DNA from: Aidingimonas halophila
GTDB taxonomy: Bacteria; Pseudomonadota; Gammaproteobacteria; Pseudomonadales; Halomonadaceae
Direction of reading: 5' to 3'
DNA: 64,000 bases
NCBI RefSeq assembly: GCF_900106955.1
Contig: NZ_FNNI01000005.1
Coordinates: forward strand, 248,001-312,000
The number at the start of each line of letters is the position of its first letter. Positions within the stretch are counted from its first letter, which is position 1. The position numbers and the translations under genes are program-made. Positions 1-64,000 of this stretch are shown here, in pieces. The notes below the pieces were generated by a model, which was given only the letters and a program-made list of their open reading frames with translations, was not told the DNA's origin and did no database searches.

Positions 1-791
1 TATCGCGTAAGCAGGCGACCGATATAATCGTGTTGCTGCTGTGGTTGAGGGAGTCGGTACTGAATGGCCCCCGTCGGACAGACCGAGGTGCAACTACCGG
101 CGCCTTGGCAGCGATAAGGGTCGATCTCGATCCATGACTCGATACGTTGCTGTCGCTCACTGATGGCATCGGCAGGGCACACCGACAAACACCGTGTACA
201 ACCGGTATGGCCGCTGCTGTCATGTGCACAGCGATCATGATCGATTTGAAAATAGCGCGGTTTTTCGAATGCTCCGATATGCTCGGGAATGGCTTGAAGC
301 ACGTCTTCGCATGCCTGCGTATGCCATTGGCATGCAAAATAACCGGGCGGGTTGAGTTCCAGAGCGAGTTGGGGGGGCTCGCCTAGATCCAGTATCAGAT
401 CGAAATGAGGGCGATCAATCGAGGCCTTGGCCAGGTTGATCGGACCTTCATCATGGTCTAGCCAAACGTCGAACGATCCCAGATAGCCTTGAATGTCAAT
501 GGATTGTTGCTGTCGGGCGATATGCCAGCATGGGACGTTCCCCCACGCGGTATCGCTTCGTTTCCCATAAGCAAGAAGCGTCACGGATGCCAGCCCGCAG
601 GAATGCAGACGTCGTGACGCCGCAACACAGTCGTCATGAGCGCCGATGATGAGCAAGTTTCCCTGGCTTTGATACTCGACGCTGGCAGGTGTCAGGTTGA
701 CCGGCCAGGATACCTGCTGCGTTGCAGCGTCGCGCGCCTGCTCATTGGCACCGGCATCCAGTGTGGCCGCACCGATAAGGCGTTGGTTCAT
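1..791 (-). CDS. 4Fe-4S ferredoxin-domain protein, formate dehydrogenase accessory cluster (3' end off the window)
   Basis: The gene starts at ATG 789-791 and reads out of the window, so only the first 263 or so residues are visible. After about 190 residues without a recognisable domain there are two ferredoxin-type cysteine clusters: one of the form C-x9-C-x2-C-x3-CP, and a second with CQGAGSC followed by SVCP. This suggests two [4Fe-4S] clusters. It lies downstream of DUF3305 and DUF3306 genes on the same strand and near fdhD, an arrangement I know from formate dehydrogenase accessory islands in Pseudomonas and Halomonas. An electron-transfer or maturation role is inference. The start is set by a GAGGAAAC ribosome site just upstream. 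Confidence 0.8.
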   Translation of the reverse strand, partial: MNQRLIGAATLDAGANEQARDAATQQVSWPVNLTPASVEYQSQGNLLIIGAHDDCVAASRRLHSCGLASVTLLAYGKRSDTAWGNVPCWHIARQQQSIDIQGYLGSFDVWLDHDEGPINLAKASIDRPHFDLILDLGEPPQLALELNPPGYFACQWHTQACEDVLQAIPEHIGAFEKPRYFQIDHDRCAHDSSGHTGCTRCLSVCPADAISERQQRIESWIEIDPYRCQGAGSCTSVCPTGAIQYRLPQPQQQHDYIGRLLTR

Positions 792-879
792 GTTTCCTCA
801 AATCAAGCTAGTAGCGAACGTCTGCGTCGTTATGTATTGCGTTCGTCTTATCTATTTCATCAGTTTCTTATCATAAGTG

Positions 880-1509
880 TTAGCCATTTTGTGATGCTTT
901 GCCAACACGACCTTGGGACGAGAGAGCGCTGTCGGAATCGACATCATGGTCATCATCCGTCTGTGGCGGCTGGTCTGGTGGCCTCTCCGACATGCCAGTC
1001 TCCCGGCCTGGATCCCCGTCATGGCGCGGATTGAGTGATGTGGTATCACCATGTTCTGCATTGGTCGGTTGCTGGTTTGCAAGCTCGTCTTCCGTTGACT
1101 GAGCGGACTCTTCCAACTTGTCAGACCAGCGTCGCAAGCGGTTGGCAACTTCCTGGGCAAGTGGTTTGAGACGCTGTCGATAGTCATCATCGTAATCATC
1201 GAGCCCATCCCGCATCTGGTAATGTGGTGCTTGGTATAGGCGTCGCAAGGCTCGCTTTCTCAAGCCGGCACTGACACCGGGAACCAGAAACGCCTTGATA
1301 TCGCTACCGGGCGGCAAGTCCTCGGGATCTGGCAGTGTGTCATCCAGACTGCCGGGTTCAGGGGATGACGATGCCGAGGGTGGATCCTGCTCCTCGCCTG
1401 ACAATGCCTCGGCTGATGGCATCGCGTCGTTTTCTGGCACCCCAGGCGCGGTCCTGGCGTCATCGGAGTGTTGACGTTTGCGTTGGGACCAACGAGATAA
1501 CCGGTTCAT
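880..1509 (-). CDS. DUF3306 family protein
   Basis: The product is 209 residues, very acidic and low-complexity at both ends (runs of D, E, S and P). A short conserved core at about residues 65-115 contains DIKAFLVPGVSAGLRKRALRR and a YQAP-type stretch typical of DUF3306. The family has no known biochemical function but recurs beside DUF3305, a 4Fe-4S protein and formate dehydrogenase genes. The start codon overlaps the DUF3305 stop by one base (TAATG), so the two are probably translationally coupled. A longer frame reaching 1605 exists but would run into DUF3305, so I chose the coupled start. Confidence 0.75.
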   Translation of the reverse strand: MNRLSRWSQRKRQHSDDARTAPGVPENDAMPSAEALSGEEQDPPSASSSPEPGSLDDTLPDPEDLPPGSDIKAFLVPGVSAGLRKRALRRLYQAPHYQMRDGLDDYDDDYRQRLKPLAQEVANRLRRWSDKLEESAQSTEDELANQQPTNAEHGDTTSLNPRHDGDPGRETGMSERPPDQPPQTDDDHDVDSDSALSSQGRVGKASQNG

Positions 1510-1949
1510 TACTGTTTCTCTTCGGGTTGAGGATTGGGTTTTCCCTTTTTCTTTCTGCCTTCGACCGGGGCCTCGCCGTGATGAGCGAGGTAGGCTTCTA
1601 TCCATACCTGAATGGCCAGAGGCATGGCAGTTTCAAGGACTTGACGTTCACCATCCATCCAGGCTGCAGCGACTTCCTGACTTGCGGTAATGGCTGTGGG
1701 AACGGGAGGTTCGCCCGCCATGCCGCCACACACAAAAAGTCGGGGAGAATCGCTGTTCAAATTGAACCGATAGGCGGCACGCTCGGTCATGTAAAGTTGC
1801 AATTCCAGTACATGAGGTCCCTGCGACCCTGGTGCCAGTGAGGCGATATACCATTGATTGATGGTGAACCCTTTGACGGTACTGGGCTGTTGGGAAAACG
1901 ACAGGCTCAAGGTGCGTCTGCTGTTGATGACCGGTTGCGTCCTGGACAT
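1509..1949 (-). CDS. DUF3305 family protein
   Basis: The product is 146 residues. It has a FTINQWYIASLAPG core near the N-terminus, a YMTERAAYRFNL stretch and a FVCGG motif in the middle, and a lysine-rich tail. This matches the DUF3305 family, found next to DUF3306 and formate dehydrogenase genes; its function is unknown. An AGGAG ribosome site sits just upstream of the ATG at 1947-1949. The frame is open further upstream, but that extension is hydrophobic, lacks a ribosome site and would intrude on the fdhD promoter region. It is the first gene of the three-gene minus-strand operon and is divergent from fdhD. Confidence 0.75.
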   Translation of the reverse strand: MSRTQPVINSRRTLSLSFSQQPSTVKGFTINQWYIASLAPGSQGPHVLELQLYMTERAAYRFNLNSDSPRLFVCGGMAGEPPVPTAITASQEVAAAWMDGERQVLETAMPLAIQVWIEAYLAHHGEAPVEGRKKKGKPNPQPEEKQ

Positions 1950-2069
1950 CGATAGCTCCTGGAGTTTTGCAGCGACAATGACGACAGTAAGCGTCAGGCA
2001 TGCAATGATGGTCAAGCCGATTTCTGTCTGGCACTAGCTGATGATGCAGTACTTCATAAGAGTAACGAT

Positions 2070-2915
2070 GTGATGAGTGATCTCCAGTTAAGCCACGCCC
2101 GGATGCCTACCACGCTTGAAATCGAGGTCATCGATGAGTTCGGAGCCTCCCGCGATCAGGCCATTGCCGCTGAACGGGCGTTGACTCTGTATCTCAACCG
2201 TCGAGAAATCGTGACACTGATGACGCTTGGCGCCGAACCGGAAGCATTGGTTATCGGATATCTGCGTAACCAGGGACTGATCAACAGTTATGAGGATCTC
2301 ATCGCCGTACATGTCGACTGGGATGTCGAGGCAGCTGCCGTCATAACGCGCCAGGAGCCGGAGGATCTCGCTGAACGTCTGGGACAGCGGACAGTGACGA
2401 CAGGGTGTGGCCAGGGAACGGTCTTCGGCCGGTTGTTGGAGACGACGGATATGACGACACTGCCGGAAACCATCGTGAAACAGTCGGTGCTCTATCACTT
2501 ATTGGAGAACTTGGGGGCCTATAACGAAACGTATCGAAGTGCCGGGGCCGTTCATGGGTGTGCGCTCTGTCATCAAGACCAGGTGATCGACTTTATCGAA
2601 GACGTCGGGCGACATAATGCCGTGGATACGCTGGCAGGTCGCCAATGGTTGCAGGGAACGGTCGTGGATGAGCCCGCAGATATCTTCTATACCACCGGCC
2701 GGCTAACATCCGAAATGGTGCTGAAAGTCGCGCAAATGGGGATCAGTGTGTTGGTGTCCCGGTCAGGCGTGACTCAAAAGGGCGTGGAACTGGCCCAACG
2801 TTTCGGCGTGATGTTGATAGCCCGGGCCAAAGGGCGACGTTTCCAGGCGATCGGTAGCGCCGGTCGCCTGGTGCATGATGCGATTCCCTCCAAGCGCCCA
2901 GGAGACCGACGTTGA
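2070..2915 (+). CDS. fdhD: Formate dehydrogenase accessory sulfurtransferase FdhD
   Basis: FdhD moves sulfur from IscS to the molybdenum cofactor and is needed to activate formate dehydrogenase in the cytoplasm. The product is 281 residues, the usual family size. It carries the family's CxxC pair in GCALC (C164 and C167), the sulfur-carrying site, followed by EDVGRHNAVD, the most conserved FdhD motif. Translation may start at GTG 2070 or ATG 2073; neither has a strong ribosome site. It is divergent from DUF3305/DUF3306 across about 120 bp that should hold both promoters. No formate dehydrogenase structural gene is visible, so it presumably lies beyond the left edge. Confidence 0.95.
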   Translation: MMSDLQLSHARMPTTLEIEVIDEFGASRDQAIAAERALTLYLNRREIVTLMTLGAEPEALVIGYLRNQGLINSYEDLIAVHVDWDVEAAAVITRQEPEDLAERLGQRTVTTGCGQGTVFGRLLETTDMTTLPETIVKQSVLYHLLENLGAYNETYRSAGAVHGCALCHQDQVIDFIEDVGRHNAVDTLAGRQWLQGTVVDEPADIFYTTGRLTSEMVLKVAQMGISVLVSRSGVTQKGVELAQRFGVMLIARAKGRRFQAIGSAGRLVHDAIPSKRPGDRR

Positions 2916-2941
2916 GGAAAGGGACGGACGTACATCTCAGG

Positions 2942-3574
2942 TCAGGGACTATCGCCTCGTGTGCAGACCGATAGCACGACGGCATCCTCTTCGCTGACGG
3001 AAACCAGGGCATGCCCCATCTCACTGTCGAAATAGATACTGTCCCCATGGTGCAAGGTCAGGGGTTCATAAAATTCGGTATATAGCATGATGTCACCGTC
3101 CAGGACGATGAGAAACTCTTCACCATCATGGCGAACCCATTCCGTAAACTCCTCGAATTGACGGGCACGAACGATGGTCTTGAATGGGATCATGCGTTTT
3201 TGTGCCAACTGCCAGGACAGCAGTTCATGCTCATAGGTTGGGGTTGGATGGCGTTGACCATCACCGGCGCGGGTCAGGTCACGACGTCCTGAGGTGGCAC
3301 TCTGCGGCTTGGGCGGAGCCAGCAGTTGAGGAAGATCGATTCCCAATCCAGTAATCAGCTTCTGTACGGCGCTGAATGTCGGGGAGATCTGGTCATTCTC
3401 GATCTTGGACAGTGTCGAACGGGCCAAGCCTGTGCGTTGGCTGACGTCATCCAGCGTCCAGTGCTGAGCAAGACGGATTTCCTTCAGACGCTCCCCCAAA
3501 CGAAGTGGTTCGACAAAGGGCTTGCGGCCTGATGCGATTCGCAAGGCGGCATTCTGATCGTTGCTGGCGGTCAT
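2942..3574 (-). CDS. XRE-family transcriptional regulator with C-terminal cupin domain
   Basis: This 210-residue protein has a helix-turn-helix at about residues 26-80 (LGERLKEIRLAQHWTLDDVS, then ARSTLSKIENDQISPTF) and a cupin barrel at about 130-205 (HDGEEFLIVLDG, HHGDSIYFDSEMGHAL). Regulators of this design sense small ligands with the cupin and often control amino-acid, polyamine or osmolyte genes next door. Its target is unknown. The nearest same-strand gene is the deacetylase-family gene 166 bp upstream, and fdhD converges from the other side. Its own promoter should lie in the AT-rich stretch at 3575-3680. Confidence 0.85.
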   Translation of the reverse strand: MTASNDQNAALRIASGRKPFVEPLRLGERLKEIRLAQHWTLDDVSQRTGLARSTLSKIENDQISPTFSAVQKLITGLGIDLPQLLAPPKPQSATSGRRDLTRAGDGQRHPTPTYEHELLSWQLAQKRMIPFKTIVRARQFEEFTEWVRHDGEEFLIVLDGDIMLYTEFYEPLTLHHGDSIYFDSEMGHALVSVSEEDAVVLSVCTRGDSP

Positions 3575-3740
3575 GATACGTTCACTATAAGAAACATATT
3601 TTCATCATAGTCTACCATAGGTTCCGGGGATTTATCGTTCTCGATACGCTTGCATCATGCTGGTATCCGACCTTTTTACATGATATGAGACATCCTGTAT
3701 TTATTTGCCGGGTTTCCTCAGCATGGGAAACAAGTCGAGG

Positions 3741-4676
3741 TCACGGCGCCCAGGGTTGTCCCAGCAACGCCTTGAGATGGGCCTCAACACAGTAGCCGAG
3801 CGTAACCAGGTCATACCCTCCTTCCAGAGTCGATACCAGTCGGTTGTCGGCATATTGAGATGCCACATCGATCAGTTGGCGGGTCACCCAGTAAAAATCG
3901 GCGTTGTCGAGACATAGCCCGGCCATTGGGTCGTTTCGATGGGCATCGAACCCGGCTGATATCAGTACCAGCTCGGGACGGAAGTCGTGCAAGGCAGGGA
4001 GCCATTGCTGTTCTACGGCCCGACGGAATGCGTCGCTGCCGGCACCGGCCGGTAAAGGGGTATTGATGACGTTTGGATACTCCTCGTCAAGATAACGCCA
4101 GGGATAAAAGGAGCGTTGAAAACTGGTACAAATCAAGACATCGGGATCGTTCTTGAAGATATCGATCGTGCCATTGCACTGGTGAACATCAAAATCGGCG
4201 ATGGCAATACGCTGAGCGCCGTAGCGTTGTTTGGCATAGGTGGCACCGACGGCAACGTTGTTATAAAAGCAGAATCCCATCGCTGCAGCGGTTTCCGCAT
4301 GATGTCCCGGTGGTCTTACGGCACAGAACACATTATCCGCCTGCCCCCGATAGACCTTGTCGACGCCGCTCACGACGGCTCCGGCGGCCAATCGGCCCGC
4401 GGCGAGACTGTGCGAGTTAAGTCGGGTGTCGCCATCGAGAACCGCCCATTCACGTGTTGGCTGACGTTGCGCTAGATAGTTCAGGTAGCTGGGGGAATGA
4501 ACGCTGGCGAGTTGCTCATCGGTCGCCGCTTTGGCGTCGAATTGCATGGTTTGCTGTAGTACGCCAGCCAGAGCCAGCCGTTTCTGAATGGCTTCCAGAC
4601 GTGCAGGGCACTCTGGGTGGCCAGGTCCCATGTGATGGAGATGGTAATCTCGATGGGTTACATAGGCGGTGATCAT
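3741..4676 (-). CDS. Histone deacetylase superfamily protein (class IV-like)
   Basis: The product is 311 residues from the start chosen here. It carries the arginase/deacetylase-fold motifs: RPPGHHAE (charge-relay His pair, H125/H126), the metal-ligand motif DFDVHQCNGT, SAGFDAHRNDP (third metal ligand) and LEGGYDL (transition-state Tyr). The Gln after DVH resembles class IV deacetylases, but Cys where Gly is normal is unusual. Such enzymes remove acetyl groups from protein lysines or polyamines. A GGAG ribosome site precedes ATG 4674-4676; an upstream ATG at 4724 lacks one. Its 5' end faces a lysine acetyltransferase gene 103 bp away, suggesting a write/erase pair. Confidence 0.88.
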   Translation of the reverse strand: MITAYVTHRDYHLHHMGPGHPECPARLEAIQKRLALAGVLQQTMQFDAKAATDEQLASVHSPSYLNYLAQRQPTREWAVLDGDTRLNSHSLAAGRLAAGAVVSGVDKVYRGQADNVFCAVRPPGHHAETAAAMGFCFYNNVAVGATYAKQRYGAQRIAIADFDVHQCNGTIDIFKNDPDVLICTSFQRSFYPWRYLDEEYPNVINTPLPAGAGSDAFRRAVEQQWLPALHDFRPELVLISAGFDAHRNDPMAGLCLDNADFYWVTRQLIDVASQYADNRLVSTLEGGYDLVTLGYCVEAHLKALLGQPWAP

Positions 4677-4779
4677 GGCGTGCTCCATCGGGCTATGATG
4701 ATATTCATAGGAAGCCTCTTGCATGACGCTGTCAATACATCGTACATAGGAAGGATACGCCGGATCAGGAGGTCAAGCG

Positions 4780-7527
4780 TTGGGAACTCGTTTTCTGCGG
4801 CATTTCCTGGAGCCGCAAAGCCTGGTCGTCATCGGTGCGTCCGAGGAACCCTATTCGATGGGTGGACTGGTCGTCTGTAACCTGCAGGAGGGTGGGTTTC
4901 CGGGCGCGATTCACGTTGTCAATCCCAGCGGGTATGAGCAAGTCCACGGGGTACCGTGCGTCTCTCGGGTATCTGAGCTGCCATTTGTTCCTGACATGGC
5001 GGTAATCTGTTCTCCCGTTGCCACTGTACCGCCATTGATCGAAGCGTTGGGGCGCATCGGGGTCCGTGCTGCCATGGTGCTTTCCGGCGGTGCGTTTCTG
5101 GATGATCGCAGCGAAGATGGTGGGTCCATCCGCGAGCGCATGTTGAAAGCCGCTCGTCGCTCGGGTATCCGCGTGTTGGGACCTGAGTGTCTGGGTGTCA
5201 TCGTGCCAGGGCGCAAACTCAATGCCACCTACGCCAGTCAGCCGGTCAAGCCCGGGCGAGTTGCCTATCTGGGGCAGTCGGGCATGCTAGGCAATGCCAT
5301 GATCGACTGGGCGGCAGGCCGTGGTATCGGTTTTTCGCATTTATTGACCCTGGGAGACAGCGTCGATGTCCTGTTGCCGGACTTGATCGACTATATCACC
5401 CAGTATGCGCCAAGCCAGGCCATTCTCTTGCACCTGGAACGCATCCATGATGCGATGCATTTCATGACGGCGCTGAGGGAAGCGTCCCGCAATCGACTGG
5501 TGTTGGCGATCAAGAGTGGACGTACGAAGCAGTCGGAATTGTCCGGACTTCCCTCTACACCGGGTATCGACAACCGAGACATTATCGTCGATGCCGCGCT
5601 AGCCAGGGCCGGTGTCGTCAGGGTCGATGATTCGGACGAGTTGTTCGACGCGCTGGAAACGCTTTCTCGAATGAAACCGCTGCGCGGAGACCGTTTGGCC
5701 ATCGTTTCCAATGGGCTGGGGCCGGCCCTGCTGGCGATCGACAAGTTGATCAGTGCCGGTGGCAAACTGGCCGCTTTCAGTGATGGAACGCATGATGACT
5801 TGCTCAAGGGCAACGTCGATATGAGCCTTCCAGGCAGCAATCCGGTCGATCTGGGAGGGAATGCGACACCGGATAGCTTTGTCGATGCGCTGAAAGTGGT
5901 CACTCATGATCCCAATGTCGATGCAGTGCTGGTCGTCCACGCCCCGACCCGACTGGCTCCATCCAAAGCCACGGCACAAGCGTTGGTTGCCCACCGCAAA
6001 TCATTTCACCGCAATCTGCTGACGAGTTGGATGGGCCTGGAAGAGGCGCTGTCGGCTCGTCATGAGAGTCATCTGGCCGGTATTCCGACTTACATGTCTC
6101 CCGAGAAGGCGGTCAAGGCCTTCATGCACATGGTGAACTACCAGCGGGTACAGGCGTTACTGCAGGAAACACCGCCGAGTTTACCGTTCACTACGACGAC
6201 AGAGATTCGCCACCGTTGCCATGAGCTGATTGCTGAAGCAAAAGCCCTTGAGCGCTCAAGTTTGACACACTCGCAGACGTCGGTTGTTCTGGCCGCTTAT
6301 GGCATACCCACAGCAACCAGCCGGTATGTAGCCACAGCTGAGGAGGGGGCTGCCATGGCGGAGTCCTTCTCGGGACGCATGGCCTTGAAAGTCGTTCACG
6401 CCCACAATTGTGTTCCTTACCGTTATCGACGTCATCCGCACAAGTTGTCATCTGGCTTGCTACAGGATCTGGAAACGCCACAGCAAGTTGCCGAGGGTAT
6501 TCAGCGTCTTGAAGACAAGGTGCATGAAAAGTTTCCGGATACCGACATCCATGAATTCTGTCTCCAGCCAATGCTGAGAGGCCGGCATTCATTACAGTTG
6601 TGTGCCGGGATTACACGCGACCCGATATTCGGGCCGGTGATCGTTTTCGGAATCGGCGGCTACAAGGTCAATGTCATGGCCGACAGGCATGTTGCATTAC
6701 CGCCACTGAATATGACGCTGGCCAACGACCTGATTGAACGCACTCATGCTGCCAAGCTGGTTCACGAACACTCGCGTGATCCGGAAAGGGATGTCGAGCA
6801 ACTCAGTGAATTGTTGGTCAAATTATCTCAGATGGCCTCCGACCTGCCTGAATTACGCGGGCTGGAAATCAACCCGCTATTGCTCAACCGAGAAGAGGTG
6901 GTGGCCGTCGATTTTGCCATGGACTTGGGGCCGCCGGCCCGATACGCGATCATGCCGTATCCGGAGGAATTGCGAGAGTGGGTCACGCTTGACAATGGTA
7001 TGGAGGTCGAGATTCGTCCTATACGAGCAGAGGATGCGCCTCTCATAACGAATTTTCATACCCAACTGTCCGAGCAGAGCATCCGCTTTCGTTATTTCCA
7101 GCACAAGAGTGATCTAAGCAAGCGGGAACTCTCGCTTCTCGCCCATATCAATTACGACCGTCAAATGGCCTTCATTGCCGAACATCAGAAAGATGATGGC
7201 AACCCGGAAATGCTTGGCGTCGTGCGTGTCTGGAACGACCCCGACAATATTCGTACCGAATTCTCTATCATCATTCGTGATGACCTGCATGGGGTAGGGC
7301 TGGGTTCCTTGTTGATGAACAAGATGATCCGCTATTGCACCAATATCGGGACGCTGGAAATGGTCGGGAAGGTCATGCTGGACAATCACCCCATGCGCGC
7401 GCTGATGAAACACCTGGGCTTTCGGATGCATTACAACATGGAAGAACAGGTCGTCGATGTCAGTCTCCGCCTGAATGAGCCTGAAACGGATTGGCAACGT
7501 CACCGCCTCGAGAGTCAATCCGACTAG
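4780..7527 (+). CDS. Pat/PatZ-type protein lysine acetyltransferase (acyl-CoA ligase-like plus GNAT)
   Basis: The product is 915 residues. It has an NDP-forming acyl-CoA-synthetase-like part (CoA-binding Rossmann domain about 5-130, with LVVIGAS; ligase domains about 150-460; ATP-grasp-like domain about 490-715) and a C-terminal GNAT domain at about 745-895 (EIRPIRAEDAPLI, then RDDLHGVGLGSLLMNKMI, the acetyl-CoA loop). This is the layout of E. coli PatZ and Salmonella Pat, which acetylate lysines on metabolic enzymes such as acetyl-CoA synthetase. It uses a TTG start behind a strong AGGAGG. It is divergent from a deacetylase-family gene. Confidence 0.9.
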   Translation: MGTRFLRHFLEPQSLVVIGASEEPYSMGGLVVCNLQEGGFPGAIHVVNPSGYEQVHGVPCVSRVSELPFVPDMAVICSPVATVPPLIEALGRIGVRAAMVLSGGAFLDDRSEDGGSIRERMLKAARRSGIRVLGPECLGVIVPGRKLNATYASQPVKPGRVAYLGQSGMLGNAMIDWAAGRGIGFSHLLTLGDSVDVLLPDLIDYITQYAPSQAILLHLERIHDAMHFMTALREASRNRLVLAIKSGRTKQSELSGLPSTPGIDNRDIIVDAALARAGVVRVDDSDELFDALETLSRMKPLRGDRLAIVSNGLGPALLAIDKLISAGGKLAAFSDGTHDDLLKGNVDMSLPGSNPVDLGGNATPDSFVDALKVVTHDPNVDAVLVVHAPTRLAPSKATAQALVAHRKSFHRNLLTSWMGLEEALSARHESHLAGIPTYMSPEKAVKAFMHMVNYQRVQALLQETPPSLPFTTTTEIRHRCHELIAEAKALERSSLTHSQTSVVLAAYGIPTATSRYVATAEEGAAMAESFSGRMALKVVHAHNCVPYRYRRHPHKLSSGLLQDLETPQQVAEGIQRLEDKVHEKFPDTDIHEFCLQPMLRGRHSLQLCAGITRDPIFGPVIVFGIGGYKVNVMADRHVALPPLNMTLANDLIERTHAAKLVHEHSRDPERDVEQLSELLVKLSQMASDLPELRGLEINPLLLNREEVVAVDFAMDLGPPARYAIMPYPEELREWVTLDNGMEVEIRPIRAEDAPLITNFHTQLSEQSIRFRYFQHKSDLSKRELSLLAHINYDRQMAFIAEHQKDDGNPEMLGVVRVWNDPDNIRTEFSIIIRDDLHGVGLGSLLMNKMIRYCTNIGTLEMVGKVMLDNHPMRALMKHLGFRMHYNMEEQVVDVSLRLNEPETDWQRHRLESQSD

Positions 7528-7615
7528 CCGGGTCGTTCATGCGTACGACGGGTTGGTTCCGTCGGACTATGGTACGGTAGGTATTGCATTGGGGTTGATC
7601 ATCAAGTGTTCTGAT

Positions 7616-7644
7616 TTGATGACTCTTCAATAAAAAATTATGAT
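7616..7644 (+). promoter_or_regulatory. Candidate sigma-70-type promoter of proVWX
   Basis: A -35-like TTGATG (7616-7621) and a -10-like TATGAT (7639-7644) are separated by exactly 17 bp, with an A-tract in the spacer. The next gene is proV, so transcription from here would give a leader of about 130 nt. The assignment is by pattern only. Confidence 0.5.
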
Positions 7645-7727
7645 ACGCGCCAGTATAACGAACCGATCGATAAACGCGCGCTGTCTGAAACACTGCGGTA
7701 GGGCAGTCGAGGTACGCAGGAGCAGGG

Positions 7728-7773
7728 GCCTGTCATGCCTTCTCTTGTGTGCCAAAAAATAGGCATAACAGGC
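7728..7773 (+). promoter_or_regulatory. Leader hairpin overlapping the proV translation-start region
   Basis: The arms 7728-7740 and 7761-7773 form a 13-bp stem with one C-A mismatch and a 20-nt loop. The 3' arm ends only 7 nt before the proV ATG (7781) and contains the only AGG-like ribosome site, so the fold could block translation. Whether it forms in vivo is inference. Confidence 0.5.
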
Positions 7774-7780
7774 AAATCAG

Positions 7781-8986
7781 ATGACCGACGACACACAACC
7801 TGTGAAGATCAAGGTCCGGAGCTTGAGCAAGGTCTTCGGGAGCAATCCGAAGAAAGGGCTCGAACTTCGTGACCAGGGCTTGAAGCGTCCCGAGATATTC
7901 GAAAAAACGGGCCTGACATTGGGCCTGTCAGATATCAATTTCGATGTCCACGAGGGTGAATTACTGGTGATCATGGGGCTCTCCGGCTCAGGCAAGTCGA
8001 CCCTGATCCGGTGTCTCAACCGCCTGATCGAGCCAACTGAAGGGGAAATCGTCATTGATGACGAGGACATTCCCAAGCTCAATGACAAAGAGTTGCTGGA
8101 GTGCCGCCGTCGACACTTCTCCATGGTCTTTCAGAATTTCGCTCTCTTTCCCCACCGCACCGTGCAGCAGAATGCCGAGTATGGACTCGAAATTCGCGGC
8201 GTCGATAAGGCAGAGCGCAGCGAAAAGGCGAGAAACTCGCTCAAGCAGGTCGGCCTCGATGGCTGGGAGAATGCCTATCCCAATCAGTTGTCGGGTGGCA
8301 TGCAGCAACGTGTCGGCCTTGCCAGGGCGCTTGCGAATGACTCCAGTGTTCTGCTTATGGACGAGGCGTTTTCTGCGTTGGATCCGCTGATTCGCAAGGA
8401 TATGCAGCAAGAATTGCTGGAACTCCAGCACCGCATGAAGAAGACGACGGTCTTTATCACCCACGACCTCGATGAAGCCCTGAATATCGGCGATCGTATC
8501 ATCCTGCTCAAGGATGGAGAGATCGTGCAGATCGGCACACCCGAGCAGATTCTCACTCAGCCGGCTGACGAATATGTCGAACGCTTCATCGAAGGGGTGG
8601 ACATGTCACGCATCCTGACGGCACGCAATGCCATGCGTCCGGTCAGGGCGACTGCAAGAGAAGATGACGGCCCACGAACCGCGCTTCGCAAGATGAGCGA
8701 GAATGGTCTGGATTCCATCTACGTGACCAGCCGTGACCGCAAATTGTTGGGCCTTGTCGAAGCCGATGCCGCTGATCAAGCGTCCAAGGAAGGGAAGCAG
8801 GACCTCACCAGCGTGTGGCATCAGGATTTCGCTTGCGTCGGCCCGGATGAGCCGCTGCATAACCTTTTTGCCATGTTCAGTGACAAGGGGTTTCCCATCG
8901 CAGTCGTGGATGAGGAGCGTCGCCTTCTGGGGGTCGTAGTCAAGGGGGCCGTACTGGCTGAACTGGCAGAATCAGGAGAGAACTGA
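7781..8986 (+). CDS. proV: Glycine betaine/proline-type ABC transporter ATP-binding protein ProV
   Basis: This is the energy-coupling subunit of an osmoprotectant importer, acting at the inner face of the cytoplasmic membrane. In its 401 residues it has Walker A GLSGSGKS (about 66), the signature LSGGMQQR, Walker B VLLMDEAF, an ITHDLDEAL H-loop and a C-terminal pair of CBS domains (about 285-395), which in the OpuA/ProU family sense ionic strength. The length matches E. coli ProV (400). The ribosome site is poor and lies in a leader hairpin. The stop codon shares one base with the proW start (TGATG), so translation is probably coupled. Confidence 0.95.
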   Translation: MTDDTQPVKIKVRSLSKVFGSNPKKGLELRDQGLKRPEIFEKTGLTLGLSDINFDVHEGELLVIMGLSGSGKSTLIRCLNRLIEPTEGEIVIDDEDIPKLNDKELLECRRRHFSMVFQNFALFPHRTVQQNAEYGLEIRGVDKAERSEKARNSLKQVGLDGWENAYPNQLSGGMQQRVGLARALANDSSVLLMDEAFSALDPLIRKDMQQELLELQHRMKKTTVFITHDLDEALNIGDRIILLKDGEIVQIGTPEQILTQPADEYVERFIEGVDMSRILTARNAMRPVRATAREDDGPRTALRKMSENGLDSIYVTSRDRKLLGLVEADAADQASKEGKQDLTSVWHQDFACVGPDEPLHNLFAMFSDKGFPIAVVDEERRLLGVVVKGAVLAELAESGEN

Positions 8987-9816
8987 TGGAATTTCCACGT
9001 ATTCCGCTGGGTCAGTGGATTGAAGGCGGACTCGGCTACTTGACATCAGAGTATTCGTTGATCACGCGTGGTATCTCGCGCGTGACCCAGACCGGGATCA
9101 GCGGATTGAACGACGGCCTGATGTGGTTACCCGAATGGGCATTGATGGCCATCATTGCGCTGATTAGTTGGAAGCTGGCCGGAACCCGGCTGGCTATCGG
9201 CTCGGCCATTGGACTCGCGTTCATCTGGAACCTGGGATTGTGGGATCCGATGATCGAGTCACTGACACTGGTTGTCATAGCGACATTGGTGGCAGTGACC
9301 ATCGCGATTCCCGTCGGCATTGCCGCTGCGCTGTCGGAGAGGCTCTACCGAATGCTCATGCCGGTGCTTGACTTCATGCAGACGATGCCCGCCTTCGTCT
9401 ATTTGATTCCTGCCATTCCGTTCTTCGGTATCGGCTCGGTTTCAGCCATTTTTGCAACGGTCATCTTTTCGATGCCGCCGGCTATCCGCTTTACGACATT
9501 GGGTATCCGTCAGGTGCCGATAGAGCTGATCGAGGCGGCTGATGCCTTCGGTTCGACACGTCGTCAGAAGTTGCTCAAGGTGCAATTACCGTTATCCTTG
9601 CCTACAGTAATGGCAGGTATCAACCAGACCATCATGCTGGCACTGTCAATGGTCGTGATCGCTGCCATGATCGGTGCCGATGGACTGGGCAATGAAGTAT
9701 GGCGCGCGATCCAGCGACTTCGTCCGGGTGATGGCTTTGAAGCGGGTATTGCAGTGGTTATTCTGGCCATGATACTGGATCGACTGACACAGGCGCTGCG
9801 AAAGCAGCGCAATTAA
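8986..9816 (+). CDS. proW: Glycine betaine/proline-type ABC transporter permease ProW
   Basis: This is the membrane channel subunit of the osmoprotectant importer. The 276-residue protein has about six or seven hydrophobic helices and the permease EAA-type loop (IEAADAFGSTRRQKLLKVQLP) that docks to ProV. It is shorter than E. coli ProW (354), lacking that protein's long N-terminal periplasmic extension but close to other family members. It starts inside the proV stop codon. The end of the gene forms a perfect 7-bp hairpin with a GAAA tetraloop (9793-9810), the first of three stem-loops before proX. Confidence 0.93.
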   Translation: MEFPRIPLGQWIEGGLGYLTSEYSLITRGISRVTQTGISGLNDGLMWLPEWALMAIIALISWKLAGTRLAIGSAIGLAFIWNLGLWDPMIESLTLVVIATLVAVTIAIPVGIAAALSERLYRMLMPVLDFMQTMPAFVYLIPAIPFFGIGSVSAIFATVIFSMPPAIRFTTLGIRQVPIELIEAADAFGSTRRQKLLKVQLPLSLPTVMAGINQTIMLALSMVVIAAMIGADGLGNEVWRAIQRLRPGDGFEAGIAVVILAMILDRLTQALRKQRN

Positions 9817-9922
9817 TCGGGTCACGTTGGATAGCGTTGCAGGGTTACCCTGCAGTGCTGTCTCTGCCCACAGAAAGATTGACCAACCGAAGTAGGGAAG
9901 CGGTTCGAGTGGCGAGCCGCTT
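9793..9922 (+). promoter_or_regulatory. Three consecutive stem-loops between proW and proX
   Basis: Hairpin 1: GCGCTGC/GCAGCGC around a GAAA tetraloop (9793-9810), overlapping the last proW codons. Hairpin 2: TGCAGGG/CCCTGCA with a TTA loop (9838-9854). Hairpin 3: a 10-bp stem with one G-U pair, arms 9898-9907 and 9913-9922. None is followed by a long U-tract, so they look like transcript-stabilising or processing elements and not full terminators. They would help give more ProX than ProV/ProW (inference). Confidence 0.5.
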
Positions 9923-9958
9923 AAATGAAGCATGGAGCAAAATTAGGAGAGGTACGCA

Positions 9959-10834
9959 ATGTTGACACATACCCCGAAGTCTACAGCGATGCGCTATAGC
10001 GTACTCGCCCTGGCAGCAGGGCTTGGTCTGGCAGCGGGTTCCGCTCAGGCGCAGGAAGACAAGGGAACGGTGGAATTGGCCTATGTAGAGTGGTCGTCTG
10101 AGGTTGCCTCCACCAATGTTGTCCGCGCAGTGCTGGAACAGCAAGGCTATGATGTCGAAATCAACTCTCTTTCGGCATCAGCCATGTGGCAGGCCATTGC
10201 CCATGGAGATGCCGATGCCATGGTAGCTGCCTGGTTGCCGACGACCCATGAAGATTACATGGAACAGACGCAAGACAGCGTCGAAGATCTCGGCCCCAAT
10301 TTTGAAGGTACCAAACTGGGCCTGGTTGTCTCAGCGGATTCGGAACTCGAGTCCATTGAAGATATCAATGATCATGCTGACGAGCTTAACGGCGAGATCA
10401 TTGGTATCGACCCGGGTGCCGGCCTGATGTCTCAGACGGAAACGGTGATTGAAGAATATGGACTCGATGTCGATTTGCGTAGTGGTAGTGGAGCGACCAT
10501 GACCTCTGCGCTTGGTACGGCGATCGAGAACGACGAACCTATCGTCGTGACAGGCTGGACACCTCACTGGAAGTTCTCCCGTTGGGATCTGAAATATCTC
10601 GACGACCCGAAAAATGTCTACGGCGATGCCGAGCGTATCCACACCGTGGTTCGCACGGGCTTGGAAGAGGATATGCCGGAAGCCTATGCGATTCTGGACA
10701 ACTTCCATTGGACGCCCGAGCAGATGGGTGAAGTCATGCTCATGAACCAGGAAGAGGATGCTGATCCCTACGAGAATGCCCAGAAATGGGTCGAAGATAA
10801 TCAGGACGTTGTTGAAGAGTGGTTGGCTGACTGA
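9959..10834 (+). CDS. proX: Glycine betaine/proline-type substrate-binding protein ProX
   Basis: This is the periplasmic binding protein of the importer. It starts with a Sec signal peptide (hydrophobic LALAAGLGLAAGSAQA, predicted cleavage after AQA at about residue 31). The mature part shows the OpuAC/ProX fold, with W-rich betaine-binding elements such as EWSSE, SAMWQAIAHGDADAM and GWTPHWKFSRWDLKYLDDP. It is 291 residues long and acidic, as expected for a periplasmic protein of a halophile. An AGGAGAGG ribosome site precedes the ATG. It is the last gene of the operon, closed by a strong hairpin at 10863-10893. Confidence 0.95.
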   Translation: MLTHTPKSTAMRYSVLALAAGLGLAAGSAQAQEDKGTVELAYVEWSSEVASTNVVRAVLEQQGYDVEINSLSASAMWQAIAHGDADAMVAAWLPTTHEDYMEQTQDSVEDLGPNFEGTKLGLVVSADSELESIEDINDHADELNGEIIGIDPGAGLMSQTETVIEEYGLDVDLRSGSGATMTSALGTAIENDEPIVVTGWTPHWKFSRWDLKYLDDPKNVYGDAERIHTVVRTGLEEDMPEAYAILDNFHWTPEQMGEVMLMNQEEDADPYENAQKWVEDNQDVVEEWLAD

Positions 10835-10862
10835 ATCCTGCTTCAGGGATTCTCTCGACCAC

Positions 10863-10893
10863 GACAAAGCCGGCCTACATGGCCGGCTTTGTC
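10863..10893. terminator. Bidirectional terminator between proX and pdxH
   Basis: A perfect 13-bp stem (10863-10875 with 10881-10893), GACAAAGCCGGCC, around a 5-nt loop. The A- and T-rich outer ends suit both converging genes. Confidence 0.85.
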
Positions 10894-10918
10894 ATTGCTT
10901 GCATGATGGTCCTGCCTA

Positions 10919-11560
10919 TCAAGGAGCCAGGCGTACTTTAATCCATTGATTGTCGCGGAGTTGATAACGGATACGGTCATGCAAGCGACTGGGCTGACCC
11001 TGCCAGAACTCCACCATATCGAGTGAGACTCGATATCCTCCCCAGTTAGCCGGACGTTCGACCGTTTGATTGTCGTAAGCTTGTTCAAAACGCTGTCGAC
11101 GTTCTTCCAGCCATTTTCGATCCGGTATCTCGACGCTTTGGGTCGCGACCCAGGCGCCGAGTTGGCTGCCTCGAGGTCGAGAGGCAAAATAGGCATCCGA
11201 TTCTTCGGCTGGTATCTGTTCCACGCCTCCTTCGACACGGACTTGTCGGCCAAGCGATGGCCACCAAAAGACCAGGGCGGTATAAGGAACATTGGCGAGC
11301 TCACTGCCTTTATGGCTGTGATAGTTGGTATAGAACACCATGCCTCGTTCATCTACGCCCTTGAGAAGCACGATGCGGGCATGGGGCAGACCAAGACTGT
11401 CGACCGTTGCCAGCGTCATGGCGTTACTGTCTTCGCCTTCCTTTTCGAGTGCCAGTGACAGCCATTCCTGAAACAAGGGTAAAGGAGTGTCCGGCGTATT
11501 GGACTCGTCCAGAAAGCCTCCTTCATAGTCGCGTCGTATATCGGCGATATCACGCATCAT
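10919..11560 (-). CDS. pdxH: Pyridoxamine/pyridoxine 5'-phosphate oxidase
   Basis: PdxH oxidises pyridoxamine-5-P or pyridoxine-5-P to pyridoxal-5-P using FMN, the last step of vitamin B6 synthesis and salvage. The 213-residue product has the family hallmarks: NAMTLATVDSLGLPHARIVLLKG (FMN/substrate region), FYTNYHSHKG, ALVFWWPSLGRQVRVEG and the C-terminal PROSITE-type stretch EFWQGQPSRLHDRI. The chosen start (MMRDIADIRR) has a GGAG site at proper spacing; two upstream in-frame codons to 11614 do not. It is transcribed alone, convergent with proX. Confidence 0.95.
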   Translation of the reverse strand: MMRDIADIRRDYEGGFLDESNTPDTPLPLFQEWLSLALEKEGEDSNAMTLATVDSLGLPHARIVLLKGVDERGMVFYTNYHSHKGSELANVPYTALVFWWPSLGRQVRVEGGVEQIPAEESDAYFASRPRGSQLGAWVATQSVEIPDRKWLEERRQRFEQAYDNQTVERPANWGGYRVSLDMVEFWQGQPSRLHDRIRYQLRDNQWIKVRLAP

Positions 11561-11635
11561 GCTGTCTCCAGAAAAATATACGTTCATCTTGGCTGTTGGC
11601 TGGCACCGGCTCAATATCTCTTGTGCCTGACTGGC

Positions 11636-12723
<1,088 letters not shown>

Positions 12724-12765
12724 TCAACTATACACTGCTATCCGGAGTCCACGAAACATGAGAGG

Positions 12766-13179
12766 TTACCGCCGTATGTACACCCATGCTCGGCTTCCGT
12801 CGGATAATGTGAGTCGTTGGCGTTCATAGCGAATGCCGAGCCGTTCATACCGATCCAGCTTGGCCAGTTCCTTTTCATCGACCGTTAACAGCAGTCCTTC
12901 TACCCGTGATCCGGAGACTGGTTCCAAATCCAGTCCATCGCGTCGAAAGTTCTCCAGGTAGACCGTTTCCGGATTCCCGCTGCGTCCGTAGACCAACCAG
13001 CGGACCGGCGCATACTGGAGCGTGCCATAGACGAAGACCTGATGCGTACCGGGTTCAATGGCATCGAGACTGTCAGGACGCTCATACAAGAATGGGCTCA
13101 ACAAGGTAAGCCAAAGATAGAGCGCGATACAGACCGGAACACCTGCAATCGCCGCCAAGAGATAACGCCATCGGCGCAT
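12766..13179 (-). CDS. Gamma-glutamylcyclotransferase (AIG2-like) family protein with N-terminal membrane anchor
   Basis: The product is 137 residues. A hydrophobic helix at about 6-28 should anchor it in the inner membrane; after it comes the AIG2/GGCT fold with the substrate-loop motif VFVYGTL (about 48-54) and a conserved LAKLDRYERLG element carrying an acidic residue. Family members split gamma-glutamyl groups as 5-oxoproline or act on related amines; the substrate here is unknown. A GGAG site supports the start at 13179. The frame continues upstream to 13443 but overlaps the divergent Smr gene. It is not obviously part of an operon. Confidence 0.75.
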   Translation of the reverse strand: MRRWRYLLAAIAGVPVCIALYLWLTLLSPFLYERPDSLDAIEPGTHQVFVYGTLQYAPVRWLVYGRSGNPETVYLENFRRDGLDLEPVSGSRVEGLLLTVDEKELAKLDRYERLGIRYERQRLTLSDGSRAWVYIRR

Positions 13180-13282
13180 GTGATGTACTCCGGATAACTG
13201 GGTAGTCTGTGTCGGATTCACTGTCACTACCATTTCACGCTTTGATAGACTTTTGCAAAGCGTTGACCGAGGGGAGGTTGGC

Positions 13283-13870
13283 ATGAAGCAAGATGATCTC
13301 GACTTCCGGCGTGAGATGAGTGACGTACAGCCCCTCTCTCGAGGACAGGACAAGGCGGATGTGTCGATGCGCCAGGGCGGTGCTCCCAGTCCGGCACAGT
13401 TAGCACGTCGTGAGAGTGCGGAAAAAGCGATTGAGGATGACAATTTCCTTTCCGACGATTTCGTGGAGCTTGTTGGCGCTCATGATCCACTCGGTTTTCG
13501 GCGCGATGGTATTCAGCTTGGCGTCTTTGATCGGCTACGCCACGGAGACTATACGCCAGATGCTCAACTTCATCTCATCAGGCGCCCGCTGAGGGAGTGC
13601 CGGCGAGAACTGTTCGGCTTTCTGCGTGACGCACATGCCCATGGTCTACGCTGTGTGCTGCTGGTACATGGCAGAGGCAAGTACGACGATAGCCCCGCGA
13701 ACATATTGCGCTCCTATCTCGCTAAATGGTTATGCCAGTTCGATGAAGTGCAAGCATATGCTTCGGCGCCAGCATCGCGCGGTGGTCTGGGAGCAACCTA
13801 TGTCATGCTGAAAAAATCCGAACGGGCGCGTGAGCGCAACCGCGAACGACAGCAGAAACGTCGAGGGTAG
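13283..13870 (+). CDS. Smr-domain protein (SmrA/YdaL-like)
   Basis: The product is 195 residues with a polar N-terminal half and a C-terminal Smr domain (about 95-175): LHLIRRPLRECRRELFGFL, then LLVHGRGKYDDSPANILRSYL and GGLGATYVMLKK. Small MutS-related domains have nuclease or nicking activity in several bacteria; the exact role of SmrA-type proteins is unsettled. The basic tail rich in Arg and Gln could bind nucleic acid. A GGGGAGG site directly before ATG 13283 fixes the start. Confidence 0.88.
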   Translation: MKQDDLDFRREMSDVQPLSRGQDKADVSMRQGGAPSPAQLARRESAEKAIEDDNFLSDDFVELVGAHDPLGFRRDGIQLGVFDRLRHGDYTPDAQLHLIRRPLRECRRELFGFLRDAHAHGLRCVLLVHGRGKYDDSPANILRSYLAKWLCQFDEVQAYASAPASRGGLGATYVMLKKSERARERNRERQQKRRG

Positions 13871-13873
13871 GGG

Positions 13874-13894
13874 CTGCCCGGTGATACCGGGCAG
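13874..13894. terminator. GC-rich hairpin between converging Smr and DUF934 genes
   Basis: A 9-bp perfect stem CTGCCCGGT/ACCGGGCAG with a 3-nt loop lies in the 33-bp gap between two converging stop codons. Neither side has a clear T-tract, so terminator activity is probable and not certain. Confidence 0.5.
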
Positions 13895-13903
13895 AAACCG
13901 CAA

Positions 13904-14413
13904 TCAGGCTTCGCGTAAACGCCTGGCAAACAAGGGTTCGTTGATATCGACGGCCGGTTGATAGCTGACGCTGAAGGCCCCGAGCGCACGTAGGGCATCG
14001 TCCAGGTGCTGATCCTCCCGAAGTGCCAACGCATCGAATCCACAACGGCTCATATAGAAGAGTTGATCGACGAGCACGTCTCCGATCGCCCGGATTTCCC
14101 CCCGGTACTGATAGCGTTCCCGAAGCAAGCGCGCCAACGTATAGCCTCGGCCATCGGTAAAGGCAGGGAAGTCGATGGCGACCAACGGGGCTGTGGCCAA
14201 CTGTTCCGCCAGCTCGGATGTCAGTTCGGTGTTACTGGGCAACCAGGGCGCGACATCCGCTTCGCTAGCGTGATCAAACCACAGTTTTAAAGGTACGATG
14301 ACCGGCCTGGATGTAGGCATGCCATCTTCAACCCTTGATAACGACCATGTGTCCTGTTCCGGTTGTCCCAGCTTGATCAAGGATCGGGCTTTGGTCAGTT
14401 GGCTGTCAGGCAT
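13904..14413 (-). CDS. DUF934 family protein linked to sulfite reductase
   Basis: The product is 169 residues. It has the DUF934 core: VPLKLWFDH, then LATAPLVAIDFPAFTDGRGYTLARLLRERYQYRGEIRAIGDVL and DQLFYMSRCGFDALALRED. The family is a close neighbour of cysI or cysH in many beta- and gammaproteobacteria and is often called a putative oxidoreductase, without direct proof. Its start lies 8 bp inside the end of cysI, so the two are co-translated. A support role in assimilatory sulfite reduction is inferred from context only. Confidence 0.82.
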   Translation of the reverse strand: MPDSQLTKARSLIKLGQPEQDTWSLSRVEDGMPTSRPVIVPLKLWFDHASEADVAPWLPSNTELTSELAEQLATAPLVAIDFPAFTDGRGYTLARLLRERYQYRGEIRAIGDVLVDQLFYMSRCGFDALALREDQHLDDALRALGAFSVSYQPAVDINEPLFARRLREA

Positions 14414-16058
14414 AGACCCGCTCCTTGAATGGCTTGATACCGATACGGCGGTAGGTATCCAGGAAGATTTCTTCATCCTGGCGCTGTTCGACATAGACCT
14501 GAAGGACTTTATCGATCACTTCAGGTACATCCTCTCGGTAGAACGAGGGGCCCAGAATCTTGCCGAGAGAAGCGTCATCGGTGGCGTTTCCCCCTAACGA
14601 GACCTGATAATATTCCTCGCCTTTCTTGTCGACGCCGAGAATCCCGATGTGGCCGACATGGTGATGGCCACAGGCATTCATGCACCCGGAGATGTTGAGA
14701 TCCAGGGGGCCGAGGTCGTATAGGAAATCCAGGTCCTCGAAACGCTCCTGAATGGCCTGGGCAACAGGAATCGCCACTGCATTGGCCAGGCTGCAATAAT
14801 CACCGCCGGGACAACAGATGATGTCGTTGAGTGTGCCGACCGTGGGATTCGCCATGCCGAGCGTTTCGAGTTCCTGCCAAAGGGCCTCGAGTTGATCGAC
14901 AGGGACATCCGACAACACCACGTTCTGTTCGTGGGTCACCCTGACTTCCCCAAAACTGTAGGTGTCGGCCAGGTCGGCGATGGCATCCATCTGATCCGCC
15001 GTCACATTACCCGGTGCATGTTCACGGCGTTTCAGGGATAACGTGACCGCCTTGTAGCCTGGCACTCTATGATCCGTGACATTGTTGGTAACGAAACGAG
15101 CGAAGTTGCGGTTCTCCTGACGCAGGCGCTCATGCTCAATAATGGCTTGCTCGTCGACCGGGCGCCGGTCTGGTTCGGGAAAGTGAGAGCGAGCGGCTTC
15201 AACGGCCTCTTCTGTCAGTGTTTGCGGACCGTCCTTGAGGTGGGCCCACTCTTCTTCGACACGACGGCGATACTCTTCGATGCCGAGAGCTTTGACCAGA
15301 ATCTTGATGCGCGCCTTGAACTTGTTGTCACGGCGACCGAACTGGTTGTAAACGCGGACACACGCTTCCAGGTAGGTCAACAAATGCTGCCAGGGGAGGT
15401 CTTCACGCACGACATCGCCAATCATGGGCGTACGGCCCATACCGCCACCTGCCAGGACTTTGACGCGCAGTTCGTTCCGCTCGTTGCGCCATAGCCGCAG
15501 CCCGATGTCGTGTACTTGGATCGCCGCCCTGTCAGCATCTGCGCCTGTCACGGCGATCTTGAATTTACGGGGCAGATAAGCGAATTCCGGATGCAGCGTT
15601 GACCATTGACGAATCAACTCGCACCAAGGGCGCGGATCTTCGATCTCGTCACTGGCAATACCGGCAAACTGATCGCTGGTCGTATTGCGAATGCAGTTGC
15701 CGCTGGTCTGGATCGCATGCATCTGAACCTGTGCCAGCTCGGCCAGAATATCGGGGACATCTTCCAGTTTCGGCCAGTTCAGCTGTAGATTCTGCCGTGT
15801 GGAGAAATGCCCGTAACCACGGTCATAACGGCGTGTTATGGCTCCGAGCGCACGTAGCTGACGGCTTGACAACATTCCGTAAGGAATGGCGATACGCAGC
15901 ATGGGCGCATGCTTCTGGATATACAGACCATTTTGCAGGCGCAATGGGCGGAATTCATCTTCCCCCAGGCGTCCCGCCAGGTAACGTTCCATTTGGTCAC
16001 GGAACTGGGTAACACGCTCGTCGACGAGCGTCTGATCGTAGGTGTCGTACCGATACAT
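14406..16058 (-). CDS. cysI: Assimilatory nitrite/sulfite reductase hemoprotein (CysI type)
   Basis: This enzyme reduces sulfite to sulfide by six electrons on a coupled siroheme and [4Fe-4S] centre, feeding cysteine synthesis. Its 550 residues include the duplicated reductase half-domains (YGMLSSRQLRALG, HFSTRQNLQLNWP, TSGNCIRNTT) and the cluster-binding cysteines in CCPGGDYC and SGCMNACGHH. It is the single-subunit style also seen in Pseudomonas, with no CysJ flavoprotein gene beside it. The next gene, DUF934, overlaps it. The upstream gap to the MATE gene (16059-16210) should hold the promoter. Confidence 0.92.
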   Translation of the reverse strand: MYRYDTYDQTLVDERVTQFRDQMERYLAGRLGEDEFRPLRLQNGLYIQKHAPMLRIAIPYGMLSSRQLRALGAITRRYDRGYGHFSTRQNLQLNWPKLEDVPDILAELAQVQMHAIQTSGNCIRNTTSDQFAGIASDEIEDPRPWCELIRQWSTLHPEFAYLPRKFKIAVTGADADRAAIQVHDIGLRLWRNERNELRVKVLAGGGMGRTPMIGDVVREDLPWQHLLTYLEACVRVYNQFGRRDNKFKARIKILVKALGIEEYRRRVEEEWAHLKDGPQTLTEEAVEAARSHFPEPDRRPVDEQAIIEHERLRQENRNFARFVTNNVTDHRVPGYKAVTLSLKRREHAPGNVTADQMDAIADLADTYSFGEVRVTHEQNVVLSDVPVDQLEALWQELETLGMANPTVGTLNDIICCPGGDYCSLANAVAIPVAQAIQERFEDLDFLYDLGPLDLNISGCMNACGHHHVGHIGILGVDKKGEEYYQVSLGGNATDDASLGKILGPSFYREDVPEVIDKVLQVYVEQRQDEEIFLDTYRRIGIKPFKERVYA

Positions 16059-16210
16059 TCAGACTGTCCTGCTAGTCAGGGCGAATGAAGGAATATGCCG
16101 TACGTTCGTACCATACTCCTCTCTGTTTATTCTATGAAAGAATAAATGGTCATAGAATTTTATTGAAGCATTATAAGGGGTCGTCCTATTTTCTGATGGT
16201 AGCATGGAAA

Positions 16211-17539
16211 TCACAAGATGAGTTCCTGCCAGCGGCGGCGCTGCCATATCAGCGCAAACCATAGCGAATTCAGGCATCGGTAAGCCAGTTGAATCCACCA
16301 GATACCGAGAAGTCCGTATCCGAGGGTAACACCCACCCACCAGGCCAATGGGAGAAAGAGAAGCCACTGGGTCGCCAGAGTCGTTGTCATGACGGTTCGA
16401 TTGGCACCTGCTCCGAGCAAGGCTTGGCCCAGAACCAGCGCAGCGGCATCCAGTACGATCATCAGCGCCGTCAACTGAAGGGGGAGGCGTCCCATCGCGA
16501 TCAGTTCCTCTTCTGCCAGGAACAGGCTCAAGACCTGATCAGGAAAGATGAGCATCGGCAAGGCCAGTAATGCCAGGCTGACCCAAGCGATTCGTACGAC
16601 ATCCCATCCCCAGCGATGCGCATCCACCTGTTCGTCACGCCCCATGGCCTGTCCTACCAGACTCATCGCGGCCAGTCCCAGGCCAACGCCGGGCAGAATC
16701 AGGAACAGCGACAGGTTGACCAGCACATGTCCGACAGCGACGCTCGACGTGCTGAGGTGTCCAAGGATCCAGAAGAGAACCGCATACCCTCCTGCGAACC
16801 ACAGTTGCTGAAAGGAGTGGGGAGCGGCAAGCCGTATGGTGGTGGTGAACACCCGAAGAGTAGGGCGGTGCGCCAGGAAACCACTGGGTATGGCAAAACG
16901 CAGGCTATATCCGAACCATAGGCACAGGCCGATGACGATGGAGATCGTCGTTCCGGCACCGGCACCGGCCGCCCCCATTGTGGGCAACCCCATATGACCG
17001 AAAATCAGTCCGACACTGGCCAGGACATTGACCAGGTGTGTCACCATGATGATGCCGAGATATAGCCCCGTGCGCTGGATGCCATTCCAGAAGCCCCGGA
17101 AGCAGAAGATCATGGCTATCGCGACCAAACCGAGAACACGCCATCGAAAGTAGTCGATGGCGATGTCATTGACCTCGGCGTCCTGGCCGATGAGCGATAA
17201 CAGCCAGGGGGCCTGCCAGAGACAGAACAACGTCAATGGCAACGCCACGAGAAAGGCGATGATCAGACCTGCGTTGAGGGCGCCCGCTCGGTGACTCCAT
17301 GCCTGTTCACCGTGCCGTCGGGCGGTTTGTGCCTGCACCCCCGACGACAGGCCGAACATGATGGCCGTGACCATGAACATGGCATAGCCGCCGATACCGA
17401 CTCCCGCCAGTGCTGTTTCGCCGAGCTTGCCAACCAATGCGGCATCGATCAGGTTGAGCAGGCTTTGAGACAGCATCCCGCCGATGATCGGCAGTGCCAG
17501 TTTTAAAATGACATGGCGGCGAGATCGTTCCGGCAGCAT
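16211..17539 (-). CDS. MATE-family multidrug/sodium antiporter
   Basis: The product is a 442-residue integral membrane protein with about 12 helices in two similar halves. It opens with LKLALPIIGGMLSQSLLNLIDAALVGKLGETALAGVGIG, the typical MatE start, and repeats the pattern after about residue 230. MATE proteins export cationic drugs or metabolites using Na+ or H+ gradients. The substrate cannot be told; the sequence looks closer to the DinF/NorM-like bacterial group than to eukaryotic members. It lies 9 bp downstream of metH on the same strand and may be co-transcribed with it. Confidence 0.88.
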   Translation of the reverse strand: MLPERSRRHVILKLALPIIGGMLSQSLLNLIDAALVGKLGETALAGVGIGGYAMFMVTAIMFGLSSGVQAQTARRHGEQAWSHRAGALNAGLIIAFLVALPLTLFCLWQAPWLLSLIGQDAEVNDIAIDYFRWRVLGLVAIAMIFCFRGFWNGIQRTGLYLGIIMVTHLVNVLASVGLIFGHMGLPTMGAAGAGAGTTISIVIGLCLWFGYSLRFAIPSGFLAHRPTLRVFTTTIRLAAPHSFQQLWFAGGYAVLFWILGHLSTSSVAVGHVLVNLSLFLILPGVGLGLAAMSLVGQAMGRDEQVDAHRWGWDVVRIAWVSLALLALPMLIFPDQVLSLFLAEEELIAMGRLPLQLTALMIVLDAAALVLGQALLGAGANRTVMTTTLATQWLLFLPLAWWVGVTLGYGLLGIWWIQLAYRCLNSLWFALIWQRRRWQELIL

Positions 17540-17548
17540 CGACTCACG

Positions 17549-20500
17549 TCACGAGGGATCATACGACAGCACTGGGGAAAGCCAGCGTTCGAGTTCGGAA
17601 AGCGACATCTGTTTTCGCTCCGCCAGGACTTCGACCTGATCGCGACTGATCTTGCCGGTGGAGAAATACTTCGATTCCGGATGGGCGAAGTACCAACCCG
17701 ATACGGCGGCGGCAGGCCACATGGCATAGCTTTCCGTCAGCGACAAACCAGTGTGTTTCTCGGCATCGAGCAACTCGAACAGCTTGGTTTTCTCCGTATG
17801 ATCCGGGCAGGCCGGATAACCGGGTGCCGGGCGGATGCCTTGATATTTTTCGGCGATCAACGCCTCGTTGGGGAGCTCTTCATCGGGTACATAGCCCCAG
17901 AATTCCTTACGCACGCGTTCATGCATGTGTTCGGCAAAGGCCTCCGCGAGGCGGTCGGTCAACGCCTGGACCATGATGGCATTGTAATCATCACCATCGG
18001 CTTCGTAGCGTTTAGCCAATTCATGAACACCGTGTCCAGTCGTGACGGCGAACCCACCGATCCAATCGGGCTTGCCGGTTTCCTTGGGCGCTATGAAGTC
18101 GGCAAGGCTATAACAGATGCCATCGCGGTTCTTGGAGGTCTGCTGGCGAATATGACACAACCGTTCGATCACATCGGAGCGAGAATCGTCCGCATAGACC
18201 TCGATGACGTCGTCATCCACGCTGTTCGCCGGCCAGAAACCAATGACACCTCGTGCTTCGACCAGTTTTTCATCGATCAGCTTGCGCAACATGGTCTGGG
18301 CATCGTCGAAGAGACTGCGGGCCGCTTCACCAACTTTCTCGTCATCGAGAATCTTTGGATATTTGCCGGCCAGTTGCCAACTCATGAAGAACGGTGTCCA
18401 GTCGATTCGCTCGATCAGTGTCGAGAGGTCATAGTCATCAAAGCTTTTAACGCCAATGAATCCCGGCTCAGTGGGGGTGAAATCATCCCAGTCGGGCTGG
18501 AACTTGTTCTTGCGAGCATCTTCATAGCTGACGTCAGCCGCTTTCGGGCGACGCTTCGCATTGCGTTCACGCACCTTCTCGTATTCGTCACGAATCTCGG
18601 AGACGTAAGTGTCCTTGAGCTCGTCAGACAGCAGCCGTCCCGCCACACCGACAGCTCGGGATGCGTCAGTGACATAGATGACGGGATGATCGTATTGCGG
18701 CTCGATCTTGACGGCGGTGTGAGCTTTCGATGTTGTCGCACCACCGATCAACAAGGGCAACTCGAAGTCCTGACGCTTCATCTCCTTGGCGACATGCACC
18801 ATTTCGTCGAGCGAGGGAGTGATCAGGCCTGACAGACCGATAATGTCCGCCTTTTCTTCCTTGGCTGTCTGCAGGATCTTTTCACAGGGCACCATGACAC
18901 CCAGGTCGACGACATCGTAATTGTTACACTGAAGTACGACGCCGACGATATTCTTGCCGATGTCATGGACGTCGCCCTTGACGGTCGCCATGACGATCTT
19001 GCCCTTGGGCTTGGTATCGGCTGTCTTCTCGGCTTCGATATACGGGATCAAGAGGGCAACGGCCTGCTTCATGACGCGGGCGGATTTCACGACCTGCGGC
19101 AGAAACATCTTGCCTTCACCGAATAGATCGCCGACCACGTTCATGCCGTCCATCAAGGGCCCCTCGATGACTTCGATAGGGCGCTCGGCACGCTGTCTGG
19201 CCTCCTCGGTGTCATCCTCGATGTAGGCAGTAATGCCTTTGACCAGCGCATGTTCAATGCGCTTTTCCACTTCCCAACTGCGCCATTCGAGGTCTTCCTG
19301 CTTGTTGGCACTGCTGCCATCGCCTTTGTAGTTATCCGCAATCTCCAACAACCGTTCCGTCGAATCGTCGCGGCGATTGAGTACGACATCCTCGACAGCC
19401 TCGCGCAGTTCGTCAGGGAGGTCATCGTAGACGGCCAGCTGCCCCGCATTGACGATCCCCATGGTCATGCCGGCATGGACAGCATGATAGAGAAAGACGG
19501 AGTGAATGGCTTCGCGCACCGGGTTGTTGCCCCGGAACGAAAAGGAGACGTTGGATACGCCACCGGACACCATGGCATGGGGAAGGTTGTCGCGAATCCA
19601 CCGGGTTGCCTGGATGAAGTCCACAGCGTAGTTATTGTGCTCTTCGATCCCGGTCGCAATGGCGAAGATATTGGGATCGAAGATGATATCCTCGGCAGGA
19701 TAGTCGAGTTCATCGACGAGGATCCGGTAGGCGCGTTCACTGATTTCGGTCTTGCGTTCGAAGGTATCGGCCTGACCTTCCTCGTCGAAGGCCATGACGA
19801 CGATAGCGGCACCGAAACGTCGACAAGCCGTTGCCTGCTCACGAAAGGCGTCTTCGCCTTCCTTGAGCGAGATGGAGTTGACCACGGCCTTGCCCTGAAC
19901 ACATTTGAGGCCTGCCTGAACGATCTCCCACTTGGAAGAGTCGACCATGATCGGCACCCGCGAAATGTCAGGTTCACCGGCGATCAGCTTGAGAAAGCGC
20001 TCCATGGCTTCCTGGGACTCTAGCATCCCCTCGTCCATGTTGATGTCGATGATCTGGGCGCCGTTCTCGACCTGTTCCAGGGCCACCTCGAGTGCCGTGG
20101 TGTAGTCTTCTTCCTGGATCAGGCGCTTGAAGCGTGCCGAACCTGTCACATTGGTCCGTTCCCCGACGTTGACGAATAACGAGTCCCTGTCGATATTGAA
20201 CGGCTCCAGGCCCGATAGGCGACAGGCCTTGGGACGTTCGGGAACCTTGCGTGGCTCCATGTCACGGATGGATTCGGCAACCGCCCGGATGTGTTCCGGG
20301 GTACTGCCGCAACATCCACCCATGATGTTGACGAGCCCACTGGCGGCGAACTCGGACACGATACCCGCCATTTCATCAGGTGTCTGGTCGTATTCACCGA
20401 ACTCGTTGGGTAGACCAGCGTTGGGATGGGCAGAGACATGCGTGTCGGCCTTGTTCGAGAGCTCCTCGATATAGGGGCGCAATTCTTCAGCGCCCAGCGC

Positions 20501-21250
20501 GCAGTTCAAGCCGATAGAGAAGGGTTGAGCGTGACGTACGGAATTCCAGAAGGCTTCCGTGGTTTGTCCCGACAGTGTCCGGCCCGAGGCATCGGTGATG
20601 GTACCCGAAATCATCACAGGCACGCGTTGACCGTGCGCTTCGAACATTTCCTCGAGAGCGTAGATTGCCGCTTTGGCATTGAGGGTATCGAAGATGGTCT
20701 CTATCAGGAATAGATCGGTCCCGCCCTCGACGAGTGCTTCGGCGGCTTCACGGTAATTGTCACGTAGCTCGTCGAACGTGACGTTGCGCTTCGATGGATC
20801 GTTCACATCCGGGGAAATCGACGCCGTGCGACTGGTGGGACCGAGGACCCCGGTCACGTAACGGGGAATGCCGGTTTCTGCGGCTACTTCATCACACACT
20901 TCTCGGGCCAGACGAGCTGCTTCGCGATTGAGCTCGGGAACCAAAGACTCCATTTCATAGTCGGATTGGGACAAGCGGGTGCTGTTGAACGTGTTGCTTT
21001 CGATGATATCAGCGCCTGCTTCGAGATAATCCCGATGAATGCGCTTGACCAGATCCGGCTGTGTCAGTGAGAGGAGGTCGTTATTGCCCTTGAGCTGTCC
21101 AGGCCAGTCCTTGAAGCGCTCACCTCGAAATTCGTCTTCACTGAGGTCGGCGTTCTGGAGCATGGTGCCCATGCCGCCATCCAGAATCAGAATGCGCTCC
21201 GCCAGGCTTGCGTTCAGTTGGTCAGTTACAGGGGTAAAGGCAATAGCCAT
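17549..21250 (-). CDS. metH: Cobalamin-dependent methionine synthase
   Basis: MetH transfers a methyl group from methyltetrahydrofolate to homocysteine through methylcobalamin. The product is 1233 residues from the preferred start, close to E. coli MetH (1227). In order: homocysteine-binding domain with Zn site ([11 protein letters not shown] at about 305-320), folate-binding pterin domain (about 350-640), cap and B12-binding domain with the cobalt-ligand motif DVHDIGKN (about 755), and a C-terminal reactivation domain for AdoMet (about 900 on, with [12 protein letters not shown]). A GGGAG site supports ATG 21250 over an upstream in-frame ATG at 21274. I see no clear cobalamin riboswitch in the short upstream gap. 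Confidence 0.97.
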
Positions 21251-21444
21251 ATATAATGAATCTCCCGCATCCAAGTGCGTTTTCGTTGTGGTGTCGAAAA
21301 TGAGATAGCCAGGCCACTATATCAGAAACCACCAAGCCTATTCACATTCGCCATGCCTGAGTATTTCACTCGGGATTGTGTCAAGTTCGAATTTTCCTTA
21401 CCATTAAAGGCAAATTCGTTCTCAGCATTCAGGACCGTGTCATC

Positions 21445-22035
21445 ATGAGCGAGAGCATCCAGATTACCGATAGTGCCCAGGATTACCTGGCCGAACTGCT
21501 CGAGAAGCAGAATGTTGAGGGTATTGCGGTGCGTATCTTCATCACGCAGCCGGGAACTCCCTATGCCGAGACCTGTCTGGCCTATTGCCGACCGGGCGAG
21601 GAAGAGCCGACTGACGAAAAACTCGAGCTAGAGAAGATCAACGTCTTTATCGATCAGCACAGCATCCCGTTTCTGGAAGAAGCGGTGGTCGATTTCAACG
21701 CCGATCGCATGGGTGGCCAACTGACGATCAAGGCACCGAATGCCAAGATGCCCAAGGTCAACGCCGATAGTCCCATGGAAGATCGCGTCAACTACGTCCT
21801 GTTCAGCGAGATCAACCCGGGGCTGGCTTCCCACGGTGGGGAAGTGCGCCTGGTGCAGCTCACAGAGGATAACCTGGCCGTACTGCAATTCGGTGGCGGA
21901 TGCCAGGGCTGCGCCGCCGTCGATCTGACGCTCAAGGATGGGGTGGAGCGTACCTTGCTGGAGCGTATTCCCGAACTGGCTGGTATTCGTGATGTGACCG
22001 ATCATACCGATACCAGTCAAGCTTACTACCGTTAA
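21445..22035 (+). CDS. nfuA: Fe-S biogenesis protein NfuA
   Basis: NfuA carries and delivers [4Fe-4S] clusters to target enzymes under stress. The 196-residue protein has an N-terminal degenerate A-type-carrier domain (about 1-95, with CLAYC) and a C-terminal Nfu domain with the cluster-binding CxxC in [19 protein letters not shown]. The length matches E. coli NfuA (191). The ATG at 21445 is preceded by 69 in-frame bases without a good ribosome site. sufE follows on the same strand 21 bp later, so they likely form a small Fe-S operon. Confidence 0.95.
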
Positions 22036-22056
22036 AGCACGTTATATCGATTGCTT

Positions 22057-22485
22057 ATGACATCGAGCCCGAGCCCGCAGGCAGCCCAGGAAGAGTTGGC
22101 GGATGAATTCGCCATGTTCGATAACTGGATGGATCGCTACCAGTACATCATCGATATGGGGCGGCAGCTACCGGAGTTCCCCGAAGAGTGGAAAGTCGAT
22201 GAGTTGAAGATCAAGGGATGCCAATCCAATGTCTGGATGCATCATCACTTCGATGGGGAACGCTTGCATTTCAGTGCGATTTCGGATGCCGCCATCGTAT
22301 CCGGCTTGATCGCGGTATTGATGCGTATCTATGACGGCCGCCAACCCACGGAAATCACAGCAACCGCTCCCCGCTTTCTCGAGGACCTAGGGCTCGATAA
22401 GCATCTCTCGCCAACACGCAGCAACGGCCTTCATGCCATGCTCGGCCGAATCTACGATATTGCCGAAGAAGAAGCGGCAGCTTAA
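22057..22485 (+). CDS. sufE: SufE-family sulfur acceptor protein
   Basis: SufE accepts persulfide sulfur from a cysteine desulfurase and passes it on for Fe-S assembly. The product is 142 residues and has the family core: WMDRYQYIIDMGRQLPEFP, VDELKIKGCQSNVW (the active Cys in KGCQS) and SAISDAAIVSGLIAVLMRIYDG. It could equally be the CsdE paralogue, since no sufS/csdA gene is beside it to decide. ATG 22057 is preferred over a TTG six bases upstream; neither has a strong ribosome site. It directly follows nfuA. Confidence 0.9.
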   Translation: MTSSPSPQAAQEELADEFAMFDNWMDRYQYIIDMGRQLPEFPEEWKVDELKIKGCQSNVWMHHHFDGERLHFSAISDAAIVSGLIAVLMRIYDGRQPTEITATAPRFLEDLGLDKHLSPTRSNGLHAMLGRIYDIAEEEAAA

Positions 22486-22517
22486 GAGGGTGGGATAACA
22501 CACGAATTCCGTGCCAC

Positions 22518-22811
22518 CTATCTCGATTCTCGATGCTGTGTTCCCGATCGGTCTGTCGACGATGCATGGTGATGTTCGGGGACGGGATCAATACCCCCAG
22601 GATGCCAGGGATGGCATTTCCCGACGCGCTTCAGAGCCAACCAGCCTCCTTTGACAGGCCCGAACGACTGTATTGCTTCGACGGCATATTGAGAACAGCT
22701 TGGCCAGAAGCGACAACGTGGGCCGAGAAGGGGGCTGATCAGATATTGGTATCCTCTGATCAATGCGATCAACGGCCAGGCAAGCAGTTTTTTTGGCCAA
22801 TGGCATGTCAT
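22518..22811 (-). CDS. yidD: Membrane protein insertion efficiency factor YidD
   Basis: This is a small 97-residue protein with an amphipathic N-terminal helix ([22 protein letters not shown]) followed by the YidD signature [15 protein letters not shown] and [13 protein letters not shown]. YidD assists membrane protein insertion by YidC at the inner membrane. It normally sits between rnpA and yidC near the origin; here it is attached to hisI and zur. The start overlaps the hisI stop by 4 bp (ATGA). A second standard copy elsewhere cannot be excluded. Confidence 0.92.
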
Positions 22812-23257
22812 GGCTTGTTCGTGTATAGCGTCTTGGGATCAATAAGCGGTGCCTGATCCACCCAGGCTTTGTTCTGTTCCAGTCGCACATAGAAACAACT
22901 TCGCCTCCCCGTGTGGCAAGCCGGTCCTTCCTGGTCGACCTGGAGCAGCAGGGTGTCACCATCACAATCGAGGTTCATGGCCTTGAGTTTCTGAACCTGT
23001 CCGGAAGACTCTCCCTTGCGCCAGAGCGTTGATCGCGAACGGGACCAGTAGCAAACCCGATGGCTTTGCAATGTTTTTTCCAGGGCCTCGCGGTTCATCC
23101 AGGCCATCATCAGGACTTCACCACTGTCGTACTGTTGCGCGATGGCCGGAATCAGACCATCGGCATTCCAGCGAATGGCATTCAGAACCTCGTCCTTGTC
23201 AGGCTCGAAGTGACTGTCCGACGGCTCGAGATGTTGGAATAGCTGACTCATGGGCAC
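22808..23257 (-). CDS. hisI: Phosphoribosyl-AMP cyclohydrolase
   Basis: HisI opens the adenine ring of PR-AMP in histidine synthesis, a zinc-dependent step. The product is 149 residues. Motifs are [21 protein letters not shown], the [19 protein letters not shown] loop, and the metal site DCDGD...[12 protein letters not shown] with all three expected cysteines. It is a stand-alone HisI with no HisE fusion or other his gene nearby. It lies 23 bp downstream of a zinc-uptake-type regulator and overlaps yidD, so it may be a zinc-regulated paralogue (inference). An alternative start is Met3 (23251). Confidence 0.93.
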
Positions 23258-23280
23258 ACCCTATGGGTTCGGAAAAGACA

Positions 23281-23721
23281 TCAAGAAGCGCAGCAATGGC
23301 CACAAAGCCCTAAAAGTTCGATGGTCTGGCGTTCGATGGCAAATCCAAGCGTACGTGCTCGTTCTCCAAGTAAGGTATTGACGTCATCAAGATGCAACTC
23401 CTCGACACGACCGCACGAACGGCAAATCAACAATTGAAAGCCATGCACATGTTCCGGGCAAGGGCAGGCAACATAGGCATTCAGGGACTCGATGCGGTGT
23501 ACGAGCCCCTGTTCGATCAGGAAGTCCAGTGCACGGTAAACGGTAGGCGGTCTCGCCGCTTCATGCTCGGTGGCTAGCTTGTCCAGCAACTCATATGCCT
23601 TGAGCCCACCACTCGCCGTTGCAATCATTTCCAGCACCCGTCGCCGTATCGGTGTGAAACGGACGCCTCGATTATGGCATTGGCGTTCAGCTTGCTGTAT
23701 TAAAAGGGTCGTATCGGCCAT
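23281..23721 (-). CDS. zur: Fur-family regulator, Zur-like zinc uptake repressor
   Basis: The product is 146 residues with a Fur-type winged helix (about 15-85; VRFTPIRRRVLEMIATASGGLKAYELLDKL, PTVYRALDFLIEQGLVHRIESLNAYVAC) and a dimerisation domain with HVHGFQLLICRSCGRVEEL. A second Cys pair at the C-terminus (LCGHCC) completes the structural zinc site. The spacing and sequence look like Zur more than Fur or PerR. Zur represses zinc uptake genes when zinc is plentiful; no znuABC is in the window. It heads the zur-hisI-yidD operon. I could not find a convincing Zur box upstream. Confidence 0.85.
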   Translation of the reverse strand: MADTTLLIQQAERQCHNRGVRFTPIRRRVLEMIATASGGLKAYELLDKLATEHEAARPPTVYRALDFLIEQGLVHRIESLNAYVACPCPEHVHGFQLLICRSCGRVEELHLDDVNTLLGERARTLGFAIERQTIELLGLCGHCCAS

Positions 23722-23776
23722 GGAGTGCCTGGATTCATCGAATGTACCGGCCCTATTCTACGTGGCCAACACGTTA

Positions 23777-24781
23777 TCAGCCAGCCGATACCGATGCCTG
23801 ATGAGAGATATCGCTCTGGACCGGGGGGAGTTCTCCCTGGCGTGCAAAGTGATGTTGAGAAAAGGCGACACGCGTTTCGACATCCGCCCCTGCAGACTGT
23901 TGTTCGATTAAATCGAGGCGAGGGCGCAGTCCTTCACCATTGGCCATTTGAATGGCCAGACCTGGGCGGGCATTGAGCTCAAGCAGCATGGGGCCATGGT
24001 GGCGATCCAGCACCATATCTGTCCCCAGATAACCAAGGCCGGTCATTTCATAGCAGCGAGCGGCGAGACGAAGCAATGTGTCCCAGCCAGGAATTCTTAG
24101 GCTGGCAAGTTCATGGCCGGTGTCGGGGTGATCGTTTCGTGTACGATCGAACTGTACTCCGCGAAGCGCCGTGCCGGTTGCAATATCCAAACCGACGCCG
24201 ACAGCTCCCTGATGAAGGTTGGCCTTGCCATCCGAGGCAGCGGTCGAGAGGCGCATCATCGCCATGACCGGGTACCCCTGGAAGATAATGACACGGATAT
24301 CGGGGACACCTTCGTATGTGTATTCCGATAAGGATTCGTCGAAATTTATCAAGGCTTCGACGACAGCGACATCCGGGGACCCACCCAATGAATAAAGCCC
24401 GGACAGGATATTGGAGACATGCCTTTCCAGCGCCTCTCGACCGAGACGTGTACCACTGGGCTTGATGTAAGCCTCGTTGTTGACGTGCTCGATGACCAGA
24501 ATGCCTTTGCCACCACTTCCTTTGGCCGGTTTGATGGCAAAACCGGCATGTCCTTGAACGATACGACTGATGTGCTTGACGTCAAACTGCGTTTCGATGG
24601 TGCCGATCAACGCTGGTGTCGTGATCCCATGTTCGCGGGCCAGTAGCTTGGTCTTGAGTTTATCGTCGACCAAAGGGTACAGACGGCGGTTATTGTAGCG
24701 GCCGATATAACGGATATTCCGCCGGTTCATACCGATGATGCCTTTTCCTGACAGCTTCCCGGGTGTGGTCCAGTTGACCAT
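23777..24781 (-). CDS. ATP-grasp ligase, alpha-L-glutamate ligase-like (RimK-related)
   Basis: The product is 334 residues. It starts with GIIGMNRRNIRYIGRYNNRRLYPLVDDKLKTKLLAREHGI, the hallmark of the RimK-related ligase-like family, and has an ATP-grasp core: GFAIKPAKGSGGKGILVI (nucleotide loop), VPDIRVIIFQGYPVMAMMR and DMVLDRHHGPMLLELNARPGL (metal-binding E and N). ATP-grasp enzymes join a carboxylate to an amine or thiol. The substrate is unknown; peptide or amino-acid ligation is predicted from the fold. It is the last gene of a conserved trio, starting 4 bp after the 7TM gene. Confidence 0.87.
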   Translation of the reverse strand: MVNWTTPGKLSGKGIIGMNRRNIRYIGRYNNRRLYPLVDDKLKTKLLAREHGITTPALIGTIETQFDVKHISRIVQGHAGFAIKPAKGSGGKGILVIEHVNNEAYIKPSGTRLGREALERHVSNILSGLYSLGGSPDVAVVEALINFDESLSEYTYEGVPDIRVIIFQGYPVMAMMRLSTAASDGKANLHQGAVGVGLDIATGTALRGVQFDRTRNDHPDTGHELASLRIPGWDTLLRLAARCYEMTGLGYLGTDMVLDRHHGPMLLELNARPGLAIQMANGEGLRPRLDLIEQQSAGADVETRVAFSQHHFARQGELPPVQSDISHQASVSAG

Positions 24782-24785
24782 GCCG

Positions 24786-26291
24786 TCAGTCCTCCGTTAC
24801 CGGCTTGAAACGACGCAATTCCAGCAATCGATAGCCTGTGTAGTTGCCCAGCAGCAAGATCAATGCCATCAGTATCAGTTGCACACCGAGGAAGTTGAAG
24901 GTGATGTGACGCACCCAGGGATTGTTCATCGCCAGATAGGCGAGAATTGCGGTCACAAGACTGCCTCCCCCTTGAATGAGCACCTCTTTGGGGCCTTCTT
25001 CTTCCCACAGGATCGACATTCTTTCGATGGTCCAGGCCAGAATGATCATTGGGAAGAAAGTGATGGTGAGCCCCGCATTGAGCCCGAATCGGTATGAGAG
25101 TACCGAAAACACTGAAATGATGGCGATGACGGTGATGATAACGGCGGAGACGCGCGCCACGAGTAACAGGTTGAGGTAGGACAGATAGTTGCGAATGACC
25201 AGGCCTACTGCAACCACCAGCAGAAAACCGATGAGCCCCGTCAACAACGACGTCTGTATGAAGGCGAGGGCGATAAGCACTGGCATGAAGGTGCCCGATG
25301 TCTTGATGCCGACGAGAACGCGCAAGAAGACGACGACCAATGCGCCGATAGGGATCAGGAGTATTGTCTGGAAAAGCGCCTGTTCTTCCAGTGGCAAGCT
25401 ATGAATGGAGAAATTGAGCAGCGTATCGGTAGACAGCTGATTACGGACAGCCGCTGCAGCCGGCTGATTTTGCCGGATCATCGAGAAGTTGATATCGGAG
25501 TTGGTTCCACCTTCAACCTCGAGAACGGCTTCTCCGCTGGTCTCCCACAAGAGCAGATTTTTCGGCCAGCCCTGTTCTCCGGTTCTAGGATTGAATAGGG
25601 CCCATTGGTCATCATCGAAGACCTGAAGCCAGGTGGTCAACTTCTGCCGCCGTCGGCCATCCTCGAGCAGTAGACCGCTGACTGTTCGTGCATGGACACC
25701 TGCCTCGTTCAAGAGACGCACCAGTAGCGGACCACGATCGAATTCATTCAAGAGCAGGCGCGCGTTTTCACCCTGTCGGTCACCGGTAAACTCACGTATC
25801 AACTCCCGGGTGAATGTGTAGGGATCGGCGGATCGCTGGTATGCGCGATCGATGATCTCCTCGGCAGCCGTATCGAAAGGGCGCTCCCAGACGATATTCT
25901 CGGGCAGCTCGGGCGCTGTAGCCTCGGAAGACCGAGAGTCGGGTGCCTCCAGCAACTGTACGGAGTAATATAGCCGCTGGGTATCGCTGGCTTCCCGAAC
26001 CGACCATTCGGCTCGCCTGCCGTTGTTCTCTTCAAGGAACGAGAGACCATAGCCTGACGATGCCGTGTTCTCCGTCAAGACACGATAGCCTTGCTGATTG
26101 GAAGGTAACGCCATATTAACAACTGCGGGGCCATCGTCGGCATCGAAACTCACCTGGGCTTCGACCTCCCAGACCTGTCGCGTTTCGTCAGGTGTCCAGG
26201 GAACATCGAATTGCACATGCCGATGGATGGTCATGGCAATGCCCGCAACCAGAAGGATCCCGATAAGAAAATAGAAGGGCAGACGTGACAT
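24786..26291 (-). CDS. Inactive transglutaminase-like domain fused to 7 transmembrane helices
   Basis: The 501-residue product has an N-terminal membrane anchor (about 5-22) and a periplasmic region to about 270. The later part of that region (about 145-245; LLVRLLNEAGVHARTVSGLL, then TTWLQVFDDDQWALFNPRTGEQG) resembles a transglutaminase core that has lost the Cys and His of the catalytic triad (Thr in the His position). About seven hydrophobic helices follow from about 290 to 490, ending in a short RRF tail. The family is described as inactive transglutaminase fused to 7TM. It should bind a peptide or ligand outside and signal or anchor inside (inference). It is the middle gene of the trio. 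Confidence 0.85.
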   Translation of the reverse strand: MSRLPFYFLIGILLVAGIAMTIHRHVQFDVPWTPDETRQVWEVEAQVSFDADDGPAVVNMALPSNQQGYRVLTENTASSGYGLSFLEENNGRRAEWSVREASDTQRLYYSVQLLEAPDSRSSEATAPELPENIVWERPFDTAAEEIIDRAYQRSADPYTFTRELIREFTGDRQGENARLLLNEFDRGPLLVRLLNEAGVHARTVSGLLLEDGRRRQKLTTWLQVFDDDQWALFNPRTGEQGWPKNLLLWETSGEAVLEVEGGTNSDINFSMIRQNQPAAAAVRNQLSTDTLLNFSIHSLPLEEQALFQTILLIPIGALVVVFLRVLVGIKTSGTFMPVLIALAFIQTSLLTGLIGFLLVVAVGLVIRNYLSYLNLLLVARVSAVIITVIAIISVFSVLSYRFGLNAGLTITFFPMIILAWTIERMSILWEEEGPKEVLIQGGGSLVTAILAYLAMNNPWVRHITFNFLGVQLILMALILLLGNYTGYRLLELRRFKPVTED

Positions 26292-26319
26292 GGAGGATCC
26301 TTGTCGTTAATCCGGTTGG

Positions 26320-27192
26320 TTATTCGTTTTCTGCGACATCGTCATCTCGAGCCTCATCCTCTTCCGCTTGGTCAGCGGATTCCCCACCGGGAAACTCGGG
26401 ACGTTCATAACGATACTTCTCGGCTACATCGACAATTGCGATATCCATCAGGAAGCGCCTTCCCAACAGGACCGGGAAACTCATGTCCTCACGGTCGCTC
26501 AGAGAGAATTCGACATGTTCGCGAATAGGCCCCAGTGTCATCAAGAGGCTGATAACCGGCCGGGTTTCTGTTCCTGACGCCTGCAATATACGGACTTGTC
26601 TCTCCACCGGGGCCTCGATCCATTCATCGCGAACGCTTTCGACGACAGCGGCATCATCATCAAGAGCCAGCTTGAAACGCACCCAATCTTCACCGTCGCG
26701 CTCAAAGGAAGTGATATCCCGAGCGGAAAGCGAGGCCGTATCGGCGCCGGAATCGACTCTTGCCTTGAGATAAGTGCCGACATCGGGGAAACCGACCCAT
26801 TCGCTGCGTCCCAGAACCTGTTTGTTGCGATAGCTATCACTGTCATCGTCGATATCACAAAGCGAGGGAGGCACTTCGGGATTACCGCCGAGAAAATTGA
26901 TATCGCTCCGGAGACGACGTAGCAGACTGCCGATTTCACGAACATCCGAGGTGAGTGTCAGGGTGTCGTTACGTAAGGCTTCGCTGGCATCACGGCTGAC
27001 TTCACATTGGCTGGACATGGTTTGTTCCAGTTCCGCCATGCGTGAGTCGAACATTTCAGGCGTCACTGTCGGTTCAGGCTCTTCCTGATCCCATGGCAGG
27101 GTCGTACATCCCGTCAATAGCGCTGCCGGTATGATCCAGAGGAGAAGACATGCCGGTAATCGAAATGTTGCACGAGGGGAAGTCCGTTGCAT
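26320..27192 (-). CDS. Retropepsin-like (RimB/'ATP-dependent zinc protease' family) lipoprotein
   Basis: The product is 290 residues. A signal peptide with lipobox (ALLTGC, Cys29) predicts a lipoprotein; a coiled segment follows (about 45-100), then a retropepsin-type domain at about 125-270 with the catalytic motif VDSGADTASL and the closing FPVLLGRRFL flap/strand pattern. The last 25 residues are highly acidic. The family is often annotated as ATP-dependent zinc protease, but the DSGA motif marks an aspartyl-protease fold. It is the first gene of the trio, with 28 bp to the next gene. The substrate is unknown. Confidence 0.85.
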   Translation of the reverse strand: MQRTSPRATFRLPACLLLWIIPAALLTGCTTLPWDQEEPEPTVTPEMFDSRMAELEQTMSSQCEVSRDASEALRNDTLTLTSDVREIGSLLRRLRSDINFLGGNPEVPPSLCDIDDDSDSYRNKQVLGRSEWVGFPDVGTYLKARVDSGADTASLSARDITSFERDGEDWVRFKLALDDDAAVVESVRDEWIEAPVERQVRILQASGTETRPVISLLMTLGPIREHVEFSLSDREDMSFPVLLGRRFLMDIAIVDVAEKYRYERPEFPGGESADQAEEDEARDDDVAENE

Positions 27193-27247
27193 GAGGGCGG
27201 AGGTCCTTTGCGGAAACGCGAACAGGAAAATGATTGAAGGTTAAGGA

Positions 27248-27277
27248 ATCATAAAGACTTGAAAGCTAGACTTCCAA
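27248..27277 (-). promoter_or_regulatory. Candidate promoter of the retropepsin-7TM-ligase operon
   Basis: On the minus strand, TTGGAA (27272-27277) and TATGAT (27248-27253) are spaced 18 bp apart, about 56 bp upstream of the retropepsin start codon, within an AT-rich island. The -35 is weak, so this is tentative. Confidence 0.35.
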
Positions 27278-27296
27278 TTTTCCAGGTTTAATTTAA

Positions 27297-27312
27297 CATA
27301 ATATACATTATG
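27297..27312. promoter_or_regulatory. Perfect inverted repeat CATAAT-N4-ATTATG
   Basis: Arms 27297-27302 and 27307-27312 form a dyad around ATAC. It sits about 20 bp upstream of the candidate promoter of the retropepsin operon, a typical place for a regulator to bind. The binding protein is unknown. Confidence 0.4.
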
Positions 27313-27392
27313 CGAAATATTGGCCATGAATCATATCTTGCCACTGCAATCCGTGCTGTGTTCATCGTCTAAGGATTATCTCTCTGTGACAT

Positions 27393-27428
27393 ATGACGCC
27401 CCTGGCGGCATTGATCTCGGGGCGTCAT
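27393..27428 (-). terminator. Probable terminator after ectC
   Basis: The 10-bp perfect stem ATGACGCCCC/GGGGCGTCAT (27393-27402 with 27419-27428) with a 16-nt loop begins 16 bp past the ectC stop. On the minus strand it is followed by an AT-containing but not U-rich stretch. Confidence 0.6.
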
Positions 27429-27444
27429 GGGTTCGGTGTCAGCG

Positions 27445-27858
27445 TCAGAGCGGCTGATTGTCACCGGCTTCGCCGGATGGCGCATATGACCCGTCTTCTC
27501 GGTGTACCTCGTTGCCAGTCAGTCCTGGCGTGAAGACGCAGGCCAGATGCATGGTCTTCTGGGCACGAAGCAGATGCTCGTCATGCTGGTCGAGAATATA
27601 GATATCGCCCGGCTTGATCGGCCAGATTTTTCCGTCAGCCAGGGTTTCTACCTCGCCTTCACCTTCAATGCAGTAGACCGCCTCGAAATGATGCTTGTAG
27701 TGGATATGAGTCTCGGTGCCTGCATAGATCCGTGTGATGTGAAAGGAGCAGTTACCTCCGTCATCGGCGAGACTCAGGCGTGTGCTATCCCAGTTGCCAT
27801 TCTCGGCCTTGACCAGGCGATCGGTTTGACGGGCTTCTTCGAGATTACGAACGATCAT
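27445..27858 (-). CDS. ectC: L-ectoine synthase
   Basis: EctC closes N-gamma-acetyl-diaminobutyrate to ectoine by removing water, the last step of ectoine synthesis in the cytoplasm. The 137-residue cupin protein starts [20 protein letters not shown] and carries the metal-site region [22 protein letters not shown] and the [11 protein letters not shown] stretch. It is very similar to H. elongata EctC as I recall it. A GGAGG site precedes ATG 27858. An 84-bp gap with a strong hairpin separates it from ectB, so its dosage may be set separately. Confidence 0.97.
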
Positions 27859-27886
27859 CGTGCATTTCCTCCAGGTAGATACACGG

Positions 27887-27914
27887 ACGACGGCCCGTCG
27901 CAACGGGCCGTCGT
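27887..27914 (-). promoter_or_regulatory. Strong hairpin between ectB and ectC
   Basis: The perfect 12-bp stem ACGACGGCCCGT/ACGGGCCGTCGT with a 4-nt loop lies in the 84-bp gap. On the minus strand no U-tract follows, so it looks like a processing, stabilising or partial-termination element and not a full terminator. Confidence 0.55.
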
Positions 27915-27942
27915 TGTTATTGAGTCTAGTGCGCCGGCAAGA

Positions 27943-29329
<1,387 letters not shown>

Positions 29330-29350
29330 GTACTGGGATTCGGGAAAGCA

Positions 29351-29929
29351 TCAGATACGCTCGGGTTGAAAGGGTCCGATACGTACCAGATTTTCGGGGT
29401 CGTGCTCACCACCGAGCTGATCGGTGGAAAAATATTCACGACTGTTAAGAGGCGCTTGCCAACGATCGGCAAGACGGGTGAACAACCCCCAGGACGCTTC
29501 GTTGTCCGGAGTGATCGTCGTTTCCAGATGACGCACTTCAGCCAGTTCCGGACGTCTCATCACGGCCTCGACCAAACGGCGTGCCAGTCCTGTACCACGC
29601 GCCTTTTCACCGACAGCGACTTGCCACAGGAAATAGGTATCCGGCGCATTGCTCTTCACGTAACCAGAAACGAAGCCGACGATTTCCCCCTCTTCATTGG
29701 TGGCAACCGCGCAGCTATCGCGGAACTGGGTGGCCAGAAGCAAATAGGCGTAGGCGGAATTGACATCAAGGGGGGGGCACGATTTGACCAGCTCGTAGAT
29801 ACCCCAGCCATCGTCGGGATTGGGCTTGCGTATGAAAAGCGGCGTGTTCTCATTGCCGACCACTGCATCTGCCACACTCGGGCGTGCCAGGTCGGCAGAT
29901 GGCGTGAAAGGCTGTGTCGATACGTTCAT
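29351..29929 (-). CDS. ectA: L-2,4-diaminobutyrate N-gamma-acetyltransferase
   Basis: EctA acetylates diaminobutyrate with acetyl-CoA, the second step of ectoine synthesis. The 192-residue GNAT protein has IYELVKSCPPLDVNSAYAYLLLATQF, the acetyl-CoA loop VAVGEKARGTGLARRLVEAV, and TTITPDNEASWGLF, nearly as in H. elongata EctA, which is also 192 residues. ATG 29929 is chosen by that match; the ribosome site (GGAAA) is modest, and an upstream in-frame ATG at 29956 would overlap the promoter. It is the first gene of the ectABC operon. Confidence 0.97.
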   Translation of the reverse strand: MNVSTQPFTPSADLARPSVADAVVGNENTPLFIRKPNPDDGWGIYELVKSCPPLDVNSAYAYLLLATQFRDSCAVATNEEGEIVGFVSGYVKSNAPDTYFLWQVAVGEKARGTGLARRLVEAVMRRPELAEVRHLETTITPDNEASWGLFTRLADRWQAPLNSREYFSTDQLGGEHDPENLVRIGPFQPERI

Positions 29930-29961
29930 GTTTCCATTTCGCTGTTGCGAATTCACCGCTA

Positions 29962-29990
29962 ATTATAAACAGTCCTTTTGAGGAGATCAA
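29962..29990 (-). promoter_or_regulatory. Candidate sigma-70 promoter of ectABC
   Basis: On the minus strand, TTGATC (29985-29990) and a consensus TATAAT (29962-29967) are separated by exactly 17 bp. The predicted transcript would start about 25-30 nt before the ectA ATG. The -35 and spacer lie inside an imperfect inverted repeat (see next entry). Confidence 0.7.
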
Positions 29991-29995
29991 AAAGG
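29974..29995. promoter_or_regulatory. Imperfect inverted repeat overlapping the ectA -35 region
   Basis: CCTTTTGA (29974-29981) mirrors the TCAAAAAGG end (29987-29995) with one extra A. A protein bound here would cover the -35 box, so it could be an operator for osmotic or other control. No binding protein is known from the sequence. Confidence 0.4.
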
Positions 29996-30115
29996 CTCTT
30001 ATCTCACAGCGCAAAATCGATAAATCGAGGTTATGGTGAGGGTGGCCGGAATGAGCAGCCCCGATCAGGAGCTGACCATTCCGCTACAACCGGTCATCGG
30101 CGTTACTTGCTCGTC

Positions 30116-31477
30116 TCAACGGCGAGTGACAGTTCGCATTGTCACGAATTCCTCGGCTCCTGTCGGATGGATGCCAACCGTGGCATCGAAATCATCCTTG
30201 GTAAGACCGGAACGCACGGCGATCGCGATGCCCTGGATGACCTCCCCCGCCTCTTCGCCGACCATATGGGCGCCGACGACGCGGTCGGATGCATCATCGA
30301 CGATGAGCTTCATCAGACAACGCTCATCACTTCCCGACAGTGTGTGTTTCATGGGCCTGAAATCGGCGCTGTAGACACGAATATCACCACAGGTGGAACG
30401 GGCCTCCTCTTCTGAGAGACCGACGGTGCCGATATTCGGATGACAGAACACGGCTGTCGCGATGTTTTTATAGTCCAGCGGTCGGGGCGGTGCGTCAGTA
30501 AAGTGATGCTGAACCATATGCATCGCTTCTTCCAACGCCACGGGAGTCAGCTCGGGGCCTCCGGTCACATCGCCCAGGGCCAGAATCGACGGTACCGAGG
30601 TCTCGTACCGCTCGTTGACCTTGAGAGTACCATCATCGTTGAGTTCCACATCGAGCTTGTCCAGGCCGAGACTCTGCAGGTGCGGTTTACGCCCTGTCGC
30701 TGCCAGCACGGCATCGACTTCCATCACGTCGCCGCTGGTCAGCGTGACATGCAAACCACCTTCGATGCGGTCTATACGCTCGATATTGGTCCCGAAATGA
30801 AGGTTGACGCCCTTTTTGGTCATCTCGTCTCGCGTGAACTCCCGCACTTCTCGATCGAATCCCCGAAGGAATAGCTCGCCGCGATATACCAAATGCGTGT
30901 CACTTCCCAATCCATTGAATATGCTTGCAAATTCGATGGCAATATAGCCGCCGCCCAATACCAGGAAGCGCTTGGGGAAAGTATCGAGATCAAAGACCTG
31001 GTTGGAGTTGACAACGTGTTCGTTACCCGGGAAGTCCGGAACCCAAGGCCAGCCGCCAGTGGCCACGAGGATCTTGTCGGAGCTGATCGTCTCCCCCGCC
31101 ACTTCGACATGGTGGGCATCGACGACGCGAGCGCGTCCATTGATCAGGCGGACATCGGCACCGTCGAGCAAGCGTCCGTAGATACCATTGAGACGCTTGA
31201 TTTCCGCGATCTTGTTATCCCGTAGCGTGGGCCAGTCAAAACGCGGCGCTTCAGGCAATGTCCAGCCGAAACCGGCACTGTCCTTGAACGATTCATGGAA
31301 ATGCGCGGCATACGAATAGAGTTTCTTGGGAACGCAACCGACATTGACGCAGGTGCCTCCCAGATAGCGGTCTTCCGCGACAGCCACCCGGGCGCCGGTA
31401 GCTGCTGCCGTACGAGCCGCACGGACGCCACCGGAACCCGCACCGATGACAAAGAGATCATAATCAAACTCGGACAC
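30116..31477 (-). CDS. gorA: Glutathione-disulfide reductase
   Basis: Gor reduces oxidised glutathione with NADPH and FAD, keeping the cytosol reducing. The 453-residue protein has the FAD site [20 protein letters not shown], the redox-active disulfide [13 protein letters not shown], the NADPH-binding [17 protein letters not shown] with downstream Arg residues ([11 protein letters not shown]) that favour NADPH, and the C-terminal His-Glu pair in [13 protein letters not shown]. Length and motifs match E. coli Gor (450). It is encoded alone, about 150 bp from the divergent carbonic anhydrase gene. Confidence 0.95.
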
Positions 31478-31631
31478 TTAATTTTCTCCTGCATGCAAAG
31501 TGGTGAAGCATCGCCAACGATGATACCAGCCGATAGAGGTTTGCGGCAGAGAGATTGCATTGACCTGACTGATGCCACGAGGTAAAAACCGAGCAAAGTT
31601 GACCACCAAGTTCTGAAAAGGGGATAAATCA

Positions 31632-32294
31632 ATGAAAGAAGAGATGCGACGCCTGCTCGAACGCAACCAGCAGTGGGCGGAAACCGTCAGTAAGCAGGAT
31701 CCCGACTTCTTCCCCCGTCTGGCACAACAACAGAATCCGGAGTATCTCTGGATCGGTTGTTCCGATAGCCGGGTCCCCGCCAATCAAATCATCGATCTTC
31801 CCCCCGGCGAAGTCTTCGTCCATCGTAATGTCGCCAACCTGCTGCACCATAACGACATGAATGCCCTGTCAGTGGTTCAGTTCGCGGTGGATGTGCTGAA
31901 GGTCAAGCACATCATGATCGTAGGGCACTACGGCTGTGGCGGAGTACGTTCCGTCGTGACCGGAGGGGAATGCGGCATCGTCGATTATTGGTTGCATTCG
32001 GTACGGGATCTTTACAGTCGCCATCGCGAGGCCCTGGCATCGCTGACAGAGGATGAGCAGGTCGATCGTCTATGCGAACTCAATGTCCAGGCACAGGTCG
32101 ATAATCTCTGCCGTACCAAGATCATCCAGCGAGCCTGGCAGCGTGGTCAGCATCTGGCGGTACATGGCTGGGTGTACGGCCTGTCGGATGGACGCGTCCA
32201 GGACCTCGATTGCAGCGTAACGGGGCTCGATCAGGTTCCCCAGCTGTATCGTGTCGATCGTCAGGGATCGGCCGAGGGGGCGGCGGACGACTGA
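31632..32294 (+). CDS. can: Beta-class carbonic anhydrase
   Basis: This enzyme interconverts CO2 and bicarbonate in the cytoplasm. The 220-residue protein has the zinc ligands and dyad of the beta class: CSDSRVPANQ (Cys and the Asp-Arg dyad) and GHYGCGGV (His and Cys), with FVHRNVANLLHHNDMNALSVVQFAV between. It is the same length as E. coli Can (220). It is encoded alone and divergent from gorA. A short inverted repeat (ACTGACT/AGTCAGT, 32290-32318) overlaps the stop codon but is too weak to call a terminator. Confidence 0.95.
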   Translation: MKEEMRRLLERNQQWAETVSKQDPDFFPRLAQQQNPEYLWIGCSDSRVPANQIIDLPPGEVFVHRNVANLLHHNDMNALSVVQFAVDVLKVKHIMIVGHYGCGGVRSVVTGGECGIVDYWLHSVRDLYSRHREALASLTEDEQVDRLCELNVQAQVDNLCRTKIIQRAWQRGQHLAVHGWVYGLSDGRVQDLDCSVTGLDQVPQLYRVDRQGSAEGAADD

Positions 32295-32462
32295 CTCCCC
32301 GCGCGATATTCAGTCAGTGAATGGGGTTTGTCATAATTTCGATTGTCTCCGGATCAAACGTCTGTCTACGCTTTAAGCCGTCTTTGGCGACCGTTGGCGC
32401 AAGCTCGATGCCGCCTGACAACAATCAACAATAGACAGCCATTTGAATCTGGGGACCCTGAA

Positions 32463-34043
32463 ATGTTCAACAAAACCCTGATGGCCGCCACTATCGGCGC
32501 GCTCATGGCAGGTACCGCTGCGCTGCCTGCCGCTGCCCAGGACGACGATATCAATACCCTGCGAATGGCCTATGATGCCGATCCGGTGTCATTGGATATT
32601 CACGAACAGTTATCCGGGGGGATACTGCAGCTCTCCCATATGACTTTCGATCCTCTGGTTCGCTGGACTCAGGATCTGGAGTTCGAGCCACGTCTGGCCA
32701 GCGATTGGGAACAGGTCGATGATACGACGCTTCGCATGACGCTCCGTGAGGGAGTGAGCTTCCATAGCGGCAATACACTGACGGCAGAAGATGTCGTCTG
32801 GACTGTCGATCGCCTCAAACGCAGTTCGGATTTCAAGGCAATCTTCGAGCCGATCGACAAAGTGACAGCCGTCGACGAACAGACCGTCGAATTCCAGACC
32901 GAAAAACCCTATCCGTTGTTGCTGAATCTCGCCACCTACATTTTCCCGATGGATAGTGAATTCTATACCGGTACCGACGACGACGGTGACCCGAAGGATG
33001 AGATCGTCAAGAACGGCAACTCCTATGCCTCGAAACACCTTTCCGGAACCGGCCCGTTCACGGTGACTGAACACCAGCCGGGCAATCGTATGGAATTCGA
33101 ACGGAATCCCAATTATTGGGACGACGACTCCCCCGGCAATGTCGATCGTATCGTGCTCACCCCCATCAGCGAGAATGCAACCCGTGTCGCTGCTCTGCTT
33201 TCAGGAGATGTCGATTTCATCGCGCCGGTACCGCCCAATGACCTTGAGCGTGTACGCGAGGATGAAGACGCCAATCTCGTAACGATGTCGGGTACACGGA
33301 TCATCCTCTTTCACATGAACCAGGAGCGCGTCGAGGCATTCCAGGATCCGAAAGTGCGCAAGGCATTCACCTACGCCATCAATCAGGAAGGTATTGCCGA
33401 CCGGCTGATGAAAGGGTTTGCCACACCGGCCGCCCAGTTCTCGCCGGAGGGCTATGCAGGTCACGTACCGGATCTGGAGATCCGACATGACATGGAAAAA
33501 GCCCAGGAGCTCATGGCGGAAGCCGGTTATGAAGATGGCTTCGAAATCACCATGATGGCTCCCAACAACCGCTACGTGAACGATGCCAAGATAGCTCAGG
33601 CCGTTTCGGCAATGCTGGCTCGTATCAATGTCGATGTCGATCTCAAGACCCTTCCCAAAGCGCAATATTGGGGAGAGTACGATGATCGTGCTGCTGACAT
33701 GATGATGATCGGCTGGCACTCCGATACCGAGGACTCGGCCAACTTCCATCAGTATCTGACTGAATGCCCGGATACCGAGACTGGTGGCGGGCAGTACAAC
33801 GCCGGCAATTATTGCAATCCCGAACTCGATGAGCTGGTCAGAGAGGCCAATCTCGAAATCGATCAGGAGAAGCGCGCCGAGATGCTCCAGGAGGTCGAGC
33901 AGACACTCTACGACGAAGCCGCTTTCGTTCCTCTGCATTGGCAAGACCTGGCCTGGGCATCGGCATCGCATATCGAGATCGAGCCCATACTCAACGTGAT
34001 GAACTTCCCCTATCTGGGGGACCTGGTCATCAACGACGAGTAA
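32463..34043 (+). CDS. Dipeptide/oligopeptide ABC transporter substrate-binding protein
   Basis: The product is 526 residues, with a Sec signal peptide (MFNKTLMAATIGALMAGTAA, cleavage near AAAQ) and an SBP_bac_5 fold: LASDWEQVDDTTLRMTLREGVSFHSGNTLTAEDVVWTVDRL, HLSGTGPFTV, NPNYWDDD. These proteins bind short peptides in the periplasm and deliver them to the permease. The frame opens at 32343, but ATG 32463 begins the signal peptide. A GC-rich hairpin follows the stop. It is the first gene of a five-gene importer. Confidence 0.93.
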   Translation: MFNKTLMAATIGALMAGTAALPAAAQDDDINTLRMAYDADPVSLDIHEQLSGGILQLSHMTFDPLVRWTQDLEFEPRLASDWEQVDDTTLRMTLREGVSFHSGNTLTAEDVVWTVDRLKRSSDFKAIFEPIDKVTAVDEQTVEFQTEKPYPLLLNLATYIFPMDSEFYTGTDDDGDPKDEIVKNGNSYASKHLSGTGPFTVTEHQPGNRMEFERNPNYWDDDSPGNVDRIVLTPISENATRVAALLSGDVDFIAPVPPNDLERVREDEDANLVTMSGTRIILFHMNQERVEAFQDPKVRKAFTYAINQEGIADRLMKGFATPAAQFSPEGYAGHVPDLEIRHDMEKAQELMAEAGYEDGFEITMMAPNNRYVNDAKIAQAVSAMLARINVDVDLKTLPKAQYWGEYDDRAADMMMIGWHSDTEDSANFHQYLTECPDTETGGGQYNAGNYCNPELDELVREANLEIDQEKRAEMLQEVEQTLYDEAAFVPLHWQDLAWASASHIEIEPILNVMNFPYLGDLVINDE

Positions 34044-34051
34044 TCATTGAT

Positions 34052-34080
34052 GACGCGCTCCGGTGGGGCGCGTCCCTTTC
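34052..34080 (+). terminator. Attenuating hairpin between the binding-protein and permease genes
   Basis: The stem GACGCGC/GCGCGTC (34052-34058 with 34068-34074) with a 9-nt loop is followed by CCTTTCC. It is weak enough to let some polymerase through, which would give more binding protein than membrane subunits. Confidence 0.4.
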
Positions 34081-34098
34081 CAGTACGGGACGTCTTTC

Positions 34099-35145
34099 AT
34101 GATCGCCTTTCTGATCAAGCGCCTTTTCCATGCGCTGTTGGTGATGTTCGTCATCAGCGTGATCGCGTTTGCCATCCAGGACAACCTGGGGGATCCGATC
34201 CAGCAGATGGTGGGACAATCGGTTCCTGAGAGTGAACGTGCCCAGTTACGAGAGGAACTGGGATTGAACGACCCTTTCCTGGTCCAGTATCTGCGCTTTG
34301 CCATCAATGCGGCACAACTGGATTTCGGTTATTCCTATATCTTCAATCAGCCGACGACTGAGGTCATTGCGCGTCATCTCCCTGCCACTCTAGAACTCGT
34401 CGCTTCAGCAACATTTCTGATCATCCTGCTGTCGGTGCCGATTGGCGTTTATAGTGCGATCAAGCCTCGTGCCTGGTTGTCTCGGTTTTTCATGGGGGTA
34501 TCGATTGTCGGCATCTCGATCCCTGTATTTCTGACGGCCATCGTGTTGATTCAAATCTTTGCTATCGGTGTCAGCTGGACCCCCTTCCCCGCCGATACCG
34601 CCTGGGGGGCATGGCTCAATGATCTGGTAACCACCGAGGGGGGGATGCCTGCATACGGTCGTGGCGATCCTGTGCATGTCATTGGCACCTGGTATACCAA
34701 CTTTGCGTCACCCCGGGGGTTGCTGTATCTCGTGTTGCCGGCGATCTCGCTAGCCTCGATCATGTTGCCGCTTTTCATCCGCTTGATTCGTGCCGAAATG
34801 CTCGAGGTATTGCAATCCGACTACATCAAGTTCGCTCGAGCCAAGGGGCTGCCCCTCTCCCGTATCTACTTTCTTCATGCGCTGAAGAACACCATGTTAC
34901 CGGTCATCACTGTCGGTGGGGTGCAGATCGGTACCCTTGTCGCTTATACCATTCTGACGGAAACGGTATTCCAATGGCCGGGTATGGGTCTGATGTTTCT
35001 GGATGCCATTGAACGTTCGGATATTCCGTTGATCGTGACCTATCTCATGATCGTGGGCTTGATTTTCGTTATTACCAATACCGTGGTCGACCTTATCTAC
35101 GGACTGGTCAATCCCACCGTCAAACTGACAGGAAAACCCGCATGA
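34099..35145 (+). CDS. Peptide ABC transporter permease (DppB/OppB type)
   Basis: The 348-residue inner-membrane protein begins MIAFLIKRLFHALLVMFVISVIAFAI, the classical DppB/OppB first helix, and has about six helices. The EAA loop (SDYIKFARAKGLPLSRIYFLHALKNTMLPVI) contacts the ATPases. A periplasmic insert of about 45 residues (about 160-205) is typical of longer DppB-like members. Its stop overlaps the next permease start by 4 bp (ATGA). Confidence 0.93.
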   Translation: MIAFLIKRLFHALLVMFVISVIAFAIQDNLGDPIQQMVGQSVPESERAQLREELGLNDPFLVQYLRFAINAAQLDFGYSYIFNQPTTEVIARHLPATLELVASATFLIILLSVPIGVYSAIKPRAWLSRFFMGVSIVGISIPVFLTAIVLIQIFAIGVSWTPFPADTAWGAWLNDLVTTEGGMPAYGRGDPVHVIGTWYTNFASPRGLLYLVLPAISLASIMLPLFIRLIRAEMLEVLQSDYIKFARAKGLPLSRIYFLHALKNTMLPVITVGGVQIGTLVAYTILTETVFQWPGMGLMFLDAIERSDIPLIVTYLMIVGLIFVITNTVVDLIYGLVNPTVKLTGKPA

Positions 35146-36080
35146 ACCCGACATCTGCTCCAGCGGGTCGCTGGACACGGTTCCGCGACTCCTATCTGCT
35201 TTACAGTTTCAAGCGTGATGTCATCGCGCAATTGAGTCTTGTGGCATTCATTCTGCTGCTCGGCGTGGCGGTGCTGGCGCCGTGGTTGTCGCCCACTGAT
35301 CCATACGACCTGACCACGATCGATATCATGGCCTCGGAGTTGCCACCATTCTGGATCGCCGGGAGTGACGAAGCCTATGTGCTGGGCACGGATGCCCAGG
35401 GACGTGACCTGCTGTCGACGATACTCTACGGAGCCCGTGTCTCGTTGATCATCGGCTTTGGTGCCGTCGCGCTACAGGCAACACTGGGAGTCTGCTTCGG
35501 ACTCCTGGCCGGCTATCTGGGAGGTCGCGTTGATGCGTTCCTGATGCGCCTGGCCGATATTCAGCTCTCTTTTTCCACCCTCATGGTGGCCATCGTGGTC
35601 GGAGCACTGGTCAAGGCGATTTTCGGTGGTGATACCTTTGGCGCTTATGCCGTTCCCTTGCTGGTCGTCATCATCGGCCTGGCGGAATGGCCTCAATATG
35701 CACGAACGGTAAGGGCATCGGTATTGGCTGAAAAAGCCAAGGAGTACGTCGACGCCGCACGTGTCATGGGGCTGTCCAGCCGACGCATCATGTTCCGCCA
35801 TATCTTGCCGAACACACTATCGCCGATTTTCGTCATCTCCACGGTGCAGGTGGCGAATGCGATCATTTCGGAAGCGGCGCTTTCCTTCCTGGGGTTGGGA
35901 ATGCCGGAGACTCAGCCATCCCTGGGGTCATTGATCAAGTCCGGTTTCGATTATCTCCAGTCGGGTTCCTGGTGGATCACGCTGATTCCCGGGGCCGTGC
36001 TGGTGATGTTGGTACTGGTGATCAACCTGCTTGGTGACTGGCTTCGCGATGTGCTCAATCCACGCCTCTACAAGGGCTGA
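35142..36080 (+). CDS. Peptide ABC transporter permease (DppC/OppC type)
   Basis: The 312-residue protein is the second permease half. It shows the OppC N-terminal segment and first helix (LSLVAFILLLGVAVLAPWLSPTDPY), the GTDAQGRDLLSTILYGARVSL motif, and the EAA loop KEYVDAARVMGLSSRRIMFRHILPN. It pairs with the preceding permease to form the peptide channel. It starts within the end of the previous gene, and 19 bp separate it from the first ATPase. Confidence 0.93.
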   Translation: MNPTSAPAGRWTRFRDSYLLYSFKRDVIAQLSLVAFILLLGVAVLAPWLSPTDPYDLTTIDIMASELPPFWIAGSDEAYVLGTDAQGRDLLSTILYGARVSLIIGFGAVALQATLGVCFGLLAGYLGGRVDAFLMRLADIQLSFSTLMVAIVVGALVKAIFGGDTFGAYAVPLLVVIIGLAEWPQYARTVRASVLAEKAKEYVDAARVMGLSSRRIMFRHILPNTLSPIFVISTVQVANAIISEAALSFLGLGMPETQPSLGSLIKSGFDYLQSGSWWITLIPGAVLVMLVLVINLLGDWLRDVLNPRLYKG

Positions 36081-36099
36081 CCACGTTTCAGGAGATATC

Positions 36100-37122
36100 A
36101 TGTCCCTTCTCGACGTAAATCATCTCGACGTGCGTTTTGCCCTGCGCAATGGCGATATCCAGGCACTACGTGACGTCAGCTTCAGCCTCGATCGAGGTGA
36201 GCGACTGGGCATCGTCGGTGAGTCAGGTGCCGGCAAGTCGGTAGCCGCTTTCTCCTTGTTGAATCTGATCTCTAAACCCGGCTATATCGCCGGGGGCAGT
36301 ATCCGCTTCGACGGACAGGAACTCATTGGTCAGAGCGAGCGGGCGCTACGCCATATTCGTGGCCATCGCATTTCGATGATCTTTCAAGACCCCATGATGA
36401 CGCTCAATCCGGTCTTGAGCATCGGTGACCAAATGGTTGAATGTCTCAAGGCGCATCGTCGCATATCGACGCATGAAGCCCGCGGGATTGCTTTGCACAA
36501 GCTGGTTCAGGTGCAGATACCCTCTCCGGAGGCTCGTCTTGACCAGTATCCGCATGAACTGTCCGGTGGCATGCGACAACGTGTCATTATCGCCATCGCT
36601 TTGCTGCTCGACCCCGATATCATCATCGCCGATGAACCGACAACGGCTCTTGATGTCACCATCCAGGCCGAAATCATGGCATTGCTGCTTTCCTTGTGTG
36701 AAAAACACAATGTCGGCCTGATCCTGATCACCCACGACCTGGGGGTCGTCAGTCAGGTGACACAACGCATGCTCGTCATGTATGCCGGTCGTGTGATTGA
36801 AGAGGGTCCCACCCGAGAGATCATCAACGACCCGCAGCACCCCTATACCCAGGGGCTGATGAATGCCCTGCCACAGATGGCGACGCCCGGCAGTCGACTC
36901 AATCAGATACCCGGTAGCATGCCGTCTCTGGATAATCTGCCCGACGGGTGTGCTTTCCATCCGCGTTGTCATTTCGCCATGCGTTCCGATGGTCAGCGTC
37001 GGCAGGCCTGTTACGAACACGTGCCCGGTTTTGTCACGTCCGGCAATTGTCGGGTGGCCTGTCACATGGTGTCCGAGATGCTTGGATATGAGCGCATACC
37101 GGCCGAGGAGACGACCTCATGA
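36100..37122 (+). CDS. Peptide ABC transporter ATP-binding protein (DppD/OppD type)
   Basis: The 340-residue ATPase has Walker A GESGAGKS, signature LSGGMRQR, Walker [12 protein letters not shown] and an H-loop ITHDLG. A C-terminal oligopeptide-ABC extension carries cysteines ([11 protein letters not shown], later CYEHVPGF and GNCRVACH) that in related proteins bind an Fe-S cluster. A CAGGAGAT site precedes ATG 36100; the frame is open 69 bases earlier but that would overlap the permease. Its end overlaps the partner ATPase by 4 bp. Confidence 0.93.
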
Positions 37123-38165
37123 ATGCCACTGAATCTCTTCGTCATTCGGATGCTCACTCACCATTGCTGGAAGTCCGTGGGCTGGAGAAACATTTTTCGC
37201 TATCCGGTGACTTTCTGGAACAGCTACGGTTCGACAAAGGACGGCTGGTGCGTCGACAGGAGTACGTTCATGCCATCAATGGCGTCGATTTGACTATTCA
37301 GCGTGGCGAAGCTCTATGTGTCGTGGGTGAGTCCGGATGCGGAAAGTCCACTGTTGCCCGCACCGTCATGGGTCTGCTGAAACCCTCGGCCGGGGAGGTT
37401 CGTTATGATGGAGAGCGTATCGATGACCTCTCCACCCGATCTCTGCTTCCTTATCGACGCCGCATGCAGATGATATTCCAGAACCCTTATGCGTCGTTGA
37501 ATCCCCGCATGACGATTCAGGAAACGCTGGAAGAACCGATCCGTCTGCACCATCCCCAGTGGTCCCGGCAAGCGATCAGGGACAAAGTCCATGAAGTGAT
37601 GATATCCGTCGGAGTGGCACCGGATTGGGGTAATCGCTATGGCCATGAATTTTCCGGCGGGCAACGTCAGCGAATCGCCATTGCCCGGGCGCTGGCAGTC
37701 GATCCGGAGTTCATCGTCGCTGATGAGCCGATATCGGCACTGGATGTCTCGATTCAGGCTCAGGTTCTGAACCTGCTGATGGAAGCGCGTCAGGAGCGCC
37801 ACCTGACCTATCTGTTCATCACGCACGATCTGGCCGTGGTCGAGCACTTCGGTACCCGGGTGGCTGTCATGTACCTGGGACGTGTTTGCGAAATTGCCGA
37901 TACGGCAACCCTCTTCGCCCATCCCAGGCATCCGTATACCAAGGCATTGATGTCGGCCATTCCCCGTCTCGAAGACGATCGACCGCAACATATCCGCCTC
38001 GAAGGCGAAGTTCCCACACCGGTTCACCTGCCTTCCGGTTGTGTCTTTCATGGGCGGTGCCCGCATGCCAACGAGCGTTGCCGTCGAGAAATCCCATCCC
38101 TGATAACGACCGACAATGGTGCCCAGGTGGCATGCCATGCGATCGAGGAAGACAGGATCAGCTAG
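37119..38165 (+). CDS. Peptide ABC transporter ATP-binding protein (DppF/OppF type)
   Basis: The 348-residue second ATPase has Walker A GESGCGKS, signature FSGGQRQR, Walker B FIVADEPISAL, ITHDLAVVEHFG, and a C-terminal Cys motif (GCVFHGRCPHANERC). The longish N-terminal region (VRGLEKHFSLSGDFLEQLRFDKGRLVRRQEYV) is the usual OppF-type leader. It ends the importer operon. The LysR gene follows 55 bp later on the same strand and may be partly co-transcribed. Confidence 0.93.
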   Translation: MNATESLRHSDAHSPLLEVRGLEKHFSLSGDFLEQLRFDKGRLVRRQEYVHAINGVDLTIQRGEALCVVGESGCGKSTVARTVMGLLKPSAGEVRYDGERIDDLSTRSLLPYRRRMQMIFQNPYASLNPRMTIQETLEEPIRLHHPQWSRQAIRDKVHEVMISVGVAPDWGNRYGHEFSGGQRQRIAIARALAVDPEFIVADEPISALDVSIQAQVLNLLMEARQERHLTYLFITHDLAVVEHFGTRVAVMYLGRVCEIADTATLFAHPRHPYTKALMSAIPRLEDDRPQHIRLEGEVPTPVHLPSGCVFHGRCPHANERCRREIPSLITTDNGAQVACHAIEEDRIS

Positions 38166-38220
38166 GCGGGAGTCAATGACGGGATGAGATGTCAGTCTCG
38201 ATCCCGATGAAGGGGATGAC

Positions 38221-39153
38221 ATGGAACTACGATGGATGGAAGACTTCATCGCCTTGGCTCGTACCCAGCACTTCTCGCGGGCTGCCGAGGAGCAGAATGT
38301 CACTCAGCCGACGTTCTCGCGACGGATCAAGCTGCTTGAGGAAGAGATGGGGACAACACTCATCAATCGTCAAACATTGCCGCTTACGCTGACTCCAGCC
38401 GGTGCGGAATTCCTCAAGCTGTGTGAGCAAGTGACGGAGCGTGTTCGACTGACCCGCGAGCGTCTGAATCGCATGACGTCAGAGCAAGCCAGTCGACTAC
38501 TAATTGCAGCACCGCAGAGTTTGCTGACTCACTTTCTGCCGCACTGGATGACCAACCAACCCCAATTGGCTCGGTTGCAGCCCTATCTGCGCGCAACGGG
38601 GTGGCTCATTGCCGATTATTTTCAGGGACTGGCGTGTGGTGAGTGTGATCTGGCGCTGTGTTATTGGCCGGTGGGGCGTTGTGACATCGATATTGATGTC
38701 AGTGAGTATCAATACCTGATCGTGGGGCGCGAGCATCTGATTCCCTGCTCTGCACCCGGGGAGCATGGGGCGCCTCGCTTCAGACTTCCCGGTACCAAGC
38801 GTCATTCCCAAGCATGGATTGCCTACCATCCCCGAGGGTTGCTCAGTGCAGCCATCGCGAGTCATCTGGCCAGGATGCCCGAGGCAACGCATTTGACCGT
38901 ACTCAACGAGACCATACAGACAAACAATGTGAAAGAGCTCGTCTCCCTGGGTTATGGGCTTGGATGGCTGCCGGCACGGGTTGCTAAACCCGCGCTCGAT
39001 CAAGGTCAACTCGTACGTGCTGGCGATGAACGCTGGGACATACCGTTGCAGTTACGGCTCTATCGACTCGCTGGCACGCAACGATACGAGCTCGACAAGC
39101 TATGGTCGCAAATCGCCTCTTCAAGCGAGGTTACTCCGGGAGCTTCGGAATGA
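38221..39153 (+). CDS. LysR-family transcriptional regulator (HypT/YjiE-like)
   Basis: The 310-residue protein has an N-terminal winged helix-turn-helix (WMEDFIALARTQHFSRAAEEQNVTQPTFSRRIKLLEEEMG, about 5-45) and a substrate-binding domain to the end. The MELRWMEDF opening and SRAA...QP.FSRRI pattern resemble HypT-type LysR proteins, but the assignment is only by eye. It lies between a peptide importer and a prolidase gene and may control either. The stop overlaps the prolidase start (ATGA), so the two are one unit. Confidence 0.85.
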   Translation: MELRWMEDFIALARTQHFSRAAEEQNVTQPTFSRRIKLLEEEMGTTLINRQTLPLTLTPAGAEFLKLCEQVTERVRLTRERLNRMTSEQASRLLIAAPQSLLTHFLPHWMTNQPQLARLQPYLRATGWLIADYFQGLACGECDLALCYWPVGRCDIDIDVSEYQYLIVGREHLIPCSAPGEHGAPRFRLPGTKRHSQAWIAYHPRGLLSAAIASHLARMPEATHLTVLNETIQTNNVKELVSLGYGLGWLPARVAKPALDQGQLVRAGDERWDIPLQLRLYRLAGTQRYELDKLWSQIASSSEVTPGASE

Positions 39154-40457
39154 CAAATGATCTGGAAACGGCTCAGTACCAGCATCTCGAGCGGTTGCAG
39201 GATGGCTATGAACGTGTGTTGGCTGACCAGGGGTATGATGGTGTCCTGATTTACAGCGGACAGGCATATACGCAATACGGTGACGATCAGCCGGTCGGTT
39301 TCGTGACGTATGGTCATTTCATGCATTGGATTCCCATGCCCGAAATCGAGTACAGCTGGATACTGATTCGGCCTGGCCATCGTCCGCTGTTACGTTTTCA
39401 TGCCCCGAGCGATTTCTGGCACTTGCCCCAAACCCTGCCGAATGCAGCGTGGGTGACGGCGTTCGATATCGACTGGAGTGATAATACGGCACCTCCCTCA
39501 TTGCCAAAGGGGCATTTTGCGTTGCTCGGCGATATCGATGGTGATACCGCGTTATCACTGGGGGGCGATCTCAATCCAGCGCCACTGTTGCTGGCATTGG
39601 ATGAACTACGCATGTACAAGGACGATTTCGAAATCTGGTGTCTGCGCGAAGCCAATCGACAAGCACTCGTCGGTCACCAGGCTGCGGCTGAGGCATTCCT
39701 CGCTGGAAAAAGCGAGCTGGCATGCCATCTCGCCTATCTTACCGCGAGCCAACAACGCGAAAGCGCTCTGCCCTATCCCAGCATCATCGCTCTCAACCGA
39801 CATGCCGGCGTTCTCCATTACCAACACTACGCTGTCGATTCCCCGACAATGCGACATAGCTTGCTGGTGGATGCCGGCTATCGTCATCAGGGATATTGTG
39901 CCGATATTTCGCGTACCACGCCCGGGCCGGGAGCCGATGAGCGATTCTCGGCCCTGCTGAACGCTGTGTCGGTGCTGCAGCAACGTTTAATCGACGCATT
40001 GCGGCCGGGACTCCCATTCTCCGAGCTGCACCAAACGATGCATGAAGGGCTCGGTAATCTGTTGAGTGAGCACGGCATTGTCCGGGGATCTGCCGAGGCA
40101 GCTGTCGAACAAGGGATTACCCGGGTATTCTGTCCTCACGGTCTGGGCCACTCATTGGGGATTCAGGTCCATGATGTCGGCGGCCGCGTAAGCAGCGATG
40201 GAACGCCATTGCCAGCACCTCCATCGGACCCGGCACTACGACTGACTCGCTACCTCGAGAGTGGCATGGTCGTTACGATCGAGCCCGGACTGTATTTTAT
40301 TCCGATGCTGCTCGACAACTTGCGGGCACAACCGGCCGGGCGTACTGTCGAATGGAATATCGTGGACCCTCTGATCTCCCACGGTGGTATCCGCATTGAG
40401 GATAACCTGCTGATAACGAACGAGGGCCATGAGAATCTGACATGTCCCGGGGAATGA
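39150..40457 (+). CDS. pepQ: Xaa-Pro dipeptidase (prolidase), M24B family
   Basis: Prolidase splits dipeptides with C-terminal proline, using two metal ions in the cytoplasm. The product is 435 residues with the PepQ start pattern (YQHLERLQDGYERVLADQGYDGVLIYSGQ) and the pita-bread metal site: DAGYRHQGYCADISRT (two Asp), HGLGHSLGIQVHDVGG (His), MVVTIEPGLYF (Glu) and GGIRIEDN (Glu). Length is close to E. coli PepQ (443). Being coupled to a LysR gene and downstream of a peptide importer, it likely processes imported proline peptides; free proline is itself an osmoprotectant. Confidence 0.9.
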   Translation: MTNDLETAQYQHLERLQDGYERVLADQGYDGVLIYSGQAYTQYGDDQPVGFVTYGHFMHWIPMPEIEYSWILIRPGHRPLLRFHAPSDFWHLPQTLPNAAWVTAFDIDWSDNTAPPSLPKGHFALLGDIDGDTALSLGGDLNPAPLLLALDELRMYKDDFEIWCLREANRQALVGHQAAAEAFLAGKSELACHLAYLTASQQRESALPYPSIIALNRHAGVLHYQHYAVDSPTMRHSLLVDAGYRHQGYCADISRTTPGPGADERFSALLNAVSVLQQRLIDALRPGLPFSELHQTMHEGLGNLLSEHGIVRGSAEAAVEQGITRVFCPHGLGHSLGIQVHDVGGRVSSDGTPLPAPPSDPALRLTRYLESGMVVTIEPGLYFIPMLLDNLRAQPAGRTVEWNIVDPLISHGGIRIEDNLLITNEGHENLTCPGE

Positions 40458-40531
40458 GGTCGTAAAGCCATTTGCTTGGGAGTCAAGCCGCGATAAGCTA
40501 ACAAGTATCGCTCCACTGCGTTGAGGGCGGC

Positions 40532-41572
40532 ATGTCACGCACCATCGTTTCCGCCGACTTTCGTCCCCCCAAGGGACTGGCTAACCGGCACCTTCAAACG
40601 CTATTGCCTCGTTTGCTGCCACGCCGACGATTGGCCAGAGACACCGAAATCATCAACCTTCCGGATGGTGATTTCGTCGAATTGGCATGGTTGCGGAATG
40701 CCCCCGTACGCCATGACGCTCCGCTTTTCATCCTGTTTCACGGCCTGGAAGGATCGTTTGACTCGCCCTATGCGAGGGACATGCTGGCCGCCGCAGCACG
40801 ATGCGGCTGGCGCGCCGTGTTGATGCATTTCCGTGGGTGCGGTCAGGCCTCGAACCGGCTTCCCAGGGCGTATCACAGTGGTGACACGGCCGATGCTTAC
40901 TGGATCATCGCGCAATTGGCACAGCGCTATCCGCATGCCATCAAGGTGGCGGCCGGTGTCTCCCTCGGTGCCAATATGCTGGTGAAACTCGTTGCCGAGC
41001 AGGGTGGCGATGGCCTGGACCTGGCGGGTGCGATAGCGGTAAGTGCGCCCCTGGACCTGGCTGCCAGCGCGGATGCGTTGAATACGGGGTTCGCCAGAGT
41101 GTATCAGCGGCATTTGCTCAAATCATTGAAACGCAAGATTGCGACCAAGATGTCGCAAGGCCCCTTGCCGATTTCGTTGACGCCGCACCAGTTGAAGGAG
41201 CTCGACAGCTTCTGGGCTTACGACAATGAAGTGACCGCCCCCCTGCATGGGTTTGCTTCAGCCAGCGACTATTATCGCCGAGCCTCGGCCGGCCGGTTGC
41301 TCGGAGATATCGAGATACCGACACTCATTCTTCATGCTGCCGACGACCCGTTCATGCCGGGCGAACTGTTCTCGCGATTACCGACACCATCGGATGCCGT
41401 TCGTGTGGAGATTGCCAGGCACGGTGGGCACGTCGGTTTCATGGAGCGGCGCGGGTGGCGATTGAGTTCCTGGTTGGCGCGCCGCATCACCGCACAACTC
41501 AACGATTGGGCGGCTCTCTCCCCTTCCACGATGGGATGGTCGTTGCAGTCGGCTAGCCGATCGGACAGCTGA
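40532..41572 (+). CDS. YheT-family alpha/beta hydrolase
   Basis: The 346-residue protein starts with a [17 protein letters not shown] motif specific to the YheT/ABHD1-3 group and has an alpha/beta hydrolase core: [21 protein letters not shown], nucleophile elbow GVSLGAN (Ser), catalytic Asp in HAADDPFMP and His in HGGHVGF. YheT-like enzymes are probable esterases; the natural substrate is unknown. Its last 20 bases overlap the end of msrA on the other strand. Confidence 0.88.
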
Positions 41573-42191
41573 CGCCCGTGCCTTTCAGTCCGCAATATCC
41601 GCCGGGATTCTTGGCTAGATATTGCTGGTGATACTCTTCGGCGACATAGAATGTCTCGAGTGGTTCGATCTCGGTCGTAATGGCGTCCCTGCCTGCAGCA
41701 TCAAGGGCCTGTTGATAGCGGTCACGGCTCGCTTTGGCGGCTGCCAGCTGGCGATCATTCGTGGTGTAGATCGCTGAACGGTATTGGGTTCCTTTGTCGT
41801 TGCCCTGACGCATGCCTTGTGTGGGGTCGTGGGCTTCCCAAAAGACTTGCAGCAACGTGTCAAAAGTGATCCGGGATGGGTCGAATACTACCCTGACCAC
41901 TTCAGCGTGCCCTGTCAGTCCGGTACACGTCTCTTCGTAGGTTGGGTTGGGGGTATGGCCGCCCGCATAGCCAACGGCAGTGACATGTACGCCCGGCAAT
42001 TCCCAGAAACAGCGTTCGGCACCCCAGAAACACCCCATACCGAATACGACCTCCTCCATCCCTTGCGGGTAGGGAGGCAGCATGGTTTGACCATTGATCA
42101 CATGTACCCCGCTGATCTTCAACGGTGTATCCCTTCCGGGAAGGGCCTGGTCGGCCGAGACCATGGATGCTTCACGTTGATGCTTGAACAT
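41553..42191 (-). CDS. msrA: Peptide-methionine (S)-S-oxide reductase
   Basis: MsrA repairs oxidised methionine with thioredoxin. The 212-residue protein has the catalytic motif [14 protein letters not shown] (nucleophilic Cys), [26 protein letters not shown], and recycling cysteines near the C-terminus ([14 protein letters not shown]). The length equals E. coli MsrA (212). A GGAGGAA site precedes the ATG at 42191. It lies 36 bp downstream of tamB, which is adjacent to msrA in several gammaproteobacteria. Confidence 0.96.
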
Positions 42192-42227
42192 GATGACGGT
42201 TCCTCCATAACGATCGTCTCTGTATTG

Positions 42228-45200
42228 TCAGGGCGCATTCGGCGCTTTGCCAAGACTGAAACGATAGACGAGATCGACGGCTTGCGCTGCACCGGAAACC
42301 GCCTCCAAGTACAGGTTTCTCCAGAGAGTGTAACGCAGCGTGAGTTCTGCAATTGGGGAGAATATCCCGACACCGTAGCTGACCTTGAGGTCATCGAAGA
42401 CATAGCCACTGACCACGACCTGGCTGTCGTCACCCGTACCGGTGGTGTCAAGCGCGAGGTCATCGACCCCGAAGACTTGTCCGAGCTGACCGACCGTACT
42501 GCCTGTGCGGGATAACGATAGCCCGATCAATGCTGAGGTAAGTGCGCCATCGGCATCACCATCCTCCGGCGCTCTCCCCCTCAGCAGATATGACAAGGCG
42601 CGCGTTTCATCCATCGCGGGTTCCGAAAATACCCGTAACTGCGGGGATTCAGCTGGACCGCTGACCCGAAGCCCGGCGATGACACCATCTTCCGTGACAT
42701 CCGGGTCGCGGATAGCCTCGAAATCAAGCAAGGGTTGATCTGGCGGGCCACTGAACAACACTTTACCGCGGCGGATCAATAGTTCCTGCCCATAGGCGCT
42801 GAAACGACCGTCAACGAGACTGACATCCCCGAACAATTGCAGAGGTCCACTGCTCTGCCGCACCTCAAGATTCCCCCGCAACCCGGATTCCAGTCCATAC
42901 GCTTCGAGTAACATATCCGGTCCCAGCGAAAGGTCGATCTGCATGTCCATTTGCATCCCGGCATCAGCCATGGTTTCCGACGTCGCGGTGTCAGCGCCTT
43001 CATCATCTGTTTCATTGGCTGCTTGTCGTGCTTCCTGATCGTCGCGCTCGCTAATGATCACTTCATCGCTACTGGGAGATACGGCTGAAGCCGGTCGTTG
43101 ACCGATCTCCAGACGCGCCCAGGGCACGTCGACATTGCCGCGGATCTGCAGGCGGGACGGATTGGCAGCAATCGCCAGGTCAGGGGCAACACGAAGGCGC
43201 CCGAACTCCGGCATGTCAATCAGCAGGGGCGAATCACGTCCATCGATGTCGATGGCCGCCTGCCAGTCGTCGCGACTTGGCCATTCGGCATTGCCGTCGA
43301 GTTCGAGACGACCTTCCTCGGCGTCGATAAAGCCGCCGATCGTACCGCGGTCACCTGCCAGCTCGATATTCAACTCTCCATTGCTGACATCGAGTGGCAA
43401 CTCGCCGCCACTGGCCCGTAATCCCGACAACTGGACCATACCGTCCATATCAGGGGTTTCCAGATTACCGGTGATATCGACGTTACCGCTGATTTCCCCC
43501 TCGAGCTCATCCATGCCTGTCACGAAAGCCTGGTATGGCGTGAGGCGAATATCGTTCAGTGACAGCGTGCCGCTCAGATCGCCTACCTCCATTGGCTGAT
43601 CGATCGTCAGATCCAGTCCCATATCGCCGGCTTCGGCCAGGCTCAAATCCAAGGCCAAATCCGCTTGATCCTGAGTGGCCTCACTGCGCAGTGCCAACCT
43701 GGATTCCGGTAGTTCCCAGGGTTGCCCATAGGCATCGACACCACTTAGCGACAGATGACTATCGACCTCGGTGTCCAGTGACCATCTGGCACCTCCCTGG
43801 CGCCAGGTCGCCGTCACGTCGCCTTGCGTGTCACCGCTTACCGACCACCCCTCCGGAAGTGAGTCCGTCAGCAAGTCCATCGGTAATTCATCAAGGGCAA
43901 TGACGACACGTCCGGATTCCGCGGAGGCTTCCAATGGTTCGGTGAGACACAAATGCCCGCCCGTCTCACGACGAAGACAGAATGGCTGTGCTTGCAATCG
44001 GCCGGCATCCAGGTTGACGGCAAAGTCGATGCTTTCATCCAGTTGAATGTCGCCCTGGCGTGTTGCCAACGAGAGAGGATCGATACGTCCCTGGTAACGC
44101 GTTCGATCGGCATTCACTCCCCCGGAAAGTACCATTTCCGCACGGGAAAGCTGCATGGTGTCGTCAGCGTTGGCATCAAGGGTCAGGCGATGGTCGGATA
44201 GCCGCCCTGAAAGGCCCAGGGTGACGGAGTCGAGACGCTGGCTGCCGGATACGATATCCGAGGCATTGAGGTCGGCATTCAACTGCGGGTCGTCGATTCC
44301 CCTGATATCGGCGTTGAGAGAAAGGCTTTCGATCCGGTTTTCGGCAAAACGCAGGGAATCTCCTTGAACATCAAGATCGAGTTGAGGCGTATCGAATGTA
44401 CCGCCGAGGACGATGTCCCCCCGTATGCTTCCTCCCAGGCCATTCGACAGCGTATCAAGCCGAGCGATATCCAGCTCGCCCTGAAGGTCGAGCCGATTGG
44501 CGACTTCCCCTTGTGCGGTCAGACGATTATCGCCCTGGCGAAAGTCCAGGTGATCGACTTGCCACTGCATATCGCTGTTGCCGGACAGTGCGGCATCCAG
44601 AGTAAAAGGTAACGACTGCAGTTCACCATCCAATCCCAGTTCAGGGATGTCGAGTTGCCATCCCCCGCCATCGGTTTGTGCGAAACGAAGATGTGACTCT
44701 CCATTGATCCGACCTGCAATTGCCTCGGTAAATTGGCTGGGGTCAAGGTCTTCAACACGTAGCTGGGCGCCGATATCCAGTCCTTCGGACCAGCCGGCCT
44801 GGCCTTGGCTTTCCAGGGAACCGCGTTCGGTATCCAGAATCAAGGACAGCCATTGGAACTGTTCCAGATCTCCGGTCCCGGTCATGGCCAGTTGTGTCTC
44901 GGGGAATTGCGGGCCACTGGCCTGCATCGAGACTGACGTGCTGTAACCCTGGAGATCTCCTTTCGCCTGAAGGTTGACTCCCTGGAGAAGGTAGACGGAG
45001 TCGGTAGCGCTTTCGTCTTCCCTTTCTCCAGTATCGAGAGGCCATTGCAGTTGTTCGGATCGAAGCTCCAGTGCGAATGGAACGCCAGGATCCAGGGCGT
45101 CCAGTTCTCCATCAAGCTGAAGAGCAACCGGGCCTTGTGTCGCCAGAGCCATGTCCAGTTCAGCCAGGCTGCCGTTAAGATCCAACGTCACTGTCTCCCC

Positions 45201-46253
45201 TGCGAGTTCCGGCATGATATCCGGCAGGAACAGTTCACCCTGCAATCGAGCCTTCAAGGGGTAGTCATCACGTAACTCGATGTCAGCACCAAGAGATATC
45301 TCGGCATCCTGTGACTCGATGGTCAGCGGATCGATAGCCACGCGATGCCCTTCTCCAGACGCCGTCAGGGCCAATCGTTCCACCTGATAATCGGTAGGGC
45401 CGTTCAACCGGAAATCCTCGATCGTCAGTTCCGGGATGTCGAAGCCGATAGGCAGGCGTATCTCAGGCAAGGTCAGACGGTCACGAGCATCAAGTGGGGT
45501 CTCCTCCGCTTCTGCCCGCGTAGTGTCTGCAGAAGTCCGCAAAGGGGATTGAGCAGAAATCGACGCATCGATGGCTGAAGCCGTGATGCGATGCGTCGTA
45601 TCGCTTCTCGATTCATTGGATGGTGCCAGGGCCTCACCCGGCGTCGGGGGTGAGGAGACGTAGGGCGAGGTCAAACGGGTTGGTGCCAGCTCTACTCGCT
45701 CATCCCGGGCAAAGGCTCCCGTCTGGAAATTCTCCCAACCCAGATGGGTGCCATCACTCAATTCGATGTCGACATCCGTTAACGAGAGACGCCGAAGATC
45801 GACGGGAAACGGGAGTTTGATGGCAGGAGTGCCTCCCCCATTCTCGTCGGCAGGTGTATCGTTTGCTTCTGCAGGTGTGCCTTCTTCCAGGACTAAGCGG
45901 GCACCGTCAATGGAAAGATCGTCGAGGCAAAGGCTGCCGGAAAGCACGCAATCCTCGGCCCAGGCGAGCCGTAGATCCGCTACCTGAACATTCGCAGGTC
46001 CCGCCGCAAACTGCAGTCCCTGGATGTGGAATGTATCCAAGGGAGCGCCTTCGACGGCATCATAGCTCAGCCACCCCCTGGACTCTCCTTGTTCGAGGAG
46101 CATGTCGGTCCCCCATGGTGATAACGCCAGGCCCAATGAGAAGAGGACCAGGCCGATCAACCATAGAGGGATCCAGATCAGTGTACGCGACAGTGCCCAG
46201 AGGGCTGCCAGGACGTTTAGAACTCGGGGCCGATGGCGAAATGGATGCGCCAC
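42228..46253 (-). CDS. tamB: Translocation and assembly module protein TamB
   Basis: TamB spans from the inner membrane to the outer membrane, partners the outer-membrane protein TamA, and in the AsmA-like family is linked to phospholipid transport and beta-barrel assembly. The 1341-residue protein has an N-terminal signal anchor (about 10-45), a long repetitive beta-rich stretch rich in Asp and Leu, and a C-terminal DUF490 domain (about 980-1341, ending LYLEAVSGAAQAVDLVYRFSLG). E. coli TamB is 1259. It uses a GTG start behind GAGGAT and overlaps tamA by 37 bp. Confidence 0.93.
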   Translation of the reverse strand: MAHPFRHRPRVLNVLAALWALSRTLIWIPLWLIGLVLFSLGLALSPWGTDMLLEQGESRGWLSYDAVEGAPLDTFHIQGLQFAAGPANVQVADLRLAWAEDCVLSGSLCLDDLSIDGARLVLEEGTPAEANDTPADENGGGTPAIKLPFPVDLRRLSLTDVDIELSDGTHLGWENFQTGAFARDERVELAPTRLTSPYVSSPPTPGEALAPSNESRSDTTHRITASAIDASISAQSPLRTSADTTRAEAEETPLDARDRLTLPEIRLPIGFDIPELTIEDFRLNGPTDYQVERLALTASGEGHRVAIDPLTIESQDAEISLGADIELRDDYPLKARLQGELFLPDIMPELAGETVTLDLNGSLAELDMALATQGPVALQLDGELDALDPGVPFALELRSEQLQWPLDTGEREDESATDSVYLLQGVNLQAKGDLQGYSTSVSMQASGPQFPETQLAMTGTGDLEQFQWLSLILDTERGSLESQGQAGWSEGLDIGAQLRVEDLDPSQFTEAIAGRINGESHLRFAQTDGGGWQLDIPELGLDGELQSLPFTLDAALSGNSDMQWQVDHLDFRQGDNRLTAQGEVANRLDLQGELDIARLDTLSNGLGGSIRGDIVLGGTFDTPQLDLDVQGDSLRFAENRIESLSLNADIRGIDDPQLNADLNASDIVSGSQRLDSVTLGLSGRLSDHRLTLDANADDTMQLSRAEMVLSGGVNADRTRYQGRIDPLSLATRQGDIQLDESIDFAVNLDAGRLQAQPFCLRRETGGHLCLTEPLEASAESGRVVIALDELPMDLLTDSLPEGWSVSGDTQGDVTATWRQGGARWSLDTEVDSHLSLSGVDAYGQPWELPESRLALRSEATQDQADLALDLSLAEAGDMGLDLTIDQPMEVGDLSGTLSLNDIRLTPYQAFVTGMDELEGEISGNVDITGNLETPDMDGMVQLSGLRASGGELPLDVSNGELNIELAGDRGTIGGFIDAEEGRLELDGNAEWPSRDDWQAAIDIDGRDSPLLIDMPEFGRLRVAPDLAIAANPSRLQIRGNVDVPWARLEIGQRPASAVSPSSDEVIISERDDQEARQAANETDDEGADTATSETMADAGMQMDMQIDLSLGPDMLLEAYGLESGLRGNLEVRQSSGPLQLFGDVSLVDGRFSAYGQELLIRRGKVLFSGPPDQPLLDFEAIRDPDVTEDGVIAGLRVSGPAESPQLRVFSEPAMDETRALSYLLRGRAPEDGDADGALTSALIGLSLSRTGSTVGQLGQVFGVDDLALDTTGTGDDSQVVVSGYVFDDLKVSYGVGIFSPIAELTLRYTLWRNLYLEAVSGAAQAVDLVYRFSLGKAPNAP

Positions 46254-48076
46254 GAATCATCCTCGTCGTCGAAAGGGTGTGCGATGTCGAGTCGAATCGG
46301 ACCGACTGGTGATATCCAGCGAACTCCCAGCCCTGCCCCCGTATTCAGCGTGTCGGGCCACCAGCTGTCGAACGCATTGCCGGTATCGGTGAAAGCGGCA
46401 CCCCACCAATCGCCGGTAATGCGTCTTTGTACTTCGGCGCTGGCAGTAAACATATGCTGCCCACCGCGTAATTCACCCTCGTCGTTACGAGGAGCCAGGC
46501 TTTCGTATGAATAGCCGCGGATACTGCGATCACCACCGGTAAAGAAGCGCAATGATGGGGGTATCTTGTCGAAGTCATCGGTATCGATCGCCCCGACACC
46601 GGTTCGGCCGACTAGGCGAAGATCATCGCCGACCATGCGGATCCACTGCGAATCCAGCGTCGCTCTCAGAAAGGTGGCATCCGATCCCCAAGTGCTATCG
46701 GAGTACTCGATAGCCAATCGCTGGCGGTCTCCCCACGACGGGAAGGTCGGATTTCGAGTTCGTGTCCTTGACCAACTGATGCCGGGGTAATACAGCAGCA
46801 CCTGATCTTCCTGATCGGCTTGAGTGAAATCTTCATAAAGCGTACGGAAGTAAAGGCTCTGGGTCCAACCGTTGTCGAACTCCCAGCGTCTGGCAAGTTC
46901 CACGGCAGCTTCAAGGCTGTTCGTATCCTCGCTATCGCGCTGCCGAAAGCCGTACTGCAGCCGGTAACTATCCCGCAACGGGTCTTCCAGAGGCATGACA
47001 TATTCGCCGGTCAGACGCTGTTCCGGGGCCGATAGAAACAAGTCGTGATCAAGACTGTCGCCATCGCTATTGATCCACGGTTGATCCCAGGAGAAGCGCA
47101 CCCTGGGACCGACATCGGTGGCGTAGCCGATTGCGGTCTCGAACTGATGCCGGTCGGCGGGGGCCAGGCGGACATCGATCGGAACGTCATGTGACTGCCG
47201 TGGACTGATGTCATTGGCCGATATCAGGGCCTGAGCCGACAATCTGTGTCGACGGGGCTGGGCTGCCGCCGGGTCATCGTCCAGTACCGCTTCCTCCCAC
47301 CATCTTGATGAAGGTTCCTCGATGGCCAATTGCTCCCCTTGACGAATGCGGGGTCGTACACTGATCGAGGAAAACCATTCGCTCTGTCCCAGCCGTTGGT
47401 TGAACGTGGCCAGATCACCGGCGAGATAAGGCGTCTCTGTATCGAACGGCTGCATACGACGCAGGCGATCCTCGTCGATGTGACTGCCTTGATAATTGAC
47501 CTCGCCGAAGCGGTACCGAGGGCCACTATCGAGCAAGAGGTACAAGCGGGCGCTCGCTTCCCAGGGGCGAATCTCCATGCGGCGCTGACGGTACTGCGAA
47601 TCGAAATAACCTCGCTCGAGAGCCAGTGCCGACAACCGATTGCGCAATCGGTCATAGGGGGCGTGCTCCAAGGGGTCGCCTTCCTGGAGCGGGAACCCGG
47701 CAAGGGCCTCCTGAAAGGTGTCATCGTTTTCGGCATCGCCACTGACGCCTATATCGAGCTCTGTGACCGTCACCCGGGGACCTGGATCGATCGTGACATT
47801 GACCCGGTCGACCGGGTCGCCCTCCAGCTCCACAGCAAACTGAGGTTCGTAATAGCCATAGACTCGCAAGGCTTCGGCGCTCCGGCGTCTGACGACAGCT
47901 GCGAGACGATTACGGCTATAGCGTTCTCCCTCGATCGCTTCCAGGTAGGTGATGACGTTACCTTTCGCTGGTTCGTGATCAAGACCGTCAACATGGGCCT
48001 CCAGTGCCAAAACGGAAGGCGACAAGCAGGCCATGGCGAGAAAACGCCAGACTTGCCGGAGAAAACGTTCACCCAT
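46217..48076 (-). CDS. tamA: Translocation and assembly module outer-membrane protein TamA
   Basis: TamA is an Omp85-family beta-barrel working with TamB. The 619-residue protein has a signal peptide (cleavage near LALEAHV), three POTRA-like domains (about 25-265) and a barrel with the Omp85 motif GGDRSIRGYSYESL and a C-terminal beta-signal ending in IGPEF. E. coli TamA is 577. tamB starts inside its last 37 bases, so translation is coupled. The gene follows a coiled-coil membrane protein gene by only 12 bp. Confidence 0.95.
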   Translation of the reverse strand: MGERFLRQVWRFLAMACLSPSVLALEAHVDGLDHEPAKGNVITYLEAIEGERYSRNRLAAVVRRRSAEALRVYGYYEPQFAVELEGDPVDRVNVTIDPGPRVTVTELDIGVSGDAENDDTFQEALAGFPLQEGDPLEHAPYDRLRNRLSALALERGYFDSQYRQRRMEIRPWEASARLYLLLDSGPRYRFGEVNYQGSHIDEDRLRRMQPFDTETPYLAGDLATFNQRLGQSEWFSSISVRPRIRQGEQLAIEEPSSRWWEEAVLDDDPAAAQPRRHRLSAQALISANDISPRQSHDVPIDVRLAPADRHQFETAIGYATDVGPRVRFSWDQPWINSDGDSLDHDLFLSAPEQRLTGEYVMPLEDPLRDSYRLQYGFRQRDSEDTNSLEAAVELARRWEFDNGWTQSLYFRTLYEDFTQADQEDQVLLYYPGISWSRTRTRNPTFPSWGDRQRLAIEYSDSTWGSDATFLRATLDSQWIRMVGDDLRLVGRTGVGAIDTDDFDKIPPSLRFFTGGDRSIRGYSYESLAPRNDEGELRGGQHMFTASAEVQRRITGDWWGAAFTDTGNAFDSWWPDTLNTGAGLGVRWISPVGPIRLDIAHPFDDEDDSWRIHFAIGPEF

Positions 48077-48088
48077 GCAACGACATCC

Positions 48089-48907
48089 TCATTGTCCTTG
48101 CAACGCTTCGAGCTGGGCGTTGATGGCGACTTGAGATTGTCTGAGTTCGGTGAGCTGGTCCCGAGTGTCTTCAAGACGCTGCTCAAGTTCGCCCAGCGTC
48201 TCCTGATCGGAGTCCCTGGCACCCTCCAGGGCTTCGAACTGGTCTTCCAGTGAGCGAACCGAGGTCATGAGAGACGACACCATGACATCCTGCGCGGATT
48301 GACGGTTTTCCCACTGATCCAGGCGCTCCTGCCAGTTGTCGAGTCGTTCCCTATTGTCTTCCTGGCGACTTGCGAGAGTCGCTCGGCTGTCCTCGCCGGC
48401 ACGCTCCAGCGCGTCGAGGGACTCACGCGTGGCATCGACGATATCACTCAGGCTGTTGTAGTTGTCGTCGGTATCATCGAGCCGTTCCTCGATATCGGCC
48501 AGTGTGGTTTCGAGCTCATCGTTGCCTTCCATTCCATCGATTCGCTCTTGCTGCTCATCCAGCCGGTTCGCCAGTGACTGCTGGGTTTCATCCATCGCGG
48601 CAAGTTGCTCTTCGATGTCATCGAGCCCTGTGGTCCGGGTTTCATCGATACTGTCGAAACGCGCATGGATGTTTGACAATTGCCCTTCCAGACTGTCGAC
48701 ATCACGTTGCAGCGCCTGATGGATCTGCCAGCCGACATAGCCCATACCCCCCATGGCCAACACCATGAGAAACATCAGGCACCAAAGCGGCCAGAGCCTA
48801 GGGGCTGGAGCATACCGCTGACGGGGCGGATGATGAGACCCCAGACTGGTATCAGCATCAGGCACGATACGGGGGGGGACGCGTTCTTCCTCCGGGCGCT
48901 CGGCCAT
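48089..48907 (-). CDS. Single-pass membrane protein with long coiled coil, function unknown
   Basis: The product is 272 residues. A proline-rich, acidic N-terminus (1-35) is followed by one hydrophobic helix (about 37-57, PLWCLMFLMVLAMGGMGYVGW) and then a heptad-rich coiled coil to the end (about 60-270, many L, E, Q and D). With no signal peptidase site it is predicted as a single-pass protein with the coil probably periplasmic. I do not recognise a named family. It is only 12 bp upstream of tamA, so it may be co-expressed with and linked to TamAB; this is inference. An AGGAG site sets the start at 48907. Confidence 0.7.
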   Translation of the reverse strand: MAERPEEERVPPRIVPDADTSLGSHHPPRQRYAPAPRLWPLWCLMFLMVLAMGGMGYVGWQIHQALQRDVDSLEGQLSNIHARFDSIDETRTTGLDDIEEQLAAMDETQQSLANRLDEQQERIDGMEGNDELETTLADIEERLDDTDDNYNSLSDIVDATRESLDALERAGEDSRATLASRQEDNRERLDNWQERLDQWENRQSAQDVMVSSLMTSVRSLEDQFEALEGARDSDQETLGELEQRLEDTRDQLTELRQSQVAINAQLEALQGQ

Positions 48908-49138
48908 AAAAAGGGACTCCTGTCCGGATGACGACTTCTCTAGGTAGCGGCGTTCACGATCTTGCTCATGGGAAGACGATGTCGCCCGACATTGGCGAGC
49001 ATACCCCATACTGCTACGATGTGACGATCCGCCGTTTGCAGATAGTTGTATTGTACGGTTTTTTGCAGTGGATTCGGTAGCGGGTCGCGGGTTTTCCGTC
49101 GAAATATATCTTTACACAATGCTTCGGGTGATCTCGAT

Positions 49139-49786
49139 ATGCCGTTTGAACTCCCCGCACTCCCTTATGATAAGCAGTCGTTGGAGCCGTATTTATCCGC
49201 CGGAATGGTAGATGATCATTACCGTCACCATCACGGGGAAATCATCGCTGATCTCAATCGTCTGATGAGCACTACCTCTCAAGCCGATAGGTCATTGGAA
49301 ATTCTCATCTTCCAGGAGTCGGCTCCGCTATCCGACCAAGCAGTCAAAGCTTGGAATCATACCTTCTACTGGCACTGTCTTTCACCATTTGGTGGCGGCG
49401 GTCCATCAGGAGAATTGTCGCGTGAACTGGTATCGGTATTCGGTAGTGTCGATGCGTTTCATGATGCACTTTCATATCGAGCGCTTAACTGCCTTGGCGA
49501 CGGATGGATCTGGCTCGTTAGAGAGGACACGGGGGAACTGCGGGTGATCACATTGCCCGATACGGATACCCCCATCGCTCATGGGCAAACGCCCTTGCTC
49601 AGTATTGACCTCTGCAAGCACGCGTATTACCAAGATTATGCTCACAATGGCGATCCAGCTAAAGCTGGCCTACGGTACCTTGCAGCATTACGGAACATCA
49701 TCAACTGGGACTTCGTCGCCATGAATGCCAAGGCACCGTCGGTGGCGAGTCATCAAGGGTCCGCTCGTCGTCCAATGCCTCGATAG
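49139..49786 (+). CDS. Superoxide dismutase family protein with altered active site
   Basis: The 215-residue protein aligns end to end with Fe-SOD (FELPALPYDKQSLEPYLSAGMVDDHY, KAWNHTFYWHCLSP, DLCKHAYYQDYAHN, NIINWDFVA). The four metal ligands are kept: H27, the His in WNHTFYW, and the Asp and His in DLCKH. Around them, conserved residues differ: the second-shell Tyr34 equivalent is Ile35, the Gln69 equivalent is Lys, and W-E in the DVWEH motif is C-K. It may have low dismutase activity or another role. It starts at ATG 49139 with a weak ribosome site, and its end overlaps the converging dehydrogenase gene by 34 bp. Confidence 0.82.
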   Translation: MPFELPALPYDKQSLEPYLSAGMVDDHYRHHHGEIIADLNRLMSTTSQADRSLEILIFQESAPLSDQAVKAWNHTFYWHCLSPFGGGGPSGELSRELVSVFGSVDAFHDALSYRALNCLGDGWIWLVREDTGELRVITLPDTDTPIAHGQTPLLSIDLCKHAYYQDYAHNGDPAKAGLRYLAALRNIINWDFVAMNAKAPSVASHQGSARRPMPR

Positions 49787-51042
49787 GTCAGTCCGCGAGC
49801 CGCGACATACGTCGGGTCGTAAATATTGCGTCCATCCAGGACCAAACACTCTTTCAAGGCATCCCGCAGCTGGCGCCAATCGGGGTTCCAGTACTGTTTC
49901 CATTCGGTGACCAGCAGTAGCGCATCAGCGCCTTTACAAGCCTCCAAGGGATCACCATTGAATCCGGTCAACAGCGGGTGCTCCCCCACCTGCTCAAGCA
50001 ATGCCGGCAGAGCGGCCGGGTCGTGAACCCGCACATGGACATCCTGTGCCCATAAGGCCTTCAACAGTGTCAAAACGGGGGCATGGTCGATGCGTGCCGT
50101 GCCCGGCTTGAACGCTGCCCCCCAGATAGCGACCGTACGTCCCTTCAATTGGCCATGGAAATGTGCCCACAATTTGCGAAATAGTGTTTCCTTCTTGTGC
50201 TCGTTTATATCCAACACCCGCTCGAGCAATACCGAATCACGGCCACTGGCCGACTGCACATCGGCCAGGCGCATCAAATCCCGGGAGAAGTTGGGTCCAC
50301 CGAATCCGCATCCCGGATAGAGATATTCATATCCGATGCGCGAATCAGCTCCCATTCCCTGGCGCACCTGCTCGACATCGACACCCAGGGAGTCCGCCAA
50401 TCCAGCGACTTCGTTCATGTAACTGATACGGGTAGCCAGCATACCGTTGACGGCAAGCTTGGTCAGTTCGGCAGCACGACGCGACATGCACTGGAAGACA
50501 TCGGCGCGTCGATTGAAGGCGCGCAAGAGTTCGCGAATCTGGTTTTCGGCTTTCGCATCCTCGCAGCCGAGCAACCAACGCTCAGGACGGGTAAAAATAT
50601 GCCAGGCACGACCTTCCTCGATCATGTCAGGCAGACTGACAGCCACCTGCCCTTCATGTCCCAATGCCTGTTCGAGATTTTCGGTGTCGCCGACAGGGAA
50701 GGTTGAATTATTGACCACGATCAGGGGCGACTGCTGATGATTGGCAACGTGGCGGACACACGTCTGCGCCGCAGCGCGTTGATCCGGTGCCAAGGCGATC
50801 CAGAGGATATCGTAGTCAGTCGGCTCTTCGGAAAGCGACTCGACGATATTCAGGCTGCGGGTCCTGGCTGAGGACTCGATCTGCTCCACGAGCCCCGGTT
50901 CCCGCTGCAACCAGCCGGAATCACGCAGCGTCGACCAAGGCGACTCGGGATAAGGATACCAACTGACTTGATGGCCGACACTTGCCAGTGCTGCGGCAGC
51001 CGTTGCGGATGACAATTCACTGCCGTGAACGAGAACACGCAT
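49753..51042 (-). CDS. UDP-glucose/GDP-mannose dehydrogenase family protein lacking the catalytic Cys
   Basis: The 429-residue protein has the three-domain plan of UDP-sugar dehydrogenases: an N-terminal Rossmann domain, a central AELTKLAVNGMLATRISYMNEVAGLAD helix (Lys kept), and the C-terminal VAIWGAAFKPGTARIDHAPVLTLL domain. The usual GGSCFPKD catalytic motif reads GGPNFSRD here, with Asn251 in place of the nucleophilic Cys; a Cys six residues earlier (C245) is the only nearby thiol. The N-terminal GxGxxG is also degraded (VHGSELSSATAAA). It directly follows galU, whose product UDP-glucose is the family's usual substrate. Confidence 0.82.
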   Translation of the reverse strand: MRVLVHGSELSSATAAAALASVGHQVSWYPYPESPWSTLRDSGWLQREPGLVEQIESSARTRSLNIVESLSEEPTDYDILWIALAPDQRAAAQTCVRHVANHQQSPLIVVNNSTFPVGDTENLEQALGHEGQVAVSLPDMIEEGRAWHIFTRPERWLLGCEDAKAENQIRELLRAFNRRADVFQCMSRRAAELTKLAVNGMLATRISYMNEVAGLADSLGVDVEQVRQGMGADSRIGYEYLYPGCGFGGPNFSRDLMRLADVQSASGRDSVLLERVLDINEHKKETLFRKLWAHFHGQLKGRTVAIWGAAFKPGTARIDHAPVLTLLKALWAQDVHVRVHDPAALPALLEQVGEHPLLTGFNGDPLEACKGADALLLVTEWKQYWNPDWRQLRDALKECLVLDGRNIYDPTYVAARGLTYRGIGRRADP

Positions 51043-51045
51043 GAT

Positions 51046-51936
51046 TCAACCCTGTGAGGAGTAACGGGTCAACAGATCGCCGAAGTCGGCACCATATTTC
51101 GGGTGCCGCTTGGCGAAGGCCAGAATGGCTTCGAGATAACCTAGCTGGTGACCGCAATCGTAAGTGGCACCCTGCATGCGATAGGCAGAAACACCTGTCT
51201 GGTGACGCAACGCATCGATCGCGTCCGTCAACTGAATTTCGTCACCGGCTCCCGGCGGCGTGGTAGCCAGTAACGGGAAAATGGAGCCGGGCAGGAGATA
51301 TCGCCCTATTACGGCTAACGTCGAAGGCGCCTCATCGATCATGGGTTTTTCTACCATGCCGGTCAGCGAGGCCGATTGGCCAGGTGCCAGGTCAGGTTGA
51401 TCCAATGCAACGATACCGTACTTGTAGACGAGCTCGCGTGGCACATTTTCCACCATGACCTGGGCCTGACCACTGCGTTCGTAAGCGTCGATCATGCCGG
51501 CCAGATCGTTTTTCGACATACCGTTATCATCTACCAACACATCCGGTAACAGGACCGCAAATGACTCGTTGTCACCGACGACAGGACGCGCACACAGTAT
51601 GGCGTGTCCCAGGCCCAGCGGTTCAGGCTGGCGAATGCTGATGATCCTGACGTCGTCGGGGATGATATTGCGTAGTTCCTCGAGCAGTTCCGTCTTTCCC
51701 TTGGCTTCCAGCGTGGTCTCGAGTTCGAAATGCTTGTCGAAGTGATTTTCGATGGCCCCTTTACTGGAATGCGTCACCAGGACAATCTCCTTGATCCCGG
51801 CTTCGACGGCTTCTTCCACGACATACTGGATCACCGGCTTGTCGACGATCGTGATCATCTCCTTGGGAATCGCCTTGGAGGCTGGCAGACAACGTGTGCC
51901 AAATCCGGCGACTGGCAATACGGCCTTGCGGATCAT
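51046..51936 (-). CDS. galU: UTP--glucose-1-phosphate uridylyltransferase
   Basis: GalU makes UDP-glucose for envelope polysaccharides and trehalose synthesis. The 296-residue nucleotidyltransferase has the sugar-nucleotide motif PVAGFGTRCLPASKAIPKEM, VTHSSKGAIENHFD, PLGLGHAILCARP, and VLLPDVLVDD. Length matches E. coli GalU (302). AAGGA precedes ATG 51936; an upstream in-frame codon at 51951 is less likely. It is 3 bp from the downstream dehydrogenase gene, so they are one operon. Confidence 0.95.
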   Translation of the reverse strand: MIRKAVLPVAGFGTRCLPASKAIPKEMITIVDKPVIQYVVEEAVEAGIKEIVLVTHSSKGAIENHFDKHFELETTLEAKGKTELLEELRNIIPDDVRIISIRQPEPLGLGHAILCARPVVGDNESFAVLLPDVLVDDNGMSKNDLAGMIDAYERSGQAQVMVENVPRELVYKYGIVALDQPDLAPGQSASLTGMVEKPMIDEAPSTLAVIGRYLLPGSIFPLLATTPPGAGDEIQLTDAIDALRHQTGVSAYRMQGATYDCGHQLGYLEAILAFAKRHPKYGADFGDLLTRYSSQG

Positions 51937-52077
51937 AGCGAGTCCTTGCATTGCAGTGAATGAACGGGGAGATTATGCCATAGCCTGAACGCTGACTCTT
52001 GCACACGAGCGAAAATGTCGCGCGCAGAATGTGCCAACGGTACAATCAGGAACATGCAACGCTGCTAGAGGCCTATC

Positions 52078-52809
52078 ATGACCCGTCCGACAGTCTCTCC
52101 GGAATCCGATAACGTCGATGCGATCGAAGTCGCCAAGTTCGATGTGCTGGCCAGCCACTGGTGGGACAAGGAGGGAGATTGCAAACCACTTCACGACATC
52201 AATCCTCTTCGGCTCGAGTTCATCGACTCACGCGTCAATCTGGCGGGCAAAAAGGTCATTGATATCGGTTGTGGTGGTGGCATCCTCAGTGAGGCCATGG
52301 CCCATCGAGGTGCCGTTGTCACGGGAATCGATATGGGCAAGGAGCCATTGGCTGTCGCGGAGCTGCATAAGCAGGAAAGTGGCGTCACTATCGATTACCG
52401 GCAAATCAGTGCCGAGTCCATGGCCGAGGAACACCCCGGCGAGTATGACGTCGTCACCTGTCTGGAAATGCTGGAGCATGTCCCGGACCCGGCATCGGTC
52501 GTCCGTGCATGTGCCACGCTGGTCAAACCAGGGGGCGATGTTTTCTTCTCCACGATCAATCGCAACCCCAAAGCGTATGCTTTAGCGATTCTGGGCGCTG
52601 AGTATGTTTTGGGCCTCTTGCCTCGCGGCACACATGATTACAGCAAGTTCATTCGTCCGTCGGAACTCTCGAGTTGGTGTCGACACACCGGACTTCAGAT
52701 CAGGGAACAGTGCGGACTGACATACAACCCGGTAACACGTCGCTATCGTCTGGCTGAGCACGATGTGTCCGTCAATTACCTGATGCATTGCCGACTGGAG
52801 ATGCCGTGA
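52078..52809 (+). CDS. ubiG: Ubiquinone biosynthesis O-methyltransferase UbiG
   Basis: UbiG performs both O-methylations of ubiquinone synthesis with AdoMet. The 243-residue class I methyltransferase has [17 protein letters not shown] (the family start), the SAM-binding [22 protein letters not shown], and EMLEHVPDP. Length is similar to E. coli UbiG (240). Its stop shares bases with the GTG start of the next gene (GTGA), as in the ubiG-mupP pair of Pseudomonas. Confidence 0.95.
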
Positions 52810-53483
52810 CCCACCGCCGCCTCCCCCGTGTCCTGCTCTTCGACCTCGATGGCACACTGGTCGATACGGCACCGGACCTTGCCAGAGCGACCAATGCACT
52901 CAGGGCCCATCATGGCTTGCCACCGCTGCCGTACCCACGAATCCGGTCCGAAGTGTCCAATGGTGGTAATGCCCTGGTTTCCCTGGCTCTGGGGATCGAC
53001 AAGGAGGATGCGGCCCATGCCAAGGCCCGCACTTTCCTCCTTTCCGCCTATGGTGAGGATGTTGCTGCCAAAAGCCGCCTGTTCCCGGGCTTGGACTCAT
53101 TATTGGATCGCTGGTCCGTCCCTCCCCGGTCGTGGGGGATTGTCACCAATAAGCCGCGAGCCTACACGATTCCGCTTCTTGATGCCCTGGACTTACGTCC
53201 TGGGACGCTGCTGTGTGCCGATGACCTGGACGAAAGAAAGCCCTCGCCTGAGCCACTCTGGGAAGCCGCTAGACAATTGGATGCATCGGCGGATGAGTGT
53301 TGGTATATCGGTGATCATCGCCGCGATATGGAAGCGGCCCGAGCAGCCGGAATGACGGGCGTTGCCGCTGCCTATGGTTATCTGGATGGCAAGGAGGATT
53401 GTCGCGACTGGCCGGCTGATGTGTGGGCGGCAACGCCGGAAGCACTAGTGGAATTATTGACGGCTAGCGCGACGTTGCCTTGA
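52806..53483 (+). CDS. mupP: HAD-family phosphatase, probable N-acetylmuramic acid 6-phosphate phosphatase MupP
   Basis: The 225-residue HAD hydrolase has motif [21 protein letters not shown] (motif II) and the C-terminal [14 protein letters not shown] (motif IV). The position immediately after ubiG and the sequence fit MupP, the phosphatase of the peptidoglycan recycling bypass that feeds MurNAc to AmgK. Phosphoglycolate phosphatase (Gph) is the alternative. GTG 52806 with GGAG five bases before it is chosen; a TTG 18 bases upstream is less likely. Confidence 0.83.
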
Positions 53484-53489
53484 TACCTG

Positions 53490-54254
53490 TCAGGAGCGCG
53501 GAGGTTGGGCGTCGAAGCGTTCGCCGCTGTGTTCACGACTCTCAGGTCCCATCAGCCAGAGGTAAGTAGGCATGATGTCCTCAGGCGTTCGCAAGGTGGC
53601 CGGATCTTCTCCGGGATAAGCAGTCTTGCGCATCTGGGTGCGCGTCGCCCCGGGGTTCAGGCTATTGATACGGATGGACGAGACGTTCTCCTGTTCATCC
53701 GCGAGGATCTCGACAAACCCTTCTGTTGCAAATTTCGATACCGCATAGGCGCCCCAGAAAGCGCGCCCTTTGCGCCCCACGCTTGAAGACGTGAAGATTA
53801 CCGAAGCGTCTTCCGACTGCTTCAACAAGGGCAGTAGTGACTGGGTCATCCAGATTGGTCCATTGATATTGACCTGCATGACCTGCTCCCACAGCGCTGG
53901 GTCGTATTGCTCGAAGGGGGTCAAGCGCCCAAGAAGGCCGGCGTTGTGAAGCAGGCCGTCCAGCCGCCCGAACTCTTTGTCCAGGGTCTCGGCCATGTGC
54001 TGGTAATCCGTCAGGCTGGCACCCTCGAGATTCAGGGGATAGATGGCCGGTTGGGGACCACCTGCCGCTTCGATCTCGTCGTAAACGGCTTCCAATTTGG
54101 GAATCGTGCGGCCCAGAAGGATGACGGTCGCACCATGGGCCGCATACCGCTTGGCTGCTGCCCGTCCAATGCCATCACCTGCCCCCGTCACCAGAATGAC
54201 ACGCCCTTGCAACAAGTCAGGCGGCGCCTGGTAATCGATCATACACGCCATCAT
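53490..54254 (-). CDS. YciK-like short-chain oxidoreductase
   Basis: The 254-residue SDR has the nucleotide motif VILVTGAGDGIGRAAAKRYAAHGATVILLGR, NAG (HNAGLLG) and the catalytic YxxxK in AYAVSKFATEGF. The YciK family often neighbours mupP/ubiG in pseudomonads, usually on the same strand; here it is on the opposite strand, 6 bp from the mupP end, and instead trails the tol-pal-cpoB operon by 13 bp. The substrate is unknown. GAGGGAAA before ATG 54254 is close, so Met5 (54242) is an alternative. Confidence 0.85.
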   Translation of the reverse strand: MMACMIDYQAPPDLLQGRVILVTGAGDGIGRAAAKRYAAHGATVILLGRTIPKLEAVYDEIEAAGGPQPAIYPLNLEGASLTDYQHMAETLDKEFGRLDGLLHNAGLLGRLTPFEQYDPALWEQVMQVNINGPIWMTQSLLPLLKQSEDASVIFTSSSVGRKGRAFWGAYAVSKFATEGFVEILADEQENVSSIRINSLNPGATRTQMRKTAYPGEDPATLRTPEDIMPTYLWLMGPESREHSGERFDAQPPRS

Positions 54255-54267
54255 TTTCCCTCAAGAC

Positions 54268-55053
54268 TCAATCGCCACTTTGCTGGAGGAATTCTTCGGC
54301 CAGCTCGGCCGCAGTGCTGTCCGGATATTCATCACGAACCCGTGTCAGCAGGTCACGCCCTTCCTCGGTGTTGCCTTGCCGGGAACGCAGCAGTCCCAAC
54401 TTGTACATGGCATCAGGCACCTTACTGCTATCCGGGAAGTCATCAAGGACACGTTCGAAGGCGTCAGCCGATGCGTCAAGCTCCGATTCCGCCGAATACA
54501 GCTCCCCCAGCCAATAATAGCTGTTAGCCGTGAAGCGGGAGTCGGGATACTCCTCGACAAACGCTTCAAAGGCATCGATAGCATCCGGAAAATCTCGTGA
54601 CTGCACGTATTGAAACGCATCCTGATAGGCTGCTTGGGCGTCAGCATCGCCATTGCTCGTACTCGAGCTACCTGAAGTCACATCCTGGGCTGATTGCGTG
54701 TCGACCCGAGGCGATGCGTCCTCCGACTCACTAATGGACAATAATCGTTCTTCGAGATCGAGATAACGCTCCCTGGATAGCTGCTTCTCGCGTTCAAACT
54801 GGTGGCGCAACTCTTCCAGTTGACCGCGTAACTGTCGAAGCTGCTCCTGTTGCTCATCCAGTTGGTTCAGCAACATGAGACTGCCACCGGATTGGGCCTG
54901 GGTTTGCTCGTAGAATGAGCTTCCGCTACCCGATCCTTGGCTGCCTTCTTGACTGCCCTCGGAGAGATCAGTGATCTCGGGGCCACCCCATACGGACAAC
55001 GGGAGCACCAAGGCTCCCGTACCGCATAGCCATTTCAGACCATGTTTCATCAT
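54268..55053 (-). CDS. cpoB: Cell division coordinator CpoB (YbgF, Tol-Pal associated)
   Basis: CpoB is a periplasmic protein that links peptidoglycan synthesis and Tol-Pal during outer-membrane constriction. The 261-residue product has a signal peptide (about 1-23), a Gly/Ser linker, a coiled coil (about 62-105) for trimerisation, and TPR repeats at the C-terminal end (about 140-255: AAYQDAFQYVQSRDFPDAI, FTANSYYWLGELY, VPDAMYKLGLLRSRQGN). Length matches E. coli CpoB (263). It follows pal at the end of the tol operon. Confidence 0.94.
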   Translation of the reverse strand: MMKHGLKWLCGTGALVLPLSVWGGPEITDLSEGSQEGSQGSGSGSSFYEQTQAQSGGSLMLLNQLDEQQEQLRQLRGQLEELRHQFEREKQLSRERYLDLEERLLSISESEDASPRVDTQSAQDVTSGSSSTSNGDADAQAAYQDAFQYVQSRDFPDAIDAFEAFVEEYPDSRFTANSYYWLGELYSAESELDASADAFERVLDDFPDSSKVPDAMYKLGLLRSRQGNTEEGRDLLTRVRDEYPDSTAAELAEEFLQQSGD

Positions 55054-55081
55054 TGACTCCTGGTGACAGGGTCATGCCATC

Positions 55082-55627
55082 TCAATAGGAGAATACCACT
55101 CGTCGATTCTTGGCGTAGCTCTCTTCATCGCTGCCGTCAGCAGCTGGCCGCTCCTCGCCGTATGCCACGATATCGATCTTGGAGGATGATACACCCTGCA
55201 CGTTCAGGTAACGTTCCACGGCTTTGGCACGACGCTCGCTCAACGCCATGTTGTATTCCCGGGTCCCCCGTTCATCGGTGTGCCCCTGCAGTACCACTTC
55301 GGCATTGCCGTTGCTTTGAAGGTACTCAGCGTGGTCATTGAGGACGGACTCGAATTCACTACGGATACGATCGCTATCGAATTCGAAATAGATCGTGCGG
55401 GTGTCGGGGATGCCATCGGCATCAGCCCCATCCATACCGCTACCCGTGCCGGTACCACTTTGTTGGTCTGCACTCGAGGCGCCTTGAGCCGATGCAGAAT
55501 CACGGCCGGAATCAGCACCTTCGGTTTCCATATCCCCGTCCTGGGTTCCTCCGGTACTGGAGCAACCTGCGAGTACGGCCAATGCAATCACCGCAGCCAG
55601 ATGTTTGGCATAAGGCTTGAGTTCCAT
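55082..55627 (-). CDS. pal: Peptidoglycan-associated lipoprotein Pal
   Basis: Pal anchors the outer membrane to peptidoglycan through the Tol complex. The 181-residue lipoprotein has a lipobox (LAVLAGCSS, Cys22), an acidic/serine-rich linker of about 50 residues and the OmpA-like domain with YFEFDSDRI, VVLQGHTDERGTREYNMALSERRAKAV and AYGEERPA. The linker is longer than in E. coli Pal (173 in total), matching a halophile's acidic periplasmic proteins. It lies 45 bp after tolB. Confidence 0.96.
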   Translation of the reverse strand: MELKPYAKHLAAVIALAVLAGCSSTGGTQDGDMETEGADSGRDSASAQGASSADQQSGTGTGSGMDGADADGIPDTRTIYFEFDSDRIRSEFESVLNDHAEYLQSNGNAEVVLQGHTDERGTREYNMALSERRAKAVERYLNVQGVSSSKIDIVAYGEERPAADGSDEESYAKNRRVVFSY

Positions 55628-55672
55628 CGTCAACTCCTTATCAGGAATGAATGACATCAATAGTATTCAGCA

Positions 55673-56965
55673 TTAATTCATGAACGGTGACCATGCTGGC
55701 TCCCGTACATTGCCTTCGGTCGAAGGAAGGCGGAACGATGCCCGTCCATCGGCCGATACCGCCCCGAGTTCCCCACGATTTCCTTGCTGGGTGGCGAAGA
55801 TTACCATGGTTCCGTTGGGGGCAACACTGGGTGATTCATCACGATTCGAATCGGTCAACGTGATCAACCGATCATCATCCAGATCCTGACGCGCGACCCG
55901 GTACCCACTGTCGTCCCGGTGAATCATGAAAAGAGAGTCGCCATCGGGGGCGTATCTGCCGCGCGCATTGTAGTTACCGGTAAATGTCATGCGTTGGACA
56001 TCGCGGCTGCTTAAATCGATCTCGTAGAGTTGCGGGCCCCCGCTGCGATCAGAGGTGAACAGGATGCGATCACCGTCCGGCGACCAGCTGGGTTCGGTAT
56101 CGATGGCATCGTTGTCGGTGATGCGCTCGAATTCCCGGCTGGCGATATCCAGAACGTAGATTTCGGGCTGGCCGTCCTTGGAAAGTGACATCGCCAGCTT
56201 GCGTCCATCCGGCGACCAGGAAGGCGCTCCATTGATGCCATCGAAAGACGAAGCCCTGACGCGCTGGCTGGAAGCAATATCCTGGATATAAATCGCAGGT
56301 TCGCCGGTCTCGAATGACACATAAGCCAGCTTCTTGCCGTCCGGTGACCAATCGGGTGAAAGAATCGGTTCATCGGAACTCAGAATCTCCTGATTGTTAT
56401 GGCCGTCGGCATCCGCAATGTTGAGGGCATAACGTCGGTCATCCTCGCCCCCTTGAGCTGTGACATACGCAATTTGAGTAGAGAAAGCGCCGCGAATACC
56501 GGTAATCTCTTCGAAAATCTGGTCACTGATATAATGCGAAGCCGCACGCAACTCGTCCCGCTCGCTGGTAATCACCTCACCCAGCAAGCGCTCTTCACCA
56601 ACAATGTCGAGCAACTCGAACTGAATGCGATATTGTCCTCCCTCTTCTTCCACGCGACCGACGACAAGGTATTCACTATCGACAGCTCGCCATTCCTGGT
56701 AATTGACGTCATCGCTTTGGCTGGGCTCGGCGATCAGTGCATTACGAGACAATGGCTCGAATTCACCACTGCGTTCCAGATCGTTGCTGACGATTTCAGC
56801 CATGTCCTCGGGAAGCGACTCGCCCCCCTCGACATCAAAAGGCACGATGGCAATGGGAATGGCGCGGTCACTGCCCTGTGTGATCTCGATGGTCAAGTCA
56901 GCCTGAGCTATGGCACTGCTGAGTAACAGTGCGGCTCCAAAACAAAGATTCAGTAAGTATTTCAT
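55673..56965 (-). CDS. tolB: Tol-Pal system beta-propeller protein TolB
   Basis: TolB is the periplasmic propeller that binds Pal and TolA. The 430-residue protein has a signal peptide (about 1-22) and an N-terminal domain, then five propeller repeats with the recurring motif [55 protein letters not shown]. Length equals E. coli TolB (430). Its start codon shares one base with the tolA stop (TGATG), so the two are coupled. Confidence 0.97.
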
Positions 56966-58083
56966 CAGCTTACATCCCCTGGGCTGAATCGTAGATTGAA
57001 CTCGCGGAAGCGGCGTTGTGCTCCCGGTGGTAGATCCCGCATTTCCCTGAACGGTGCTGCTCTCTCGACAGCACGTATTACCGAGCGGTCGAACGAGTCG
57101 CTACCACTGCTTTGAATCACATTGGTCTCAACCAGTTCACCTGTTGGCAATAAACGTAACCTGACAAGTGCGACGGTATCGGAATCAGCGTCAGGAGGCA
57201 CATTCCATGCCTGTTCCACATAACGTTTTACCAGATTTTGAAAGCTATTGGCGGCTTCTTCTGCCTGGCGAGCATTGGCAATGGCTTCTTCTTCCCCCGC
57301 GATGGCACGGTCCAGACTGCCGCTTGCCGCTTCAGCTGCGCGTTCCGCCTCTTCCTGACGGCGCTGCTCCTCTTCCTCCTGGCGTTGGCGTTCCGCCTCT
57401 TCCTGACGGCGCTGCTCCTCTTCCTCCTGGCGTTGGCGTTCCGCCTCTTCCTGACGGCGCTGCTCCTCTTCCTCCTGGCGCTGGCGTTCCGCCTCTTCCT
57501 GACGGCGCTGCTCCTCTTCCTGACGGCGCTGCTCTTCTTCCTCCTGGCGCTGGCGTTCCGCCTCTTCCTGACGGCGCTGCTCCTCTTCCTCCTGGCGCTG
57601 GCGTTCCGCCTCTTCCTGACGGCGCTGCTCTTCTTCCCTGCGTCGTTGTTCTTCTTCGCGTTGCTGTTCCAGGCGCTCAGCTTCCTGTTGCCGACGCTCC
57701 GCCTCGGCTAGCGCCGCCTGTCGTGCCTCTTCTCTCTCCTGTTCAGCAGCTTCCTGGTCAACGCTCTCTTGCTCCTCAGGTTCTTCCTCGGATTGTTCCG
57801 GAGGCTCTTCCGGCTCGCTGGGCTCCTCAGTGCTTTCAGAAGGTTCTTCCGATTCACTGTCATCCTCGGAGGACTCGGCACCGCCACTATCGTCCTCGTT
57901 TCGGAGTGCCTGGTCAGTGGTCGTTTCCGCTCTGATCAGCGTTGCCTGAACGACCGACGCATCGGTTGGATCGGAATCGCGTGAAGGCAAACTGAGCATA
58001 CTGATGATGACCACCAATACGTGCAGCCCGATAGCGAGCATTGCTGGCAGGCCATAGCCTACACGCTGGTCGTGTCTGGCCAT
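56965..58083 (-). CDS. tolA: Tol-Pal system protein TolA
   Basis: TolA is anchored in the inner membrane and crosses the periplasm to Pal and TolB, using the TolQR motor. The 372-residue protein has one N-terminal helix (about 12-33), an acidic domain rich in E and S (about 40-110), a long Glu/Arg/Gln helix made of 16-residue repeats (about 130-245) and a C-terminal globular domain (about 270-372; [30 protein letters not shown]). Its repeat composition differs from the Ala/Lys-rich E. coli TolA helix. Confidence 0.95.
57341..57640 (-). repeat. tolA: Tandem 48-bp repeat inside tolA
   Basis: Nearly identical 48-bp units start at 57341, 57389, 57437, 57485, 57554 and 57602 (the last is partial). 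Unit 4 is 21 bp longer because a sub-block is duplicated. Each encodes the 16-residue helix block [16 protein letters not shown]. The near-identity at DNA level points to recent slippage or unequal recombination, so the length of this helix may vary among strains. Confidence 0.92.
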
Positions 58084-58092
58084 GACGATACC

Positions 58093-58539
58093 TTAGTTCT
58101 CATCGCCGCTCGGGGGTTCGGAAATCAGCCCCACGTTGGCGACACCAGCAGTTTGTAATGTACTCATTAACGTGACGACCTGCCCGTAAGAAACATTGCG
58201 GTCACCGCGCACCATTACAGGGGTATCCGGACGCCGCTCGAGAATGGCGATGATCCGGTCGCCTATATTGTCCAATGAAACCGATGTCTCTTCATCATCC
58301 AGCGAGATGTAGTATTCCCCGTCCCGATCGACCGAGACGATAATAGGGTCGCTGTCCTCGACATCTTCAATTGGTTCCGAAGTTACCTGAGGCAGATCGA
58401 CCTGGACTCCTTGGGTCAGCATCGGTGCGGCAATCATGAATATCACCAGCAGAACGAGCATGACGTCGATGAAGGGAACGACGTTGATCTCGCCCATTGG
58501 TTTATTATGACCGCCGCGGTGAAAAGGCCCCTGCATCAT
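58093..58539 (-). CDS. tolR: Tol-Pal motor protein TolR
   Basis: TolR is an inner-membrane protein of the ExbD/TolR family. The 148-residue product has the motif EINVVPFIDVMLVLLVIFMIAAPMLTQGV, a single helix containing the proton-conducting Asp, followed by a periplasmic domain with NVSYGQVVTLMSTLQTAGVANVGL. A GGAG site precedes ATG 58539. It is adjacent to tolQ and tolA, giving the normal operon order. Confidence 0.96.
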   Translation of the reverse strand: MMQGPFHRGGHNKPMGEINVVPFIDVMLVLLVIFMIAAPMLTQGVQVDLPQVTSEPIEDVEDSDPIIVSVDRDGEYYISLDDEETSVSLDNIGDRIIAILERRPDTPVMVRGDRNVSYGQVVTLMSTLQTAGVANVGLISEPPSGDEN

Positions 58540-58549
58540 AGCGTTCTCC

Positions 58550-59239
58550 TCAAGCCTCTTCTGAAGTGCCGCGGCCCTGCAGGTTCCGGTGCAGGATCGA
58601 GTGGAATTCTTCGGCAAAGTCTTCGTATTTGCCGAGAAGCTTTCCTGAAGCAGAAGACAACCGGTTATAGAAAATGACCGCAGGAATCGCTGCGAACAAG
58701 CCCATTGCAGTGGCAATGAGCGCTTCTGCGATCCAGGGTGCTACTGTGGCCAGGGTGGCCTGTTGCGCCATGGAAAGGCTCTGGAACGAGCCCATGATGC
58801 CCCATACAGTCCCGAAAAGACCGATATAGGGGCTCGCGGACGCGACCGTGGCGAGAAACACCAGATGAAGATTCAGACGTTCCTCTTCCCGCGACCAGGC
58901 CACACGCATGCTCCGCTGCACACCCTCCAGGATCGATTGGGGGTTACGCGTCTTGGGCAATAACCGATTGAACTCACGGAAACCGGCGCGAAAAATATGT
59001 TCGGCACCCACGGTTTCCTGTTCAGACGGGGTTTCCTTGTAAAGCTCGTTGAGATCGATGCCTGACCAGAATCGTTCTTCGAAAGCCTGATGCGCGCGTT
59101 TGGCACGACGGATGACGAAACTGCGTTGAAAGATCACGATCCAGGACAGTATCGATGCCAGAATCAAAATGAACATGACAACTTGCACGACGCCGCTGGC
59201 GTTCATGATCAGATAGGGGATGGACATGGAGTCGTTCAC
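58550..59239 (-). CDS. tolQ: Tol-Pal motor protein TolQ
   Basis: TolQ is the MotA/ExbB-family membrane subunit that with TolR uses the proton gradient. The 229-residue protein has three membrane helices (about 18-40, 130-155, 170-195) and the family motif VASASPYIGLFGTVWGIMGSF, followed by APWIAEALIATAMGLFAAIPAVIFYN. Length matches E. coli TolQ (230). It follows ybgC by 24 bp. Confidence 0.96.
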   Translation of the reverse strand: MNDSMSIPYLIMNASGVVQVVMFILILASILSWIVIFQRSFVIRRAKRAHQAFEERFWSGIDLNELYKETPSEQETVGAEHIFRAGFREFNRLLPKTRNPQSILEGVQRSMRVAWSREEERLNLHLVFLATVASASPYIGLFGTVWGIMGSFQSLSMAQQATLATVAPWIAEALIATAMGLFAAIPAVIFYNRLSSASGKLLGKYEDFAEEFHSILHRNLQGRGTSEEA

Positions 59240-59263
59240 GGGTGTCCTCGTCGATTCTTGCAG

Positions 59264-59659
59264 TTAACCATGGATAGCCGCGGCAAGCGCCGTCGGCCAG
59301 CGTGTCGGTTTGCCTCGAGCCGCATCGATACAAGCGATATCGACTCGGGCGTCACAGATCCCTTCCCCACGACGGGTGACTTCCTGATGGAAACACAGGC
59401 GACAGGAAGTGGCTGACTCGACGCTTACGCTCACCTGCAGCTGTTCGTCGAGCCGGGCGGGCTTGACATAACGGCAATCCAGTCGATGAACGACCAATTG
59501 GATACCGGTCTGTAGCAACGCTTGTTGTGTCACGTCATACCGGCGTAGCCATTCACTGCGCGCCCGCTCCATATACTTGAGATAATTGACGTAATAGACG
59601 ATACCTCCAGCATCGGTATCTTCGATATACACGGTCACCGGCCACTGAAACTGACTCAT
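59264..59659 (-). CDS. ybgC: Acyl-CoA thioesterase YbgC (Tol-Pal associated)
   Basis: The 131-residue hotdog-fold thioesterase has the active-site pattern [30 protein letters not shown]. YbgC hydrolyses short-chain acyl-CoAs in vitro and is always linked to tolQ; its in vivo role is unclear. It starts within the ruvB stop (4-bp ATGA overlap) and precedes tolQ, as in E. coli and Pseudomonas. Confidence 0.95.
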
Positions 59660-60696
59660 GGTCGTGTTTCTCCCGATGCCTCGGGTGCATCGTCACTTCC
59701 ACTGGAAAGGCCGAAGTGAAGATATGCCTGTCGGGTGACCATGCGCCCACGTGCAGTGCGCATCATCAATCCTTGTTGGATCAGGTACGGTTCAATGACA
59801 TCTTCGATCGTATCTCGTTCCTCACTGATCGCGGCAGCCAGGGAATCAACACCGACCGGTCCACCATCGAACTTCTCGATCATGGCCAACAAAAGACGGC
59901 GATCCATATGATCAAGGCCATGGCGGTCGACATGAAGCAGGTTGAGCGCTTGATCGGCAATATCTGCTTGAAGACGACCGTCGCCGCGGACTTCCGCATA
60001 GTCACGTACACGACGCAACAACCGGTTGGCGATACGCGGAGTGCCACGTGAACGGCGTGCGATTTCCGTGGCTCCTTCGATATCCGACTCGAAACCGAGT
60101 AATCGAGCTGAACGGGAAACGATTTCAGTCAGTTCGTGGATATCATAGAACTCGAGTCGCTGAACGATGCCGAAGCGATCGCGCAGAGGGGATGTCAGCA
60201 AGCCGGCTCTCGTTGTGGCGCCGACAAGGGTGAAATTCGGTAGATCCAGTTTGATCGAGCGTGCTGCTGGTCCTTCACCAATGACGATGTCCAGCTTGAA
60301 ATCCTCCATGGCGGGATAGAGGATTTCCTCGACAACCGGGGAAAGCCGATGAATTTCATCGATAAACAGGACATCACCTGGCTGCAGGTTGGTCAGCATC
60401 GCGGCAAGATCACCGGCTCGCTCGAGTACTGGGCCCGATGTCGACTTGATATCGACATTCATCTCAGAAGCGATGATGTTGGCCAATGTCGTCTTTCCCA
60501 GGCCGGGAGGACCGAATACCAGCGTATGATCGAGGCTCTCCTTTCTCCCTCGCGCGGCACTGATGAAAATATCGAGTTGCTCGCGAACCTGGGGCTGGCC
60601 GATGTAATCAGACAGGGTTCGTGGACGTATCGCCCGGTCGAAACCGGCCTCACCTTCCTTTTCATCAGCGGCAATCAGGCGATCACTCTCGAGCAT
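59656..60696 (-). CDS. ruvB: Holliday junction branch migration ATPase RuvB
   Basis: RuvB is the hexameric motor that drives branch migration at Holliday junctions with RuvA. The 346-residue AAA+ protein has [17 protein letters not shown], Walker [13 protein letters not shown], Walker [10 protein letters not shown], sensor 1 [18 protein letters not shown] and a C-terminal winged helix ([15 protein letters not shown]). A GGGGAG site favours ATG 60696 (MLESDRL) over the codon at 60708. It is 38 bp downstream of ruvA and overlaps ybgC. Confidence 0.97.
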
Positions 60697-60734
60697 GGGA
60701 CTCCCCATTCAACATGACCAACATCTTCACGATG

Positions 60735-61349
60735 TCAGCCTGATAGCTTGCGTGTCAGCGCGGACTTGATCAAGGCTTCCGTGCTCTGGGTCTCGTCAAG
60801 ACCGGAGAGCATTCGTGTCGCTTCCGCCGGTTTGTAGCCCAGCGAGACAAGCGCTGACTCGGCATCGGCCATAGTGTCGGGGTGACGATTTTCCGATGCC
60901 CCCAGCTCTCCTGCCACGCTGGAGCTTGTTGGTGTTTGGCTCTGCCATTGTGGAAATCGATCTCGCATCTCGATGACAAGGCGTTCGGCGGTTTTTCGCC
61001 CAACACCCGGTAGTCGAGTCAATGCCTTGATGTCATCCTCCATGACACATCGCATGAAGGCCTCTTCATCCATTCCAGACAGGATAGCCAGGGCTAGTTT
61101 GGGGCCGACGCCATTGACCTTGATCAGCGCCCTGAACAGCTCCCGCTCCCGCTCACGGGCAAAGCCGAAAAGCAAATGTGCATCCTCCCGAACACTCAAG
61201 TGAGTAAACAGTTGGGTCGTTTCACCGGTACCGGGAAGCGCCATGAAGGTATTCATCGAGGCTTCGATTTCATAGCCCACGCCCCCGACATCAAGCATCA
61301 GCCAGGGAGGTTGCTTATCGATCAATGTGCCGTACAGGCGTCCTATCAT
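60735..61349 (-). CDS. ruvA: Holliday junction branch migration protein RuvA
   Basis: RuvA binds the four-way junction as a tetramer and recruits RuvB. The 204-residue protein has an N-terminal OB-fold domain (MIGRLYGTLIDKQPPWLMLDVGGVGYE), helix-hairpin-helix motifs (IKVNGVGPKLALAILS, ALTRLPGVGRKTAERLVIE) and a C-terminal RuvB-binding domain (AESALVSLGYKPAEATRML). Length matches E. coli RuvA (203). A separate promoter candidate lies upstream at 61435-61463. Confidence 0.97.
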   Translation of the reverse strand: MIGRLYGTLIDKQPPWLMLDVGGVGYEIEASMNTFMALPGTGETTQLFTHLSVREDAHLLFGFARERERELFRALIKVNGVGPKLALAILSGMDEEAFMRCVMEDDIKALTRLPGVGRKTAERLVIEMRDRFPQWQSQTPTSSSVAGELGASENRHPDTMADAESALVSLGYKPAEATRMLSGLDETQSTEALIKSALTRKLSG

Positions 61350-61434
61350 GCCATGACAGTCCTTGTTTAACGGGAGCGCATTGCCGATTGCCGTGAAGTC
61401 AGTCGCTACACGGCATCATGCAGAACTCGCAGTC

Positions 61435-61463
61435 ACTATACTGATCCACTGCCTGGCTGACCA
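61435..61463 (-). promoter_or_regulatory. Candidate promoter of ruvAB
   Basis: On the minus strand, TGGTCA (61458-61463) and TATAGT (61435-61440) are separated by 17 bp in the 181-bp ruvC-ruvA gap. The transcript would begin about 75-80 nt before ruvA. I see no clear LexA box (CTGT-N8-ACAG). Confidence 0.4.
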
Positions 61464-61530
61464 GCATGGTAAAGAACAGTGTTTGATAACGGGGTACGCC
61501 AAGTGATGTTGCACTTCTCGATACCCATGA

Positions 61531-62076
61531 TCATTCGGGACGGAAATCACGCCAACGAGTCACTCTTCCGCGTGAAGGACGCCTACGACCCCGTTTGCCC
61601 CCGGAGAGCAATCCCTGTCGAGCATGGGCGTGCGTGAGGGCAATGGCCAGTGCATCGGCGGCATCCGCTTGCGGTACGGCATTCAGCCCCAGTACAGCCA
61701 CGACCATATGCTGAACCTGGGACTTATCCGCAGCGCCCGTGCCCGTGACAGCTTGCTTGATTTGGCGGGCACCGTATTCATGGACGGATAAACCGTGATT
61801 GGCGGCACAAACGATTGCCGTGCCTCGCGCTTGTCCCAATTTCAAGGCAGAGTCGGCATTTTTAGCCATGAACACCTGCTCGATGGCAAACTCCCCTACC
61901 CTATGCATAGCGATCAATTCGCTGACGCCTGCGTAAATCTGTGCCAGCTTCTGGGCCAGATCGTCAGCCTGGATCCGGATGCAGCCGCTGCCCACATATA
62001 CGGGTTTTCCGCTATCGACATCGATGAGTCCGTAGCCGGTAATCCGGGAACCAGGATCGATACCCAGAATCAACAT
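61531..62076 (-). CDS. ruvC: Crossover junction endodeoxyribonuclease RuvC
   Basis: RuvC cuts Holliday junctions with two metal ions. The 181-residue protein shows [18 protein letters not shown] (first catalytic Asp), [23 protein letters not shown] (Glu) and [18 protein letters not shown] (Asp pair). Length is near E. coli RuvC (173). The C-terminal tail is unusually rich in Arg. The start is ATG 62076; a GTG nine bases upstream is a weaker option. It follows yebC by 9 bp. Confidence 0.95.
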
Positions 62077-62085
62077 GCCGTGCAC

Positions 62086-62835
62086 TTACTCGAGTTGATC
62101 GAGAATGGCATCGTCGAAGTCTGCATTGGTGTAGACGTTCTGGACGTCATCCAGATCCTCGAGCATGTCGGTCAGCTTGATGATGCGGCGTGCCAGTTCC
62201 ACATCCTCGATTCGAGTGTAATTGTCGGGATAAAGCCCCACGTCGCTGGATACCGGCTCAATGCCGGCGGCAACCAGTGCATCCTTGACCGTGCCAAAGG
62301 TTTCAGGCGATGTAACGACTTCCAGCGCCCCATTATCGAGTTGTTCGATCTCCTCCGGCTCGGCGTCCAGTGTCGCCTCCATGGCTGCTTCTTCGGTAAT
62401 CCCCTCCGGTAGCTGCAGACGTCCCTGCTTATGGAACATGAAGGAGACGGACCCTGAGGTTCCCATGTTTCCGCCATGCTTGTTGAACGCATGACGCACC
62501 TCGGAAACCGTACGATTACGGTTATCCGTCATACACTCGACCATGACGGCTACTCCCTCCGGACCGTAGCCTTCATACACCGTTTCCTCCATGTCATCGC
62601 CCTCGGTGTTGCCGGCACCGCGGTCGATGGCACGCTGGATGGTATCCTTGGTCATGTTGTTGGCGAGCGCCTTATCGATAGCAGCCCTCAGGCGTGGGTT
62701 GTCATCGGGCTCCCCGCCTCCCTGTCGTGCAGCTACCGTCAACTCGCGAATCAGTTTGGTGAATATCTTGCCGCGTTTGGCATCTTGAGCGGCCTTGCGG
62801 TGCTTGATATTGGCCCATTTACTGTGCCCCGCCAT
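62086..62835 (-). CDS. yebC: YebC/PmpR-family DNA-binding regulatory protein
   Basis: The 249-residue protein starts [32 protein letters not shown] and contains [39 protein letters not shown], both hallmark stretches of the YebC family. Members act as transcription regulators (PmpR) or, for the YebC group, help translation of proline-rich stretches. Length matches E. coli YebC (246). It lies between aspS and ruvC as in many gammaproteobacteria. Confidence 0.95.
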
Positions 62836-62931
62836 GCAAAAGACTCCTTTGGCATGCCGCCGGCGCGACTGAGATGCCGGTCGGACAGTGTCACACTATA
62901 TGTTACGTTCAATAAAGTAGGATGTTGCCAC

Positions 62932-64000
62932 TTACTCGCTCGTCGTCTCCGTCTTCGCCTTGTGACGCAGGCGAATATTGAGCTCCTTGAGCTGCTCCGA
63001 GGACACATCGCCGGGCGCATCGGTCATCAGACAAGCAGCGCTCTGCGTTTTCGGGAAAGCGATCACTTCGCGAATGGTACGTGCCCCGGTCATCAACATG
63101 ACCAGACGATCCAGCCCGAAAGCCAGGCCGCCATGCGGTGGCGCTCCATATTTCAAGGCATCCAGCAGGAAACCGAACTTCTCTTCGGCTTCCGCTTCAC
63201 CAATCCCGAGCACCTCAAAGACAGCACGCTGCATTGCCTGATCATGAATACGAATCGACCCGCCACCAAGTTCGGTTCCGTTCAGCACCATGTCATAGGC
63301 GCGGGACAAGGCTTGAGCAGGGTCGGCCTTGAGCGCTTCCCCTGAACAGGACGGTGCCGTAAAGGGATGATGCAATGCAGCGAGCTTGCCGTTGTCGTCC
63401 GCCTCGAACATGGGGAAGTCAACGACCCAGAGTGGCGCCCAGTCCTGGGTGTAGAGATCGAGATCTTCACCAAGCTTGACACGCAGAGCACCGATTGCCT
63501 CGTTGACGACACGGGTCTTGTCGGCACCGAAAAAGATAATGTCTCCGTCCTGGGCATCAAGGCGGTCCAGCAAGGCGTCGACGACACCCTCCATGAACTT
63601 GACGATCGGCGACTGGAGACCTTCGATGCCTTTGTCACGCTCATTGACTTTGATCCAGGCCAGCCCTTTGGCACCGTAAATCCCTACGAACCTGGTGTAA
63701 TCATCAATTTCCTTGCGTGTCAGTGTCGCACCGCCCCTGACCTTGAGCGCCGCGACGCGGCCATCACTGGCATTGGCTGGGCCTGAGAACACCTTGAAGT
63801 CCACATCTTTCATCAGGTCGTCGACATCGACCAACTCCAGCGGAATACGCAAGTCCGGCTTATCGGAGCCGTAGCGGCGCATGGCTTCGGCATAAGGCAT
63901 GCGCGGGAAGTCGGGCAGTTCAACCTCGAGCACATCCTTGAAAAGCGCGCGAATCATGGACTCGGTGACATCCATGATGTCGTTCTCTTCAACGAACGAG
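62932..64000 (-). CDS. aspS: Aspartyl-tRNA synthetase (5' part off the window)
   Basis: AspRS charges tRNA-Asp. The visible C-terminal 355 or so residues include the end of class II motif 2 context ([19 protein letters not shown]), the bacterial insertion domain (about the middle, with [16 protein letters not shown]), HHPFTAPS, and motif 3 [33 protein letters not shown]. The reading frame is open to the window edge, so the N-terminus lies beyond it. yebC follows 96 bp later. Confidence 0.97.

Follow-up and report, generated by a model that had tools for sequence, protein, structure and literature searches.

We analyzed a 64,000-nucleotide stretch of the Aidingimonas halophila genome (the window), in which three adjacent open reading frames of one strand, rloA, rloB and rloC, lie between the ectoine synthesis genes and a gene for a Zur-like regulator (Table 1). 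The three genes are co-directional and separated by gaps of 28 bp (rloA/rloB) and 4 bp (rloB/rloC), which bears out their initial annotation as a single operon. RloA belongs to PF05618, RloB to PF14400 and PF14402, and RloC to PF14397/TIGR02291, and these Pfam and NCBIfam families, together with the lipobox and the D147-S-G-A motif of RloA, uphold the fold set proposed earlier, namely a DSGA lipoprotein, a membrane protein with a dead transglutaminase-like domain and seven helices, and a RimK-related ligase. The trio had also been called uncharacterised, which no longer holds, since a 2025 study of Pseudomonas aeruginosa has described the rloABC operon (Lormand et al., 2025; PMC12239564). Judged by sequence, the trio is a halophile version of this envelope-stress operon in a Halomonas-group gammaproteobacterium and, as a copy of a recently described operon, it is largely ordinary. 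Against the NCBIfam Rlo models, three of which are of the type 'exception', the window RloA scores 119.7 bits (cut-off of the RloA3 model, 210) and RloB 360.5 bits (cut-off 900), both below, whereas RloC passes TIGR02291 (451.9 bits, cut-off 314.2). Our claim is therefore one of an orthologous system, recognized by families and synteny, rather than of NCBI's named protein. Of the neighbours, EctA, EctB and EctC all score above their NCBIfam cut-offs, and the Zur-like gene directly downstream of rloC is a syntenic neighbour that is kept where rlo is absent.

Table 1. Features of the rlo locus, in window coordinates
Feature	Coordinates	Strand	Size	Description
Zur-like gene	23281-23721	-		Fur-family regulator, closest to Zur; 138.5 bits versus NCBIfam cut-off of 167
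rloC	23777-24781	-	334 aa	RimK-related ATP-grasp ligase, TIGR02291; ATP-grasp residues common to own genome's RimK
rloB	24786-26291	-	501 aa	N-terminal helix, periplasmic beta-sandwich plus inactive transglutaminase fold, C-terminal 7TM domain
rloA	26320-27192	-	290 aa	Lipoprotein retropepsin-like aspartic protease; lipobox Cys29; helical stalk ~45-101; conserved Cys63/Cys112; catalytic D147-SGA
dif site (by sequence)	27291-27318	-		XerCD chromosome dimer resolution; 25/28 identical to E. coli dif; encloses the annotated 'dyad' 27297-27312
Hairpin after ectC	27393-27428	-		10-bp stem, 16-nt loop, stable; hairpin also at the matching place in a congener
ectC	27445-27858	-		Syntenic neighbour, outside the operon
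ectB	27943-29283	-		Upstream of ectC
ectA	29351-29956	-		Upstream of ectB

The secretion signal of RloA was assigned by motif. In the P. aeruginosa enzyme, poly-glutamate is coordinated by four basic residues, K46, R92, R114 and R137 (PMC12239564), which align to R145, R188, R211 and R234 of the window RloA, K46 being replaced by an arginine; all four window residues are invariant or at least 90% conserved among 36 sequences. The stalk is a helix (residues 45-101) in the predicted model, the only part of the model that we used, its protease half being poor (pLDDT <50 for residues 111-152 and 236-266). The window RloB has no cysteine at all and none of 17 aligned RloB sequences, this one included, has a cysteine in the catalytic region, which rules out Cys-enzyme activity for the transglutaminase domain, in agreement with its annotation as dead. 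Comparison of predicted structures assigns the periplasmic part to the transglutaminase fold (Z 14.2 to 3isr and 6.9 to TgpA), with Foldseek and VIA matches falling mostly in residues 37-277. The 7TM half, assigned by Pfam match only, is modelled at low confidence (block pLDDT ~32-53), and a transport role for RloB is for that reason without structural support. RloC shares K84, D161/R163, N188/H190, D255, E268 and N270 with the RimK of its own genome.

Among 78 relatives, the 47 with RloB are also the 47 with RloC, and rloA adjoins rloB/rloC in 38 of 40 loci (tblastn); a second rlo copy in one genome lacks rloA by both tblastn and profile search. Within the family, an unlinked RloA3-type paralogue is found in 24 of the 32 rloBC-positive genomes (all 24 read), is missing from eight and occurs in none of the 17 rloBC-negative ones, these counts, like those for RloB and RloC, being raw genome tallies that ignore relatedness. 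One genome (G028) encodes a secreted PF05618 protein without rloBC. The unlinked RloA3 of A. halophila itself passes the NCBIfam RloA3 equivalog cut-off (247.1 versus 210 bits). The confinement of RloA3 to family genomes with rloBC provides independent comparative support for secreted RloA proteases serving RloB/RloC.

P. aeruginosa RloA cuts poly-glutamate, as assayed in vitro on reporters of 8 or 10 Glu; the RloA proteases are required in low-salt medium, a hypo-osmotic phenotype, and a protease mutant that also loses rloB or rloC is rescued, rloB/rloC being epistatic to rloA1-3 (PMC12239564). Of the earlier proposal that the trio makes, senses and cuts a peptide or amino-acid-tagged molecule, the make/membrane/cut logic stands, in keeping with the joint occurrence of RloB and RloC. 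Our preferred explanation, to which as a whole we assign a probability of roughly 0.55, is that RloC synthesizes a glutamate chain which RloB takes charge of at the membrane and which RloA then shortens, and that the position of rloABC beside dif and ectABC reflects family-level synteny at the replication terminus rather than regulation. Cytoplasmic RloC would link glutamates to one another as poly-alpha-glutamate or attach them to an acceptor, as its family and conserved residues suggest, and RloB would move or present this product at the inner membrane, its transglutaminase-fold domain, catalytically dead, probably binding rather than cutting; both of these steps we infer. Lipid-anchored RloA, aided by the unlinked secreted RloA3, would then cut the chain in the periplasm, a step that is supported here by the conserved substrate residues, poly-Glu cleavage itself coming from the Pseudomonas enzyme in vitro. 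Untrimmed RloB/RloC product may be harmful, above all at low osmolarity; the epistasis comes from P. aeruginosa, and the reason for the harm we infer.

It is possible, but less likely, that RloC instead adds glutamate to a particular target, either a protein of the membrane or periplasm or a molecule of the envelope, with RloB as acceptor or scaffold and RloA reversing the modification. The poly-glutamylation of RpsF by RimK and its subsequent removal by RimB offer a precedent, and the authors of the Rlo study keep both options, but a search in the same study turned up no secreted Pseudomonas protein with at least eight Glu, and the single acidic candidate substrate that it tested was left uncleaved (PMC12239564).

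A further reading, which we put forward as speculative, has RloABC produce and shorten an anionic poly-alpha-glutamate in the periplasm, as the peptide equivalent of the osmoregulated periplasmic glucans; RloB would export it or sense its length, and the secreted RloAs, linked and unlinked, would do the trimming. If this were true, the periplasmic polymers that serve osmotic adaptation would include a new class. In one rlo-negative genome (G038) an MdoG and acyltransferase pair fills the slot between dif and zur, a single case among the 16 rlo-negative family genomes with the zur region fetched (of 17; G028 was left out); a second rlo-negative locus has cyo genes (CyoB) in the slot, and the others have various genes. 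Rlo and glucan cassettes are able to take the same slot beside dif. At the class level (229 genomes), RloB is found in 47 (one below cut-off) and MdoG in 34, with both in 13 against 7.0 expected (Fisher p 0.010 toward co-occurrence); given this lack of exclusion, we rejected the idea that rlo replaces the periplasmic glucans. No association was seen at the family level, where 22 genomes have both, 10 rlo only, 14 MdoG only and 3 neither (p 0.50). Genomes with two or more MdoG copies make up a larger share of the rlo-negative group (14/17) than of the rlo-positive group (12/32; p 0.006, relatedness ignored). The A. halophila genome has both rlo and MdoG.

The initial annotation placed the trio directly downstream of ectABC and suggested an osmotic-stress module co-regulated with it under salt stress, which we consider very unlikely. 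The two gene sets do lie on the same strand, with 252 bp between ectC and rloA, but dif and a stable hairpin intervene, the hairpin probably marking the end of ectABC transcription. The ect genes are indeed in the fetched region of 25 of 31 rlo-positive family loci; however, ectC and rloA are no more than 1.1 kb apart in 16 of the 31, the distance between them varies between 138 bp and 6.4 kb, the intervals that were read containing other genes, and 10 of the 16 rlo-negative genomes fetched still carry ectC at the zur locus. Outside the family, one of nine loci has ectABC in the region, in the opposite orientation. Ectoine accumulates under the condition opposite to hypo-osmotic stress. The published Rlo phenotype is hypo-osmotic (PMC12239564), and the text of a Halomonas elongata salinity paper has no match to six terms for the rlo genes, one of these terms being a guessed locus-tag prefix. 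An osmotic regulon of rloABC and ectABC was thus rejected on the variable distance, the intervening elements and the opposite sign of the published phenotype.

Upstream of rloA, a perfect dyad at 27297-27312 and a promoter candidate had been taken as signs of stress control. The former is, by its sequence, the core of the dif site rather than an operator, and it is not perfect, being symmetric in 14 of 16 bases, where two 6-bp arms that match perfectly flank an asymmetric 4-bp centre; a palindrome as good arises in 38% of shuffles of the same interval. The 28-bp site is present in a single copy in the genome, in 11 of the 16 rlo-negative loci fetched, and near the GC-skew turn (cumulative maximum at 29480), the skew being judged inside the window only because the genome is in 21 contigs. 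KOPS polarity around the site (2/0 on the left, 2/6 on the right) gave counts too small to use. An operator at this position controlling rloA, for instance for the neighbouring Zur-like regulator, would accord with the palindromic, very strongly conserved sequence ~100 bp upstream of rloA, but it is highly improbable given the match to dif, and a Zur operator was rejected because the best match to a Zur-box consensus in the window is a poor 14/23. Between 23000 and 30200 the number of promoter-like hits, 6 against an expected 4.5, is at background level, and no RNA family matched in the window at the gathering threshold. The identification of dif clears away a false regulatory lead at the rlo locus.

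The window dif differs from that of E. coli at three positions, all within the first four bases. The MdoG/OpgG genes for osmoregulated periplasmic glucans share with rlo an envelope and low-osmolarity theme and, in one rlo-negative genome, the dif-zur slot, but they show no homology to rlo and no mutual exclusion with it. The RimB-RimK pair, also present in A. halophila, likewise combines a retropepsin with an ATP-grasp glutamate ligase but is cytoplasmic, lacks an RloB and is encoded by separate genes, RloC and the RimK of its own genome being 27% identical. The closest system is RloABC of P. aeruginosa, with which the window operon has in common the three families, the gene order, a signal-bearing retropepsin, an inactive transglutaminase-7TM protein, an ATP-grasp partner and the poly-Glu-coordinating residues, although its RloA and RloB fall below the NCBIfam Rlo cut-offs. 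P. aeruginosa has three RloAs plus RimB, compared with two secreted RloA-type proteins plus RimB in A. halophila. A catalytic-domain cysteine pair is seen in two RloA structures and is conserved in periplasmic orthologues (PMC12239564); the window RloA, with no cysteine beyond residue 112, lacks this disulfide, which we regard as a structural trait and not as defining for the operon, and is instead a lipoprotein with a long helical stalk and the Cys63/Cys112 pair. The locus links halophiles to an envelope-stress system that was published only recently, and it supplies a natural RloA variant with a lipid-anchored stalk, its own cysteine pair and no catalytic-domain disulfide.

The three open reading frames that the initial annotation had taken for an uncharacterised operon lie where it placed them, on the minus strand of the window and separated by 28 and 4 bp. 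Profile searches of Pfam and NCBIfam assigned the first product (RloA) to PF05618, the second (RloB) to PF14400 and PF14402 and the third (RloC) to PF14397 and TIGR02291, the last at 451.9 bits against a cut-off of 314.2. By sequence, RloA and RloB are clear relatives of Rlo proteins, although their top NCBIfam models (RloA3, 119.7 bits, cut-off 210; RloB, 360.5 bits, cut-off 900) stayed below the curated cut-offs. PDB sequence relatives were 9g59, 9g58 and 2pma for RloA and only weak, RimK-type entries for RloC (top match 7qys, 6e-6), with none for RloB at E 0.1. We put the probability that the trio is the rloABC operon at about 95%. The system is already in print, and the available text of that report describes the three genes as one operon in P. 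aeruginosa, where growth without salt needs three secreted RloA proteases, redundantly (PMC12239564). RloA cut reporters carrying a run of 8 or 10 Glu and not those with 6 or fewer, and deletion of rloB or rloC rescued the low-salt growth defect fully and other defects partly; the authors left free poly-alpha-glutamate or glutamylated proteins as substrate candidates (PMC12239564). Our literature search, in a library without most of the subscription journals or any bioRxiv preprint, returned no further paper on the Rlo system as such.

The conserved co-occurrence of the trio, which the initial annotation had proposed to check, was borne out. RloB was present in 47 of 78 relatives (own genome included), and TIGR02291 matched in the same 47, above the cut-off in 46; the match in G059 fell under it and is fragmentary. 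The genes rloB and rloC were adjacent in 40/40 loci, from 39 of these genomes, and tblastn found rloA in 38; at L073 a PF05618 gene lies just upstream by profile search, though missed by tblastn, so that only the second copy in G051 (L072) is without rloA.

We also counted PF05618 genes within the family, merging a split match in G022 and excluding a broken fragment in G029. Among 32 genomes with rloB and rloC, 24 carried three or more and 8 carried two; among 17 without them, none had three, G028 had two, 14 had one, and G018 and G019 had no PF05618 gene. All 24 genomes with three or more encoded an RloA3-type protein. The unlinked paralogue of the window's own genome (L002) scored 247.1 bits, above the RloA3 model's cut-off of 210, and the other 23 had L002 as top match (at least 202 bits, versus at most 71 for RimB) and a hydrophobic leader ahead of the domain, as judged by eye. 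In the 8 genomes with two PF05618 genes, the copy outside the operon adjoins rimK, and a RimB-type gene lay beside rimK in 15/15 family genomes having PF05618 without rloB and rloC; in G024 the location is less sure, as the open frame begins before the likely start and would thereby take in a hydrophobic stretch. Elsewhere in the order, five genomes without rloB and rloC had PF05618 proteins that all lacked an evident leader; in four of the five, rimK lay next to the gene or was fused to it. RloA3 was thus present in 24/32 versus 0/17 family genomes (kinship ignored, signals judged by eye), and because it occurred only with rloBC in the family genomes examined, these data support a shared pathway. 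The sole exception to the pairing of secreted members with rloBC was L096 (G028), a secreted-looking PF05618 protein despite the lack of both genes. Separately, L111 (G058), L247 (G063) and L248 (G066) hold RimB domains in open frames of 478-493 aa, and each locus also matched RimK: a RimB-RimK fusion by translation in L111, and apparently in the other two. Such hybrids have been reported (PMC11957791).

The dyad upstream of the trio, which the initial annotation called perfect, had been read as a stress-control element; we rejected this reading, as the dyad is part of a dif site, identical to E. coli dif at 25/28 bases, and also occurs in loci without rlo where other genes follow. Intergenic DNA has mostly diverged between the window and a congener, yet the two share an unchanged stretch of about 23 bp that includes the dyad, and many relatives carry the sequence (at most 4 mismatches of 19), including 11/16 loci without rlo. 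At most 2 mismatches of 19 gave a single genome copy, and a reversed control none. The site sits close to the turn of GC skew, which was +0.031 to the left and -0.024 to the right, with the window's cumulative maximum at 29480; the replication terminus region is within the window. Of 80 loci from named records, whose titles place almost all in the Halomonas group, 65 contained dif (at most 4 mismatches of 24). Where rloA was callable (77 loci), dif lay within 300 bp upstream in one orientation in 57, further upstream in 3 and inverted, about 1.5 kb off, in 3; it was not found in the DNA examined around 14, nor in that examined at 12 loci outside the family. Of the Halomonas-group loci in which rloABC and dif were both placeable, most have the two side by side; our search returned no paper combining 'dif site', XerC and Halomonas.

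Features around the trio in the window
Feature	Position	Strand	Relation	Basis
Zur-like gene	23281-23721	-
rloC	23777-24781	-
rloB	24786-26291	-
rloA	26320-27192	-
dif site	27291-27318	-	98 bp upstream of rloA	sequence match, copy number, GC skew
Dyad	27297-27312		within dif
Hairpin	27393-27428		after ectC	fold
ectC	27445-27858	-

In 31 family loci with rlo (window excluded), a Zur-like gene followed rloC within 150 bp in 26, and ect was in the examined region of 25; its distance from rloA was at most 1.1 kb at 16 loci and at most 350 bp at 8. Outside the family, ectABC occurred at 1/9 rlo loci, in opposite orientation. The surroundings of zur in 16 family loci without rlo included hisI in 16 and ectC in 10, and ectC was somewhere in 15/17 such genomes. 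As these conserved neighbours persist without it, the trio is a variable insert within a conserved block. The hairpin, whose region folded at -21 kcal/mol (z -2.8, against z -4.2 for that of the congener), is probably where transcription of ectABC stops, despite no clear T run. At L074:5565-8565 (G038, without rlo), MdoG (periplasmic glucan) and acyltransferase genes fill the dif-zur slot in place of rloABC. In L038 and L090 the interval from rloA to ectC, beside dif, holds a gene for an RND efflux permease together with its partner, the permease being identified by family search in L038 and by ORF reading in L090; L046 and L051 have similar gaps.

Structural comparison of RloB was confined to its periplasmic part (37-277), as the 7TM half had block pLDDT of about 32-53. 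This part matched 3isr with Z 14.2 (212 residues at 3.8 A) and TgpA with Z 6.9 (164 residues at 4.2 A); these matches, mainly the former, support the transglutaminase fold. The window's RloB has no cysteine, and none occurred in the catalytic region of 17 aligned sequences. RloC and the genome's own RimK share ATP-grasp positions K84, D161/R163, N188/H190, D255, E268 and N270. In published work RloA cut poly-Glu in vitro, and rloB and rloC were epistatic to the proteases (PMC12239564). We lean slightly towards a full mechanism in which RloC would make a glutamate chain, RloB would move or present it and the product would be trimmed in the periplasm; the present analysis itself established which families the proteins belong to, that catalytic and substrate residues are conserved, that the genes co-occur and that RloA3 is confined to genomes with rloBC.

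The window's RloA has a lipobox Cys29 and the catalytic motif D147-SGA. Among 39 RloAs called from family and order loci, 37 carried D[ST]GA and the other two D[ST]GS. A lipobox was present in 34 of the 39, a count affected by some start-codon calls that lay too far to one side or the other. At L066 (G055:C60:33470-34360), an open frame of 406 aa that lies upstream of rloB contains a tandem pair of PF05618 matches, possibly a single-chain protease dimer. The published residues K46, R92, R114 and R137 correspond to R145, R188, R211 and R234, since the 9g58 offsets from the catalytic Asp agree with the paper's numbering; in 36 aligned RloAs (the window's and 35 from named records) R211 and R234 were invariant, and conservation reached 90% or more at R145 and R188. 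In the AlphaFold model the lipobox is separated from the protease by a single confident helix, residues 45-101 (block pLDDT 86-92), and the protease half is poorly modelled. According to the available text of PMC12239564, periplasmic RloA orthologues conserve a disulfide within the catalytic domain. RloA here departs from this trait: the catalytic domain held no conserved cysteine among the 36 sequences, whereas Cys63 and Cys112, N-terminal to the protease, were invariant.
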